Shown here in pieces: positions 1 through 35,774 of a stretch of DNA of 35,774 nt. The stretch is from the IMG/VR virus record IMGVR_UViG_3300043425_000450, positions 1-35,774 of that record; one strand, given 5' to 3'. The number at the start of each line of letters is the position of its first letter. The stretch's first letter is position 1. The translations under genes and the position numbers were made by a program. Under the pieces are notes generated by a model. The model made no database searches. It had not been told where the DNA came from and saw nothing but the letters and a program-made list of their open reading frames with translations. Source of the DNA: a virus.

Positions 1-142
1 CCCGCGCTTTCAAATTGTCGTAGCGAGAAACATCCATGCTGGGCGCTTCTAGTTCTGCTTGATACATGTCCTGGGCCAGACGCAGTTGCGCCTTGATGCC
101 ATAAAACAAATCATCGGCTTTTTGTGGCTTTGCTGGTTTCAT
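1..142 (-). CDS. Partial phage protein, C-terminus outside window
   Basis: The first 47 codons of a minus-strand gene are visible, beginning MKPAKPQKADDLFYGIKAQL and continuing off the left edge. The ATG sits in an ATGA overlap with the stop of the preceding gene, which supports the start. The visible part is hydrophilic and probably helical, with no signal peptide or membrane segment. I do not recognise the family, and the missing C-terminus prevents a functional call. Confidence 0.6.
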   Translation of the reverse strand, partial: MKPAKPQKADDLFYGIKAQLRLAQDMYQAELEAPSMDVSRYDNLKAR

Positions 143-360
143 ATCGGTAGCTTCGCACTCCTGGGCAAATAATTCAACAACTGCGCTTCTTCTTCCAACT
201 TCGACTTCAACACATCATTTACCAATGACGCAGCAGTCTCAATCTCGAGATCTGTTTCATCGCAATACTCGACGAACGCTTCCATAGCATAACAAGCATG
301 CTTCTCGGCGCGGTGCAGAATCATTGCGGAAAATGCATTACGTTCGTCTTTAGTTGCCAT
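139..360 (-). CDS. Small acidic helical protein, unknown function
   Basis: A 73-residue protein starting MATKDERNAFSAMILHRAEK. I prefer this ATG over an in-frame ATT further upstream. It overlaps the 3' end of the hydrolase gene by 11 nt and ends in an ATGA overlap with the next gene. It is rich in Glu, Ala and Leu, predicted largely helical, with two Cys (HACYAMEAF, EYCDETD). No known domain is recognised. Its position directly after the lysis hydrolase suggests co-transcription, nothing more. Confidence 0.6.
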   Translation of the reverse strand: MATKDERNAFSAMILHRAEKHACYAMEAFVEYCDETDLEIETAASLVNDVLKSKLEEEAQLLNYLPRSAKLPI

Positions 361-964
361 GTCGGTAAAATGTATGTTGGCCAATTGTAGTCACCTCTTC
401 CATTGTATTACTCCATGCAGGCTTAACATAGTTGGCATGATAAAACATCACGTCAGTTCCTATTATACGCGAGTTGACGTTCTTTAGCAAAACATCTTGC
501 GCAATTTTCAGTGCTTGTCTGTACTTCGACATGTCATTCACTTCATCTGCCTTACCGTCACAAACCCAAGAGAACTGGCAGCCAGTATCCTTACGCTGAT
601 ACACAACACCACAATAAGTTTTTGGGTAGTCTCCACTCTCAACGCGATTTCGCGTCACTTGAGCAACGGCAAGTTGCCCCTCGCGTTCTTCGCTGCGCGC
701 CTCAAAGTATATGTTCTTCGCTAGACATACAATCTCATTACGCTTGAAGCTAGCTTGGCGTCTATTATCAACTAAAGCATCCATCCCATGGCTCATCGTC
801 CATAGTTGATTCTCAGTTTCAGATTTATACTCTGCGTATTCTTTTGTGACCCTTTGTAATTGCAGAGCAGCCTGGCCATATGCCAGGATGGCAACAAACA
901 TGGCCATCAATAATATAATCTTAAACCACAGGGTAAGAGTGGCCTCATTGAATTCTGCTTTCAT
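350..964 (-). CDS. SleB-type cell wall hydrolase (probable endolysin) with N-terminal membrane anchor
   Basis: The 204-residue protein has an N-terminal hydrophobic helix at about residues 12-33 and a C-terminal SleB/Hydrolase_2 domain from about residue 78. Hallmarks are NIYFEARSEEREGQLAVAQV, with the Glu expected to act in glycan cleavage, then NRV, the CQFSWVCDG segment and the terminal FYHANYVKPAW and GQHTFYR motifs. In this family the domain cleaves peptidoglycan glycan strands. The membrane segment suggests a signal-anchor-release endolysin or a membrane-tethered enzyme (inference). Upstream in transcription order lie a lipoprotein, a membrane protein and the tmRNA; the first two could be accessory lysis proteins. 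The ATG at 964 has a GGAGGGAC ribosome-binding site. Confidence 0.85.
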   Translation of the reverse strand: MKAEFNEATLTLWFKIILLMAMFVAILAYGQAALQLQRVTKEYAEYKSETENQLWTMSHGMDALVDNRRQASFKRNEIVCLAKNIYFEARSEEREGQLAVAQVTRNRVESGDYPKTYCGVVYQRKDTGCQFSWVCDGKADEVNDMSKYRQALKIAQDVLLKNVNSRIIGTDVMFYHANYVKPAWSNTMEEVTTIGQHTFYRHGN

Positions 965-1008
965 TACAGTCCCTCCAGCAGTTGATTCATGTTTGTTAGA
1001 ATAGGGGT

Positions 1009-1369
1009 GGTGGGTTTTCTGTTCACAAGGAACCCACCGAACTCGGGTAATCTAGTGCTTATTAAGCAGCTAGGGCCATGTCGTAAACTTCATCGTTTGC
1101 GTTTACTTGGTTTGCGCTGATTAAGTCAGTCGCCTCACTGGTAGCCGTCAGGTTATTATATGCCCCGTCGAAGCCTGTCATCCCCATCAAAAGTACATTA
1201 AGACCTTTTGGCTACTGCCGATACCAGTCAAAATGCACTTTTGGTGGAGATGGCGGGAATCGAACCCGCGTCCGAAACACCTTTAGCTGTCAGTTTACTA
1301 CCATTATCGTCGCGTCTTGAGTTGCTTAACCCAACTCCTGTACCCGATTAATACAGTGACGCAGTAGGT
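1009..1369 (-). ncRNA. ssrA: Circularly permuted (two-piece) tmRNA
   Basis: The acceptor piece comes first on the minus strand. It ends at 1242 with GGACGCGGGTTCGATTCCCG followed by CCATCTCCACCA, the classic tmRNA T-arm and CCA end. A 56-nt spacer (1241-1186) follows. The coding piece then starts at 1185 with GGGGATGACAGGCTTCGAC, the standard tmRNA 5' end. GGGGATG pairs with CATCTCC, giving the G3-U70 wobble needed for alanylation. A tag frame (1100-1062) encodes ANDEVYDMALAA then TAA. A 7-bp match, TACCCGA (1049-1043) with TCGGGTA (1347-1341), can join the two pieces. The exact outer ends are uncertain. The product would rescue stalled ribosomes and tag nascent peptides. Confidence 0.9.
1062..1100 (-). 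other. tmRNA tag-peptide reading frame
   Basis: The resume codon GCA at 1100 follows CAAGTAAAC and opens a frame reading ANDEVYDMALAA, ending TAA at 1062. The ANDE start and ALAA end match bacterial tmRNA tags, where the terminal LAA is the ClpXP recognition signal. The middle, VYDM, is unfamiliar to me. Preserving the degradation signal suggests the phage tmRNA is functional. Confidence 0.9.
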
Positions 1370-1633
1370 TTACTTTACGCTGTTGGCGCGATCCTCGGCA
1401 TTAGCCTTACGCTCCAGTCGCTTCTCTTCTGCAGAAGCTTCCTCAGAAACCGATGGGGCTACAGGTGCGGGGGAAACAGGATCGCCACCCGCCTCAATCC
1501 AAAGCTTCTCAGCTTCTGGCTGAGTTAGAGGCTCAGCGACAGCGTCTACTGGCTCATCAGGAGTTCCTTCTTCAGGAGCACCAGAGCATGCGGCCAAAAA
1601 CATCGCGACAGTCATAATAGCTAGCTTGTTCAT
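1370..1633 (-). CDS. Small outer-membrane-type lipoprotein
   Basis: The 87-residue protein starts MNKLAIMTVAMFLAACSGAP: a charged N-terminus, a hydrophobic core and an LAAC lipobox, so Cys16 should be lipidated. The mature part is Pro/Glu/Ala rich and ends in a charged stretch. A longer frame upstream exists, but the ATG at 1633 sits directly after the stop of the preceding gene and gives the canonical signal. A small lipoprotein paired with an adjacent single-pass membrane protein near an endolysin resembles spanin pairs (inference). Its stop abuts the tmRNA acceptor piece, so both may share a transcript. Confidence 0.7.
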   Translation of the reverse strand: MNKLAIMTVAMFLAACSGAPEEGTPDEPVDAVAEPLTQPEAEKLWIEAGGDPVSPAPVAPSVSEEASAEEKRLERKANAEDRANSVK

Positions 1634-1634
1634 A

Positions 1635-1937
1635 TTACTCTCCCTTACTCTTAACAGACTTCTTAACAACTTTCTTTGGCGTCTTCTTCTTGGCAGGTGC
1701 CTTGCGCTTCTTAACTGGCTCTTCAACTGGTGGCTCAATCACCGTCGCAGGCTCAGTCGGAAGCACTTCCTCTGGCTGAGGAGCAGGTTCCTGATCAGAA
1801 CGAATAACACCATCATACGCATCATTGCTCGACTCAACGCCATGAATTGCTCTGTAGATCAGACCAATGATTAGCGCAACTAGTCCAACTAGTACAAATG
1901 CAGTAATTCCTAGTACAATATAATCAGCGACTTCCAT
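1635..1937 (-). CDS. Single-pass membrane protein with Pro-rich linker and Lys-rich tail
   Basis: The 100-residue protein starts MEVADYIVLGITAFVLVG, with one membrane helix at about residues 5-29. A Pro/Glu-rich linker follows (residues 48-72), then a strongly basic tail with repeated KKK and KKVVKK motifs. The ATG at 1937 follows GGAGGAACAAGA and overlaps the nuclease stop by 14 nt; an upstream TTG start is less likely. It is directly coupled to the lipoprotein gene. Function is unknown. An inner-membrane lysis partner or a nucleic-acid-contacting membrane protein are both possible. Confidence 0.65.
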   Translation of the reverse strand: MEVADYIVLGITAFVLVGLVALIIGLIYRAIHGVESSNDAYDGVIRSDQEPAPQPEEVLPTEPATVIEPPVEEPVKKRKAPAKKKTPKKVVKKSVKSKGE

Positions 1938-2616
1938 TCTTGTTCCTCCAATTTTCAATTTGCTCAATCAACAACGGCTTGTAGTCTTGCGGACTCACCT
2001 TCATAACCTGACAGAAATCCGCAGTCTCCACGCCAATGATGATTACAACTTGATCAATTGGCGTCCCAGTCATCTCTTCATACATTATACTATACGCAGT
2101 GCCCTGCATAAAGTAACTCTTAATATCTTCTTTCTTCTTCAACCTAGTCGAAGTCTTCCAGTCTACAATGGACAATACACCATTGTATTCTGCAATACAG
2201 TCAACAGTACCAGCCAACTGTAGCTCATGGCTAAACAACGGCTGCTCAATGCAATGTATATTATTTAGCTTGTTCAGTTCCTTGCGCATCTTGCCGAAGA
2301 TAGACCTGCCCTTTGGGAGCATCTCTACTTCTGAGAGATCCTCGTTGCCGAGATACTTCTCGATGATAAGATGGACATTGGTGCCGCGATCAGTTGCCGC
2401 CTTCGAGATCTTGTTGGCTTTTTCTTCGCCTACAGCCTTGCGCCATTCCTGAATCTTCTCGGCACCAAAGTCCGCTAGAACAGTAGTAACGCTAGGATAG
2501 CGATTTCCATCAGGAGTAGCGTATACCCTAATGCCATCGCGGTTTTCCTTAACGATTGTAGGGAATGAAATGCTTCGGTGTACATAGTTAATCCTTCCTT
2601 CATCGAATGAAAACAT
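1924..2616 (-). CDS. PD-(D/E)XK family exonuclease (MGME1-like)
   Basis: The 230-residue protein carries RYPSVTTVL near residue 40, DRGTNVHLIIEKYL near residue 77, and the nuclease core LAGTVDCIAEYNGVLSIVDWKTS at about residues 133-156, whose GTVD, IVDWKTS spacing fits the PD-(D/E)XK metal site. A helix with SYFMQGTAYSIMYEE follows, as in mitochondrial MGME1-like and phage RecB-type nucleases. The likely role is single-strand exonuclease activity in phage replication or recombination, near PhoH and a HAD phosphatase. The start overlaps the small membrane-protein gene by 17 nt. Confidence 0.82.
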   Translation of the reverse strand: MFSFDEGRINYVHRSISFPTIVKENRDGIRVYATPDGNRYPSVTTVLADFGAEKIQEWRKAVGEEKANKISKAATDRGTNVHLIIEKYLGNEDLSEVEMLPKGRSIFGKMRKELNKLNNIHCIEQPLFSHELQLAGTVDCIAEYNGVLSIVDWKTSTRLKKKEDIKSYFMQGTAYSIMYEEMTGTPIDQVVIIIGVETADFCQVMKVSPQDYKPLLIEQIENWRNKNGSR

Positions 2617-2713
2617 AAAGTAAATATCCTATCACTAGCCAAATAATAATTGAGATACCGATCGACCAACCCAAGCACTTCAGAGATATACCAACTAGCT
2701 CAGTAGAGTTCAT
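2600..2713 (-). CDS. 37-residue single-pass membrane protein
   Basis: Direct translation gives MNSTELVGISLKCLGWSIGI, then a very hydrophobic helix (SIIIWLVIGYLLYVF) and Ile-Arg-stop. It overlaps the end of the upstream zinc-type gene by 14 nt and the start of the nuclease by 17 nt, the same coupling style as neighbouring genes. A hydrophobic helix of exactly membrane-spanning length argues against a chance frame. Function is unknown. Confidence 0.6.
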   Translation of the reverse strand: MNSTELVGISLKCLGWSIGISIIIWLVIGYLLYVFIR

Positions 2714-2936
2714 TGAGATTCTCCAGCGAGATTAGCTCTTGAATCCTCTTATCCTTATGAGAACACATATAGCACTCAGCACGACCACAGTCTAGAGCGT
2801 TATGCTTTGCCAGCCTATGGGGCTGGTGATGTTTAATTGCTTTAAGATAAGGAGCAAACTGCTTTGCTATTCCCATCTGGCGGCCAATATGCCTACGCTT
2901 TTGTTGAAACCGTCTTTGTCTTAGAGTCTTATCCAT
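2700..2936 (-). CDS. Conserved small basic phage protein with CxxC motif
   Basis: The 78-residue protein starts MDKTLRQRRFQQKRRHIGRQ. I chose the ATG at 2936 because GGAG lies seven bases upstream; an in-frame GTG slightly upstream is the alternative. The N-terminus is strongly basic. The centre reads HRLAKHNALDCGRAECYMCS, a Cys cluster (CGRAECYMC) consistent with a small metal site. Similar small proteins with a KHNALDCG core recur in T4-like phages, to my knowledge without assigned function. It is the first gene after a perfect-spacing promoter. Confidence 0.7.
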   Translation of the reverse strand: MDKTLRQRRFQQKRRHIGRQMGIAKQFAPYLKAIKHHQPHRLAKHNALDCGRAECYMCSHKDKRIQELISLENLNELY

Positions 2937-2954
2937 TTCATACTCCACATAGTT

Positions 2955-2983
2955 ATTATACTATGAATATGCTTGAATGTCAA
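2955..2983 (-). promoter_or_regulatory. Sigma70-type promoter
   Basis: The minus strand reads TTGACA (2983-2978), 17 bp, then TATAAT (2960-2955), a consensus promoter about 20 bp before the ATG at 2936. The -35 box lies inside the 3' end of the phoH gene. It should drive the zinc-type gene, the small membrane protein, the nuclease and perhaps the lysis/tmRNA block. Confidence 0.8.
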
Positions 2984-3732
2984 CCAGTCTCGTGTTCCGT
3001 TTCATAACGCTCGACAGCCAGTAGGAAGTCTTTCACTAGGCTAGACCTGACGATATCCTCTGGGCTGAACTCTACTGAAGTGAATGATGGCATCAGCTTT
3101 GCGATTTCATGGAACTTCCAAAGTCCCGACTTATCGCCACTCTTGCGATACAGATCAGTCTGTCTGTAATCACCGCAGAAAATAATCTTGGAACGATAAC
3201 CGACGCGAGTCATAATAGTAGATAGTTCCTCGAAGTTCATATTCTGGCACTCATCGACAATAATGATAGAATCGTCGAAACTCATACCGCGAATGAAACT
3301 CGTAGAGATGAACTCTATCTTACCTTGTTCCTTGAACGCCTCATAGGCATCTCGGCGATTGAACAGCGTATGGAAGATTTGCATATACGGCTGTTCATAC
3401 AGACTCATCTTTTCTTCTAGCGAACCAGGAGTGAAACCAACATCACGTGACTGGACAGCAGAGCGAACAATGACAATGCGCTTAAAGGAACTGTTTTTGT
3501 CGAATACTTCTTGAATGGCTTTGTAACATGCAATAAAAGACTTACCAGTGCCAGCGGAACCAGTAAGCATGATAAAATAATCGCCACGGACATAAGCATC
3601 GAAGAATCTCCTTTGGTTTTCTGTTAAAGGCTCAAAAATACGCAATTCACTTGGCTTGACCCGAGCCGAAGGCTTCACCAATTCAGGTTCAAATTCTATA
3701 GAGGTGTTGGATGCAGTTTTCTTTTTGGACAC
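2980..3732 (-). CDS. phoH: PhoH-like P-loop ATPase
   Basis: The 250-residue protein has Walker A GSAGTGKS near residue 58, the RSAVQSRDVGFTPGSLEEK signature near residues 91-109, Walker B IIIVDECQNM near residue 157 and GDYRQTDL near residue 188. These are standard for PhoH ATPases, which are widespread in phages; an RNA-helicase-like role is suggested but unproven. Length matches phage PhoH. The start is a GTG at 3732 with GAGGATAG just upstream, directly following the stop of the preceding gene. It belongs to a tightly packed block running from the CDKHVVKM gene. Confidence 0.92.
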   Translation of the reverse strand: MSKKKTASNTSIEFEPELVKPSARVKPSELRIFEPLTENQRRFFDAYVRGDYFIMLTGSAGTGKSFIACYKAIQEVFDKNSSFKRIVIVRSAVQSRDVGFTPGSLEEKMSLYEQPYMQIFHTLFNRRDAYEAFKEQGKIEFISTSFIRGMSFDDSIIIVDECQNMNFEELSTIMTRVGYRSKIIFCGDYRQTDLYRKSGDKSGLWKFHEIAKLMPSFTSVEFSPEDIVRSSLVKDFLLAVERYETEHETG

Positions 3733-4071
3733 CTATCCTCGCTTTGCACGCTCTGCGCGCTTCTCCTTCTGAATCTTTGCATGCTTATCAAGCACTTGTT
3801 CCGTCTTGATACGCTTTGAATCTTTTTTCCCGAACCGATCAGCCAGAGGGCTGCGAGGATTCTGTTCGGCGATCTTGGACATGACTTCTTTGAAGGTATT
3901 GTCTGTCTTTGAGATATTGTCTCCAACGCCCATGTAGGAAACGATTGGAGCTTGATCAATGTAACGCTCGAGATGAGGGTTGTCTTTCTTAAAATCGTCA
4001 TATACCATCATCGACATCACATGTTCTTCAATCTTACCAGTTTTTGTATTACGAAATGTATAAGTTGCCAC
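3733..4071 (-). CDS. Conserved phage protein with FmdB-like start
   Basis: The 112-residue protein starts MATYTFRNTKTGKIEEHVMS, like the first strands of FmdB zinc ribbons but without the zinc cysteines. NPHLERYID and a basic C-terminus (DRFGKKDSKRIKT...) follow. Similar proteins occur beside PhoH in T4-like marine phages. The start is a GTG at 4071 sharing one base with the upstream TAG. Function is unknown; the charged tail would suit a nucleic-acid or protein scaffold contact (inference). Confidence 0.75.
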   Translation of the reverse strand: MATYTFRNTKTGKIEEHVMSMMVYDDFKKDNPHLERYIDQAPIVSYMGVGDNISKTDNTFKEVMSKIAEQNPRSPLADRFGKKDSKRIKTEQVLDKHAKIQKEKRAERAKRG

Positions 4072-4673
4072 TAACGATACCTCTTCATTACTCCATGAGT
4101 CGCAAGATATGCCTCGAACTCAACACCCTTGTAGTGGCTCTTGAGTGAAAGAAACAGATCAAGGTTTCTCTTATCATCATCAAACAGCGAGACTCTTTTG
4201 TACTCAGCTGTATCCAGATATTTAGCGATAATAACTCGCTTGGCTTCTGCTGCTTTCATAAACGGCAGATTACCAGCACGCTCAACATAAACATTATTCA
4301 TGTTGAGTCCGTGCTTCTCGAAAGTAGAGAGGAAGGTGTCGCGGTCATCAAAGTCGGCTCTAGCAGTCAGAATAATCATCTTGCTGTTTGGCTTATTGAC
4401 ATACGCACGAAGAATTGCTGCAGCCTTGTCTATTGCTTTTTGAATTGGCACTGACGTGTTCTTGAATATTTCAGCGCTGCGGAACTCGCGGAAGTCGTAG
4501 TCCTCGCCTGGCTGCAGCTGGTAAGTATTGAACTCTTGATTCGTTAGAGTGCGAACCACCTTCCCGTTCTTGACGACATAGACCTTGGCGTTTGTCTTGA
4601 ACAAGGTTTCGTCAATGTCCCAAACGGAAAGGGATCCGCGAGAGTCTGGTTTGTAGTTCTTAAAGGTTTCCAT
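4071..4673 (-). CDS. HAD-superfamily phosphatase
   Basis: In the 200-residue protein, HAD motif I is WDIDETLFKT (residues 18-27, nucleophile Asp19 and acid Asp21), motif II MIILTARADF near residue 99, a Lys-rich FMKAAEAKRVI segment and motif III SLFDDDKRNL near residue 162. Phage members include 5'(3')-nucleotidases and polynucleotide 3'-phosphatases, but no kinase domain is present. The likely role is nucleotide or DNA-end dephosphorylation. The ATG at 4673 lies four bases from the upstream gene's stop. Confidence 0.85.
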   Translation of the reverse strand: METFKNYKPDSRGSLSVWDIDETLFKTNAKVYVVKNGKVVRTLTNQEFNTYQLQPGEDYDFREFRSAEIFKNTSVPIQKAIDKAAAILRAYVNKPNSKMIILTARADFDDRDTFLSTFEKHGLNMNNVYVERAGNLPFMKAAEAKRVIIAKYLDTAEYKRVSLFDDDKRNLDLFLSLKSHYKGVEFEAYLATHGVMKRYR

Positions 4674-4677
4674 TAAC

Positions 4678-5214
4678 CTATTTATACCAGACTGGTTGGC
4701 CTCTCCGCTTCCAGGAAGCCATTCGCCTCTTGTGCATCATGTAGTAGTTACGATATGCAGCAATTGAATCGCCAGGAACTTTACAGTCATCTGGCATGGC
4801 CTGCGGAGGCTGCTGCCAGTCGACGACGGGAATATTCCTTGGGGCGTCGAGTAGAGGCATCAGCAGCTGTTCGCACTTATGAGTCTTATCCTCGTAGCGA
4901 TACTTGTACTCACCGATCAGTTGGTACATGAGATCATATAAGAACCTGTAGCTATCAATATTGCTGCGTACCCATACAGCACTGGGGTGATTGATATGGC
5001 CAGCTTGATAAAGAACAGTTTCACGGTCATCATCGAGAATCCACCTCTTGGCATTTCGGCCAGTCTTACTCTTACCAATAACAAGCCGCCCATCAAGAAG
5101 ACGATGGGCAGTACACAGTAGTTGAGCGGACTCAAGTATCATCTTGACGACATGCTTGTCGCAGTGATACTGAGCCGCTTCTAGCGGATCTTGGGATAGA
5201 TAGAATATGTTCAA
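4678..5214 (-). CDS. Conserved phage protein, CDKHVVKM family
   Basis: The 178-residue protein starts MNIFYLSQDPLEAAQYHCDK and continues HVVKMILESAQLLCTAHRLL, a block I recognise from many T4-like phages. A conserved HPSAVWVR segment (about residues 77-84) and a Trp/Arg-rich C-terminus (YMMHKRRMASWKRRGQPVWY) follow. Some related proteins are annotated loosely as pyrimidine-dimer glycosylases, but I see no denV-like motif and leave function open. The start is a TTG overlapping the upstream TGA, preceded by AAGGTGG. Confidence 0.8.
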   Translation of the reverse strand: MNIFYLSQDPLEAAQYHCDKHVVKMILESAQLLCTAHRLLDGRLVIGKSKTGRNAKRWILDDDRETVLYQAGHINHPSAVWVRSNIDSYRFLYDLMYQLIGEYKYRYEDKTHKCEQLLMPLLDAPRNIPVVDWQQPPQAMPDDCKVPGDSIAAYRNYYMMHKRRMASWKRRGQPVWYK

Positions 5215-6575
5215 GCAGCCACCTTCAAACTATCGGAAAGAAGTCCACGCGCAAGCAATACTTCGCGATACTCTTGAAGAGTCAATGTACCCATATCACG
5301 GTTATGGGTTTTACGAATAACAGCACCATCCATCAGTTCTCCTCCCCGAGCCCAAGCAGTATCATGACCCCAAACTGAATCTTCGAGTCGCAACTGCATG
5401 CCATCAATCGCACACTTGTAACCCTGAATAGCCAACTTTTCTTCACGTTCAGAAGTGGTGAGGCTGCGCTTCGCGTCGCGGAAGACAACACCAATGTCAT
5501 CTCCCATTTCCTCAAGAATCAGTTCAGCACACTTCTTCTGTACTGCGCTGTTGGCAAAGTTTTTCATATTAGTACGAACGAATTCCTTAATCATATGAGT
5601 CTCACCGCCGAACACGATAGTCTCATTATTATACGTCGTATCGTTCTTACCAGTCAAGAGAGAATACCCAGACATGAACGACTCATAGAACAACTGATAA
5701 TCGTCGATCTTGAAGTTCTTATTCTTCTCGTAAAGAGCAAACCAGACAAGCTGCATAGCAGCGAACACATCAGTATTCAGTTTGTATGGCTTACGGTAAC
5801 GGGCAAGAGCAGCGATGTCGTCAAAGAAACGCTCAACGTTCTTAAGGACCGTCTTATTCGCAATGTTGTTGCCGTTGTATTCATCTTCAACAACTCCATA
5901 CATTCGAGCAATACCAGCGTCGACGTTACCGCCACCGCTAGACTTAATCAGCGCAATGAATGCATATTCATCCCACTTACGGCGATGGTTCGGAGCCATG
6001 TCGAAGAACTTCGCCTTCTCGTCTCCATGCTTATCGAAGGAAGAATCGAATAACGGATGAGGTTCGTTCTTGTACTCAGAATAATATCGAGTAAACGAAC
6101 GGATATGACGACAGATCGCAGACTGATCATCGCACATCAACATCTCAATCGGATTAACGGGAGTCGTCTGATTGAGGTTACGGAACTTTTCGATGGCTTC
6201 CTGTGAAGTGCAGGTTGTGATATCAAGAGCAATCTTGATGTCGTTCAGATCAACGTTGTGATCCTTAAACTTCTTCTTGTTGACAGAAAACCGATTCTGG
6301 TAGAATTTGACCAGGGCGCGAATACGGTGACCGCCGTCGATCACAAGATACTGAGTACCAGGATAGATTTCCTGCATACCAGCGTCTTGACTAATATCGC
6401 GCAAGGTGATCATACCCACCCCAACGCCAGAAAGCAAAGACTTAATAATTTCCTCAGATTTGGAATAACCCTGAGAAGTCGGGGGGCGTTGTCCGATTGG
6501 ATCGGAGTTCAACTTGCCAGTAATTGCAAGCTGCACGATATCAAACGCGCTCATAGGCAGATAGACAGTCTTCAT
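5211..6575 (-). CDS. DUF262-type (GmrSD/ParB-like) protein with C-terminal HNH-like region
   Basis: The 454-residue protein has an N-terminal DUF262 fold: an ISKSLL-type helix, then QYLVIDGGHRIRALVKFYQN (about residues 76-95), the equivalent of the DGQQR motif, and FRNLNQTTPVNPIEM near residue 131. The C-terminus (about 375-430) carries EEKLAIQGYKCAIDGMQL, GHDTAWARGGE and THNRDMGTLTL, resembling the HNH half of DUF262-HNH proteins but with only one Cys of the usual CxxC pair. Relatives include GmrSD modification-dependent nucleases. In a phage it could act in DNA processing, competition or homing (inference). It starts downstream of a terminator. Confidence 0.75.
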   Translation of the reverse strand: MKTVYLPMSAFDIVQLAITGKLNSDPIGQRPPTSQGYSKSEEIIKSLLSGVGVGMITLRDISQDAGMQEIYPGTQYLVIDGGHRIRALVKFYQNRFSVNKKKFKDHNVDLNDIKIALDITTCTSQEAIEKFRNLNQTTPVNPIEMLMCDDQSAICRHIRSFTRYYSEYKNEPHPLFDSSFDKHGDEKAKFFDMAPNHRRKWDEYAFIALIKSSGGGNVDAGIARMYGVVEDEYNGNNIANKTVLKNVERFFDDIAALARYRKPYKLNTDVFAAMQLVWFALYEKNKNFKIDDYQLFYESFMSGYSLLTGKNDTTYNNETIVFGGETHMIKEFVRTNMKNFANSAVQKKCAELILEEMGDDIGVVFRDAKRSLTTSEREEKLAIQGYKCAIDGMQLRLEDSVWGHDTAWARGGELMDGAVIRKTHNRDMGTLTLQEYREVLLARGLLSDSLKVAA

Positions 6576-6637
6576 TTTACATTTCCTTCGTCACACATTG
6601 GTGACATATTAAACGACTCACACATTTCTGCAGAGTC

Positions 6638-6665
6638 AAAAAAGATGGGGCGGAATTGCCCCATC
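6638..6665 (-). terminator. Rho-independent terminator
   Basis: On the minus strand an 8-bp stem, GATGGGGC with GCCCCATC, around loop AATTCC is followed by TTTTTT. It lies four bases after the winged-helix gene's stop, so it ends that unit and separates it from the DUF262 gene. Confidence 0.9.
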
Positions 6666-6669
6666 CAAA

Positions 6670-7116
6670 TTACAGTCCGAGTTGAGCGCGAATATCGCTC
6701 AGCTCGTTATCGCCGATCTCGTCGATCTGCATATCGTCGATGACGTCAGCAACGTCACGCTTCGGCTCCGCCTTCGTACGAACAGTCACAGACTGGATCG
6801 TAGCCTTGGCAGGCTTCGTCGCCTTGACCTTGACGGTCTTGGGCTTCGGAGCAGCCTTGACCTTACCTCCGCGGCGACCGTTCTCGGGAACTTCGATATC
6901 CCGAGTCAGCAGCTTGTAGCCTACAACCGAGCGGCCATCCTTGACGAGCTCGCACTCAACGCCGAAATACTTCTTGAGTCCGAAGAAATAAATCGGAACG
7001 GAACCTTCGTTGACGCCAAGCTTCTTCGCGATATCCTCGCGCTTGACAACTGCGTCGGGAGCCGAAGCCTTCAGCATCTGAAAGAGGGTATAACCCTGGA
7101 AAGGACGATTAGCCAT
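6670..7116 (-). CDS. Winged-helix-like N-terminal domain with basic linker
   Basis: The 148-residue protein has an N-terminal domain (residues 1-73: TLFQMLKASAPDAVVKREDI, GSVPIYFFGLKKYF, GYKLL) that reads as helix-turn-helix plus wing, as in small DNA-binding proteins. A Lys/Pro-rich linker (about 78-118) with KVKAAPKPK-like repeats and an acidic tail (DVIDDMQIDEIGDNELSDI) follow. A DNA-binding or histone-like regulatory role is plausible (inference). The ATG at 7116 follows GGAGAAGTG. The gene ends at a strong terminator and is the last gene of its unit. Confidence 0.65.
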   Translation of the reverse strand: MANRPFQGYTLFQMLKASAPDAVVKREDIAKKLGVNEGSVPIYFFGLKKYFGVECELVKDGRSVVGYKLLTRDIEVPENGRRGGKVKAAPKPKTVKVKATKPAKATIQSVTVRTKAEPKRDVADVIDDMQIDEIGDNELSDIRAQLGL

Positions 7117-7138
7117 TTTTCACTTCTCCATTATATAA

Positions 7139-7342
7139 TTAAGAATAAACCTGAGCCACGTTCTTGTGGTCCAGAATAACAACATCGCGCATAGTACCGT
7201 AAACATTAATCGGTGTGTCAAGAGTGACGTGGTGGGAGACCTCGCCGCCATACTTGACTCGGCTCAGATTAACCTTGCCGCTCACCTCGAACTTGTCGAG
7301 ATACACACCGCGCACACTCAAACCTTCAAGATTCCAGTTCAT
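7139..7342 (-). CDS. Small early-type protein, unknown
   Basis: A 67-residue protein with alternating hydrophobic and charged residues (MNWNLEGLSVRGVYLDKFEV, then HHVTLDTPINVYG), predicted all-beta. It starts in an ATGATGAAC right at the expected transcription start of the promoter at 7352-7379, so the message may be nearly leaderless. No family is recognised. Confidence 0.55.
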   Translation of the reverse strand: MNWNLEGLSVRGVYLDKFEVSGKVNLSRVKYGGEVSHHVTLDTPINVYGTMRDVVILDHKNVAQVYS

Positions 7343-7351
7343 CATACAGCC

Positions 7352-7379
7352 ATTGTACCTGAATATGTGTAAAAGTAAA
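7352..7379 (-). promoter_or_regulatory. Early-cassette promoter
   Basis: The minus strand reads TTTACT (7379-7374), 16 bp, then TACAAT (7357-7352), preceded by the AT-rich element TGATTCTATTAG-like sequence. It matches the cassette repeated across the early region and drives the 7139-7342 gene. Confidence 0.65.
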
Positions 7380-7399
7380 GCAGAAAAAACCTAATAGAA

Positions 7400-7603
7400 T
7401 CAGTGGGTTGTAACCCAGCGGCCACTCATGGTATCGAACTTCGAGACCGCGTCCTCGTAGTCGCCTTCCATCTTGAAGGAAGTCGAGAACTGGTCGCCGC
7501 GAAGGATATCGACGCTGTATTCGTAGTTGCCATGGCTCCACAGAATCCAGACGTTACCGAAGTCGTCGCTGGCGCTCTTGATAAAGGTCACTTGCTTATT
7601 CAT
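7400..7603 (-). CDS. Small early-type protein, unknown
   Basis: A 67-residue protein starting MNKQVTFIKSASDDFGNVWI, with aromatic-rich strands (WSHGNYEYSVDI, GRWVTTH). It follows the cassette leader ATGATGAATAAG. It is predicted to be a small beta protein; no signal or membrane segment and no recognised family. Its context, with its own terminator-promoter cassette, suggests an early host-takeover gene (inference). Confidence 0.55.
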   Translation of the reverse strand: MNKQVTFIKSASDDFGNVWILWSHGNYEYSVDILRGDQFSTSFKMEGDYEDAVSKFDTMSGRWVTTH

Positions 7604-7612
7604 CATAGAGCC

Positions 7613-7640
7613 ATTATACCTAAACCTTCATAAACCGCAA
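7613..7640 (-). promoter_or_regulatory. Early-cassette promoter
   Basis: TTGCGG (7640-7635), 16 bp, TATAAT (7618-7613) on the minus strand, directly after the U-tract of the adjoining terminator. The leader ATGATGAATAAG follows, as in the cassettes at 24 kb and beyond. Confidence 0.7.
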
Positions 7641-7643
7641 TCG

Positions 7644-7700
7644 AAAAAACCCTAACAAAATCAACTACTTGCGCAAGTTATTGATTCTATTAGGGTTTTT
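7644..7700. terminator. Large bidirectional terminator / inverted 23-bp elements
   Basis: Two copies of the 23-bp cassette element face each other around TTGCGCAA, giving a stem of about 24 bp with few mismatches, flanked by an A-run on the left and a T-run on the right. Either strand would give a hairpin plus U-tract. It separates the HNH unit from the promoter of the next gene. Confidence 0.8.
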
Positions 7701-7843
7701 GCCAGGCGCTGGAACCTGGGGTTCTGAGGTGGGCACTGGGCCGAGTCAGGAGACAGAATTTGCGACTAACGGACGCAAGTCATTGATTTTATTGGAAACT
7801 GGTCCTGGAAGGACCTTGTGCAAGTCATTGATTTTATTAGGGG
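7673..7843. repeat. Dispersed ~170-bp intergenic repeat, copy 1
   Basis: Three rightward copies of the GCAAGT-ATTGATT-TATTAG element occur here, around a shared block (TTTGCGACTAACG, ACGCAAGTCATTGATTTTAT, CCTGGAAGGA). The same arrangement appears at 25223-25392. It occupies the 3' untranslated region of the HNH gene and holds no plausible coding frame. Confidence 0.75.
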
Positions 7844-7847
7844 TTCC

Positions 7848-8420
7848 TCAGTGACCTACCAGAACGCGGCTGTTCTTGGGGACCCTGGCGACCAGGAATT
7901 CCATCTGGCAGGCTAGGATACGTCGGTTGCGTAGGATAGTCTTTTCAAATACGTTTGGCGCATACGGAACATAGAGCAAAGGCATCTTCGCCTGCTCTGG
8001 AGTCTTGCTACCTTTGCGTAGGTTACATGGCTTGCATGCTGCTACACAATTCGTCCATGTATTCTTGCCGCCTTTCGACTTCGGCAGAACGTGATCAATC
8101 GTCAGATCCTTGTTCTCAAAGTGAGTGCCGCAATACGCACAAAGATTGCGGTCACGTGCGTAGAGAATCATGCGATCTGCGTATACAGACTGCTTCGTGA
8201 AATACTCAGCGCCGAATACTGGACCAGAAACGCCCAAGATTGATGAGATCTCAAGATAGCTGCGGTCACCAGTCTTTGCATTTATGCCACCAGTAAACTG
8301 TCTGACAGTCTTACCAGTTTCCCACAATACTTTATCACGTGCGTAGTAAGCAGCTGCGATTTCGTGATTCACCCAGTCTTTAGGTGAACCAGCACTATCA
8401 GTAATCAATACCAAAGACAA
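7848..8420 (-). CDS. HNH endonuclease
   Basis: In the 190-residue protein the HNH/treble-clef core runs from about residue 93 to 140: CAYCG, LTIDHVLPKSKGGKNTWTNC and CKPCNLRKGSKTPEQA, with paired CxxC zinc ligands, the catalytic DH and a structural Asn. The family includes free-standing phage homing endonucleases and packaging-associated nucleases. The start is a TTG at 8420 with GGAGAG upstream, chosen because no ATG fits. It follows the conserved gene at 8430 closely and ends at the repeat/terminator region. Confidence 0.85.
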   Translation of the reverse strand: MSLVLITDSAGSPKDWVNHEIAAAYYARDKVLWETGKTVRQFTGGINAKTGDRSYLEISSILGVSGPVFGAEYFTKQSVYADRMILYARDRNLCAYCGTHFENKDLTIDHVLPKSKGGKNTWTNCVAACKPCNLRKGSKTPEQAKMPLLYVPYAPNVFEKTILRNRRILACQMEFLVARVPKNSRVLVGH

Positions 8421-8429
8421 GACACTCTC

Positions 8430-8990
8430 CTAGTCCCAGAGATTTCGGTAGTAGCGACCAAACAGCTTGAAGGCATTGTTGAGGCGATTTTGATATGCCT
8501 CTAGACCTTCCTCATCAATACTGTAGCTGTGGTTTGGACCTGGCACCACAACAACGTCGCCTTCGTGAGCCAGAGCCTCTTCCCAAGTGAGAATCTCGTC
8601 AGAGATTGGATCTCCATTATCATCCACTGGCTGATAACGATGATCGGGTTCACCAGTATAGAAAGCATTCTCACCTTCGTAACCAGTGGATGCTTCACCA
8701 AAAGCCCAGATCATTTCATCCATGATCCAGTTCCAACGAGCTTCGGCGTTGGCGTCTACATCCCATTCATGCTCCAGTGGCGGAGCACTAGTCGAACGCA
8801 ATTCTTCGGGTACATCTTCGTTATCAGCAAGAGGATGACCGTGCTTGGTTTCCTTTAGCTGCTTGAGGCAGGGGAGAATAATGTGTGCCAGAGTATTGTC
8901 CAGACTCCAGGTATCACTGGGATCTACACGAACATCAACCGTGCGATCTTCGTTAATATCTTCTGGGTATTCACTGATAGAAACTTTCAT
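8430..8990 (-). CDS. Conserved T4-like phage protein, unknown function
   Basis: The 186-residue protein starts MKVSISEYPEDINEDRTVDV. Its signature DTWSLDNTLAHIILPCLKQL, KETKHGHP, the WIMDEMIWAF block and the terminal LFGRYYRNLWD match a family I know from many T4-like phages, always as hypothetical. It is acidic and presumably cytosolic. Its start overlaps the coiled-coil gene's stop by 4 nt. Confidence 0.8.
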   Translation of the reverse strand: MKVSISEYPEDINEDRTVDVRVDPSDTWSLDNTLAHIILPCLKQLKETKHGHPLADNEDVPEELRSTSAPPLEHEWDVDANAEARWNWIMDEMIWAFGEASTGYEGENAFYTGEPDHRYQPVDDNGDPISDEILTWEEALAHEGDVVVVPGPNHSYSIDEEGLEAYQNRLNNAFKLFGRYYRNLWD

Positions 8991-9331
8991 GTTTGCAAGT
9001 CCTCTTGATTGTTCAGTTCACTCTGGCGTTTCATTCCTAGATGCATCAGGAGATTTTCCTTCTCCTTCACAAGCCTCAAAGTGTGGTCGCGAAGCATACG
9101 AATCAGTTCATCTCTGTTTTCTAGCTTCTCATTCATCTCACGCAGCGCCGCATCTTTGTTCTCTGCGTGTGCTTCCAATACAGTTAGACGTTGTACGATA
9201 TCTTCCAGAATATCAACCTGCATTGTAATCTGTTTCTGGGTGCGCTTATCCATCTTGATGAGCGCATCGATGTTTTCTTGCAGGTTTTCAAGAAACCCAC
9301 CACCAGCTGGTTGTATTTTCTTTGTTGACAT
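8987..9331 (-). CDS. Coiled-coil protein
   Basis: The 114-residue protein has a short flexible N-terminus (MSTKKIQPAGGGF) followed by nearly continuous heptads from about residue 18 to 100 (IDALIKMDKRTQKQITMQVD, VLEAHAENKDAALREMNEKL). It has no enzyme motif. It could be an oligomerisation scaffold or partner of the following conserved protein. It is the first gene after a good promoter. Confidence 0.65.
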   Translation of the reverse strand: MSTKKIQPAGGGFLENLQENIDALIKMDKRTQKQITMQVDILEDIVQRLTVLEAHAENKDAALREMNEKLENRDELIRMLRDHTLRLVKEKENLLMHLGMKRQSELNNQEDLQT

Positions 9332-9337
9332 GGTATT

Positions 9338-9366
9338 ACTCTACTCTAGTAGATGGTGAAAGTCAA
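9338..9366 (-). promoter_or_regulatory. Sigma70-type promoter
   Basis: TTGAC T (9366-9361), 17 bp, TAGAGT (9343-9338) on the minus strand, immediately upstream of the coiled-coil gene. Confidence 0.65.
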
Positions 9367-9368
9367 AT

Positions 9369-10421
9369 CTATTCGAAGTTGCATTTCCAGCAGCTTTTGG
9401 CTTTGTTGTTGTGAGCGTTCAATGATATCATCGCAATCGTAGACTTCTTCATTAAATTGTAGCCAAACAATACAGATTCCATTGTTGAAATTATATCGTT
9501 AACGTCAGTTGGATTCGCCCAGAAATGTCTAGGAATCCAGTCAATCTCTCTAGAGACTATCACTGGAACGCCTCTAGAAACAAAATCAGCAGAAACTATG
9601 TTGAAGCTTTCTGTGAAACTGACTTGAAGGCCAATATCCATCTGGTCGACTAGATCAAGGAATTGGTTATGGTCTAGCCATCCATGCTCGATCAACTCAT
9701 AGTCATTACTCAAGTGCGCAAACAACGCCCGAAGATTTTTAAGAACATTGTTGCCGCTGTTCTCTATTCTGGCAACATTAATATGGAATCTCAGTTTCAG
9801 GTTATGCTTCTGGGCATACTGTATCGCCGCCATAGCCTGTACTAGATGATTCTTGAATGGTCTAATAGCACCAAAACAGCCAACGTTGATTGTGTCTTTC
9901 ACGTTGTACTTTTTAGTTTTTTGTTCAGCAACTCTATAGTAGTTTGGTAAGTAGATAACTTTATCAGCTGCTCTCTTACCAAGCTTTGTCTTGACTATGG
10001 ACTGTGTGTCTTTGTATGTTCTTTCGCTGTTTGGCGCAACATAAACATTTTTGTACTCTATGTACTTCAGAGTCCAGTCGATCGCGTTGCCTTCGTTTGC
10101 AAGGAAAGGAATCTCACTGTGATTGCGAACTATCCACTTGACTCGAGGATACAACCTTTGCAGAACATCAAATTTCTCAGGAACAACCCAATATGCTTCT
10201 ATTATCACATGGGTGGGTTTGTGTAAAGAAACTTCTCTGTCGATTGCGTTGTTATCTGCAACCTCAACAATATAGGACTTAATCCCACTATCGTTTAGCA
10301 TATCAACAACAAAAGAAGCAGAGTTCTTTAGCCCAGAAGAAACACCATACGCAGAGTACGCCTGAGATTTCTCATCAGCAGTTATGTCTCTTTTCTTGAG
10401 AATGAATAGAAGTCTGGCCAT
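9369..10421 (-). CDS. GT-B fold glycosyltransferase
   Basis: The 350-residue protein has N-terminal Rossmann features (MARLLFILKK, the VVPEKFDVLQRLYPRVKWIV strand, HSEIPF) and a C-terminal GT1/GT4-like domain: INVGCFGAIRPFKNHLVQ (about 180-197), DIGLQVSFTESFNIVSADFV (about 262-281) and GVPVIVSREIDW. The E-S-F-N motif corresponds to the donor-nucleotide EX7E region. The product probably transfers a sugar to surface glycan, phage structure or DNA (inference). It is the last gene of the sugar cluster. Confidence 0.82.
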   Translation of the reverse strand: MARLLFILKKRDITADEKSQAYSAYGVSSGLKNSASFVVDMLNDSGIKSYIVEVADNNAIDREVSLHKPTHVIIEAYWVVPEKFDVLQRLYPRVKWIVRNHSEIPFLANEGNAIDWTLKYIEYKNVYVAPNSERTYKDTQSIVKTKLGKRAADKVIYLPNYYRVAEQKTKKYNVKDTINVGCFGAIRPFKNHLVQAMAAIQYAQKHNLKLRFHINVARIENSGNNVLKNLRALFAHLSNDYELIEHGWLDHNQFLDLVDQMDIGLQVSFTESFNIVSADFVSRGVPVIVSREIDWIPRHFWANPTDVNDIISTMESVLFGYNLMKKSTIAMISLNAHNNKAKSCWKCNFE

Positions 10422-10460
10422 TTTGGGATACTCTACAAGTCACAGAAGAAGTACCAATAT

Positions 10461-10607
10461 TTAGTCAGACTTCGATTTAACCTTATTATTTGCAGGCTTA
10501 CTCTGCTTCTTTTTTTTCTTAAAGATGCGATCCCAGTTGTCGCTATAAGCTTTACTTGGCAACTTGGATCTGATAGCATCACCTGTCACATCATTTTTGG
10601 TTGCCAT
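10461..10607 (-). CDS. 48-residue basic phage protein
   Basis: Direct translation gives MATKNDVTGDAIRSKLPSKA, then YSDNWDRIF, then a run of five Lys and a basic tail. I recognise the ND(V/I)TGDAI...NWD-IF pattern as a tiny conserved protein in T4-like phages of unknown function. The start overlaps the stop of the preceding gene. It sits in an interval otherwise apparently empty. Confidence 0.75.
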   Translation of the reverse strand: MATKNDVTGDAIRSKLPSKAYSDNWDRIFKKKKKQSKPANNKVKSKSD

Positions 10608-10773
10608 ATACAGTCTCCACTTCACCTCGTTTAATCACACCCATCACTCTTGGGACAGTTGTCCATCCGCTAGCGACCATGTCCCCATAGACATAGCGGA
10701 ACTGAAGTACTTCTTCCATTGTTTCGCAGTCAACGACTACGCGCATTTCTATAGATCCGTTCATGCGTTCCAT
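10591..10773 (-). CDS. Small protein, unknown
   Basis: A 60-residue protein starting MERMNGSIEMRVVVDCETME, with strands around VLQFRYVYGDMV and GWTTVPRVMGVI. It overlaps the preceding glycosyltransferase by 13 nt and the following 48-residue gene by 17 nt. A later ATG (MRVVV) is an alternative start. No family is recognised; the size and pattern fit a small alpha/beta domain. Confidence 0.6.
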   Translation of the reverse strand: MERMNGSIEMRVVVDCETMEEVLQFRYVYGDMVASGWTTVPRVMGVIKRGEVETVYGNQK

Positions 10774-11405
10774 CTACCTGGTTCGAAGTAGTTAAACCAA
10801 ACATAAGCATCAGGAATATACAGAGTGGGATTGTGGTGCGTGATACTCATAATAAACATACCATCACCACAGATGAATAGAGGAAACCTGTATCCAAGAT
10901 TCAGTATCCTTCCCTTAACAACAATCTGCTCTAGTCCAACACCACCCATATGCATACTTTCTGGCCGAGCGTACAGAGTATTTGTTTCATGCTTATGACC
11001 ATTTGGCCTGTCTGGTGAGTTATCGCCTCTCTTCATTGAAGCGATAACGATTTCAGGTAAGTTTGGCTTACACTTATCAATTCCTGTAGCAATCTTATCA
11101 AAGAAATTTGGTTCATATCCATCATCATCGTTGATGAAACAGTACCATTGATCGTCATCAATTTTCTGGGTGTTGAGAAACCAATTCATAGAATTGTTGC
11201 ACTTGTCCCAATAATTAGGACCAGTGTTGTTTGGACAAACATAGTGTTGCACCCAAGGTTCTTCTGGGCTTCCGATACCATCGGTCGCTTTATGGCCGAG
11301 ATCAGTTATGACATGCCAATTGATATTCTTGGGGCGCAGATGATCCTTGAGCTTTTCGTAGTTTTCTACTCTAGCGAATGGAGTGATAACATTAAAGTTT
11401 GTCAT
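10761..11405 (-). CDS. GT-A (family 2-like) glycosyltransferase
   Basis: The 214-residue protein begins with a GT-A strand (MTNFNVITPFARVENYEKLK). It has a DDDQWYCFINDDDGYEPNFF segment (about 88-107), whose NDDD is the metal/nucleotide-sugar DXD motif, and a late FICGDGMFI acceptor-side motif. It lacks a membrane segment, so it is probably cytosolic. It sits between two other sugar genes, suggesting one glycan pathway. Confidence 0.78.
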   Translation of the reverse strand: MTNFNVITPFARVENYEKLKDHLRPKNINWHVITDLGHKATDGIGSPEEPWVQHYVCPNNTGPNYWDKCNNSMNWFLNTQKIDDDQWYCFINDDDGYEPNFFDKIATGIDKCKPNLPEIVIASMKRGDNSPDRPNGHKHETNTLYARPESMHMGGVGLEQIVVKGRILNLGYRFPLFICGDGMFIMSITHHNPTLYIPDAYVWFNYFEPGRWNA

Positions 11406-11414
11406 ACAAATATC

Positions 11415-12398
11415 CTACAGAGAAAGAAAGTGATTAATACCATCTGTCCAATTTCTGATGAAGTTTTCCTTGCTATACTTCTGATGCAAGTGTTTGATTG
11501 GTTCTATACCATGTTGCATAATTTGTTTCAGTGAGTATGGCTCATTGATAACTACGCTAGGATCACATGCGAAGAAATCCTTGAAGTAGTTGCTTCTTGA
11601 AACAGCTATGGGTTTTCTTGCAGCCAATGCATAATCAGTAGCACTTGCCAGAGCAGCATGATCCATACGGTCATAGAAGTAGCAATTAATTGAGTTCTGA
11701 CTCAACCAATTAACGACCTCTTGGGGTTCCATCATATGGTGGCTGTACTCGACCTTGATACCTGGCTTTGTTATGATTTGCTGAATCTCAAATTTTCTTC
11801 GTTGAATTTCTTGCCCATGATGGTCCATAAACCAACTCTGTGGCATATGAAGTCTGAAAATGCATTCTGTAAATTCAGCATTAACAACAGAAGCCAGTCT
11901 GGCTATTCCCTTATATGCCATGGCAAATCCATGATAGCCAATGATGGGAAGATCTCCAGTGTATTCTGGAATAGTTGGGCCAGGAGGCAACAGCTTATTG
12001 GACACAAAAACATTTTTGTTTCCAACCAACATTGGGTTGTTAACCAGTAAGTACTGAAAACCACCATTGTGCACTTCAGGAGAAAAGTTGTCAACTTCTT
12101 CTTGTTTAGTCACTGTGTCAACACAAATATTAACATGCTTAATATTTGGGAACATTTCTCTGAAGATGGGGTGCTCCATCCATCCACTAGCAATTCTATT
12201 CCAATGATAGAAGACAATGCTAGGAGATAGTCTGCGAATCTCGTTTATGGTTTCTTCAATGGAATCAGTATACAGAACATTAAACTGGTGCTCTGGCAGA
12301 TCTGCCAGAGCAGTGGCCCAGTGTCTACCGTATAAACCGACACCACATGCAGCTTTTTCGCCGAGAGTCGGAGTTACCATCAGTACTACTGGCTTCAT
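11415..12398 (-). CDS. GT-B fold glycosyltransferase
   Basis: The 327-residue protein has an N-terminal glycine-rich acceptor loop (VTPTLGEKAACGVGLYGRHW, residues 7-26), a central IIGYHGFAMAYKGIARL strand-loop (about 151-167) and a C-terminal YFYDRMDHAALASATDYALA, ARKPIAVSRS donor-site pattern typical of GT4-like enzymes. It was probably acquired with the neighbouring Gmd and methyltransferase genes as a surface-glycan module (inference). The ATG at 12398 lies five bases after the upstream stop. Confidence 0.8.
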   Translation of the reverse strand: MKPVVLMVTPTLGEKAACGVGLYGRHWATALADLPEHQFNVLYTDSIEETINEIRRLSPSIVFYHWNRIASGWMEHPIFREMFPNIKHVNICVDTVTKQEEVDNFSPEVHNGGFQYLLVNNPMLVGNKNVFVSNKLLPPGPTIPEYTGDLPIIGYHGFAMAYKGIARLASVVNAEFTECIFRLHMPQSWFMDHHGQEIQRRKFEIQQIITKPGIKVEYSHHMMEPQEVVNWLSQNSINCYFYDRMDHAALASATDYALAARKPIAVSRSNYFKDFFACDPSVVINEPYSLKQIMQHGIEPIKHLHQKYSKENFIRNWTDGINHFLSL

Positions 12399-12403
12399 AT
12401 CAA

Positions 12404-13633
12404 TTATCCCTCAATAATCTGGAACTGTGGGCAAGGCACAACCAACTTACCACCAGCATCAAGAAAGTCTTTCTCTCTCTTGACAAACTCATCAATAAAG
12501 TGCCAGGGAAGAACAAGTAGATAGTCAGGCTTGGCAGCACGCATTTCTTCTTCACTAACAATAGGAATGTTGGTTCCGATAGTCTGGAGGCCAAACTTAT
12601 ATGGGCTTCTTTCCGCGATAGCAGTCAGAAGATCTGGGGTGATCCCAAACAGCTGTAGCAGAGTATTTCCCTTGGTGCTAGCACCATAGCCATAGACCTT
12701 CTTACCTTCTGCCTTGGCAGTATGCAAGAAATCTAGAACCTGCTCTTTGAGCTTGAAGATGTTTTCACCAAACTTCTTCCAATGATCTGGGTTTGAAATA
12801 TCCCACTCATTCTTTTCCAGTTCTAGAATAGAATCAATTCTATAGTCGCAAACATCTCTCAGAGGAGCAGTGCCAAAAGAACGCTTGTCAGCCTCAGCCT
12901 TCTGGAAGTAAACTCGGAAGCTTCCGCCATTGGTGTCATTCAGACTGCAGTCACGAAGAACGAAGCCTTCGCTCTCAAACAACTTCTTGATGCTGGTTAG
13001 GCTGTAGTAGTAAACGTGTTCGTGGCAGATATTGTCAAACGCAAGCTGCTTGAGCATGAGCGGAGTATAGCTCATCTGTGCAACGAATACACCATCATCC
13101 GCAAGAATATTCTTCAGATCTCTGATGAACGGACGAGGATCGTCAAGATCATAGAACATGGCAATGCAAGTAACAACCTTCGCCTTTAGATGACCGTAAC
13201 CAGTTCGCTCATACGCTTCTTTAGAGAAGAAGTCCTGTACAACAGCATTTGCAACCTTGCTACTCTCAGCGTGATATGAGTCATCGGCAGGATCAATACC
13301 AAGCTTGATCACATCATCTGCCAGATTCTTGAGTAGCGTTCCATCATTACATGCAATATCCAGCCACACATCACCCGCGGAAACCTTCACTCGTTCCTGA
13401 ATCTCTTGAACGATTTCCTTCAGCTGCTTCGTCATGCTCTGATTGATGCCAGACCTGTACCAGTACTGACCATACATCTTATCCAGAGGAGCAACACCAT
13501 CAAGCCTGGCCGCGCCAATTGTGTCATCTAGATAAAGATCTAGACTCCATGGCTTGGTCTCTCGCATTTCTTGACCTGGCTTCAAGAAATCGCTAACGTA
13601 ATGGTCACCAAGATGCAACAATTTACTTCTCAT
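12404..13633 (-). CDS. SAM-dependent sugar C-methyltransferase-like protein
   Basis: The 409-residue protein (start MRSKLLHLGDHYVSDFLKPG) has a conserved N-terminal segment of the C-methyltransferase family without its usual zinc cysteines, SAM motif I VWLDIACNDGTLL near residue 88, AMFYDLDDP near 158, a YSLTSIKKLFESEGF segment, and a C-terminal domain with KVYGYGASTKGNTLLQL near residue 313. Relatives methylate deoxysugars or related keto-sugars. I start at the second ATG because GGAG is seven bases upstream. The stop of gmd overlaps its leader. Confidence 0.82.
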   Translation of the reverse strand: MRSKLLHLGDHYVSDFLKPGQEMRETKPWSLDLYLDDTIGAARLDGVAPLDKMYGQYWYRSGINQSMTKQLKEIVQEIQERVKVSAGDVWLDIACNDGTLLKNLADDVIKLGIDPADDSYHAESSKVANAVVQDFFSKEAYERTGYGHLKAKVVTCIAMFYDLDDPRPFIRDLKNILADDGVFVAQMSYTPLMLKQLAFDNICHEHVYYYSLTSIKKLFESEGFVLRDCSLNDTNGGSFRVYFQKAEADKRSFGTAPLRDVCDYRIDSILELEKNEWDISNPDHWKKFGENIFKLKEQVLDFLHTAKAEGKKVYGYGASTKGNTLLQLFGITPDLLTAIAERSPYKFGLQTIGTNIPIVSEEEMRAAKPDYLLVLPWHFIDEFVKREKDFLDAGGKLVVPCPQFQIIEG

Positions 13634-13635
13634 AT

Positions 13636-14664
13636 TCATGCTCCTTTCTGCGCATTCTTAAAATCATTCTCGCACATATCATTTACTAGACCTTGCAGAT
13701 CATACTCTGGCATCCAACCAAGCTCATTACGAGCCTTGGTGGTGTCACCAATAAGATTGACAATATCAACTGGTCTGAAGAAATCCTTATTGACTCGAAT
13801 CATAACCTTTCCAGTTTTTGCATTCTTGGCAACTTCATCAACGCCTGATCCTTCCCAAACAAGATCAATGTCAAAGTATCTAGCGGTTAGATTACAGAAG
13901 TCGCGGATGCTTGCCTGCTTTCCAGTGGCGATTGTGTAATCGTCTGGCTTATCTTGCTGCAGAATCAGCCACATAGCGCGGACATAGTCTTTAGCATGTC
14001 CCCAATCGCGCAAGCTGTCGAGATTTCCTAGCTCCAATACATCTTGCTTACCAGCAACCATATTGGCAAAAGCCTTTGTAATCTTTCTGGTGACGAACAT
14101 CTCTCCTCTACGGGGACTCTCATGATTGTAGAGAATGCCGTTCGATGCAAAAATGTTATAGCTCTCTCTGTAGTTGACAGTAATCCAATATGCATAAAGT
14201 TTAGCAGCACCATATGGTGAGCCTGGATATGCAATCATTGGAGCTTCAATACCCAGCTTTTCGATCAGATAATTCTTATTACCCAACATCTCACTAGTGC
14301 TTGCCTGATACATCTTACCATGAAGACCAAACATCCTCATAGTATCAAGGATTCTAAGAGGACCGATCGCGTTGATATCAGTCGTAACCACAGGCATATC
14401 GAAACTAATTTTGATGTGGCTCTGCGCAGCGAGATTATAGATCTCATCTGGCTTTATCTTACTCAACGTAGAATTGATAGCAGCGCTATCTGTCAAATCC
14501 CCATGGTGGAGAGTGATATCGTTTCTTATGTGCTCGATATTTGGATATTGAGCCGATGCATTTCGGCGAACTAGGCCATGAACCTCATATCCCTTGTTCA
14601 AGAGGAACTCGGCCAAATATGAACCATCTTGTCCCGCCACCCCAGTAATGAATGCTCTTTTCAT
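13636..14664 (-). CDS. gmd: GDP-mannose 4,6-dehydratase
   Basis: The 342-residue short-chain dehydrogenase has ITGVAGQDGSYLAEFLL at the N-terminus (NAD(P)-binding GxxGxxG), GLVRRNAS, YNLAAQSHI, a catalytic TSEMLG, YxxxK (YGAAKLYAYWI), NHESPRRGEMFVTRKIT and RDWGHAKDYV. These are diagnostic of Gmd, which makes GDP-4-keto-6-deoxymannose. Length matches bacterial enzymes. It heads the sugar operon below a promoter and would supply the C-methyltransferase and glycosyltransferases. Such genes occur in marine T4-like phages. Confidence 0.95.
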   Translation of the reverse strand: MKRAFITGVAGQDGSYLAEFLLNKGYEVHGLVRRNASAQYPNIEHIRNDITLHHGDLTDSAAINSTLSKIKPDEIYNLAAQSHIKISFDMPVVTTDINAIGPLRILDTMRMFGLHGKMYQASTSEMLGNKNYLIEKLGIEAPMIAYPGSPYGAAKLYAYWITVNYRESYNIFASNGILYNHESPRRGEMFVTRKITKAFANMVAGKQDVLELGNLDSLRDWGHAKDYVRAMWLILQQDKPDDYTIATGKQASIRDFCNLTARYFDIDLVWEGSGVDEVAKNAKTGKVMIRVNKDFFRPVDIVNLIGDTTKARNELGWMPEYDLQGLVNDMCENDFKNAQKGA

Positions 14665-14713
14665 CTTATAAAATCCTCAATAATAGTAAACAGTTAAACT
14701 CAACGATGTATAT

Positions 14714-14743
14714 ATTATATCCTAAAACCTAGTAGGAAGTAAA
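14714..14743 (-). promoter_or_regulatory. Promoter of the sugar operon
   Basis: TTTACT (14743-14738), 18 bp, TATAAT (14719-14714) on the minus strand; a shifted TTACTT gives 17 bp. It lies about 50 bp upstream of gmd. Confidence 0.65.
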
Positions 14744-14761
14744 CTGTAATCAGTCATGTAT

Positions 14762-15154
14762 TCACTTTTTCACGGCTCTGCGCGTTTTCTTCTTGACCTT
14801 TCTAACTGCTTTTGGCGGAGCAACCTTCAGGAAATGATACTTGTGGAAGTACACAACCCAGCAGAAAAGAATTGCTAGACCGATGTTGAGGAAGATTTCC
14901 CCAATTGGAGTATTGCTGAATGTAACAATAACATCAGCCGACTTTGGTGCGATCATCCTATATGCAACGTTCATAGCATTCCATGCCGAACTTGCGATGA
15001 TCGTCACCAAGCCAATCTTAAGTGACCAGTGTTGTAGCACTGGCCACTTTTGAACAACGCTATGGGTGTTACCGAATAGAAGTACAAAGAAGGTTGTCAT
15101 ACCCAAACAAATAATAGCATTAGCAAAGATGTTCAGTACTTGTAACAAATCCAT
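14762..15154 (-). CDS. Three-helix membrane protein with basic tail (holin-like)
   Basis: The 130-residue protein has hydrophobic helices at about residues 7-27, 43-64 and 84-104, followed by a basic C-terminus (PPKAVRKVKKKTRRAVKK). Multi-pass small membrane proteins with a charged tail are typical of holins, but no family motif is recognised. The start ATG has GAGGTGCGC upstream. It is coupled to a second basic-tailed membrane protein. Confidence 0.6.
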   Translation of the reverse strand: MDLLQVLNIFANAIICLGMTTFFVLLFGNTHSVVQKWPVLQHWSLKIGLVTIIASSAWNAMNVAYRMIAPKSADVIVTFSNTPIGEIFLNIGLAILFCWVVYFHKYHFLKVAPPKAVRKVKKKTRRAVKK

Positions 15155-15166
15155 AGCGCACCTCAG

Positions 15167-15520
15167 TTATCTTGGTTTTCTCTTTGTGGGCGATTTCTTC
15201 TTGGCTCGACTTCTCTTTTTAGGCATCTCTTCTGCAACTTCAGGCATTAATTTCTTAATAGCAAAATCAATACCAGTCAATCCAAGAAAGCCTAGAATAA
15301 AAGCAATACCGAATGTTAAGTTTTGGTTGTCCAGATTGATAAGATCAACGACAACTGGAGTTATATAGTTCGCAGAACCCACACCTGCAGCAATACTCAG
15401 CCCAATGCTACTTAATCTTGTAGCATGACCTTTCTTGATAGTTAACAAGGATCCAAATAATCCAGACACGATAAGTCCTGCGTTAATACCGACTTCTTGT
15501 AGCAGATTTTCTACTGCCAT
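15167..15520 (-). CDS. Membrane protein with Lys/Arg-rich tail (holin-like)
   Basis: The 117-residue protein starts MAVENLLQEVGINAGLIVSG; hydrophobic helices lie near residues 13-25, 38-58 and 69-88. The C-terminus is very basic (KKRSRAKKKSPTKRKPR). I choose the ATG at 15520 because AGAGG lies eight bases upstream; a TTG nine codons earlier is the alternative. It pairs with the next membrane gene and may be a holin component or membrane adaptor. Confidence 0.6.
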   Translation of the reverse strand: MAVENLLQEVGINAGLIVSGLFGSLLTIKKGHATRLSSIGLSIAAGVGSANYITPVVVDLINLDNQNLTFGIAFILGFLGLTGIDFAIKKLMPEVAEEMPKKRSRAKKKSPTKRKPR

Positions 15521-15590
15521 TTGAATAGCCTCTATTTGAGCCTTCAAACAAGCATAGTTACGCTGTATTTAGGTATTTGTCACCTAGGAA

Positions 15591-15664
15591 TGGCTGAGGG
15601 ACTAGGATTCGAACCTAGATTCACGGAGTCAAAGTCCGTTGTCCTGCCATTGGACGATCCCCCA
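15591..15664 (-). tRNA. tRNA-Gln (TTG)
   Basis: Acceptor TGGGGGA pairs with TCCCTCA; the anticodon loop is CTTTGAC on an ACGGA/TCCGT stem; the T-arm is CTAGG TTCGAAT CCTAG; CCA is encoded. It stands alone, 2.7 kb from the main array, behind a terminator that overlaps a promoter. Confidence 0.93.
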
Positions 15665-15699
15665 ATAAAAACGGCAGAGATATATTCTACCTCTGCCGT
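15664..15699 (-). terminator. Rho-independent terminator
   Basis: A 9-bp stem ACGGCAGAG/CTCTGCCGT followed on the minus strand by TTTTTATT, 24 bp after the holin-like gene's stop and just before tRNA-Gln. It contains the -10 box of the tRNA promoter in its loop. Confidence 0.85.
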
Positions 15700-15712
15700 G
15701 GTGAAAAGTAAA
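15684..15712 (-). promoter_or_regulatory. Promoter for tRNA-Gln, overlapping a terminator
   Basis: TTTACT (15712-15707), 17 bp, TAGAAT (15689-15684), with AGG before the -10 box as in the early cassettes. The start of transcription would fall in the 3' arm of the terminator hairpin. Confidence 0.6.
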
Positions 15713-15722
15713 CTAAAAGGAC

Positions 15723-15920
15723 TTACTTTTCTGTCAGTGGCTTGGTCGTCAGTGCGCGGACCCAAACCATCAGAAGGCTCAATACAGTGCCTGCTACACC
15801 CAGTTGTTCTGGGGATAGACCTGCTTCTGTAATCGTAGCCTGTACCCAAGAAAGAATGACAACCGCGAGGGCTAGCCATACCGACTTGGACTTAAACGCA
15901 CCTAGTACTGCTGGATTCAT
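15723..15920 (-). CDS. Small two-helix membrane protein (holin-like)
   Basis: The 65-residue protein starts MNPAVLGAFKSKSVWLALAV. Helix 1 spans about residues 13-31 and helix 2 about 42-57, separated by an ITEAGLSPEQLG turn. Two-helix proteins with a F(K)SK-SVW start are common in phages as putative holins. I use the second ATG, six bases after AGGAG. It ends at a terminator. Confidence 0.6.
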   Translation of the reverse strand: MNPAVLGAFKSKSVWLALAVVILSWVQATITEAGLSPEQLGVAGTVLSLLMVWVRALTTKPLTEK

Positions 15921-15964
15921 ATTCATCTCCTAAAAGTGATCGATCACAGCAGTATATAGGTTTG

Positions 15965-16564
15965 TTAGATGTATTGATTAAATGGCATTGGTTTGCCATT
16001 GACCATATTGAACACAAAACATCCATTACCCCATGGATCAGAGTAATCACCAGCCCCAAATACATCTGATACTGCTTGTCTAATTGGTTCATGCCAAGCA
16101 TAGTCATGCCCTGCCAGTATTCCGTCTGGCTTCATTTTCGGCAGCCAAGCCAAGATGTCTTTCTTCACACCCTCATAACTATGATCCGCGTCAATGAACA
16201 CGAAATCTAGCGAATGGTCAGCATAGTCTGCGGCAGCAGCTGCTGAATCCTTTCGAATTACATTGATCACATGCTTTACTGGCTCGATATTAGTCAAAAA
16301 GCATTGCATCAACTCATCACCAAACTCTTTCTGAGTTTGGTCTGAAAGATAACCATCTGGACTCCAGATGTCAATGCAGTCGAATCTGATGTTCTTTGAC
16401 GAGTTTATGATCTCAACTGCCATAAACGCAGCAGACATACCCTTCCAAGAACCCAGTTCTACGAAATGAGAATTAGTTGGGAACTTCTTCACTACATGTG
16501 AATACAGATGTGGATATGTGAACCAATTTTCGCCCATGTGTGGCTGGTTGAAGAAATGTTGCAT
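15965..16564 (-). CDS. Class I SAM methyltransferase (Methyltransf_24-like)
   Basis: The 199-residue protein has HFVELGSWKGMSAAFMAVEI (about 32-51) as the SAM motif I, RFDCIDIWSPDG near 58, LDFVFIDADHSYEGVKKDIL (about 116-135) and PDGILAGHDYAW. Such enzymes sit in glycan and FkbM-type contexts, so the substrate may be a surface sugar. The ATG at 16564 has GAGGAGAG upstream. That ribosome-binding site is the third segment of a switch-like hairpin array with the upstream terminator. Confidence 0.82.
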   Translation of the reverse strand: MQHFFNQPHMGENWFTYPHLYSHVVKKFPTNSHFVELGSWKGMSAAFMAVEIINSSKNIRFDCIDIWSPDGYLSDQTQKEFGDELMQCFLTNIEPVKHVINVIRKDSAAAAADYADHSLDFVFIDADHSYEGVKKDILAWLPKMKPDGILAGHDYAWHEPIRQAVSDVFGAGDYSDPWGNGCFVFNMVNGKPMPFNQYI

Positions 16565-16613
16565 GATGTGTTCTCTCCTCACAAAAAAGGAGAGAACACA
16601 TCGTGTTCTCTCC
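16565..16613 (-). promoter_or_regulatory. Terminator / RBS-sequestering alternative hairpins
   Basis: Three complementary segments lie in order on the minus strand. Segment 1 is GGAGAGAACAC (16613-16603), segment 2 GATGTGTTCTCTCC (16602-16589), segment 3 GGAGAGAACACATC (16578-16565). Segments 1 and 2 make the terminator (11 bp plus T6). Segments 2 and 3 make a perfect 14-bp hairpin that buries the Shine-Dalgarno of the methyltransferase. The pairings are mutually exclusive. Confidence 0.7.
16583..16613 (-). terminator. Rho-independent terminator after the pstS-omp pair
   Basis: An 11-bp perfect stem GGAGAGAACAC/GTGTTCTCTCC with a 3-nt loop, followed by TTTTTT on the minus strand, 25 bp after the outer-membrane protein stop. 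Confidence 0.92.
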
Positions 16614-16638
16614 GTGTTTGACAGTTTCTAACTCAAAG

Positions 16639-17205
16639 TTAGAACTTGTAGCTGTAAGCTACAGCCCAACGCTTGTCAGTGGTCGTTCCCGAGTAGTTAT
16701 GAATACCACCCGAAAGAACACTGCGCTTCGACAGATCGTACTTGGCAAGCAGACTCACACGATCTTCATCCTGCTCTGCGCCCCAAAGATCGAAACGCTT
16801 GCGGTACGCAGCTTCCGCCGACCACTTGCCAGTGACAGGCACAGACGCCTTAACACCAACACCAGCGTAGAAGGTATCTTCGCCGCGATCCTGAAGCTTG
16901 TCACCAAGCTGAACATAAGGTACGACAGAGAATCGACCAACCGACAGAGGCAGAGTTGCACCAGCAGTCAGGTTCACTGTGTCGCCACTGCGAACACGCG
17001 AGTGCTTTTCCATAGCCTCGACTTCACCGTAGAAACGGAAGCCATCGACATCAGAAACCTTCAGATCAGCCTGAAGCTTGTACTGGTTGCCGTAGTCGCT
17101 TGTGCGATACTCGCCAGTCACTCCAGTCAGATCAACGTCAGCAGCCGAAGCCGCAGTCGAAACAGCGGCCAGACCCGCAATCGCCAAATACTTATTAATC
17201 GTCAT
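16639..17205 (-). CDS. Outer-membrane beta-barrel protein
   Basis: The 188-residue protein has a Sec signal peptide (MTINKYLAIAGLAAVSTAAS, cleavage near ASA-AD). The mature part consists of alternating strands with Tyr/Gly/Asp-rich turns (QYKLQADLKVSDVDGFRFYG, FSVVPYVQLGDKL, AVAYSYKF) and ends in Phe, the BAM-recognition signature. It resembles small 8-10-stranded barrels. Phage-encoded barrels include Lom and the PA-2 porin, which alter the host surface. It is co-transcribed with pstS, so a phosphate-stress or superinfection role is possible (inference). Confidence 0.82.
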   Translation of the reverse strand: MTINKYLAIAGLAAVSTAASAADVDLTGVTGEYRTSDYGNQYKLQADLKVSDVDGFRFYGEVEAMEKHSRVRSGDTVNLTAGATLPLSVGRFSVVPYVQLGDKLQDRGEDTFYAGVGVKASVPVTGKWSAEAAYRKRFDLWGAEQDEDRVSLLAKYDLSKRSVLSGGIHNYSGTTTDKRWAVAYSYKF

Positions 17206-17230
17206 ATTAGTTACCTTTGTTGCCTAACAA

Positions 17231-18241
17231 TTACAGCGATAGATTCTTGAGAGTTTTAACGTTCTCGCGCACCTTCGCCAACTCAGTCTTCTGTAGAGGG
17301 ATCAGACCCTTGTCCAAAAGATAGCCATCTTCACCGATAGCCTTATTGCTCACATACTCATTAACGAACTCTTTGATCCCAGGGATCGCGTCTATGTGAC
17401 CCTTCTTCACATAAACAAATAGTGGTCTAGAAGGAACGTACTCGCCACTTGAGATTGTCTCAAACGTAGGAGAAGCGCCATCAATCTTGATACCCTTGAG
17501 GATGCTCAGATTCTCTTCCAAGAATGAGAATCCAAAGATGCCAAGAGCATTAGGGTTAGCCTTCAGCTTCTGAACGATGAGATTGTCATTCTCACCAGCC
17601 TCTATATATGCCCCATCTTCTCTGATGGTTCCGCAGACTGCCTTCTTGATCTTCTCGTCTGACTCAACAACCGTGCATCCAGCATCCATAAACAGTTCAA
17701 CGAACGAGTCTCTCGTACCAGAAGTCGGAGGCGGACCAAGAACTTCAATCTTGATTGCTGGATATGCAGGGTTGATCTGATTCCAGGTCTTGTAAGGATT
17801 TGCGATCAGCTGCACAGGGTTGCTTGGATTAGGCACCTGCTTTGCCAGTGCAAGATACACTTCCTTGCGAGTCAGCGAATTCATCTTGCCGCTCTTATGC
17901 TCAGCAATAACAAGTCCATCGTAGCCAATCTTCAGTTCAAGAATTTCCGTCACACCATTAGCCTGGCATGTCTTGAACTCTGAAGCCTTCATCGCACGAG
18001 AAGCATTTACTGCATCAGGGTGCCTCGCGCCGATGCCAGCGCAGAACAGCTTGATTCCGCCGCCAGTTCCAGTGCTCTCCACCTTGGGTGTGCTAAACAA
18101 ACCCTTGCCGAATCTCTCAGCAACTGTAGTGGTGAACGGATAGACTGTCGATGAACCAACGATTGTAATCGTATCGCGTGCGTTTTGGGCAACAGCCAAA
18201 GAAGAACACAGAATGGCTACTAATGGGAAAACTTTCTTCAT
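17231..18241 (-). CDS. pstS: Phosphate-binding protein PstS
   Basis: The 336-residue protein has a signal peptide (MKKVFPLVAILCSSLAVAQN), then ITIVGSSTVYPFTTTVAERF, STGTGGGIKLFCAG, NASRAMKASE, a Gly-Asp-type GYDGLVI and GPPPTSGTRDSFVELF, the phosphate-binding segments of PstS. Two Cys pairs may form a disulfide. It would bind phosphate in the periplasm and feed the host Pst transporter during infection. pstS is a known auxiliary gene of cyanophages and other marine phages. The ATG at 18241 is chosen over an upstream in-frame ATG because it begins the signal peptide. Confidence 0.93.
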   Translation of the reverse strand: MKKVFPLVAILCSSLAVAQNARDTITIVGSSTVYPFTTTVAERFGKGLFSTPKVESTGTGGGIKLFCAGIGARHPDAVNASRAMKASEFKTCQANGVTEILELKIGYDGLVIAEHKSGKMNSLTRKEVYLALAKQVPNPSNPVQLIANPYKTWNQINPAYPAIKIEVLGPPPTSGTRDSFVELFMDAGCTVVESDEKIKKAVCGTIREDGAYIEAGENDNLIVQKLKANPNALGIFGFSFLEENLSILKGIKIDGASPTFETISSGEYVPSRPLFVYVKKGHIDAIPGIKEFVNEYVSNKAIGEDGYLLDKGLIPLQKTELAKVRENVKTLKNLSL

Positions 18242-18321
18242 ATTTACTCTCACAAGGTTAAGGGATAATTCCTCAGACATATCTAGTCATAGTAACATTT
18301 TTTTAATAAAAGATTAATATT

Positions 18322-18396
18322 TGGTGCGCAATGAGGGGATCGAACCCCCGACCCTCTCCGTGTAAAGGAGACGCTCTACCGCTGAGCTAATCGCGC
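18322..18396 (-). tRNA. tRNA-Val (TAC)
   Basis: GCGCGAT pairs with ATTGCGC; the anticodon loop is TTTACAC on TCTCC/GGAGA; a GGTTCGATCC T-loop and encoded CCA are present. First gene of the main array seen from the left. Confidence 0.94.
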
Positions 18397-18400
18397 AAAC

Positions 18401-18475
18401 TGGTACTCCCAAGGGGAATCGAACCCCTCTTTACTGCGTGAAAGGCGGTTGTCCTAACCGATAGACGATGGGAGC
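18401..18475 (-). tRNA. tRNA-Glu (TTC)
   Basis: Acceptor GCTCCCA/TGGGAGT (terminal G-T); anticodon loop CTTTCAC; T-arm GGGG TTCGATT CCCC; CCA present. The anticodon stem has one C-A mismatch. Confidence 0.92.
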
Positions 18476-18479
18476 AAAA

Positions 18480-18638
18480 TGGTGTAGTGTCCAGGATTAT
18501 CGCCTGGCGGGGTGCCGCAGTGAGCCAGTATCAGACTCATTACCACTGAGGCGGAAATTGCATTAGGTTTGCGAGGCTATTATTGACCTCTCCAGCTTCC
18601 TCTCAGCTACTCCGTGCGCATCACGGCAGATCACTACA
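18480..18638 (-). ncRNA. ~159-nt tRNA-like structured RNA
   Basis: The ends pair as TGTAGTG (18638-18632) with CACTACA (18489-18483), followed by CCA (18482-18480). Next to the 3' strand is a T-arm-like hairpin CCAGG CGATAAT CCTGG. Between are CCGTG ATGCG CACGG, AGCT-loop-AGCT, GAGG-loop-CCTC and a long CCGC...GCGG hairpin. This is an acceptor-plus-T-arm shell with a 110-nt centre that does not fold as a tRNA. Flanked by tRNA-Glu and a secreted-protein gene. Not recognised as a known family. Confidence 0.5.
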
Positions 18639-18650
18639 AGACTTGTTATA

Positions 18651-18941
18651 TCAGTTCTTGACACACTCAACGTAGACAGATCCTGGTGCTTTGAGAAAAG
18701 TGATAGCAGAATCGCATGAATCGTACGATGGATACGTTGCAACCCAGTAGACCGTCCAACTATTCCCTGACTGATACCAGACATTCAGAGTCCAAGTTTC
18801 TACAGTTTTTGGTGCGACCCATTTCGGTGACTTCCAATCTACGTTATGATCAACGTCTTGATCGCCGCCTGAGACCTGGGCGGATACTGGATTCATTACT
18901 GCGAAAGCAGCTACAGTAGCAAGAAATAACTTCTTAAGCAT
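18651..18941 (-). CDS. Small secreted protein in the tRNA array
   Basis: The 96-residue protein has a Sec signal peptide (MLKKLFLATVAAFAVMNPVS, cleavage near SAQ-V). The mature part is rich in Trp, Tyr and Ser (DWKSPKWV, TLNVWYQSGNSWTVYWVATY) with two Cys (DSCDSAITF, VECVKN) that could form a disulfide in the periplasm. The start has GAGGACGTAAA upstream. No family is recognised; placement between tRNA-like RNAs suggests a cargo gene. Confidence 0.7.
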   Translation of the reverse strand: MLKKLFLATVAAFAVMNPVSAQVSGGDQDVDHNVDWKSPKWVAPKTVETWTLNVWYQSGNSWTVYWVATYPSYDSCDSAITFLKAPGSVYVECVKN

Positions 18942-18983
18942 TTTACGTCCTCTTTTGAGAAATCAAGATTCTCATAATCAAAC

Positions 18984-19059
18984 TGGTGCCCAATGAGAGA
19001 ATCGAACTCCCTGTCTCCTGGTTACAAATCAGGCGCATCGCCAGCAATGCTTATTGGGC
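18984..19059 (-). tRNA. tRNA-Thr (TGT)
   Basis: GCCCAAT/ATTGGGC acceptor; anticodon loop TTTGTAA; T-loop GTTCGATTC; CCA encoded. One A-C pair closes the anticodon loop. Confidence 0.9.
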
Positions 19060-19170
19060 GGAATAGATTCGGTTCGTCTGACTTCGTAACATAGAGCGCT
19101 CTATGTCCTAGATCCCTATTAATGCCAGCGTTGTACGCTAGACCACTTACACCGAAAGGTTAGTGGCGGC
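19060..19170 (-). ncRNA. Hairpin-rich inter-tRNA segment
   Basis: No coding frame. It holds an 18-bp perfect palindrome (19089-19106), a 5-bp stem with 3-nt loop (19127-19139), and CCACT..ACC GAAA GGT..AGTGG (19143-19166), whose plus-strand loop is GAAA. It may be a processed RNA or decayed tRNA; strand and function are unknown. Confidence 0.4.
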
Positions 19171-19185
19171 AGATGTTATTTATAC

Positions 19186-19273
19186 TGGCGGAAGCGGTGA
19201 GATTCGAACTCACGGACCCGTTAGAGTCGCTTGTTTTCAAGACAAGTGCCGTAAACCGCTTGGCTACGCTTCC
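19186..19273 (-). tRNA. tRNA-Ser (TGA)
   Basis: GGAAGCG/CGCTTCC acceptor, discriminator G, CCA encoded; anticodon loop CTTGAAA on CTTGT/ACAAG; long variable arm as expected for Ser. Confidence 0.94.
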
Positions 19274-19280
19274 TTGCAAA

Positions 19281-19364
19281 TGGTGCGAGAAGAGAGATTC
19301 GAACTCTCAATCCTTTCGGAACTAGTTCCTAAGACTAGCGTGTATACCGTTCCACCATTCTCGC
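19281..19364 (-). tRNA. tRNA-Leu (TAG)
   Basis: GCGAGAA/TTCTCGC acceptor, discriminator A, CCA; anticodon loop CTTAGGA on CTAGT/ACTAG; long variable arm. Confidence 0.94.
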
Positions 19365-19378
19365 ATAAACTTATATAG

Positions 19379-19455
19379 TGGCGACCTCGACTGGATTCGA
19401 ACCAGTGACCGTATGCTTAGAAGGCATATGCTCTATCCAACTGAGCTACGAGGCC
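19379..19455 (-). tRNA. tRNA-Arg (TCT)
   Basis: GGCCTCG/CGAGGTC acceptor, discriminator G, CCA; anticodon loop CTTCTAA on TATGC/GCATA; canonical D and T arms. Confidence 0.95.
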
Positions 19456-19463
19456 AAATAAAC

Positions 19464-19538
19464 TGGAGCGTCTAGTCGGAATCGAACCGACATCATGTGC
19501 TTGGAAGGCACTCATAATAACCATTATACTATAGACGC
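19464..19538 (-). tRNA. tRNA-Gly (TCC)
   Basis: GCGTCTA/TAGACGC acceptor, discriminator T, CCA; anticodon loop CTTCCAA on a GTGC/GCAC stem; T-arm GTCGG TTCGATT CCGAC. Confidence 0.95.
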
Positions 19539-19556
19539 ATTAAACTTTATATATTC

Positions 19557-19634
19557 TGGTGCCCACGGAGGGAGTCGAACCCTCAATTTTACGAATTTTA
19601 AGTTCGTTGCGGTTGCCAATTACGCCACATGGGC
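19557..19634 (-). tRNA. tRNA-Leu (TAA), 5' end overlapped by HNH gene
   Basis: GCCCATG/CGTGGGC acceptor, discriminator A, CCA; anticodon loop CTTAAAA on ACGAA/TTCGT. The last five codons of the adjacent HNH gene lie within its acceptor and D region. A matching 5' half-tRNA relic lies on the other side of that gene. Confidence 0.92.
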
Positions 19635-20066
19635 AGTCTTTAACTTTAAGGCTCTAGTGTAGTTACCACCTTTAGCGGAAAGACCTACTTTTAGTAGTGC
19701 TTGCCTTATGCTATTGGTAGTTTGAAGAGCCTCAATTAAATCTTCATCTGAAACCTTGACTTTACCTGTATTACCTTTACCACAATATGTGTGGGTTTGC
19801 GAATGGCAGTTTGGGCACAGAAATCTAAGATTTTCTCTCCTGTTATCTACAGTGTTTCCATTGATATGGTCCAAGTGTAGATTTAACGGTAGTCCGTTAT
19901 GCGATCCACGATTAGAGCAAACTTCGCAACAATATTCCCGACCCTCTTGGATCAAGAGTTTCTTTAGATAACCAGTAGAAGCACTTGAGCCAACATCAAA
20001 AACAACAGATTTGGCTTTGTCGTCTATTGCTGCTGTTGCCTTTTTTCGCATATCTTCTGTCCACAT
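19620..20066 (-). CDS. HNH homing-type endonuclease inserted at tRNA-Leu
   Basis: In the 148-residue protein the core has CCEVCSNRGSHNG, LNLHLDHINGNTVDNRRENL and RFLCPNCHSQTH: two CxxC zinc knuckles, DH and the Asn-rich loop (about residues 46-92). The C-terminus (SIRQALLKVGLSAKGGNYTR) looks like a DNA-binding helix-turn-helix. Its last codons run into the 5' end of an intact tRNA-Leu(TAA), and a truncated tRNA-Leu 5' half lies just upstream of it. This suggests target-site duplication by an invasive gene. Confidence 0.88.
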   Translation of the reverse strand: MWTEDMRKKATAAIDDKAKSVVFDVGSSASTGYLKKLLIQEGREYCCEVCSNRGSHNGLPLNLHLDHINGNTVDNRRENLRFLCPNCHSQTHTYCGKGNTGKVKVSDEDLIEALQTTNSIRQALLKVGLSAKGGNYTRALKLKTAHVA

Positions 20067-20110
20067 ATTAGTCTCCTAATTAAGTACAGAAGTATTTATA
20101 TAATTTTAAG

Positions 20111-20150
20111 TTTTAAGGGTCGTTGCCTCTGCCTGTTGGGCTATATGGGC
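20111..20150 (-). pseudogene. 5' half of a tRNA-Leu (TAA), truncated at the anticodon loop
   Basis: The minus strand reads GCCCATATAGCCC, AACAGGCAGAGGC, CGACC and CTTAAAA: acceptor 5' strand, D-arm and anticodon 5' stem plus loop, then no 3' half. A second CTTAAAA follows immediately. The cupin gene's TAG stop lies inside it. Confidence 0.75.
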
Positions 20151-20482
20151 AATCTCTCTATGTCTTGCTCGACACACTTAAATCCGTACTGAATCTCAAT
20201 TAGGCGACATGGCGTCTCAAAAGGATTTTCCAATTGGTGCCACTTGTTTATTGGCACAAACAAATTCTCGTGCCGATCCAACAATTGCCAACTGACTCGC
20301 TTACCATCTTCTAGAGTCCATACTATACATCTACCAGACACAACATGCCAGTATTCCGACCTGGCTTGGTGCCGTTGCATGCTCAGCTGCTTATGCGGCC
20401 AAACATACAATTCTTTTACTTTGGTATTGTCCTTTTCATAGAGGATGTCATAGTGACCCCAAACACGATCAGTTCTGTTCAT
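20141..20482 (-). CDS. Cupin, mannose-6-phosphate isomerase type II-like
   Basis: The 113-residue single-domain cupin has KELYVWPHKQLSMQRHQARS (about 23-42), SEYWHVVSGR and VPINKWHQLENP with EIQYG. These His/Glu positions match the C-terminal cupin of bifunctional mannose-1-phosphate guanylyltransferase/isomerases. It may supply mannose-6-phosphate for GDP-mannose, the substrate of the Gmd encoded 6 kb away (inference). Its stop lies within the half-tRNA relic. Confidence 0.85.
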   Translation of the reverse strand: MNRTDRVWGHYDILYEKDNTKVKELYVWPHKQLSMQRHQARSEYWHVVSGRCIVWTLEDGKRVSWQLLDRHENLFVPINKWHQLENPFETPCRLIEIQYGFKCVEQDIERLPI

Positions 20483-20497
20483 AGTTTCTCCATAAAA

Positions 20498-20574
20498 TGG
20501 TCGGATATGCAGGGATCGAACCTGCGACCTTCTGCTCCCAAAGCAGACGCACTACCAGACTGTGCTAATATCCG
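20498..20574 (-). tRNA. tRNA-Pro (TGG)
   Basis: CGGATAT/ATATCCG acceptor, CCA; anticodon loop TTTGGGA on TCTGC/GCAGA; T-loop GTTCGATCC. Confidence 0.94.
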
Positions 20575-20584
20575 ATTTTGTACT

Positions 20585-20613
20585 ATTATATATGCTTCCT
20601 ATGGGGAAGTCAA
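20585..20613 (-). promoter_or_regulatory. Internal promoter of the tRNA array
   Basis: TTGACT (20613-20608), 17 bp, TATAAT (20590-20585), between tRNA-Met and tRNA-Pro; it would drive the cupin and HNH genes and the left part of the array. Confidence 0.75.
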
Positions 20614-20619
20614 ATGTAT

Positions 20620-20695
20620 TGGTGGGACCACATGGACTCGAACCAAGAACCAACGAATTATGAGTTCGCTGCACTAACCATTGTGCTATAGTCCC
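20620..20695 (-). tRNA. tRNA-Met (CAT)
   Basis: GGGACTA/TGGTCCC acceptor, CCA; anticodon loop CTCATAA on GCGAA/TTCGT. Elongator Met and modified Ile2 (lysidine) cannot be told apart by eye; no initiator C1-A72 mismatch is present. Confidence 0.9.
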
Positions 20696-20702
20696 AACTT
20701 GT

Positions 20703-20797
20703 TGGTACCCCGAGCAGGATTCGAACCTGCGCTGTGCACTAATCTGGTGCCAATGCTCGTGTATAAGACGAGTGTTCTACCGCTAAACTATCGGGGC
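20703..20797 (-). tRNA. tRNA with anticodon TAT and a long variable arm
   Basis: 95 nt: GCCCCGA/TCGGGGT acceptor, A discriminator, CCA; D-arm GTTT/GAAC; anticodon loop CTTATAC on CTCGT/ACGAG. The variable region is about 25 nt and contains the stem GCAC CAGATTA GTGC. TAT reads AUA (Ile), but Ile tRNAs normally have short variable loops. Confidence 0.85.
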
Positions 20798-20802
20798 AAA
20801 AA

Positions 20803-20876
20803 TGGTAGGACTGGAGGGAATCGAACCCTCATCGAAGGATTAAAAGTCCTATGCTTGACCTTCCAGCTACAGTCCC
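20803..20876 (-). tRNA. tRNA-Lys (TTT)
   Basis: GGGACTG/CAGTCCT acceptor, CCA; anticodon loop CTTTTAA on TAGGA/TCCTT; T-arm GAGGG TTCGATT CCCTC. Confidence 0.94.
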
Positions 20877-20880
20877 AAAA

Positions 20881-20965
20881 TGGTGGGTGAGGTAGGATTC
20901 GCACCTACTCAGCCGAAACGGCAGATTTACAGTCTGCTGGAACTCTCTAACTTTCCCGCTCACCC
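20881..20965 (-). tRNA. tRNA-Tyr (GTA)
   Basis: GGGTGAG/CTCACCC acceptor, CCA; anticodon loop CTGTAAA on CAGA/TCTG; long variable arm as expected for bacterial Tyr. Confidence 0.94.
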
Positions 20966-20970
20966 AAATT

Positions 20971-21356
20971 GGACAACTATACTCTTTTCACTAAAGGAGT
21001 ATAGTAAAATAAATGTGGTTTCGCTTTGGACGCCAGCCTCTCCGTTTGTGTCAACGGGTTTGCTGAATTTCTCTGACCTCTGCGCCTATGAGTTCGTAAC
21101 AGCAGATATTATCCAAGAGAACACAGCATCTTGGGATCTCTGTTCAACGAACTCCATTGCTACGATTACACCACAAGGTATCGTGCTGTCTGACGCATCA
21201 CTGCGTTTCGTCCCTATGGACTCATCAGAGACAGAAGGTTGATTGTTTGCACTATTTGCTGCGTCTCACCTTCAGGAGTCTAGAACTGAAGTTTTCTATT
21301 GGCGCAGTTAGTCAGGCATCTATAGTCTGTACAAGCCCATCGCTTGCAAACAATCA
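20971..21356 (-). ncRNA. Large multi-helix structured RNA, ~345-385 nt
   Basis: A 9-bp hairpin sits at the left (ACTATACTC...GAGTATAGT). A 6-bp closing pair TGTGGT (21014-21019)/ACCACA (21170-21175) encloses a coaxial tower: GAGTTCGT/ACGAACTC, AACAG/CTGTT and ATCCAAGA/TCTTGG-GAT (21090-21154). A three-way junction at 21186-21234 combines CTGTCTGA with CGCA/TGCG and GTCC/GGAC hairpins. An outer 11-bp stem GATTGTTTGCA (21241-21251) pairs with 21346-21356 around CTGCG/CGCAG and CTTCAG/CTGAAG stems. No credible CDS. Strand is inferred from flanking tRNAs. Confidence 0.6.
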
Positions 21357-21360
21357 AAAA

Positions 21361-21494
21361 GGCGTATGATCTAGGACTCGAACCTAGTGTATAAACGGCT
21401 TCGCCTCGGGTGATATCACTTCCCTAGCACTGTGTATATGTCGGCTTGCAACCTAATTCAACAGTGAAGTCTATACAGAATTCCTTCATCACAC
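21361..21494 (-). ncRNA. ~134-nt tRNA-like RNA
   Basis: GTGTGAT (21494-21488) pairs with ATCATAC (21370-21364), including a G3-U wobble. The adjacent T-arm CTAGG TTCGAGT CCTAG is canonical. Encoded GCC follows instead of CCA, then five T. The centre has CACTG/CAGTG, TGTATA/TATACA, a GTGATATCAC palindrome and GGC-GAA-GCC, but no tRNA anticodon arm. Confidence 0.5.
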
Positions 21495-21500
21495 ATAAAC

Positions 21501-21573
21501 TGGCTCGCGCGGGAGATCGAACCCGTGCTGCAAGATTGACAGTCTTGCGTACTTACCACTATACGAACAGACC
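21501..21573 (-). tRNA. tRNA-Asp-like (GTC) with mismatched acceptor stem
   Basis: The 5' two-thirds is canonical tRNA-Asp: GGTCTGTTCGTATAGTGG, anticodon loop CTGTCAA on CAAGA/TCTTG. The 3' strand is CGCGAGC, which pairs poorly with GGTCTGT (wobbles plus a C-A), and the T-loop has an extra base. Functional status is uncertain; it may be a decayed or recombinant tRNA. Confidence 0.65.
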
Positions 21574-21583
21574 AAAAAGGTTG

Positions 21584-21681
21584 CGCGTCAGTTGGATTCG
21601 AACCAACGTTTCACTGGCAATTCTTGCCATACGATTTTACTCGTGCAAGCCCTTGCGTACTGACCACTATACTATGACGCA
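21584..21681 (-). ncRNA. ~98-nt tRNA-like RNA with three central hairpins
   Basis: TGCGTCA/TGACGCG acceptor, D-arm GTAT/GTAC and T-arm GTTGG TTCGAAT CCAAC look like tRNA. Between them lie GCAA/TTGC, ACGA/TCGT and GGCAA/TTGCC hairpins instead of one anticodon arm. No CCA is encoded. A tRNA-Leu-type relic with an insertion is one alternative. Confidence 0.5.
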
Positions 21682-21689
21682 CATAAAAT

Positions 21690-21764
21690 TGGTGGACCGT
21701 GAGAGAATCGAACTCTCAACTCCGCGATGCAAACGCGGCGTGTTCCCATTAGCACTAACAGCCC
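21690..21764 (-). tRNA. tRNA-Ala (TGC), copy 1
   Basis: GGGCTGT/ACGGTCC acceptor with the G3-U70 alanine identity pair, A discriminator and CCA; anticodon loop TTTGCAT on CCGCG/CGCGG; T-arm GAGAG TTCGATT CTCTC. Confidence 0.93.
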
Positions 21765-21772
21765 GAAAAGGT

Positions 21773-21840
21773 GCAGGGCTTCCACCTGCTGCTAATCAAA
21801 CCTTGCGGTGATTAATCTGCCGCCTCTTTTTATTCAGCGG
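21773..21840 (-). ncRNA. Short hairpin cluster between the two tRNA-Ala genes
   Basis: Three adjacent hairpins: GCAGG (7-nt loop) CCTGC at 21773-21789, TAATC..ACC TTGC GGT GATTA at 21793-21814, CCGC..GCGG at 21820-21840. No coding frame or tRNA fold is seen. Confidence 0.4.
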
Positions 21841-21847
21841 ACTTAAT

Positions 21848-21922
21848 TGGTGGACCGTGAGAGAATTGAACTCTCAACTCCGCGCTGCAAACGCGGCGTG
21901 TTGCCATTAGCACTAACAGGCC
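21848..21922 (-). tRNA. tRNA-Ala (TGC), copy 2, lacking G3-U70
   Basis: Nearly identical to copy 1. The 5' strand is GGCCTGT, so position 3 is C opposite the unchanged U70. The T-loop reads TTCAATT and loop position 38 is G. CCA is kept. Loss of the alanyl identity pair makes function doubtful. Confidence 0.85.
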
Positions 21923-21930
21923 CAAATAGT

Positions 21931-22009
21931 TGAAGCACAGTGGACTCGAACCACTAAAGCGATACCTCGGAGGGTTTCAGCACACCTATGCAGTCTCACG
22001 CGGTGCTTC
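21931..22009 (-). ncRNA. tRNA-like RNA with canonical acceptor and T-arm
   Basis: GAAGCAC/GTGCTTC is a perfect 7-bp acceptor with A discriminator; T-arm AGTGG TTCGAGT CCACT; length 79 nt plus CCA to be added. I could not fold a D-arm and anticodon arm with a U33-type loop from the central 45 nt. Confidence 0.55.
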
Positions 22010-22020
22010 ATAAAAGCGGT

Positions 22021-22095
22021 GTCCACTCTGTTGTTTCAGATAGGTGCGGGTCAGATCCCGTACTGTGACAACCCGTTTTAGGGATTGCTGTGGAC
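22021..22095 (-). ncRNA. 75-nt four-way-junction RNA
   Basis: Closing stem GTCCAC/GTGGAC (22021-22026, 22090-22095). Inner hairpins are TCTG/CAGA (6-nt loop), GTGCGGG/CCCGTAC (6-nt loop) and CAACCC/GGG-TTG (6-nt loop). The size and cloverleaf topology match tRNA, but no tRNA loop motif is present. Strand is uncertain. Confidence 0.5.
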
Positions 22096-22100
22096 TTAAA

Positions 22101-22500
22101 AGGTGTGGGCTAATATATTTGCCGATATCAACAAATATATTTGTATTTCGACATAATCCCCACCCAACTATGTCATAGACTGTTTACCATTCCACTCATC
22201 TACAAACAGACAAACTCAATGAGTGTTACTAACGGTGCTATGTCCAACCTTGCAAGTAGGACTCTGGCTGCGGTTTGAGAGGCTTGTTTCCTAGGATACA
22301 GAGGCACTTCCCGCCACACCGTAAAGCGACGGTGTGCATATTAATTGAGGTGCCCCAGTTTCTCAGCCGCGCACCATGAACAGTCACTACTGTTGCTATA
22401 TTGGCTGGCATGGCTGGATTCGAACCAGCGACCAGACGATTAACAGTCGTCGGCTCTACCTCTGAGCTACACGCCAAAATCTTCGTGCCTTGCCCCACCT
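22101..22500 (-). ncRNA. ~400-nt RNA domain enclosing tRNA-Asn, with pseudoknot
   Basis: AGGTGGGGC (22500-22492) can pair with GCCCACACCT (22110-22101) with one bulge, closing the domain. Inside are a 10-bp stem AATATATTTG/CAAATATATT, and CATAG/CTATG around an H-type pseudoknot (CTGTTT/AAACAG at 22180/22204 interleaved with CACTCA/TGAGTG at 22193/22220). GGCACTTC/GAGGTGCC encloses the 8-bp CACACCGT/ACGGTGTG, and AACAGT/ACTGTT follows. tRNA-Asn is embedded at 22402-22476. This resembles giant phage RNAs with nested tRNAs. Confidence 0.6.
22402..22476 (-). tRNA. tRNA-Asn (GTT)
   Basis: TGGCGTG/CATGCCA acceptor, discriminator G, CCA; anticodon loop CTGTTAA on GACGA/TCGTC; T-arm GCTGG TTCGAAT CCAGC. 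It lies inside the large RNA domain. Confidence 0.95.
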
Positions 22501-22705
22501 AATACGCAACGCACAGTGGCAACCAATCTAGTCGCCTTACCTAGTAAATAAGAGCGCACTTTTCATCGTGATGGGGAACCCACCAAATTACGACTCGGGA
22601 CAGGAAGTCCTACCGTGTAAAGCTCACGGGAGTGGCGCAGCACTCAGAATACATGACGAATTGTAAAACAACCGAGAGCCGCGAGGGGCTTCGTATCAAC
22701 TCAAC
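22501..22705 (-). ncRNA. 5' hairpin array of the long RNA transcript
   Basis: Directly downstream of the promoter at 22712-22740 come four successive hairpins: CGA-AGCC/GGCTTCG (22673-22693), GAGTG GCGCAG CACTC (22630-22645), CCGTG TAAAGCT CACGG (22613-22629), GGAC AGGAA GTCC (22598-22610). No coding frame. It is likely the 5' portion of the same RNA as the adjoining domain. Confidence 0.5.
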
Positions 22706-22711
22706 ATAATC

Positions 22712-22740
22712 ATTATAGGCTATGCGAGTCGAAAAGTAAA
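22712..22740 (-). promoter_or_regulatory. Early-cassette promoter driving the RNA array
   Basis: TTTACT (22740-22735), 17 bp, TATAAT (22717-22712), preceded by GCAAGTGGTTGATTTTATTA, the cassette element. Unlike other copies, no coding leader follows; transcription starts the structured RNA. Confidence 0.75.
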
Positions 22741-22801
22741 GCGAAAATTATCTAATAAAATCAACCACTTGCAATCAGCAAACTATATAGGCAAAACTAC
22801 A

Positions 22802-22966
22802 TCAATTTGCGCCACATTCATCAATCATTGTAACTGAACCTCGGCCAAAAGTCAACTGCTTCGCAAATCGCTCAGCCAGAGACTTGTTCTCGGCAGTTAC
22901 AGTAGCAAACTTGGTAGCCTGCTTACCTTCACGTGTACGATATTCGACAACTACAAAATATTTCAC
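22802..22966 (-). CDS. 54-residue small protein, unknown
   Basis: Direct translation from a GTG gives MKYFVVVEYRTREGKQATKF, then ATVTAENKSLAERFAKQL and SVTMIDECGAN. A strand-helix-strand pattern suggests a compact alpha/beta domain. It overlaps the upstream gene's stop by 4 nt (GTGA). The family is not recognised. Confidence 0.65.
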   Translation of the reverse strand: MKYFVVVEYRTREGKQATKFATVTAENKSLAERFAKQLTFGRGSVTMIDECGAN

Positions 22967-23202
22967 TTCGCAATCCTCCGAATGTCAATGTTGCTGTTAA
23001 CGCAACGACCCTCGAGACTCATCTTCCGTTGATATATAGGGTCGCAATCCCTACAAATAAACTGACGAACGGGAACAGTATTCGATTCCATCTCGAGCCG
23101 CACCCAATCAGTATACTGCTTTTTGCTCTCAAAGCAAAGCGGAAACTCGCGCCCTCGCATGGATTCGGCATGATTATTAATGGCTTCTTGCAAACACTTC
23201 AC
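22963..23202 (-). CDS. Small Cys-containing protein, unknown
   Basis: The 79-residue protein starts at a GTG at 23202 after GGAGG (MKCLQEAINNHAESMRGREF). It carries RQFICRDCDPIYQRKM and EGRCVNSN, so C-x2-C plus a later Cys could bind a metal. Its ends overlap both neighbours by 4 nt. Probably cytosolic; no family recognised. Confidence 0.65.
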   Translation of the reverse strand: MKCLQEAINNHAESMRGREFPLCFESKKQYTDWVRLEMESNTVPVRQFICRDCDPIYQRKMSLEGRCVNSNIDIRRIAK

Positions 23203-23345
23203 AGGTCATTCCTCCAATCACGATTCGCCTTCGGGCGATTGTAACGCTTCACCAACGGAACCACTCGCATACGGAACTGCGGCGTCCGTACTGCCTTGGC
23301 CACAGGATTCTTCCTGGCGGCTCGTAAAACTGCAAACTCATTCAT
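23199..23345 (-). CDS. 48-residue basic phage protein
   Basis: Direct translation gives MNEFAVLRAARKNPVAKAVR, then TPQFRMRVVPLVKRYNRPKA. The PQF-R-RVV...KKYNR pattern recurs in tiny basic proteins of T4-like phages. Strongly basic, so it may bind nucleic acid. It overlaps both neighbours by 4 nt. Confidence 0.7.
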   Translation of the reverse strand: MNEFAVLRAARKNPVAKAVRTPQFRMRVVPLVKRYNRPKANRDWRNDL

Positions 23346-23509
23346 GAGTAGGTCTCCAATGCAACCTTCACCATAAGCTCTTCGACTTCCTCATATTGCC
23401 AGTCCTTACAGTGCAAGTCCTCGATCGGAAGGTAGGCGACCACAAATCCGTCCTGACGGATTTCTTCAACCAGCCGCGCAATCTCATTATACCGTTCAGC
23501 AGAAACCAT
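23342..23509 (-). CDS. Small helical protein, unknown
   Basis: The 55-residue protein starts MVSAERYNEIARLVEEIRQD and ends VEELMVKVALETYS. The ATG at 23509 follows GGAGAGGA; a longer frame through the upstream gene is a shadow. Acidic and mainly helical; no family recognised. Confidence 0.6.
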   Translation of the reverse strand: MVSAERYNEIARLVEEIRQDGFVVAYLPIEDLHCKDWQYEEVEELMVKVALETYS

Positions 23510-23510
23510 T

Positions 23511-23810
23511 TTAGTAATCCTCTCCATAATAACCATAATCTTCGTCAGTACCCCAGCCAGCGGAAGACAGGGCCGAAGCCGCGTCCCCGTCCATGCTTTC
23601 GTCAATTTCGCCTTCGGGCACATACTCGTCAGATTCCTGACCCGACCCCTGGTCCTCAGCGCAGAACTGGTAGTTCTCGATGATGTAGTCAACCATAATC
23701 AGATCAAGTCCCGTAATCTGAGCGATCTCGGTTTCCTTGATACCATCGACGTGGAACATTTCGAGAACCTCGTCGATATGGTCGATCATCTGTTCTTTGT
23801 AATAACCCAT
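23511..23810 (-). CDS. HTH-like N-terminal, acidic C-terminal protein
   Basis: In the 99-residue protein, residues 20-46 (DGIKETEIAQITGLDLIMVD) read as a sigma-type helix-turn-helix. The C-terminal half is very acidic and Gly/Asp/Tyr rich (DEYVPEGEIDESMDGD, GTDEDYGYYGEDY). It could be a small transcription or anti-host regulator (inference). The ATG at 23810 is supported by gene spacing. Confidence 0.6.
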   Translation of the reverse strand: MGYYKEQMIDHIDEVLEMFHVDGIKETEIAQITGLDLIMVDYIIENYQFCAEDQGSGQESDEYVPEGEIDESMDGDAASALSSAGWGTDEDYGYYGEDY

Positions 23811-23812
23811 AA

Positions 23813-23995
23813 TTAAGCAACCTTCCTATCAAACTTTTCAGTAACCAGAGACTGGGCCAGAAACGTATCGGCGAGATCGGCGAGCATCAGCGAGATATTA
23901 CGCATATCCTCGGCGCTCAAATCCTGCGACTCGTACGACAGCATATACGCCAGATTCGAGAGAGACTCAGACGCTCGGTACATCACATCGTTCAT
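23813..23995 (-). CDS. Small helical protein, unknown
   Basis: The 60-residue protein starts MNDVMYRASESLSNLAYMLS; a second ATG two codons upstream is closer to AAGGA. Amphipathic helices throughout (AEDMRNISLMLADLADTFLA). No family recognised; part of the early operon from the 24.4-kb cassette. Confidence 0.6.
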   Translation of the reverse strand: MNDVMYRASESLSNLAYMLSYESQDLSAEDMRNISLMLADLADTFLAQSLVTEKFDRKVA

Positions 23996-24005
23996 ATTCA
24001 TTTCC

Positions 24006-24344
24006 TTAAGAATACTTGTTCCAGATTTCGAAATCCACGATTGCCTTCACCTTCATCCGAAACCGAAACTCTTCCCAGTTCTTCAGATACTCGGCGTCAT
24101 TCGCCAGCGCCTCAGCATGCAGCTGCTCATACTTGGCGTGCGCGGACTTGTCGTGGGCTTGGCATTCCCAGTGATTGTACGAACCATCCATATACTTGGC
24201 CTGAGCGCCGAAGCTGCTATACTTCACAAGATCATCAAAGTATCCATTCGCGTTGTGCTCGGCGAAATACTTTTTCGCAGCGGCTTCGCCATTCTTCTTG
24301 GCGCCATCAATATCGGACGGGCGACGATTTACCTTCTTGCTCAT
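24006..24344 (-). CDS. Early-region protein, unknown
   Basis: The 112-residue protein starts MSKKVNRRPSDIDGAKKNGE. The real ATG follows the cassette leader AAGGAAGCAAAA; the ATGATG further upstream lies at the expected transcription start. Rich in Lys, Ala, Tyr and Trp (NHWECQAHDKSAHAKYEQLH). No domain recognised; its position behind its own cassette suggests early expression. Confidence 0.6.
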   Translation of the reverse strand: MSKKVNRRPSDIDGAKKNGEAAAKKYFAEHNANGYFDDLVKYSSFGAQAKYMDGSYNHWECQAHDKSAHAKYEQLHAEALANDAEYLKNWEEFRFRMKVKAIVDFEIWNKYS

Positions 24345-24371
24345 TTTTGCTTCCTTATTCATCATAGTACC

Positions 24372-24399
24372 ATTATACCTGAAACGTCCCGAAAGTAAA
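24372..24399 (-). promoter_or_regulatory. Early-cassette promoter
   Basis: TTTACT (24399-24394), 16 bp, TATAAT (24377-24372) on the minus strand, with the 23-bp element GTAAGTTATTGATTCTGTTA upstream overlapping the previous gene's stop. Confidence 0.78.
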
Positions 24400-24427
24400 T
24401 CGCCGAAACTCTAACAGAATCAATAAC

Positions 24428-24775
24428 TTACACAAGGCCCATCTGGGCGTTCAGCTCGGCGACCTGGGCGTCGCTATACACCACAACCGAACCGTTCTTC
24501 TTGGAACGGCTCTTGACGATCGCAGCCTCGAGACGCAGGCGCATCTTTTCGATACGAGCCTGCTGCTTCATGTCGCGCTCGATCTGGCGCTGGATGCGCA
24601 GAGCGTTGCGCTGGGCGCGCTTCTCGTCGCGGAGACGCTTGGCGTCCTCGCGGACAACCCGAGCGATGAAACGCTCGGTGCGGAGCGTATCGCGCAGCTG
24701 CTTGTTCTGCTGCTGGAGAGCGCGGATGGTGGCGGTATTGGCCTTGACGGTCTCGCGCATTTGGCGAAGGTTCAT
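24428..24775 (-). CDS. Basic coiled-coil protein
   Basis: The 115-residue protein starts MNLRQMRETVKANTATIRAL. About 70 residues of continuous charged heptads, rich in Arg and Gln, follow, then SRSKKNGSVVVYSDAQVAEL. Strongly basic; it could bind nucleic acid or a host complex. The start follows the AAGGAGC-like leader of the cassette at 24.8 kb. Confidence 0.6.
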   Translation of the reverse strand: MNLRQMRETVKANTATIRALQQQNKQLRDTLRTERFIARVVREDAKRLRDEKRAQRNALRIQRQIERDMKQQARIEKMRLRLEAAIVKSRSKKNGSVVVYSDAQVAELNAQMGLV

Positions 24776-24802
24776 ATTTGCTTCTTTATTCATCATAGAC
24801 TC

Positions 24803-24830
24803 AGTATACTTGATTCTTGGTAAAAGTAAA
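24803..24830 (-). promoter_or_regulatory. Early-cassette promoter
   Basis: TTTACT (24830-24825), 16 bp, TATACT (24808-24803), with the cassette element overlapping the upstream stop codon. Confidence 0.75.
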
Positions 24831-24850
24831 TCGGTGAAACTTTAATAGAA

Positions 24851-25051
24851 TCAACGACTTGCGTCGAGAGCCGCTTTTTCGGCCTTGAACGCTGCGATGG
24901 CCTCGAGCAGCTTCTCAGTCTCGGCGGGAAATTCCTCTACCATAATCTGCACCATGCCCTGGAGCCGAATGGGTGAAAGGTCCGTGATCTTGTAGGCAGT
25001 GTGCGCGGAAACGAGATAATCTGTCTTGCGCATTTTGTGGAGTTTAATCAT
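24851..25051 (-). CDS. Small helical protein, unknown
   Basis: The 66-residue protein starts MIKLHKMRKTDYLVSAHTAY, then GMVQIMVEEFPAETEKLLEA and AFKAEKAALDASR. The start at 25051 overlaps the stop region of the membrane micro-protein; a longer frame has no better support. Helical and charged, no family recognised. Confidence 0.55.
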   Translation of the reverse strand: MIKLHKMRKTDYLVSAHTAYKITDLSPIRLQGMVQIMVEEFPAETEKLLEAIAAFKAEKAALDASR

Positions 25052-25052
25052 A

Positions 25053-25154
25053 TTACAGGCTCGCAATAGTAAAGACAATAACAAGGCCAATGGCCCAACC
25101 GATTACAGCACACACCGCGAAATCCAGGCGGTCGATAATTTCGTTAAACTTCAT
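25053..25154 (-). CDS. 33-residue membrane micro-protein
   Basis: Direct translation gives MKFNEIIDRLDFAVCAVIGW, then AIGLVIVFTIASL. One membrane helix spans about residues 13-32. It starts at the ATGATG that coincides with the cassette's predicted transcription start, so it may be translated from a nearly leaderless message. A TAA then an overlapping next gene follow. Confidence 0.6.
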   Translation of the reverse strand: MKFNEIIDRLDFAVCAVIGWAIGLVIVFTIASL

Positions 25155-25163
25155 CATAGACTC

Positions 25164-25191
25164 AGTATACCTGCACAGACCAAAACCGCAA
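25164..25191 (-). promoter_or_regulatory. Early-cassette promoter
   Basis: TTGCGG (25191-25186), 16 bp, TATACT (25169-25164), directly after the U-tract of the large terminator at 25197. Confidence 0.7.
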
Positions 25192-25196
25192 TGGTG

Positions 25197-25251
25197 AAAA
25201 CTCTAACAAAATCAATGACTTGCGCAAGTTACTGATTCTATTAGAGTTTTT
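25197..25251. terminator. Large bidirectional terminator / inverted 23-bp elements
   Basis: Two face-to-face cassette elements around CTTGCGCAAG make a ~24-bp imperfect stem with A/T runs at the ends, the same design as at 7644-7700. Confidence 0.8.
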
Positions 25252-25392
25252 CTGGGGAGGCTAAAGCTGGGCGCTGAGACGGCCCAGTGGGCGTGCTAGG
25301 GGACAGGATTTGCGACTAACGCACGCAAGTCATTGATTTTATTGGAAAACGTCCCTGGAAGGATCCTGTGCAAGTCCTTGATTTTATTAGGG
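25223..25392. repeat. Dispersed ~170-bp intergenic repeat, copy 2
   Basis: Homologous to 7673-7843: three rightward elements and the shared blocks TTTGCGACTAACG, ACGCAAGTCATTGATTTTAT and CCTGGAAGGA. The right end overlaps the stop codon of the His-rich protein gene. A TTGCG/CGCAA hairpin is kept in both copies. Confidence 0.75.
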
Positions 25393-25743
25393 ACCTGGCC
25401 TATTGTAGCAGGTACGGGTCTCTGTACGCTGGCCAGCCCGATCATAGGTCACCTCAACGTAGCACTCACGAACTGGGCGAGGCGGGGCAGCTTGGGGAGG
25501 CGGCGAATACTCAACCGCAGGTTCACGACGGCGATTGGCTTCATTGAGTAGAATACCGCCAACAACACCAATTGCTACACCCTGCCAGAGCCGATCGCGA
25601 TTACGATGCTGATGGTGGTTGTAATGTGGTTGGGCTGGTACATAAACTGGATACGGATATCCATGACCATGATGGTGCGGTGGGCCAGCAAACGCAGCTG
25701 CCGACATACTCAACAGTACAGCAGCGATAATTGTCTTCTTCAT
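25387..25743 (-). CDS. Secreted His-rich protein with hydrophobic segment
   Basis: The 118-residue protein has a signal peptide (MKKTIIAAVLLSMSAAAFAG) followed by a His/Pro/Tyr-rich region (PPHHHGHGYPYP, HYNHHQHRNRD, residues 21-49). A Gly-rich hydrophobic stretch, GVAIGVVGGILLNE, resembles glycine-zipper segments. A Pro-rich region and a C-terminal YVEVTYDRAGQRTETRTCYN end it. Similar small periplasmic proteins occur in bacterial genomes; metal binding is possible. The ATG overlaps the ligase stop (ATGA). Confidence 0.7.
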   Translation of the reverse strand: MKKTIIAAVLLSMSAAAFAGPPHHHGHGYPYPVYVPAQPHYNHHQHRNRDRLWQGVAIGVVGGILLNEANRRREPAVEYSPPPQAAPPRPVRECYVEVTYDRAGQRTETRTCYNRPGP

Positions 25744-27074
25744 TTGATATCCTTTGAAGCATCAGCCTCAGACTTGTCTTCGCGAATCTCCAGGAACACT
25801 GGCAGGAACAGAGAGTCTTCTCCCTTCTTGTTCGAGATCCTGGCGTTGTATTTGATCGCGACAATTTTATTTAGCACATCGACGGGTTTGAGCGTAGAGC
25901 GCATGTCATCAGTCAGACCCGTACCGACAGCCACGTTGACCTTGGCGTCTGACGAACGCAGAACCAATGCACCCAGCTTGCCAACATTCTTACCAGTGCC
26001 TTCTTCCCAGCCAACGCAAACCAGATCGCATTCCAGTTCACCCTTGAACTTGATCTGGTTCTTGCTGCGCTTGTCTTCCCAGATACCATCGCGAGACTTC
26101 AGAAGGATGCCTTCCTGGCCATTCGAGTGATAAAGTTGGAACAGATTCTTGGCTTCGTCTAGGCTATTCACGATAGTCGTCTCGATGACGGAAACCAGCC
26201 CAGACCTATTGGTGCGCTCAGGCACATTGTCCACTGCAGTCACCAGCGTGGCCAGGCGAGTTTCGTAGTCGACGGGACACTTACCCTGACGGAAGTACAC
26301 CAGAGGGATTACATCCCAGAGCGTAGCACGAATCTGCTTACACTCAGCTTCAGTAATCGTGCCCTTCACAGCCTTGTTGAGAATACCGTTACCAGTCTTG
26401 CGATCCAGCAACTGCTCGTCATCACCAACAACAGTCAGTTCGCCATCGAACACAACCTGAGCCATGCCGATGTTCTTGGCCATGGCCAGAAAGCAATCAT
26501 CCAGCAGCCAGTTATCAATGGCGACTTCCTTACCGTTACGAGAACGATATTCTACGGACTTGGTGTGAGCGTCAACAATAGCGTTGAACCGCATACCGTC
26601 CATCTTCAGCTGTACGATAGCAGGGAACTGAATCTTATTGATCAGCTTCTCCTCATAGGCAGAGGCGAGCATACAGGGATACTCATGAATCAGGTCAGGC
26701 CAAATCTTATTGGCCGTAGATGACTGAACGCCACAGTCTAGGTCTTTCTGAATGATTCGCTCGATAACCTTTGCGTCAGCCTCAACCAGTGAGGACAACA
26801 GTTTAGTCAGATGGTCGATGGCAGCATTACCAGTAACCTGCCTAGACGACAGTGTATACAGGCTATCCATTACTGACTGCAGACTATCAGCCTGATTCTT
26901 CTTCGCTGGAGTGTACGCAGGAATCTTACGTTGATAGAATTGAGTGTAGGGATCAAGAGCAAGGAAAATAACCTGCTTCAGAACCTCATTACTCTTGTTC
27001 TTCTCGAGGATGGCTTCCTTGGCCAGCCGCGAGTTAGTACTCTTCAGTTCAACAAAGATTGATTCAATATTCAT
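25740..27074 (-). CDS. ATP-dependent DNA ligase (T4 gp30-like)
   Basis: The 444-residue protein has an N-terminal helical domain. Ligase motif I is QLKMDGMRFNA near residue 155 (adenylated Lys in KMDG), motif III FDGELTVV near 211, IV QEGILLKSRDGIWEDK near 325, and V NQIKFKGELECDLV near 343. An OB-like C-terminus carries KIVAIKYNARISNKKGEDSLFLP. Length and motifs match T4-type phage ligases that seal nicks in replication and repair. It is driven by a perfect-spacing promoter just upstream. Confidence 0.93.
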   Translation of the reverse strand: MNIESIFVELKSTNSRLAKEAILEKNKSNEVLKQVIFLALDPYTQFYQRKIPAYTPAKKNQADSLQSVMDSLYTLSSRQVTGNAAIDHLTKLLSSLVEADAKVIERIIQKDLDCGVQSSTANKIWPDLIHEYPCMLASAYEEKLINKIQFPAIVQLKMDGMRFNAIVDAHTKSVEYRSRNGKEVAIDNWLLDDCFLAMAKNIGMAQVVFDGELTVVGDDEQLLDRKTGNGILNKAVKGTITEAECKQIRATLWDVIPLVYFRQGKCPVDYETRLATLVTAVDNVPERTNRSGLVSVIETTIVNSLDEAKNLFQLYHSNGQEGILLKSRDGIWEDKRSKNQIKFKGELECDLVCVGWEEGTGKNVGKLGALVLRSSDAKVNVAVGTGLTDDMRSTLKPVDVLNKIVAIKYNARISNKKGEDSLFLPVFLEIREDKSEADASKDIK

Positions 27075-27105
27075 GTATTATCACTTATCATTAACGACAT
27101 AGTCT

Positions 27106-27134
27106 ATTCTATAGGAAAGCAAGTGAAATGTCAA
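27106..27134 (-). promoter_or_regulatory. Sigma70-type promoter of the ligase gene
   Basis: TTGACA (27134-27129), 17 bp, TAGAAT (27111-27106) on the minus strand, about 30 bp before the ATG. The -35 box lies at the 3' end of the upstream gene. Confidence 0.8.
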
Positions 27135-27514
27135 TCGGATTTAGGATTCATTTCGCGAAATCCCAGTTCATCTCGATGATGATCGCAAAGAGTCTTAATC
27201 CAATAACCAGTCGTAACAACTTTGCCTGGTGAACCGCAATCTTCGCATATACGAAAGCTGAGTTTCTCGGCGAGGCCGATCATAGCATCGACTTCATTAT
27301 CACTGTAATTGGTATAGAAGCGAAGTCCTGCGAACTTCTCTTTGATCTGAGTCGCCATGATCCTTTCGCCATTTTCGTCAAATGCACGTTTGTCGATTGA
27401 CTGACACAGTGTGTCAATTAGATCATACCAACCATCATCACACTCAAAATGAGTAATATTCTGCAGCAGGACTGGGTGTCTCGCCTTTAGCGTATCTGCT
27501 AATTCATTTCGCAT
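27131..27514 (-). CDS. Treble-clef-type zinc protein, unknown
   Basis: The 127-residue protein starts MRNELADTLKARHPVLLQNI. The C-terminal FRICEDCGSPGKVVTTGYWI, KTLCDHHRDE gives CxxC plus CxxH ligands, as in small treble-clef domains common in phage and bacterial hypotheticals. The central KEKFAGLRFYTN block recurs in the same family. Start ATG at 27514, after GGGAG. Confidence 0.75.
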   Translation of the reverse strand: MRNELADTLKARHPVLLQNITHFECDDGWYDLIDTLCQSIDKRAFDENGERIMATQIKEKFAGLRFYTNYSDNEVDAMIGLAEKLSFRICEDCGSPGKVVTTGYWIKTLCDHHRDELGFREMNPKSD

Positions 27515-27515
27515 A

Positions 27516-27845
27516 TCAGTCTCCCGAGTCAATGGAGTGGGTGTCACCGCAGTGCTTGCAGGTGTAACGAGTCAGGCAACGCCCAACCGTCGCAGACGTA
27601 TACTCATGGACGCAAGCCTCGCCTTCGGTATTTAGGCGGACGGTTCCCGTAGGCTTCCCAAACATGTACTGGGAGCCGCAGTTGCCACAAGGCATGGTAT
27701 CCGTAGCAGCGTCATAGATGTGACTGTACCAGTTAGTAGCATCCTTCACAGACATGCTAGGGTAGCGAGACTGACGCGGCTCACGCAGCGTACCATTACA
27801 GCAGGGACAGATTCCAGTTTCCACAGTAGACGCTTGGTTTTTCAT
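27516..27845 (-). CDS. Zinc-ribbon phage protein, unknown
   Basis: The 109-residue protein has CPCCNGTLREPRQSRYP, then ATNWYSHIYDAATDTMPCGN, CGSQYMFGKPTG and a terminal YTCKHCGDTHSIDSGD. Three CxxC pairs form one or more zinc ribbons. I recognise this layout from several phage genomes as hypothetical. The start ATG at 27845 is chosen over a long upstream frame through the neighbouring gene. Confidence 0.75.
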   Translation of the reverse strand: MKNQASTVETGICPCCNGTLREPRQSRYPSMSVKDATNWYSHIYDAATDTMPCGNCGSQYMFGKPTGTVRLNTEGEACVHEYTSATVGRCLTRYTCKHCGDTHSIDSGD

Positions 27846-27846
27846 G

Positions 27847-28032
27847 TTACTTGCTCGGCGACATCGCGACGCGATCCTCGAGCACATCGCGAATATACTG
27901 CAAAACCTCGGAGTCATCAGCATCGCCGCCGAAGCAATCTTCGATCAGGCAGGCAGCAACATCGAGCGCCTCTTCCAGAGCGGCAATCCGATCCAGTGCA
28001 TCATTTATGTTGATCTTCATAGTGGTATTCAT
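27847..28032 (-). CDS. Small acidic helical protein
   Basis: The 61-residue protein starts MNTTMKININDALDRIAALE. Leucine-zipper-like spacing in LDRIAALEEALDVAACLIED and an acidic DCFGGDADDSEVLQYIRDVL are visible. A second in-frame ATG lies two codons upstream. No family recognised. Confidence 0.6.
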   Translation of the reverse strand: MNTTMKININDALDRIAALEEALDVAACLIEDCFGGDADDSEVLQYIRDVLEDRVAMSPSK

Positions 28033-28041
28033 ATTCATTCT

Positions 28042-28227
28042 TTAGTTCGAGAGAGGCAGAGCGTAGACTTCGCCGAAGGTAAATCCCTTCACGCGGTCAT
28101 CGCTGGTCTTGGCGTACAGGCTGAAGTGGCGACCGTCAACGGACACGATAGTCCACTGTTCGTCTTCGTACCAGAACTTCTTGCCGATATGCGCAACATT
28201 GGTAAAGAGGGTATGGAGATTTCTCAT
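28042..28227 (-). CDS. Small beta-rich protein, unknown
   Basis: The 61-residue protein starts MRNLHTLFTNVAHIGKKFWY. The start ATG follows AAGGAACG. Strands (FWYEDEQWTIVSVDGRHFSL, GFTFGEVYALPL) suggest a compact SH3-like domain. No family recognised. Confidence 0.6.
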   Translation of the reverse strand: MRNLHTLFTNVAHIGKKFWYEDEQWTIVSVDGRHFSLYAKTSDDRVKGFTFGEVYALPLSN

Positions 28228-28237
28228 ATTTCGTTCC

Positions 28238-28456
28238 TTACAGGCTCTTCGCAATTTCCCAGACGTTACCGACGTACGTGAACTCAGCGGGGTCGCGCCA
28301 CGCCGTGATCAACTGCCCGAATTCGTTGTATTCCTTCTTGGAAACTTTCTTCGGGAACTGAACGGACAACTCGCCCCTGTTCGTGACTGCTTCGACGACG
28401 CAGACCGTACCGTGAACCGTCTTGACGAGATCCATGGGCTGGAACTTTCTCTTCAT
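28238..28456 (-). CDS. Small SH3/KOW-like protein
   Basis: The 72-residue protein starts MKRKFQPMDLVKTVHGTVCV. The alternation VKTVHGTVCVVEAVTNRGEL, SVQFPKK is a five-strand barrel pattern; EFTYVGNVWEIAKSL closes it. Start after the cassette leader AAGGAAGC. Function unknown. Confidence 0.6.
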   Translation of the reverse strand: MKRKFQPMDLVKTVHGTVCVVEAVTNRGELSVQFPKKVSKKEYNEFGQLITAWRDPAEFTYVGNVWEIAKSL

Positions 28457-28483
28457 ATTTGCTTCCTTATTCATCATAGTTTC

Positions 28484-28511
28484 ATTATACCTGAACCGAT
28501 GAAAAAGTAAA
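28484..28511 (-). promoter_or_regulatory. Early-cassette promoter
   Basis: TTTACT (28511-28506), 16 bp, TATAAT (28489-28484), preceded by the 23-bp element overlapping the upstream TAA stop. Confidence 0.8.
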
Positions 28512-28539
28512 TCGCCGAATCTCTAATAGAATCAATGAC

Positions 28540-28890
28540 TTACGCAGTCCTCTTGAAATACCCGAACGGGACGCCCAGCTTCCACTCCAGGTCTTCGATG
28601 TCGTCCGCGCCATAGCCATCGAGCAGGTAGCGGACCGCGTCCTGACGCGTGGAACCCTGAACGGCATCCATGGCCTTGGCGATGGCTTCCTCGGCCTGCT
28701 TGATGCAGTGCAGCTGATGCGCTTCTTCTTCCGCGATTGCCTCGTCAGACAGGCGGCAGAGCCAATCCCACTCGGACTGCTTCTGGTCGTCGGTCAGCTG
28801 GGCCCAACGATCCCAGAAGGCATCCTTGGGACGGAAGCCATAGGCGTCTTTGAAAAGGTCGCTGATGATCGATTCGTCGAAAGTATACAT
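28540..28890 (-). CDS. Early-region helical protein, unknown
   Basis: The 116-residue protein starts MYTFDESIISDLFKDAYGFR. FWDRWAQLTDDQKQSEWDWL resembles a block seen in other phage hypotheticals. A middle Ala/Glu-rich helix with HQLHCIKQAEEAIAKAM and a C-terminal GYGADDIEDLEWKLGVPFGY follow. Its stop lies in the next cassette. Confidence 0.65.
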   Translation of the reverse strand: MYTFDESIISDLFKDAYGFRPKDAFWDRWAQLTDDQKQSEWDWLCRLSDEAIAEEEAHQLHCIKQAEEAIAKAMDAVQGSTRQDAVRYLLDGYGADDIEDLEWKLGVPFGYFKRTA

Positions 28891-28902
28891 GCGAGTTTCC
28901 TA

Positions 28903-29118
28903 TTAGCCCATTCCGAACATGCCGAACATGCTTTCGTATTCTTCGGTTCCGCCTACGTCGTAGGCGAACTTTCCGTTAACGTAAAGAATCGTGTCTGAGT
29001 CCCTGAGCTCTACCTTCTTACCGTTGTAGATAGCCCGAAGGTATACGTCGCCGCGCTTGAACGCGATCGCCTTCCATTCCGCCTTCGTGAGGATCTCGAA
29101 AGCTTCCGCCTTCTTCAT
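28903..29118 (-). CDS. Small protein with Gly/Met-rich tail
   Basis: The 71-residue protein starts MKKAEAFEILTKAEWKAIAF. Strands YLRAIYNGKKVELRDSDTIL, YVNGKFAYDV and an ending ESMFGMFGMG follow. The ATG follows the cassette leader AAGGAAGTAAAG. No family recognised. Confidence 0.6.
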   Translation of the reverse strand: MKKAEAFEILTKAEWKAIAFKRGDVYLRAIYNGKKVELRDSDTILYVNGKFAYDVGGTEEYESMFGMFGMG

Positions 29119-29145
29119 CTTTACTTCCTTATTCATCATAGACTC

Positions 29146-29173
29146 AGTATACCTGAACCGATGAAAAAGGCAA
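29146..29173 (-). promoter_or_regulatory. Early-cassette promoter
   Basis: TTGCCT (29173-29168), 16 bp, TATACT (29151-29146), with the element GTAAGTTATTGATTTTATTA upstream. Confidence 0.78.
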
Positions 29174-29201
29174 TAGGGGAAACTCTAATAAAATCAATAA
29201 C

Positions 29202-29450
29202 TTACGCACGCCCCAGTTTTCGGACTGAATCTGCGCACAGGGAAGCCGCTGCACCCCGATCAGGCTCATAGGCTCCATAGTACCGTTCCCACTCGTCGCA
29301 CTCTTTAGCGGCTGCTTCGATGCGGTTTGCCTCAATCAGTCTGGCGAACCGCAGAATAGCCTCATTGTCCCATGTGTCTGGGACTCCATCTGAGTGAAGT
29401 CCCGCCTCATAAGCAAAATCCTGAATGTCAAGATCCGTGAGTTTACTCAT
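29202..29450 (-). CDS. FA-(R/E)LI paralogue family member
   Basis: The 82-residue protein starts MSKLTDLDIQDFAYEAGLHS. It carries the shared pattern of a family repeated in this region: an N-terminal helix ending in (E/Q)AG, a variable linker, then RFARLIEANRIEAAAKECDE. Its TAA stop opens the next cassette. Function unknown. Confidence 0.65.
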   Translation of the reverse strand: MSKLTDLDIQDFAYEAGLHSDGVPDTWDNEAILRFARLIEANRIEAAAKECDEWERYYGAYEPDRGAAASLCADSVRKLGRA

Positions 29451-29619
29451 AGGTGTCGAAGAAGAACCACTCGCCGATTTCTTGCATCACTGCCTCGTGG
29501 ATGGCTTCCTTGACAGTCTGATCATCTGGCGTGTCGGTGTGCTTGTACGCCCTCGACATACCCATCATGATACCATCCTCGATGCAACGTTCCAGCAACA
29601 TGTAAGTTTTAGCCTTCAT
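29443..29619 (-). CDS. 58-residue conserved phage protein
   Basis: Direct translation gives MKAKTYMLLERCIEDGIMMG, then MSRAYKHTDTPDDQTVKEAI and HEAVMQEIGEWFFF. The LLERCIEDG...Y-RAYKHTD...I...V-EWF layout is a small family I know from many phages. It overlaps both neighbours. Function unknown. Confidence 0.8.
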   Translation of the reverse strand: MKAKTYMLLERCIEDGIMMGMSRAYKHTDTPDDQTVKEAIHEAVMQEIGEWFFFDTYE

Positions 29620-29953
29620 AATTCATCTCCAACCAGTTAGTGTTTTCGGGCATCATTTCCAACGTAGATCCAGCGTGAGCGTATTCCTTGATCGCATGGT
29701 TGAGAATGCTCTGAGAGTATGAACTCGTACCATAGCACTTCTCGTGGCACCTGTAAGTAGATCCAGATGTGCCAACAAAGTAGAAGATCTCGCCCCCCAC
29801 TTCCTTGTAGCAATCGGTGATGCCGCTGTTCATGCGCCATGAGTCGCTACCAGCAAAGCCACCGTACCAAGAACCCATGACCCTATACCAAGCCTTGCCT
29901 TTCTTGGGTGTGACCTTCAACACAACCCAAAGATCTGGTGTGTATTCACTCAT
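29609..29953 (-). CDS. Conserved phage protein, unknown
   Basis: The 114-residue protein starts MSEYTPDLWVVLKVTPKKGK. Its core WYRVMGSWYGGFAGSDSWRM, NSGITDCYKEVGG and YGTSSYSQSILNH match a phage hypothetical family I recognise. Probably beta-rich. Start ATG at 29953 after GGGGAG. Confidence 0.8.
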   Translation of the reverse strand: MSEYTPDLWVVLKVTPKKGKAWYRVMGSWYGGFAGSDSWRMNSGITDCYKEVGGEIFYFVGTSGSTYRCHEKCYGTSSYSQSILNHAIKEYAHAGSTLEMMPENTNWLEMNYEG

Positions 29954-30132
29954 CAATATGCTCCCCAGTCTTTAATTTCTTGGGCTTCACGCCTTGCTTC
30001 GTTGTAGCCGCTAGTATATACCCGTTCTAGCAGATGAGTCAAACACTTTGCTTCTAGTTCATTCCAGCCACCTTGGATCAGTCCTTCGATGGCAGAATCT
30101 ACAATCATTTTTCTGTAGTCAGCGTCTAGCAT
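29953..30132 (-). CDS. Small helical protein
   Basis: The 59-residue protein starts MLDADYRKMIVDSAIEGLIQ. I choose the ATG at 30132 with GGAG six bases upstream; a TTG four codons earlier is possible. It ends EARREAQEIKDWGAY; helical, no family. Confidence 0.6.
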   Translation of the reverse strand: MLDADYRKMIVDSAIEGLIQGGWNELEAKCLTHLLERVYTSGYNEARREAQEIKDWGAY

Positions 30133-30196
30133 AACTTGCTCCAAGGCAAAACATTACGAAACTCCAAGTAACTAAAATACATAAGTTCCAGAGCAT
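30119..30196 (-). CDS. 25-residue membrane micro-protein (candidate)
   Basis: The frame reads MLWNLCILVTWSFVMFCLGA and a short basic tail. It begins in a TGATG overlap with the upstream stop and ends inside the next gene. The hydrophobic helix supports it, but the size makes it uncertain. Confidence 0.45.
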   Translation of the reverse strand: MLWNLCILVTWSFVMFCLGASYARR

Positions 30197-30384
30197 CACT
30201 TGCTCACTTGTTGAAGGTTCATCAGCAACATCATCTGTGCTTCTGTCATATGGCAAGTATAGCCGTCATGCGTTTGAACAAAACGAATTTCAGTTCGAGT
30301 ATACTTGTCGCGCTCAATAATCATGGTCTTGTTGCCATTCATATGTTCGCCGTTCTTATCGTATTCAGCAATTAGAAGTCGCAT
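30196..30384 (-). CDS. Small protein, unknown
   Basis: The 62-residue protein starts MRLLIAEYDKNGEHMNGNKT, then TEIRFVQTHDGYTCHMTEAQ. Beta-strands are followed by a Met/Leu-rich helix. ATG at 30384 overlaps the upstream stop. No family. Confidence 0.6.
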   Translation of the reverse strand: MRLLIAEYDKNGEHMNGNKTMIIERDKYTRTEIRFVQTHDGYTCHMTEAQMMLLMNLQQVSK

Positions 30385-30572
30385 CACATAGTATCCTTTA
30401 GATACTTGACCTGAGCAATTGCATCAGCATCTCGCCCATGCCACTCTAGGTTGTCAATTGCGGCTTGAAGCACTAATTGAGCATACCGATATCGAGTGTA
30501 AGGACCACCGAAGTCTTCCTTGGTGTCCTGTAGTGCCTGATTCCACAAATCGTCAAGTTGAAAATTCTTCAC
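30384..30572 (-). CDS. Small protein, unknown
   Basis: The 62-residue protein starts at a GTG at 30572 preceded by GGGGGAAG (MKNFQLDDLWNQALQDTKED). Tyr/Arg-rich centre (YTRYRYAQLVLQAAIDNLEW). It overlaps the next gene's start. No family recognised. Confidence 0.6.
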   Translation of the reverse strand: MKNFQLDDLWNQALQDTKEDFGGPYTRYRYAQLVLQAAIDNLEWHGRDADAIAQVKYLKDTM

Positions 30573-30739
30573 GGCAACTTCCCCCACGCTTCATTGCGCC
30601 CTTGACGAAGATAATCATTTTCATCCGTCAACGTGGCAATCTTTTGTGCAGCATATTCCAGCAGCATAGACAATGGAATATTGTCTTTGTATTGCTCTTT
30701 AGCGATTCGCAGGGTATTGATTAGTTCTTGCGTATTCAT
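30569..30739 (-). CDS. 56-residue helical protein
   Basis: Direct translation gives MNTQELINTLRIAKEQYKDN, IPLSMLLEYAAQKIATLTDE and NDYLRQGRNEAWGKLP. An amphipathic helical protein. It overlaps the next gene by 4 nt (GTGA). No family recognised. Confidence 0.65.
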   Translation of the reverse strand: MNTQELINTLRIAKEQYKDNIPLSMLLEYAAQKIATLTDENDYLRQGRNEAWGKLP

Positions 30740-30754
30740 GGTGTTGAATTCCTG

Positions 30755-30940
30755 TTAGCACATCAAAAGTTCATGAACATCGAAGTCAGCGTAGACAATA
30801 TGCTTGAGTTTGTTCAACTGCTGAACCCTAGCGCGAGCAGCCTCCACATTATCGTAGACTGCTTCAATCTTGCGTTGCTCAGTTCCACGCTCTCCAAAGC
30901 CTTCGTATCGTTCATCGTAGTATACAACAAAAACATTCAT
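30755..30940 (-). CDS. Small alpha/beta protein
   Basis: The 61-residue protein starts MNVFVVYYDERYEGFGERGT, then EAARARVQQLNKLKHIVYAD. A strand-helix-strand fold is likely. Start ATG overlaps the upstream TGA. No family recognised. Confidence 0.65.
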   Translation of the reverse strand: MNVFVVYYDERYEGFGERGTEQRKIEAVYDNVEAARARVQQLNKLKHIVYADFDVHELLMC

Positions 30941-31107
30941 GGTCGATACTCCAGTTTGATACAGTGCCAGCCATTACGCTTTGCCCACCACATCTTGCGG
31001 ATAGCGGCGAACAGGCTTTCGCCAGCGTAAAGTTGCAACCAACGATACGAACTATACGGACCATCAACAGGACCATCCCAAACATTGACTTCGTATGTGT
31101 AGCCCAT
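30937..31107 (-). CDS. 56-residue Trp-rich protein
   Basis: Direct translation gives MGYTYEVNVWDGPVDGPYSS, YRWLQLYAGESLFAAIRKMW and WAKRNGWHCIKLEYRP. Two-strand, helix, strand layout. It overlaps the neighbours by 1 and 4 nt. I recall similar small phage hypotheticals but no function. Confidence 0.7.
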   Translation of the reverse strand: MGYTYEVNVWDGPVDGPYSSYRWLQLYAGESLFAAIRKMWWAKRNGWHCIKLEYRP

Positions 31108-31316
31108 CACTTGATCCCCAGATTAGTCCGACGCCACTCCAGACGCTCAGCCGCTTCACTCTCGCCATGAAAGTACAGCCAGTTGATGCACTCTTGCATC
31201 ATGAGTCCAGCGAACTTTTCGGGATTGTCGATGGTGTATTCTGGGTAAGTGTGCTGATTGCCAGCATCATAGTGCCCACCAGCCTTGGTCCAAAGTTCTT
31301 GAATTCGTTCGTTCAT
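31107..31316 (-). CDS. FA-(G/E)LM paralogue family member
   Basis: The 69-residue protein starts MNERIQELWTKAGGHYDAGN. Shared features: NERI-EL-AG start, KFAGLMMQECINWLYFHGES, and a terminal NLGIK-like segment matching the HFGV ends of its relatives. Start ATG in a GTGATG overlap. Unknown function. Confidence 0.7.
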   Translation of the reverse strand: MNERIQELWTKAGGHYDAGNQHTYPEYTIDNPEKFAGLMMQECINWLYFHGESEAAERLEWRRTNLGIK

Positions 31317-31320
31317 CACT

Positions 31321-31530
31321 TCACCTATTCAAAAGCCAATCTCTACGCTCTACGACTCTAACTTTTTTATTTTTCAGTTCTTGACTGCTTAGAGCATACC
31401 AATCTTCTGCTCTTTCCACCCATATTTCTTCGTCCCATTCATGTAGATCAGGTTCATATTTGCCTTTGTTCCAAACTTTGACTTCAATTAACCTAGTCTC
31501 CCCAAACTTTGTATATGGTGCTTTCACCAC
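31321..31530 (-). CDS. Small protein, unknown
   Basis: The 69-residue protein starts at a GTG at 31530 (AAGGATTTGA upstream). It is Trp and Lys/Glu rich (VKVWNKGKYEPDLHEWDEEI, EDWYALSSQELKNKKVRVVE). Possibly a small beta domain; no family recognised. Confidence 0.6.
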   Translation of the reverse strand: MVKAPYTKFGETRLIEVKVWNKGKYEPDLHEWDEEIWVERAEDWYALSSQELKNKKVRVVERRDWLLNR

Positions 31531-31719
31531 TCAAATCCTTGGGTCCATGCCACCATCGCTAACAATATCACTATACGCAGGATTTTTTTTATTTTTGATG
31601 CGTTGAATAGCGACCTGTTCGATTAGGTGGGCGAACTTCACGACCTCATCCTCAAACATCTCCACGACAGGCGTGAGTCCTGCTTGATCTGCGATCTTCA
31701 AGATTTCATGGTTACTCAT
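31531..31719 (-). CDS. FAHLI paralogue family member
   Basis: The 62-residue protein starts MSNHEILKIADQAGLTPVVE, then VVKFAHLIEQVAIQRIKNKK. It has the N-terminal (I)-LA-QAG helix and the KFA-LI helix of the family but a shortened Cys-free C-terminus. Confidence 0.65.
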   Translation of the reverse strand: MSNHEILKIADQAGLTPVVEMFEDEVVKFAHLIEQVAIQRIKNKKNPAYSDIVSDGGMDPRI

Positions 31720-31958
31720 ACATCACCTCGCGCACGGATGGCTGCGGCGCAATCCATGCAACCCTTATCATAATCATCGGGATTGTCTAGACCATATAAA
31801 ACAGCGGTTTCTTCAGCAATCTCCGCACACGCCTCCCGCTCATGCGCGGCGACGAGGGCGGCGAAGCGTTCAATATCCATCATTGCTGGAATCACGCTAT
31901 CGCCCCATGCACCAGCGCCAGCCTCACGCGCAATGCGAATAATATCATCTCTATTCAT
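31716..31958 (-). CDS. FAALV-EREACA paralogue family member
   Basis: The 80-residue protein starts MNRDDIIRIAREAGAGAWGD. A core RFAALVAAHEREACAEIAEE and a terminal CAAAIRARGDV are shared with the next upstream gene, indicating tandem duplication. Cys residues are conserved between the two. Confidence 0.7.
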   Translation of the reverse strand: MNRDDIIRIAREAGAGAWGDSVIPAMMDIERFAALVAAHEREACAEIAEETAVLYGLDNPDDYDKGCMDCAAAIRARGDV

Positions 31959-32212
31959 CACTTATTTCCTCTTGCGCGGATCGCGGCGGCGCAATCTTCT
32001 GCCTCGCACTGCTCATCGCTGCCCATCGAAGCCTTCGCGGCACGTTCGTCACACACCCCAGCACACGCCTCGCGCTCCTGCGCGGCAACAAGTGCGGCGA
32101 AGCGTTCGAGTTCTTTGTTAATGTGAACTCCCTCGACAATTACCGCTCGAATGTCAAAGTTCACAGCCAGCCCAGCCTCCCGCGCCATTCGGATGATGTC
32201 TTCACGAGTCAT
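31958..32212 (-). CDS. FAALV-EREACA paralogue family member
   Basis: The 84-residue protein starts MTREDIIRMAREAGLAVNFD after GGGAGGAAGC. It has RFAALVAAQEREACAGVCDE and CAAAIRARGNK, closely matching its downstream neighbour. Function unknown; such sequences occur in many phages and prophages. Confidence 0.7.
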   Translation of the reverse strand: MTREDIIRMAREAGLAVNFDIRAVIVEGVHINKELERFAALVAAQEREACAGVCDERAAKASMGSDEQCEAEDCAAAIRARGNK

Positions 32213-32562
32213 GCTTCCTCCCAAATCTCATAATACGGACGACCAAGATGATTCCAGAAGCCTTCGTATGCAGCCTCAACATCATCAATGCCTTTGACGG
32301 CATTCATCTCGATGTTGAAGAATGGCTTGCCATCACGCAAGTCAAACTGCACCGAAACCATGTAGCCAAACGGATCACCCATTTCATTGTGGGGATACGG
32401 ATAGCGTCTGCGGTCATAACAGTACACAGTGATATAATACTTCTTTCCCTTCTCATCGTCAATACGTTTCTGCAAAAGAAAGTCTGCGAGTTTATTCATC
32501 TCGCGCCGACTCTCCGAAACTTCATGGCGACGATAACCGCGAGCAATCCATTCTTCGGGCAT
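32209..32562 (-). CDS. Early-region protein, unknown
   Basis: The 117-residue protein starts MPEEWIARGYRRHEVSESRR. A beta-rich middle (YYITVYCYDRRRYPYPHNEM, YMVSVQFDLRDGKPFFNIEM) and helical end (AAYEGFWNHLGRPYYEIWEE) follow. I use the ATG in the TAATG overlap; one three codons upstream is possible. Confidence 0.6.
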   Translation of the reverse strand: MPEEWIARGYRRHEVSESRREMNKLADFLLQKRIDDEKGKKYYITVYCYDRRRYPYPHNEMGDPFGYMVSVQFDLRDGKPFFNIEMNAVKGIDDVEAAYEGFWNHLGRPYYEIWEEA

Positions 32563-32708
32563 TATGCCCATTGACGCACATCTTCTTCAACAATCCACAT
32601 ATGGCTCGACCCATCAACACACGCCTCAGCGGATTCGCGGCTGGTAAACACACCACAAACCATTGGACCGCACCCACGATCTTCTTCGATTACAACATAG
32701 ACTTTCAT
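32562..32708 (-). CDS. 48-residue small protein
   Basis: Direct translation gives MKVYVVIEEDRGCGPMVCGV, FTSRESAEACVDGSSHMWIV and EEDVRQWA. A strand, Cys-turn, strand, helix, strand pattern, like other tiny phage proteins with a V(F)-S-E-A motif. Overlaps both neighbours. Confidence 0.7.
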   Translation of the reverse strand: MKVYVVIEEDRGCGPMVCGVFTSRESAEACVDGSSHMWIVEEDVRQWA

Positions 32709-32908
32709 CACTTTTCTCCAATCCCAAATTCAATCATAATAGCATCAGCGATGTCTTCAGAATCGAAGTAACCATAATTGTCCATTCCCTGCGGAGCGTA
32801 TCGATCAATGATAGCAACGATGCGATCACGAATAACCTTATCAGCAGCACTAATCTCAGTGTACTCAGGATCTACACAAAACCAACGGGCATAACGCAAT
32901 TCAGTCAT
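32708..32908 (-). CDS. Small acidic protein
   Basis: The 66-residue protein starts MTELRYARWFCVDPEYTEIS, then AADKVIRDRIVAIIDRYAPQ. Helical, acidic end. ATG follows the cassette leader AAGGAAGTAAAT. No family recognised. Confidence 0.6.
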   Translation of the reverse strand: MTELRYARWFCVDPEYTEISAADKVIRDRIVAIIDRYAPQGMDNYGYFDSEDIADAIMIEFGIGEK

Positions 32909-32935
32909 ATTTACTTCCTTATTCACTATACATCC

Positions 32936-32963
32936 ATTATACCTGAACGAGCGAAAAAGGCAA
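32936..32963 (-). promoter_or_regulatory. Early-cassette promoter
   Basis: TTGCCT (32963-32958), 16 bp, TATAAT (32941-32936), element GTAAGTTATTGATTTTATTA upstream. Confidence 0.8.
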
Positions 32964-32991
32964 TAGGAGAAACTCTAATAAAATCAATAAC

Positions 32992-33369
32992 TTACAGAAA
33001 CCACTCCCTAGCCTTCTTTTCTGGGTCTTCCAGACCGTATTTCCTAGCGAAAGCCTCTAGCAACCTAACGTCATGGTCTGGTCCATAGATGCTGTTGTGA
33101 ATGTCCAGATACCCAGACAGTTGTGCTGGAGCGTAGGCTTCAGGACCAAACTCAAACACGCCATAGAGCGCATGACGATAGGAGCCTTGGTCTACGATCT
33201 CTGCCTGATGAATGCGCCTAGAAACGGCACAGAACGCCTTCAGTTGATCTTCCTTGCTGAGACTGTTCCAATAGGCTTCTGAATCCTTCTCGACCTCAGC
33301 CATGACCTTGTTGAAGGTATTGCTCCACTCTTGGAGATCATCAGAAAATGACTTCTTTTCTTCACTCAT
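32992..33369 (-). CDS. Conserved phage protein, unknown
   Basis: The 125-residue protein starts MSEEKKSFSDDLQEWSNTFN. YWNSLSKEDQLKAFCAVSRR, GSYRHALYGVFEFGPEAYAP and GYLDIHNSI form a block I recognise from several phage hypotheticals. Helical, cytosolic. Its TAA opens the adjacent cassette. Confidence 0.75.
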   Translation of the reverse strand: MSEEKKSFSDDLQEWSNTFNKVMAEVEKDSEAYWNSLSKEDQLKAFCAVSRRIHQAEIVDQGSYRHALYGVFEFGPEAYAPAQLSGYLDIHNSIYGPDHDVRLLEAFARKYGLEDPEKKAREWFL

Positions 33370-33512
33370 ACAAATTCTCCAATCAACACAGTGTATTCAT
33401 TGCTGAGAGGAATTTCACGGGCAAACTTTTGGGCTTCTTTTACAGATGAAAAATACTCTAACACTTCTTGTAGAGGACTATTGCGCCATTGACGATATAC
33501 ACAATATTTCAT
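33366..33512 (-). CDS. 48-residue small protein
   Basis: Direct translation gives MKYCVYRQWRNSPLQEVLEY, FSSVKEAQKFAREIPLSNEY and TVLIGEFV. Strand-helix-strand, similar in plan to the other 48-residue proteins. Overlaps by 1-4 nt at both ends. Confidence 0.7.
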   Translation of the reverse strand: MKYCVYRQWRNSPLQEVLEYFSSVKEAQKFAREIPLSNEYTVLIGEFV

Positions 33513-33736
33513 CACTCAACTCCGAAATGGTTTTTGATCTTTTGATCGGCACTACGATAGCCCATACTGTCAGTAGGAAGTCCCAACACCAATTGAGCGC
33601 ACTCTCGAACGATCAACTCGGCGAACTTTTCCGAATAATAGTCAACCCATTTATTTGGATTAGTCTCAAAAAAATCAGTATCTAAATTAGTTGTGATTCC
33701 CGCCTGTTCAGCAAGTTCTTTAATTCGTTCGTTCAT
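33512..33736 (-). CDS. FAELI paralogue family member
   Basis: The 74-residue protein starts MNERIKELAEQAGITTNLDT, then EKFAELIVRECAQLVLGLPT and a terminal IKNHFGVE. This is the clearest representative of the family pattern. The second ATG of ATGATG is used. Confidence 0.72.
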   Translation of the reverse strand: MNERIKELAEQAGITTNLDTDFFETNPNKWVDYYSEKFAELIVRECAQLVLGLPTDSMGYRSADQKIKNHFGVE

Positions 33737-34013
33737 CATTCAACTCCAAATAATCTACATCAAAATGTTCCAACAATGTCACATCGTAATAGGTTTGTTC
33801 GCCATCATATCCAATAGCAAGATGGATGTCTTTATTCAAGACTCTAATACATTCATTGATGATCAACTCGGCGAACTTTCTTGCCTTTGCCACACTTTCA
33901 TGATCGGGAGTTCGTGCACCAGAAGGTAGTGTGTCCCATTGCACCAAATCTGCCTGCTTGGCAAGTTCAAAGATTCGTTGGTTCATTTGAGTGATCTGAT
34001 CAACTGTATTCAT
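33720..34013 (-). CDS. FAELI paralogue family member
   Basis: The 97-residue protein starts MNTVDQITQMNQRIFELAKQ; an internal MNQRIF start is possible. It has RKFAELIINECIRVLNKDIH and LLEHFDVDY, the family core and HFGV-like end. It overlaps the next gene's 3' end by 14 nt. Confidence 0.7.
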   Translation of the reverse strand: MNTVDQITQMNQRIFELAKQADLVQWDTLPSGARTPDHESVAKARKFAELIINECIRVLNKDIHLAIGYDGEQTYYDVTLLEHFDVDYLELNDERTN

Positions 34014-34188
34014 AGCCAAATACCCTCTGAAACTCTGCTTCGAGTTCTTCTTCCTTAAACGCTGGTTCCCAAGACTCACCCATGAGCACTTCCCAGTGAC
34101 CAGCCTTGCTGCGACGATGGTAAGGATACTCTGGATCGTCTGTCTTGATGTATAGAACCTCGATGGGTTCGATTCTGAGAAACTTCAT
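34000..34188 (-). CDS. Small protein, unknown
   Basis: The 62-residue protein starts MKFLRIEPIEVLYIKTDDPE, then YPYHRRSKAGHWEVLMGESW and EPAFKEEELEAEFQRVFGYE. Strands then helix. Start overlaps the upstream stop. No family recognised. Confidence 0.65.
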   Translation of the reverse strand: MKFLRIEPIEVLYIKTDDPEYPYHRRSKAGHWEVLMGESWEPAFKEEELEAEFQRVFGYEYS

Positions 34189-34622
34189 CAGAACGTCTCT
34201 GCAGAAGAAGTGATGAACTCAACAAGCATCTTTCCCTTGCGGATAGAAACCTTGAATCCACCAGTGGCCACGAAGGTATCCTCGTTGTACTTCATGTACT
34301 CATCGATCGCAACGTCGCCGATCTGTGCGACCGTGTCCTTCATACGAGACACCGTGGGGCGTCCGTCGAACCAGTCCCAGTCGAGCGCAGCCATGGTCTT
34401 CGACACCTTGTCGAAGTCGAACCGATCAATCAGGTCATTGAGTTGGTTCAGCAGATCAACTCGCCGCAGTTCTTCCTTGGCATGATCCACGAGGCTGTCA
34501 AACTTGTTTTCCAGTGCCTCCAGTCGTGCGTTCACTTCAGGAACGTTCCTCCAGTTTGCACGCATGGCGTAGACAGAGGTGAAGATATCAGCAATCTCAT
34601 CGGCGGTCAATTCAACTTTCAT
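34188..34622 (-). CDS. Early-region protein, unknown
   Basis: The 144-residue protein starts MKVELTADEIADIFTSVYAM. A helical/coiled middle (ARLEALENKFDSLVDHAKEE) precedes TMAALDWDWFDGRPTVSRMK and a beta tail TGGFKVSIRKGKMLVEF. The ALDW-W segment recurs in phage hypotheticals. Its stop overlaps the next start. Confidence 0.7.
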   Translation of the reverse strand: MKVELTADEIADIFTSVYAMRANWRNVPEVNARLEALENKFDSLVDHAKEELRRVDLLNQLNDLIDRFDFDKVSKTMAALDWDWFDGRPTVSRMKDTVAQIGDVAIDEYMKYNEDTFVATGGFKVSIRKGKMLVEFITSSAETF

Positions 34623-34861
34623 CGCTTTACTCCAAAATGGTTACGCATATACCAGCCAACACTAATTTCTTTGTCATACTCGCTGAAGCCTTGTTCCTTG
34701 AGTTCAGCAATACGGGAACACTCAAGCACAATCAACTCTGCGAACTTCTCACGGAATGCTGACTCCCAAGTGTGTCGCGGAACACTATCCAAGTCTTCCA
34801 TGAACTTCTGGTCAGTGGAGATTCGCGCAAGCATGATCAACTTTTCAATATTCTCGTTCAC
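34619..34861 (-). CDS. FAELI paralogue family member
   Basis: The 80-residue protein starts at a GTG after GGAGTAAATCT (MNENIEKLIMLARISTDQKF). REKFAELIVLECSRIAELKE and a terminal MRNHFGVKR match the family closely. Confidence 0.7.
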   Translation of the reverse strand: MNENIEKLIMLARISTDQKFMEDLDSVPRHTWESAFREKFAELIVLECSRIAELKEQGFSEYDKEISVGWYMRNHFGVKR

Positions 34862-34965
34862 AGATTTACTCCAAACATTTTAGCGGTAAAAACCACAACA
34901 ACAATTGCGCCCATCAGAGACATAAGAATAGCAGCAGTCCAGTCTCGAAAATCACTTTTCGTCAT
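34858..34965 (-). CDS. 35-residue membrane micro-protein
   Basis: Direct translation gives MTKSDFRDWTAAILMSLMGA, IVVVVFTAKMFGVNL. One membrane helix (about 10-28). The second ATG has GGGAG at good spacing. It overlaps both neighbours. Confidence 0.6.
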   Translation of the reverse strand: MTKSDFRDWTAAILMSLMGAIVVVVFTAKMFGVNL

Positions 34966-35041
34966 CGTCATCGCTCCCTGGCATATTAGCCAATACCACA
35001 AATCCTATAATAGCATAGGCCATCCACATGGCCCAGTTCAT
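34952..35041 (-). CDS. 29-residue membrane micro-protein
   Basis: Direct translation gives MNWAMWMAYAIIGFVVLANM, then PGSDDDDEK. One membrane helix with an acidic tail. The ATG overlaps the SWIM-protein stop region and the frame ends inside the next micro-protein. Confidence 0.55.
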   Translation of the reverse strand: MNWAMWMAYAIIGFVVLANMPGSDDDDEK

Positions 35042-35397
35042 GCAGCTATCCTGGCCGAGACAGCCTTAATATGCTTACAGTTCTTATGAAACTGAAAGCC
35101 AACACAGGTGCATGAATACTTCATATTGTTTAGCGTCACTGTATATACGTTCTTCTTGTGCTGTACACGAAACGCTCGTACACCTGTAACCTGCGCAACG
35201 CGCCTAGCCTCGCCCTTGAGTACATCCATCTGTACGACATTATGGAACATAATATTCCGCACGGAGATATACTCGCCGCCAGTCATACAGAACGAGTTGG
35301 GCGGATCCCAACGCTCGTTGGGTAGTACCGTCCCTGTGTGCGTACCGAAACGGGTCTGTACCCGAATCAGTGCGCCAACATTAGGGATAGAAAGCAT
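35038..35397 (-). CDS. SWIM-type zinc-finger protein
   Basis: The 119-residue protein starts MLSIPNVGALIRVQTRFGTH. The C-terminus has VTLNNMKYSCTCVGFQFHKN, CKHIKA, a CxC-x(n)-CxH SWIM motif. A beta-rich N-terminal part (about 1-60) precedes it. SWIM domains bind DNA or protein. Start ATG at 35397 after GGGAAC. Confidence 0.75.
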   Translation of the reverse strand: MLSIPNVGALIRVQTRFGTHTGTVLPNERWDPPNSFCMTGGEYISVRNIMFHNVVQMDVLKGEARRVAQVTGVRAFRVQHKKNVYTVTLNNMKYSCTCVGFQFHKNCKHIKAVSARIAA

Positions 35398-35543
35398 CAA
35401 TAGGTTCCCATTTCGTACTGCTCGACCCGCCAACGATCGTATTCATCCTCGTCGTTGATGAGGCAATATTCCTCGAAGGCCAGCGCGGCTTCGTACTCCG
35501 CGAACTCTGCGTTGAGGGACTCGACGACTTCGCTCATGGACAT
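35397..35543 (-). CDS. 48-residue acidic protein
   Basis: Direct translation gives MSMSEVVESLNAEFAEYEAA, LAFEEYCLINDEDEYDRWRV and EQYEMGTY. Very acidic helix. The start follows the cassette leader GAGGAAGCTAAC. Confidence 0.65.
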   Translation of the reverse strand: MSMSEVVESLNAEFAEYEAALAFEEYCLINDEDEYDRWRVEQYEMGTY

Positions 35544-35570
35544 GTTAGCTTCCTCATTCATCATAACACC

Positions 35571-35598
35571 ATTATACTTGAACTGGAGTAAAAGTAAA
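35571..35598 (-). promoter_or_regulatory. Early-cassette promoter
   Basis: TTTACT (35598-35593), 16 bp, TATAAT (35576-35571); the upstream element contains the TGA stop of the preceding gene. Confidence 0.78.
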
Positions 35599-35618
35599 CC
35601 AGTGAAACTCTAATGGAA

Positions 35619-35774
35619 TCAATAACTTACGTGCTCGTCCCCAAAGTCGCTCTCATCAGCCTCAAATTGGCCTGGACGGAACTGCCAACGCTCTTTATTA
35701 GAGAGCCGCTGCTGAGCCTTTTTCTTTTCCCGACGCTCATAAAAGTCTTCCCGATTATTGTGATCATAACGATC
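35619..35774 (-). CDS. C-terminal part of a charged phage protein
   Basis: The last 51 codons before a TGA at 35621, continuing off the right edge: DRYDHNNREDFYERREKKKA, QQRLSNKERWQFRPGQFEAD, ESDFGDEHVSY. Highly charged. No family can be assigned without the N-terminus. Confidence 0.55.
   Translation of the reverse strand, partial: DRYDHNNREDFYERREKKKAQQRLSNKERWQFRPGQFEADESDFGDEHVSY

Follow-up and report, generated by a model that had tools for sequence, protein, structure and literature searches.

A conserved leader RNA in an rrn-like setting and an inter-tRNA pseudoknot element in the tRNA operon of an apparent huge phage

Introduction

The leader of the Escherichia coli rrn operons (rrnTAC) carries its signals in the order boxB-boxA-boxC, and boxA works there together with boxB and boxC (PMC10250234). 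A consensus for boxA, GYTCTTTAANA, has been published (PMC5725501). In reporters, boxA acts with NusB/S10 and partners to block Rho on untranslated RNA, while for E. coli rRNA the main role of boxA and the Nus factors may be RNA maturation and not antitermination (PMC4807359).

Phages possess leaders of related kinds. The lambda nut sites, which function with the N protein, are operon leaders with a boxA-type signal, arranged boxA-boxB. The put RNA of phage HK022, of approximately 70 nt, comprises two stem-loops downstream of a phage promoter; it contacts RNA polymerase itself, binding the β′ zinc-binding domain independently of factors, and has no need of Nus proteins (PMC9378689). Other structured RNAs are associated with phage tRNAs, among them the large non-coding RNAs GOLLD and ROOL. 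The tRNA cluster of phage T4 encodes extra stable RNAs, C and D. We describe here a phage tRNA operon that invites comparison with each of these systems.

Results

The tRNA operon and its promoter

The DNA analysed (the window), a virus record 35,774 bases long, is, judging by its relatives, probably a fragment of a huge phage; through one protein, its nearest named relative is the uncultured 735-kb phage LR756501 (55% identity). A tRNA array occupies 22476-18322 on the minus strand, and the region 22101-22705 is a real structured RNA at the start of this operon. Within it, an ordinary tRNA-Asn(GUU) with an encoded CCA (22402-22476, minus strand) lies between two modules: a leader extending from the promoter to the first tRNA (22477-22705, minus strand), with equivalents in 11 related contigs, and an element containing a pseudoknot. 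An HNH endonuclease gene is situated within the array (19620-20066, minus strand; phrog_10822, E 9.5e-31). Elsewhere in the window, a permuted tmRNA was found at 971-1347, minus strand (tmRNA_permuted, 146.5 bits; beta_tmRNA, 122.6 bits), the tag of which is given by ARAGORN as ANDEVYDMALAA; tmRNA is also present in the related contigs L183 and L158.

The promoter placed by the initial annotation at 22712-22740 (minus strand) is genuine: it is sigma70-like, TTTACT-N17-TATAAT, with 10 of 12 matches, and resembles a promoter family of the phage. The stretch TTGATTTTATTAGA (22764-22751), upstream of it, is common to that family and recurs before several genes in the window phage and in L014. The family follows the pattern TTGATTYTATTAGA...TTTACTTTTN..TATAATG, and seven copies of a 119-nt repeat occur elsewhere in the window. 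These dispersed repeats (24314-24432, 24745-24863, 25106-25224, 28426-28544, 29088-29206, 32878-32996 and 35513-35631) resemble the promoter family in the form AGTTATTGATTYTATTAGAGTTT...TTTACTTTTT...TATAATG...AATAAGGAAGTAAA-ATG. Another short stretch, possibly a small RNA, is conserved immediately upstream of the tRNA-operon promoter in L003, L185, L189, L190, L194, L195 and L197; it often has a TATAAT-like box of its own and a common end (GCACCGAAAACTGCGACCTTTTT type).

From the promoter to 20671, approximately the first 2 kb and including the vicinity of 22101, no terminator-like site was found on the minus strand, so that the transcript should run on through the tRNA array. Of the non-coding transcript of approximately 600 nt proposed earlier, the promoter and the non-coding character stand; the 600-nt unit does not, as no terminator was found to end it and its modules are separable.

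Two separable modules

The region had been read as one giant RNA enclosing the tRNA-Asn and closed by a long-range helix (22492-22500 with 22101-22110). The nested tRNA, the local hairpins and the two interleaved helices of the pseudoknot are all present, and the pseudoknot is conserved in relatives. The closing helix, in contrast, has a partition-function probability of 1.6%, and each of its arms has a local pairing with better support: GCAAGGCAC (22493-22485) forms the 3′ side of hairpin B in the leader core, and CCCACAC (22109-22103) pairs with GGGTGGG (22165-22159). Covariation among homologues, the absence of which had been named as refuting the first reading, is positive for the two local modules; the long-range helix is unsupported. 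In folding energy the 605 nt are moderately better than shuffled sequences (z -2.58 with 20 shuffles; z -2.06 with 100, of which 4 were as good), whereas the leader alone is no better than shuffles (z -0.76). Folding energy alone is weak evidence outside the core; covariation is strong.

The arrangement in relatives bears on the same question. In L003, four tRNAs and one tRNA detected by Rfam only lie between the leader and the tRNA-Asn with its pseudoknot element. L190 and L194 have the leader, but only 5 nt lie between their tRNA-Asn and tRNA-Ala, and neither record contains the pseudoknot element anywhere, which makes the two modules independent. No Rfam large-RNA model matched the region at the gathering threshold, and relaxing the E value to 10 yielded nothing beyond tRNA and weak chance matches; nor does any Rfam family match either module. 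Caution about an identity with GOLLD or ROOL had been apt. Size, phage origin and a nested tRNA would suit an RNA of that type, as would the proximity of tRNAs, but the missing Rfam match, the improbable closing helix and the halves that occur separately and apart in relatives led to the rejection of a giant closed RNA and render a GOLLD/ROOL-type identity hardly credible. Instead of a single closed unit there are two small modules, which the first reading had joined into one.

The leader and its two-hairpin core

A plain DNA similarity search for homologues matched mostly tRNAs. By way of the DNA ligase and other proteins encoded nearby, relatives were located, among them L003, L013 and L014; in each of these three, a leader with shared motifs sits between a promoter and the first tRNA. 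Two degenerate patterns then extended the set to 11 contigs in all (with L185, L187, L188, L189, L190, L194, L195 and L197). XacN1 was without a compact tRNA array usable for comparison.

The conserved part of the leader is a core with the consensus GGUAAG, hairpin A, CCAC and hairpin B with a G-rich loop. In the window it occupies 22480-22543 (minus strand), with CAC between hairpin A (22536-22531/22523-22518) and hairpin B (22514-22506/22493-22485). A covariance model (R1), trained on L013, L014, L187, L188 and L189 only and with the window excluded, has its best window match at 22543-22480, the expected place (23.1 bits, E 1.2e-4 over 35.8 kb; runner-up, 14.1 bits). In an alignment of eight sequences, fitted to the R1 model and hence somewhat favouring the structure, 12 of 19 pairs are changed on both sides; 18 covariation cells were counted, versus 5.0 after shuffling (0/500) and 1-5 in slid versions. 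Hairpin B of the window, GUGC-UUGC/GCAA-GCAC, differs from GAUA-CUGC/GCAG-UAUC by four compensatory pairs. The core also folds better than shuffled sequences (z -3.73; 2/500 shuffles). A long alternative pairing of GUUGAUA in the 5′ part of the leader with UAUCAA in its 3′ part is possible in several relatives and absent in the window, where hairpin B is changed by compensatory pairs; it was not retained.

In each of the 12 contigs the core heads a tRNA array and has a single convincing match; the cores of L190 and L003, and of L194 and L195, are near-identical. In ten of the 11 relatives only a few nucleotides separate the end of the core from the array's first tRNA, which is Thr in nine of them and, in L014, Leu. 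The exception is L013: between its core and the first tRNA called there is a stretch that resembles the 5′ end of a tRNA, along with some 400 nt of other sequence. The window array begins with tRNA-Asn. The model found no match in 98 other related phage records, mostly fragments, or in the whole 735-kb LR756501, so that the core looks confined to a narrow clade, as far as records that are mostly fragments can indicate.

The proximity of hairpin B to the first tRNA in nearly all arrays is what would be expected of a pre-tRNA processing or stability element, providing 5′ protection or positioning RNase III, E or P and leaving termination unaffected; rrn leaders, too, serve RNA maturation (PMC10250234, PMC4807359). 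This reading, which leaves the boxA matches described below unexplained, including a letter-identical rrn boxA in distant arrays, is considered unlikely. The two adjacent stem-loops, together 64-79 nt and not far downstream of a phage promoter, also recall, by description, HK022 putL/putR, and could bind RNA polymerase directly without Nus factors. The window core, however, begins approximately 160 nt after the transcript start, and the operon is of another type with boxA neighbours; a put-like RNA is judged very improbable.

boxA signals

In the compact leaders, a hairpin and then a sequence resembling rRNA boxA lie upstream of the core. Compared with GYTCTTTAANA, this sequence matches at 11 of 11 positions in L185 and at 10 in L003, L013, L014, L187, L189 and L197 (p 0.002-0.05, relative to same-length windows of the same contigs). 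The 9/11 match in L194 is not significant on its own, and the leader of L188 contains no convincing boxA. Summed over ten leaders, the score against TGCTCTTTAACA, the E. coli type of boxA, was 87; across 1000 shuffles the mean was 69 and the highest score 77.

The corresponding part of the window was examined in the same terms. A boxB-like 5′ hairpin, CGA-AGCC-CCTCGC-GGCT-C-TCG (22673-22693, minus strand), was recognized by sequence comparison only, with manually identified counterparts in L003 (GAGC-GUC-CUUCGC-GAU-U-GCUC) and L189 (GGA-AGUC-CCUGC-GACU-C-UCC); these hairpins have a bulged pyrimidine on the 3′ arm. The candidate boxA, GTTGTTTTACA (22662-22672, minus strand), matches at 9 of 11 positions (p=0.13, not significant alone). 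Between it and the core lies a window-specific insert with extra hairpins (22557-22659, minus strand; fold z -1.38) that is absent from the compact relatives. An alternative candidate, CGCTCTTA (22549-22556, minus strand), presumably of the lambda-nut type, is directly 5′ of the core; its 12-mer score of 7/12 is not significant. A covariance model of boxB-boxA (R2) had no match in the window. The boxA assignment in the window is thus weak, and draws on position and on the relatives.

Leaders of more distant huge-phage arrays, which lack the core and begin with tRNA-Gln, show a promoter, often a hairpin, and then boxA. The boxA matches at 11 of 11 positions in L022, L084 and L041 and at 10 in L024 and L030; as L084 and L041 are closely related, the five arrays do not all count as independent. 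One more distant array, L027, has no boxA. In L084 and L041 the boxA is GTTCTTTAAAAATT, followed by TGTGGGC, and is letter-identical to the rrn boxA of β- and γ-proteobacteria. A search with GTTCTTTAAAAATT plus TGTGGGC retrieves rRNA operons, mostly from Betaproteobacteria and Gammaproteobacteria: among 80 genome matches examined, a 16S start lay at ≤450 nt in 41, a contig end or masked bases in 38, and neither in 1. The order hairpin (boxB) then boxA after the promoter is seen in L003, L185, L189, L194, L195 and L197, and among distant arrays in L084, L030 and L024. A literature search, with most subscription journals outside its reach, returned no report of boxA in phage tRNA operons.

The inter-tRNA pseudoknot element

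The second module, an element of approximately 130 nt after tRNA-Asn (22099-22229, minus strand), is a new RNA element conserved in relatives. Its pseudoknot is formed by helices S1 (CACTCAT/ATGAGTG, 22225-22219/22199-22193) and S2 (CTGTTT/AAACAG, 22209-22204/22185-22180), and 6 of 7 pairs are formed in its terminal helix, the GGGTGGG/CCCACAC pairing given above. The part of the Asn-Ala spacer 5′ of it (22230-22401, minus strand), with a CACACCG/CGGTGTG hairpin at 22336-22315, is specific to the window; relatives have a shorter 5′ hairpin in its place.

The spacer following tRNA-Asn was matched in five relatives (L003, L185, L187, L195 and L197). A covariance model (R3), trained on L003, L185 and L187 with the window excluded, recovers 22229-22099 of the window (21.7 bits; E 2.5e-4 over 6 kb and 0.013 over 303 kb). 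With the pseudoknot counted explicitly, 7 of 21 pairs are changed on both sides, giving 12 covariation cells versus 4.0 after shuffling (0/500); S1 contributes four of these pairs, S2 two and the terminal helix one. Shuffling the window spacer 200 times yields a pseudoknot of like size in 13 cases, and the folding energy of the spacer alone has z -1.79; it is the homologous position and the covariation, not the mere presence of a pseudoknot, that make it convincing.

Further structured sequences were observed in these arrays. A second possible H-type pseudoknot in the same spacer (22030-22096, minus strand) combines AUCCC/GGGAU with CGGGU/ACCCG, enclosed by GUCCAC/GUGGAC. An inter-tRNA element at 21246-21355 (minus strand), with a counterpart at L185 c9428-9300 and, distantly, at L194 c991-874, has a conserved middle (AACTGCGCC...GAGACGCAGCAAATAGTGC) and a long closing stem that differs in sequence between the window and L185; it is possibly a further RNA family. 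A structured spacer of 232-262 nt (ATGCCCGAAGCCTCTGCAGCAATGTACGCTTCGGC...), another candidate inter-tRNA RNA, is kept between phages (L187 c6299-6068, L190 c805-544, and also L003 and L185 after tRNA-Ala). An intergenic element of approximately 118 nt (19065-19182, minus strand) shares 71-81% identity with copies in relatives, which are situated away from the tRNA array (L003 9614-9730, L013 3139-3252, L014 6998-7102); the L003 copy matches Rfam RF02939 (COG2908 RNA) with 71.8 bits.

By description, the T4 stable RNAs C and D are likewise structured RNAs, other than tRNAs, that are scattered through the tRNA operon of a phage; the RNAs seen here are a leader core and a pseudoknot element, both with covariation. 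Like the T4 RNAs, the leader and the pseudoknot element might be trans-acting or stable small RNAs freed by tRNA processing. Both have compact conserved folds with strong covariation and adjoin tRNA ends, from which they would be released by RNase P and 3′ processing, and the arrays contain several further structured inter-tRNA RNAs. The strict location of the leader at the 5′ end of the operon, in 12 of 12 contigs, and the neighbouring boxA signals favour a role in cis, and we regard this alternative as rather doubtful.

Discussion

The best explanation of the leader, to which we attach about even confidence, is that it is a cis-acting, rrn-like antitermination and maturation signal of an untranslated tRNA operon. 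Like the E. coli rrn leader, it is the leader of an untranslated stable-RNA operon and lies just after the promoter, with a hairpin and then boxA, the related phage leaders matching the consensus at 10-11 of 11 positions. The order promoter-hairpin-boxA-core parallels boxB-boxA-boxC of rrn and supports this explanation; in the lambda nut sites the order of hairpin and boxA is reversed. Unlike the rrn leader, that of the phage heads a tRNA array and not rRNA, a two-hairpin core replaces the linear boxC, and the window boxA is degenerate.

By this explanation, once polymerase had left the promoter, host NusB/S10 would bind boxA, which follows the hairpin and precedes the core, and the core would serve as an extra binding element for NusA, SuhB or a phage factor. 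The polymerase so modified would resist Rho and hairpin-induced termination over approximately 4.4 kb of mostly untranslated, highly structured tRNA RNA, and the leader would be removed by RNase P cleavage at the first tRNA. The pseudoknot element downstream of tRNA-Asn is an inter-tRNA RNA in its own right, one that is probably either set free or shielded as the tRNAs are processed. The position, promoter, homology and covariation are observed, as are the enrichment of boxA in related leaders and the rrn-identical boxA of two distant arrays; binding of Nus factors, antitermination and RNA processing are inferred.

The weak window boxA, the failure of R2 to match in the window and the boxA-less leader of L188 count against antitermination of this kind, as does the possibility that boxA and the Nus factors serve mainly maturation at E. 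coli rRNA; nor is any counterpart of the core known from rrn leaders. For the first three reasons, the core could work without boxA. It might even represent a new family of phage RNA antiterminators, itself binding RNA polymerase or Nus factors and making polymerase resistant to termination through whole tRNA arrays, with the adjacent boxA partly replaced; this is thought quite unlikely. The core is, apparently, a new, clade-restricted RNA element in an rrn-like setting.

Huge phages carry long tRNA arrays, and no description was found of how such untranslated operons escape Rho. The leader core and the inter-tRNA pseudoknot add two RNA motifs without an Rfam match. An rRNA-like leader, with an rrn-identical boxA in some arrays, suggests that these phages use the host's mode of stable-RNA transcription for their tRNAs.
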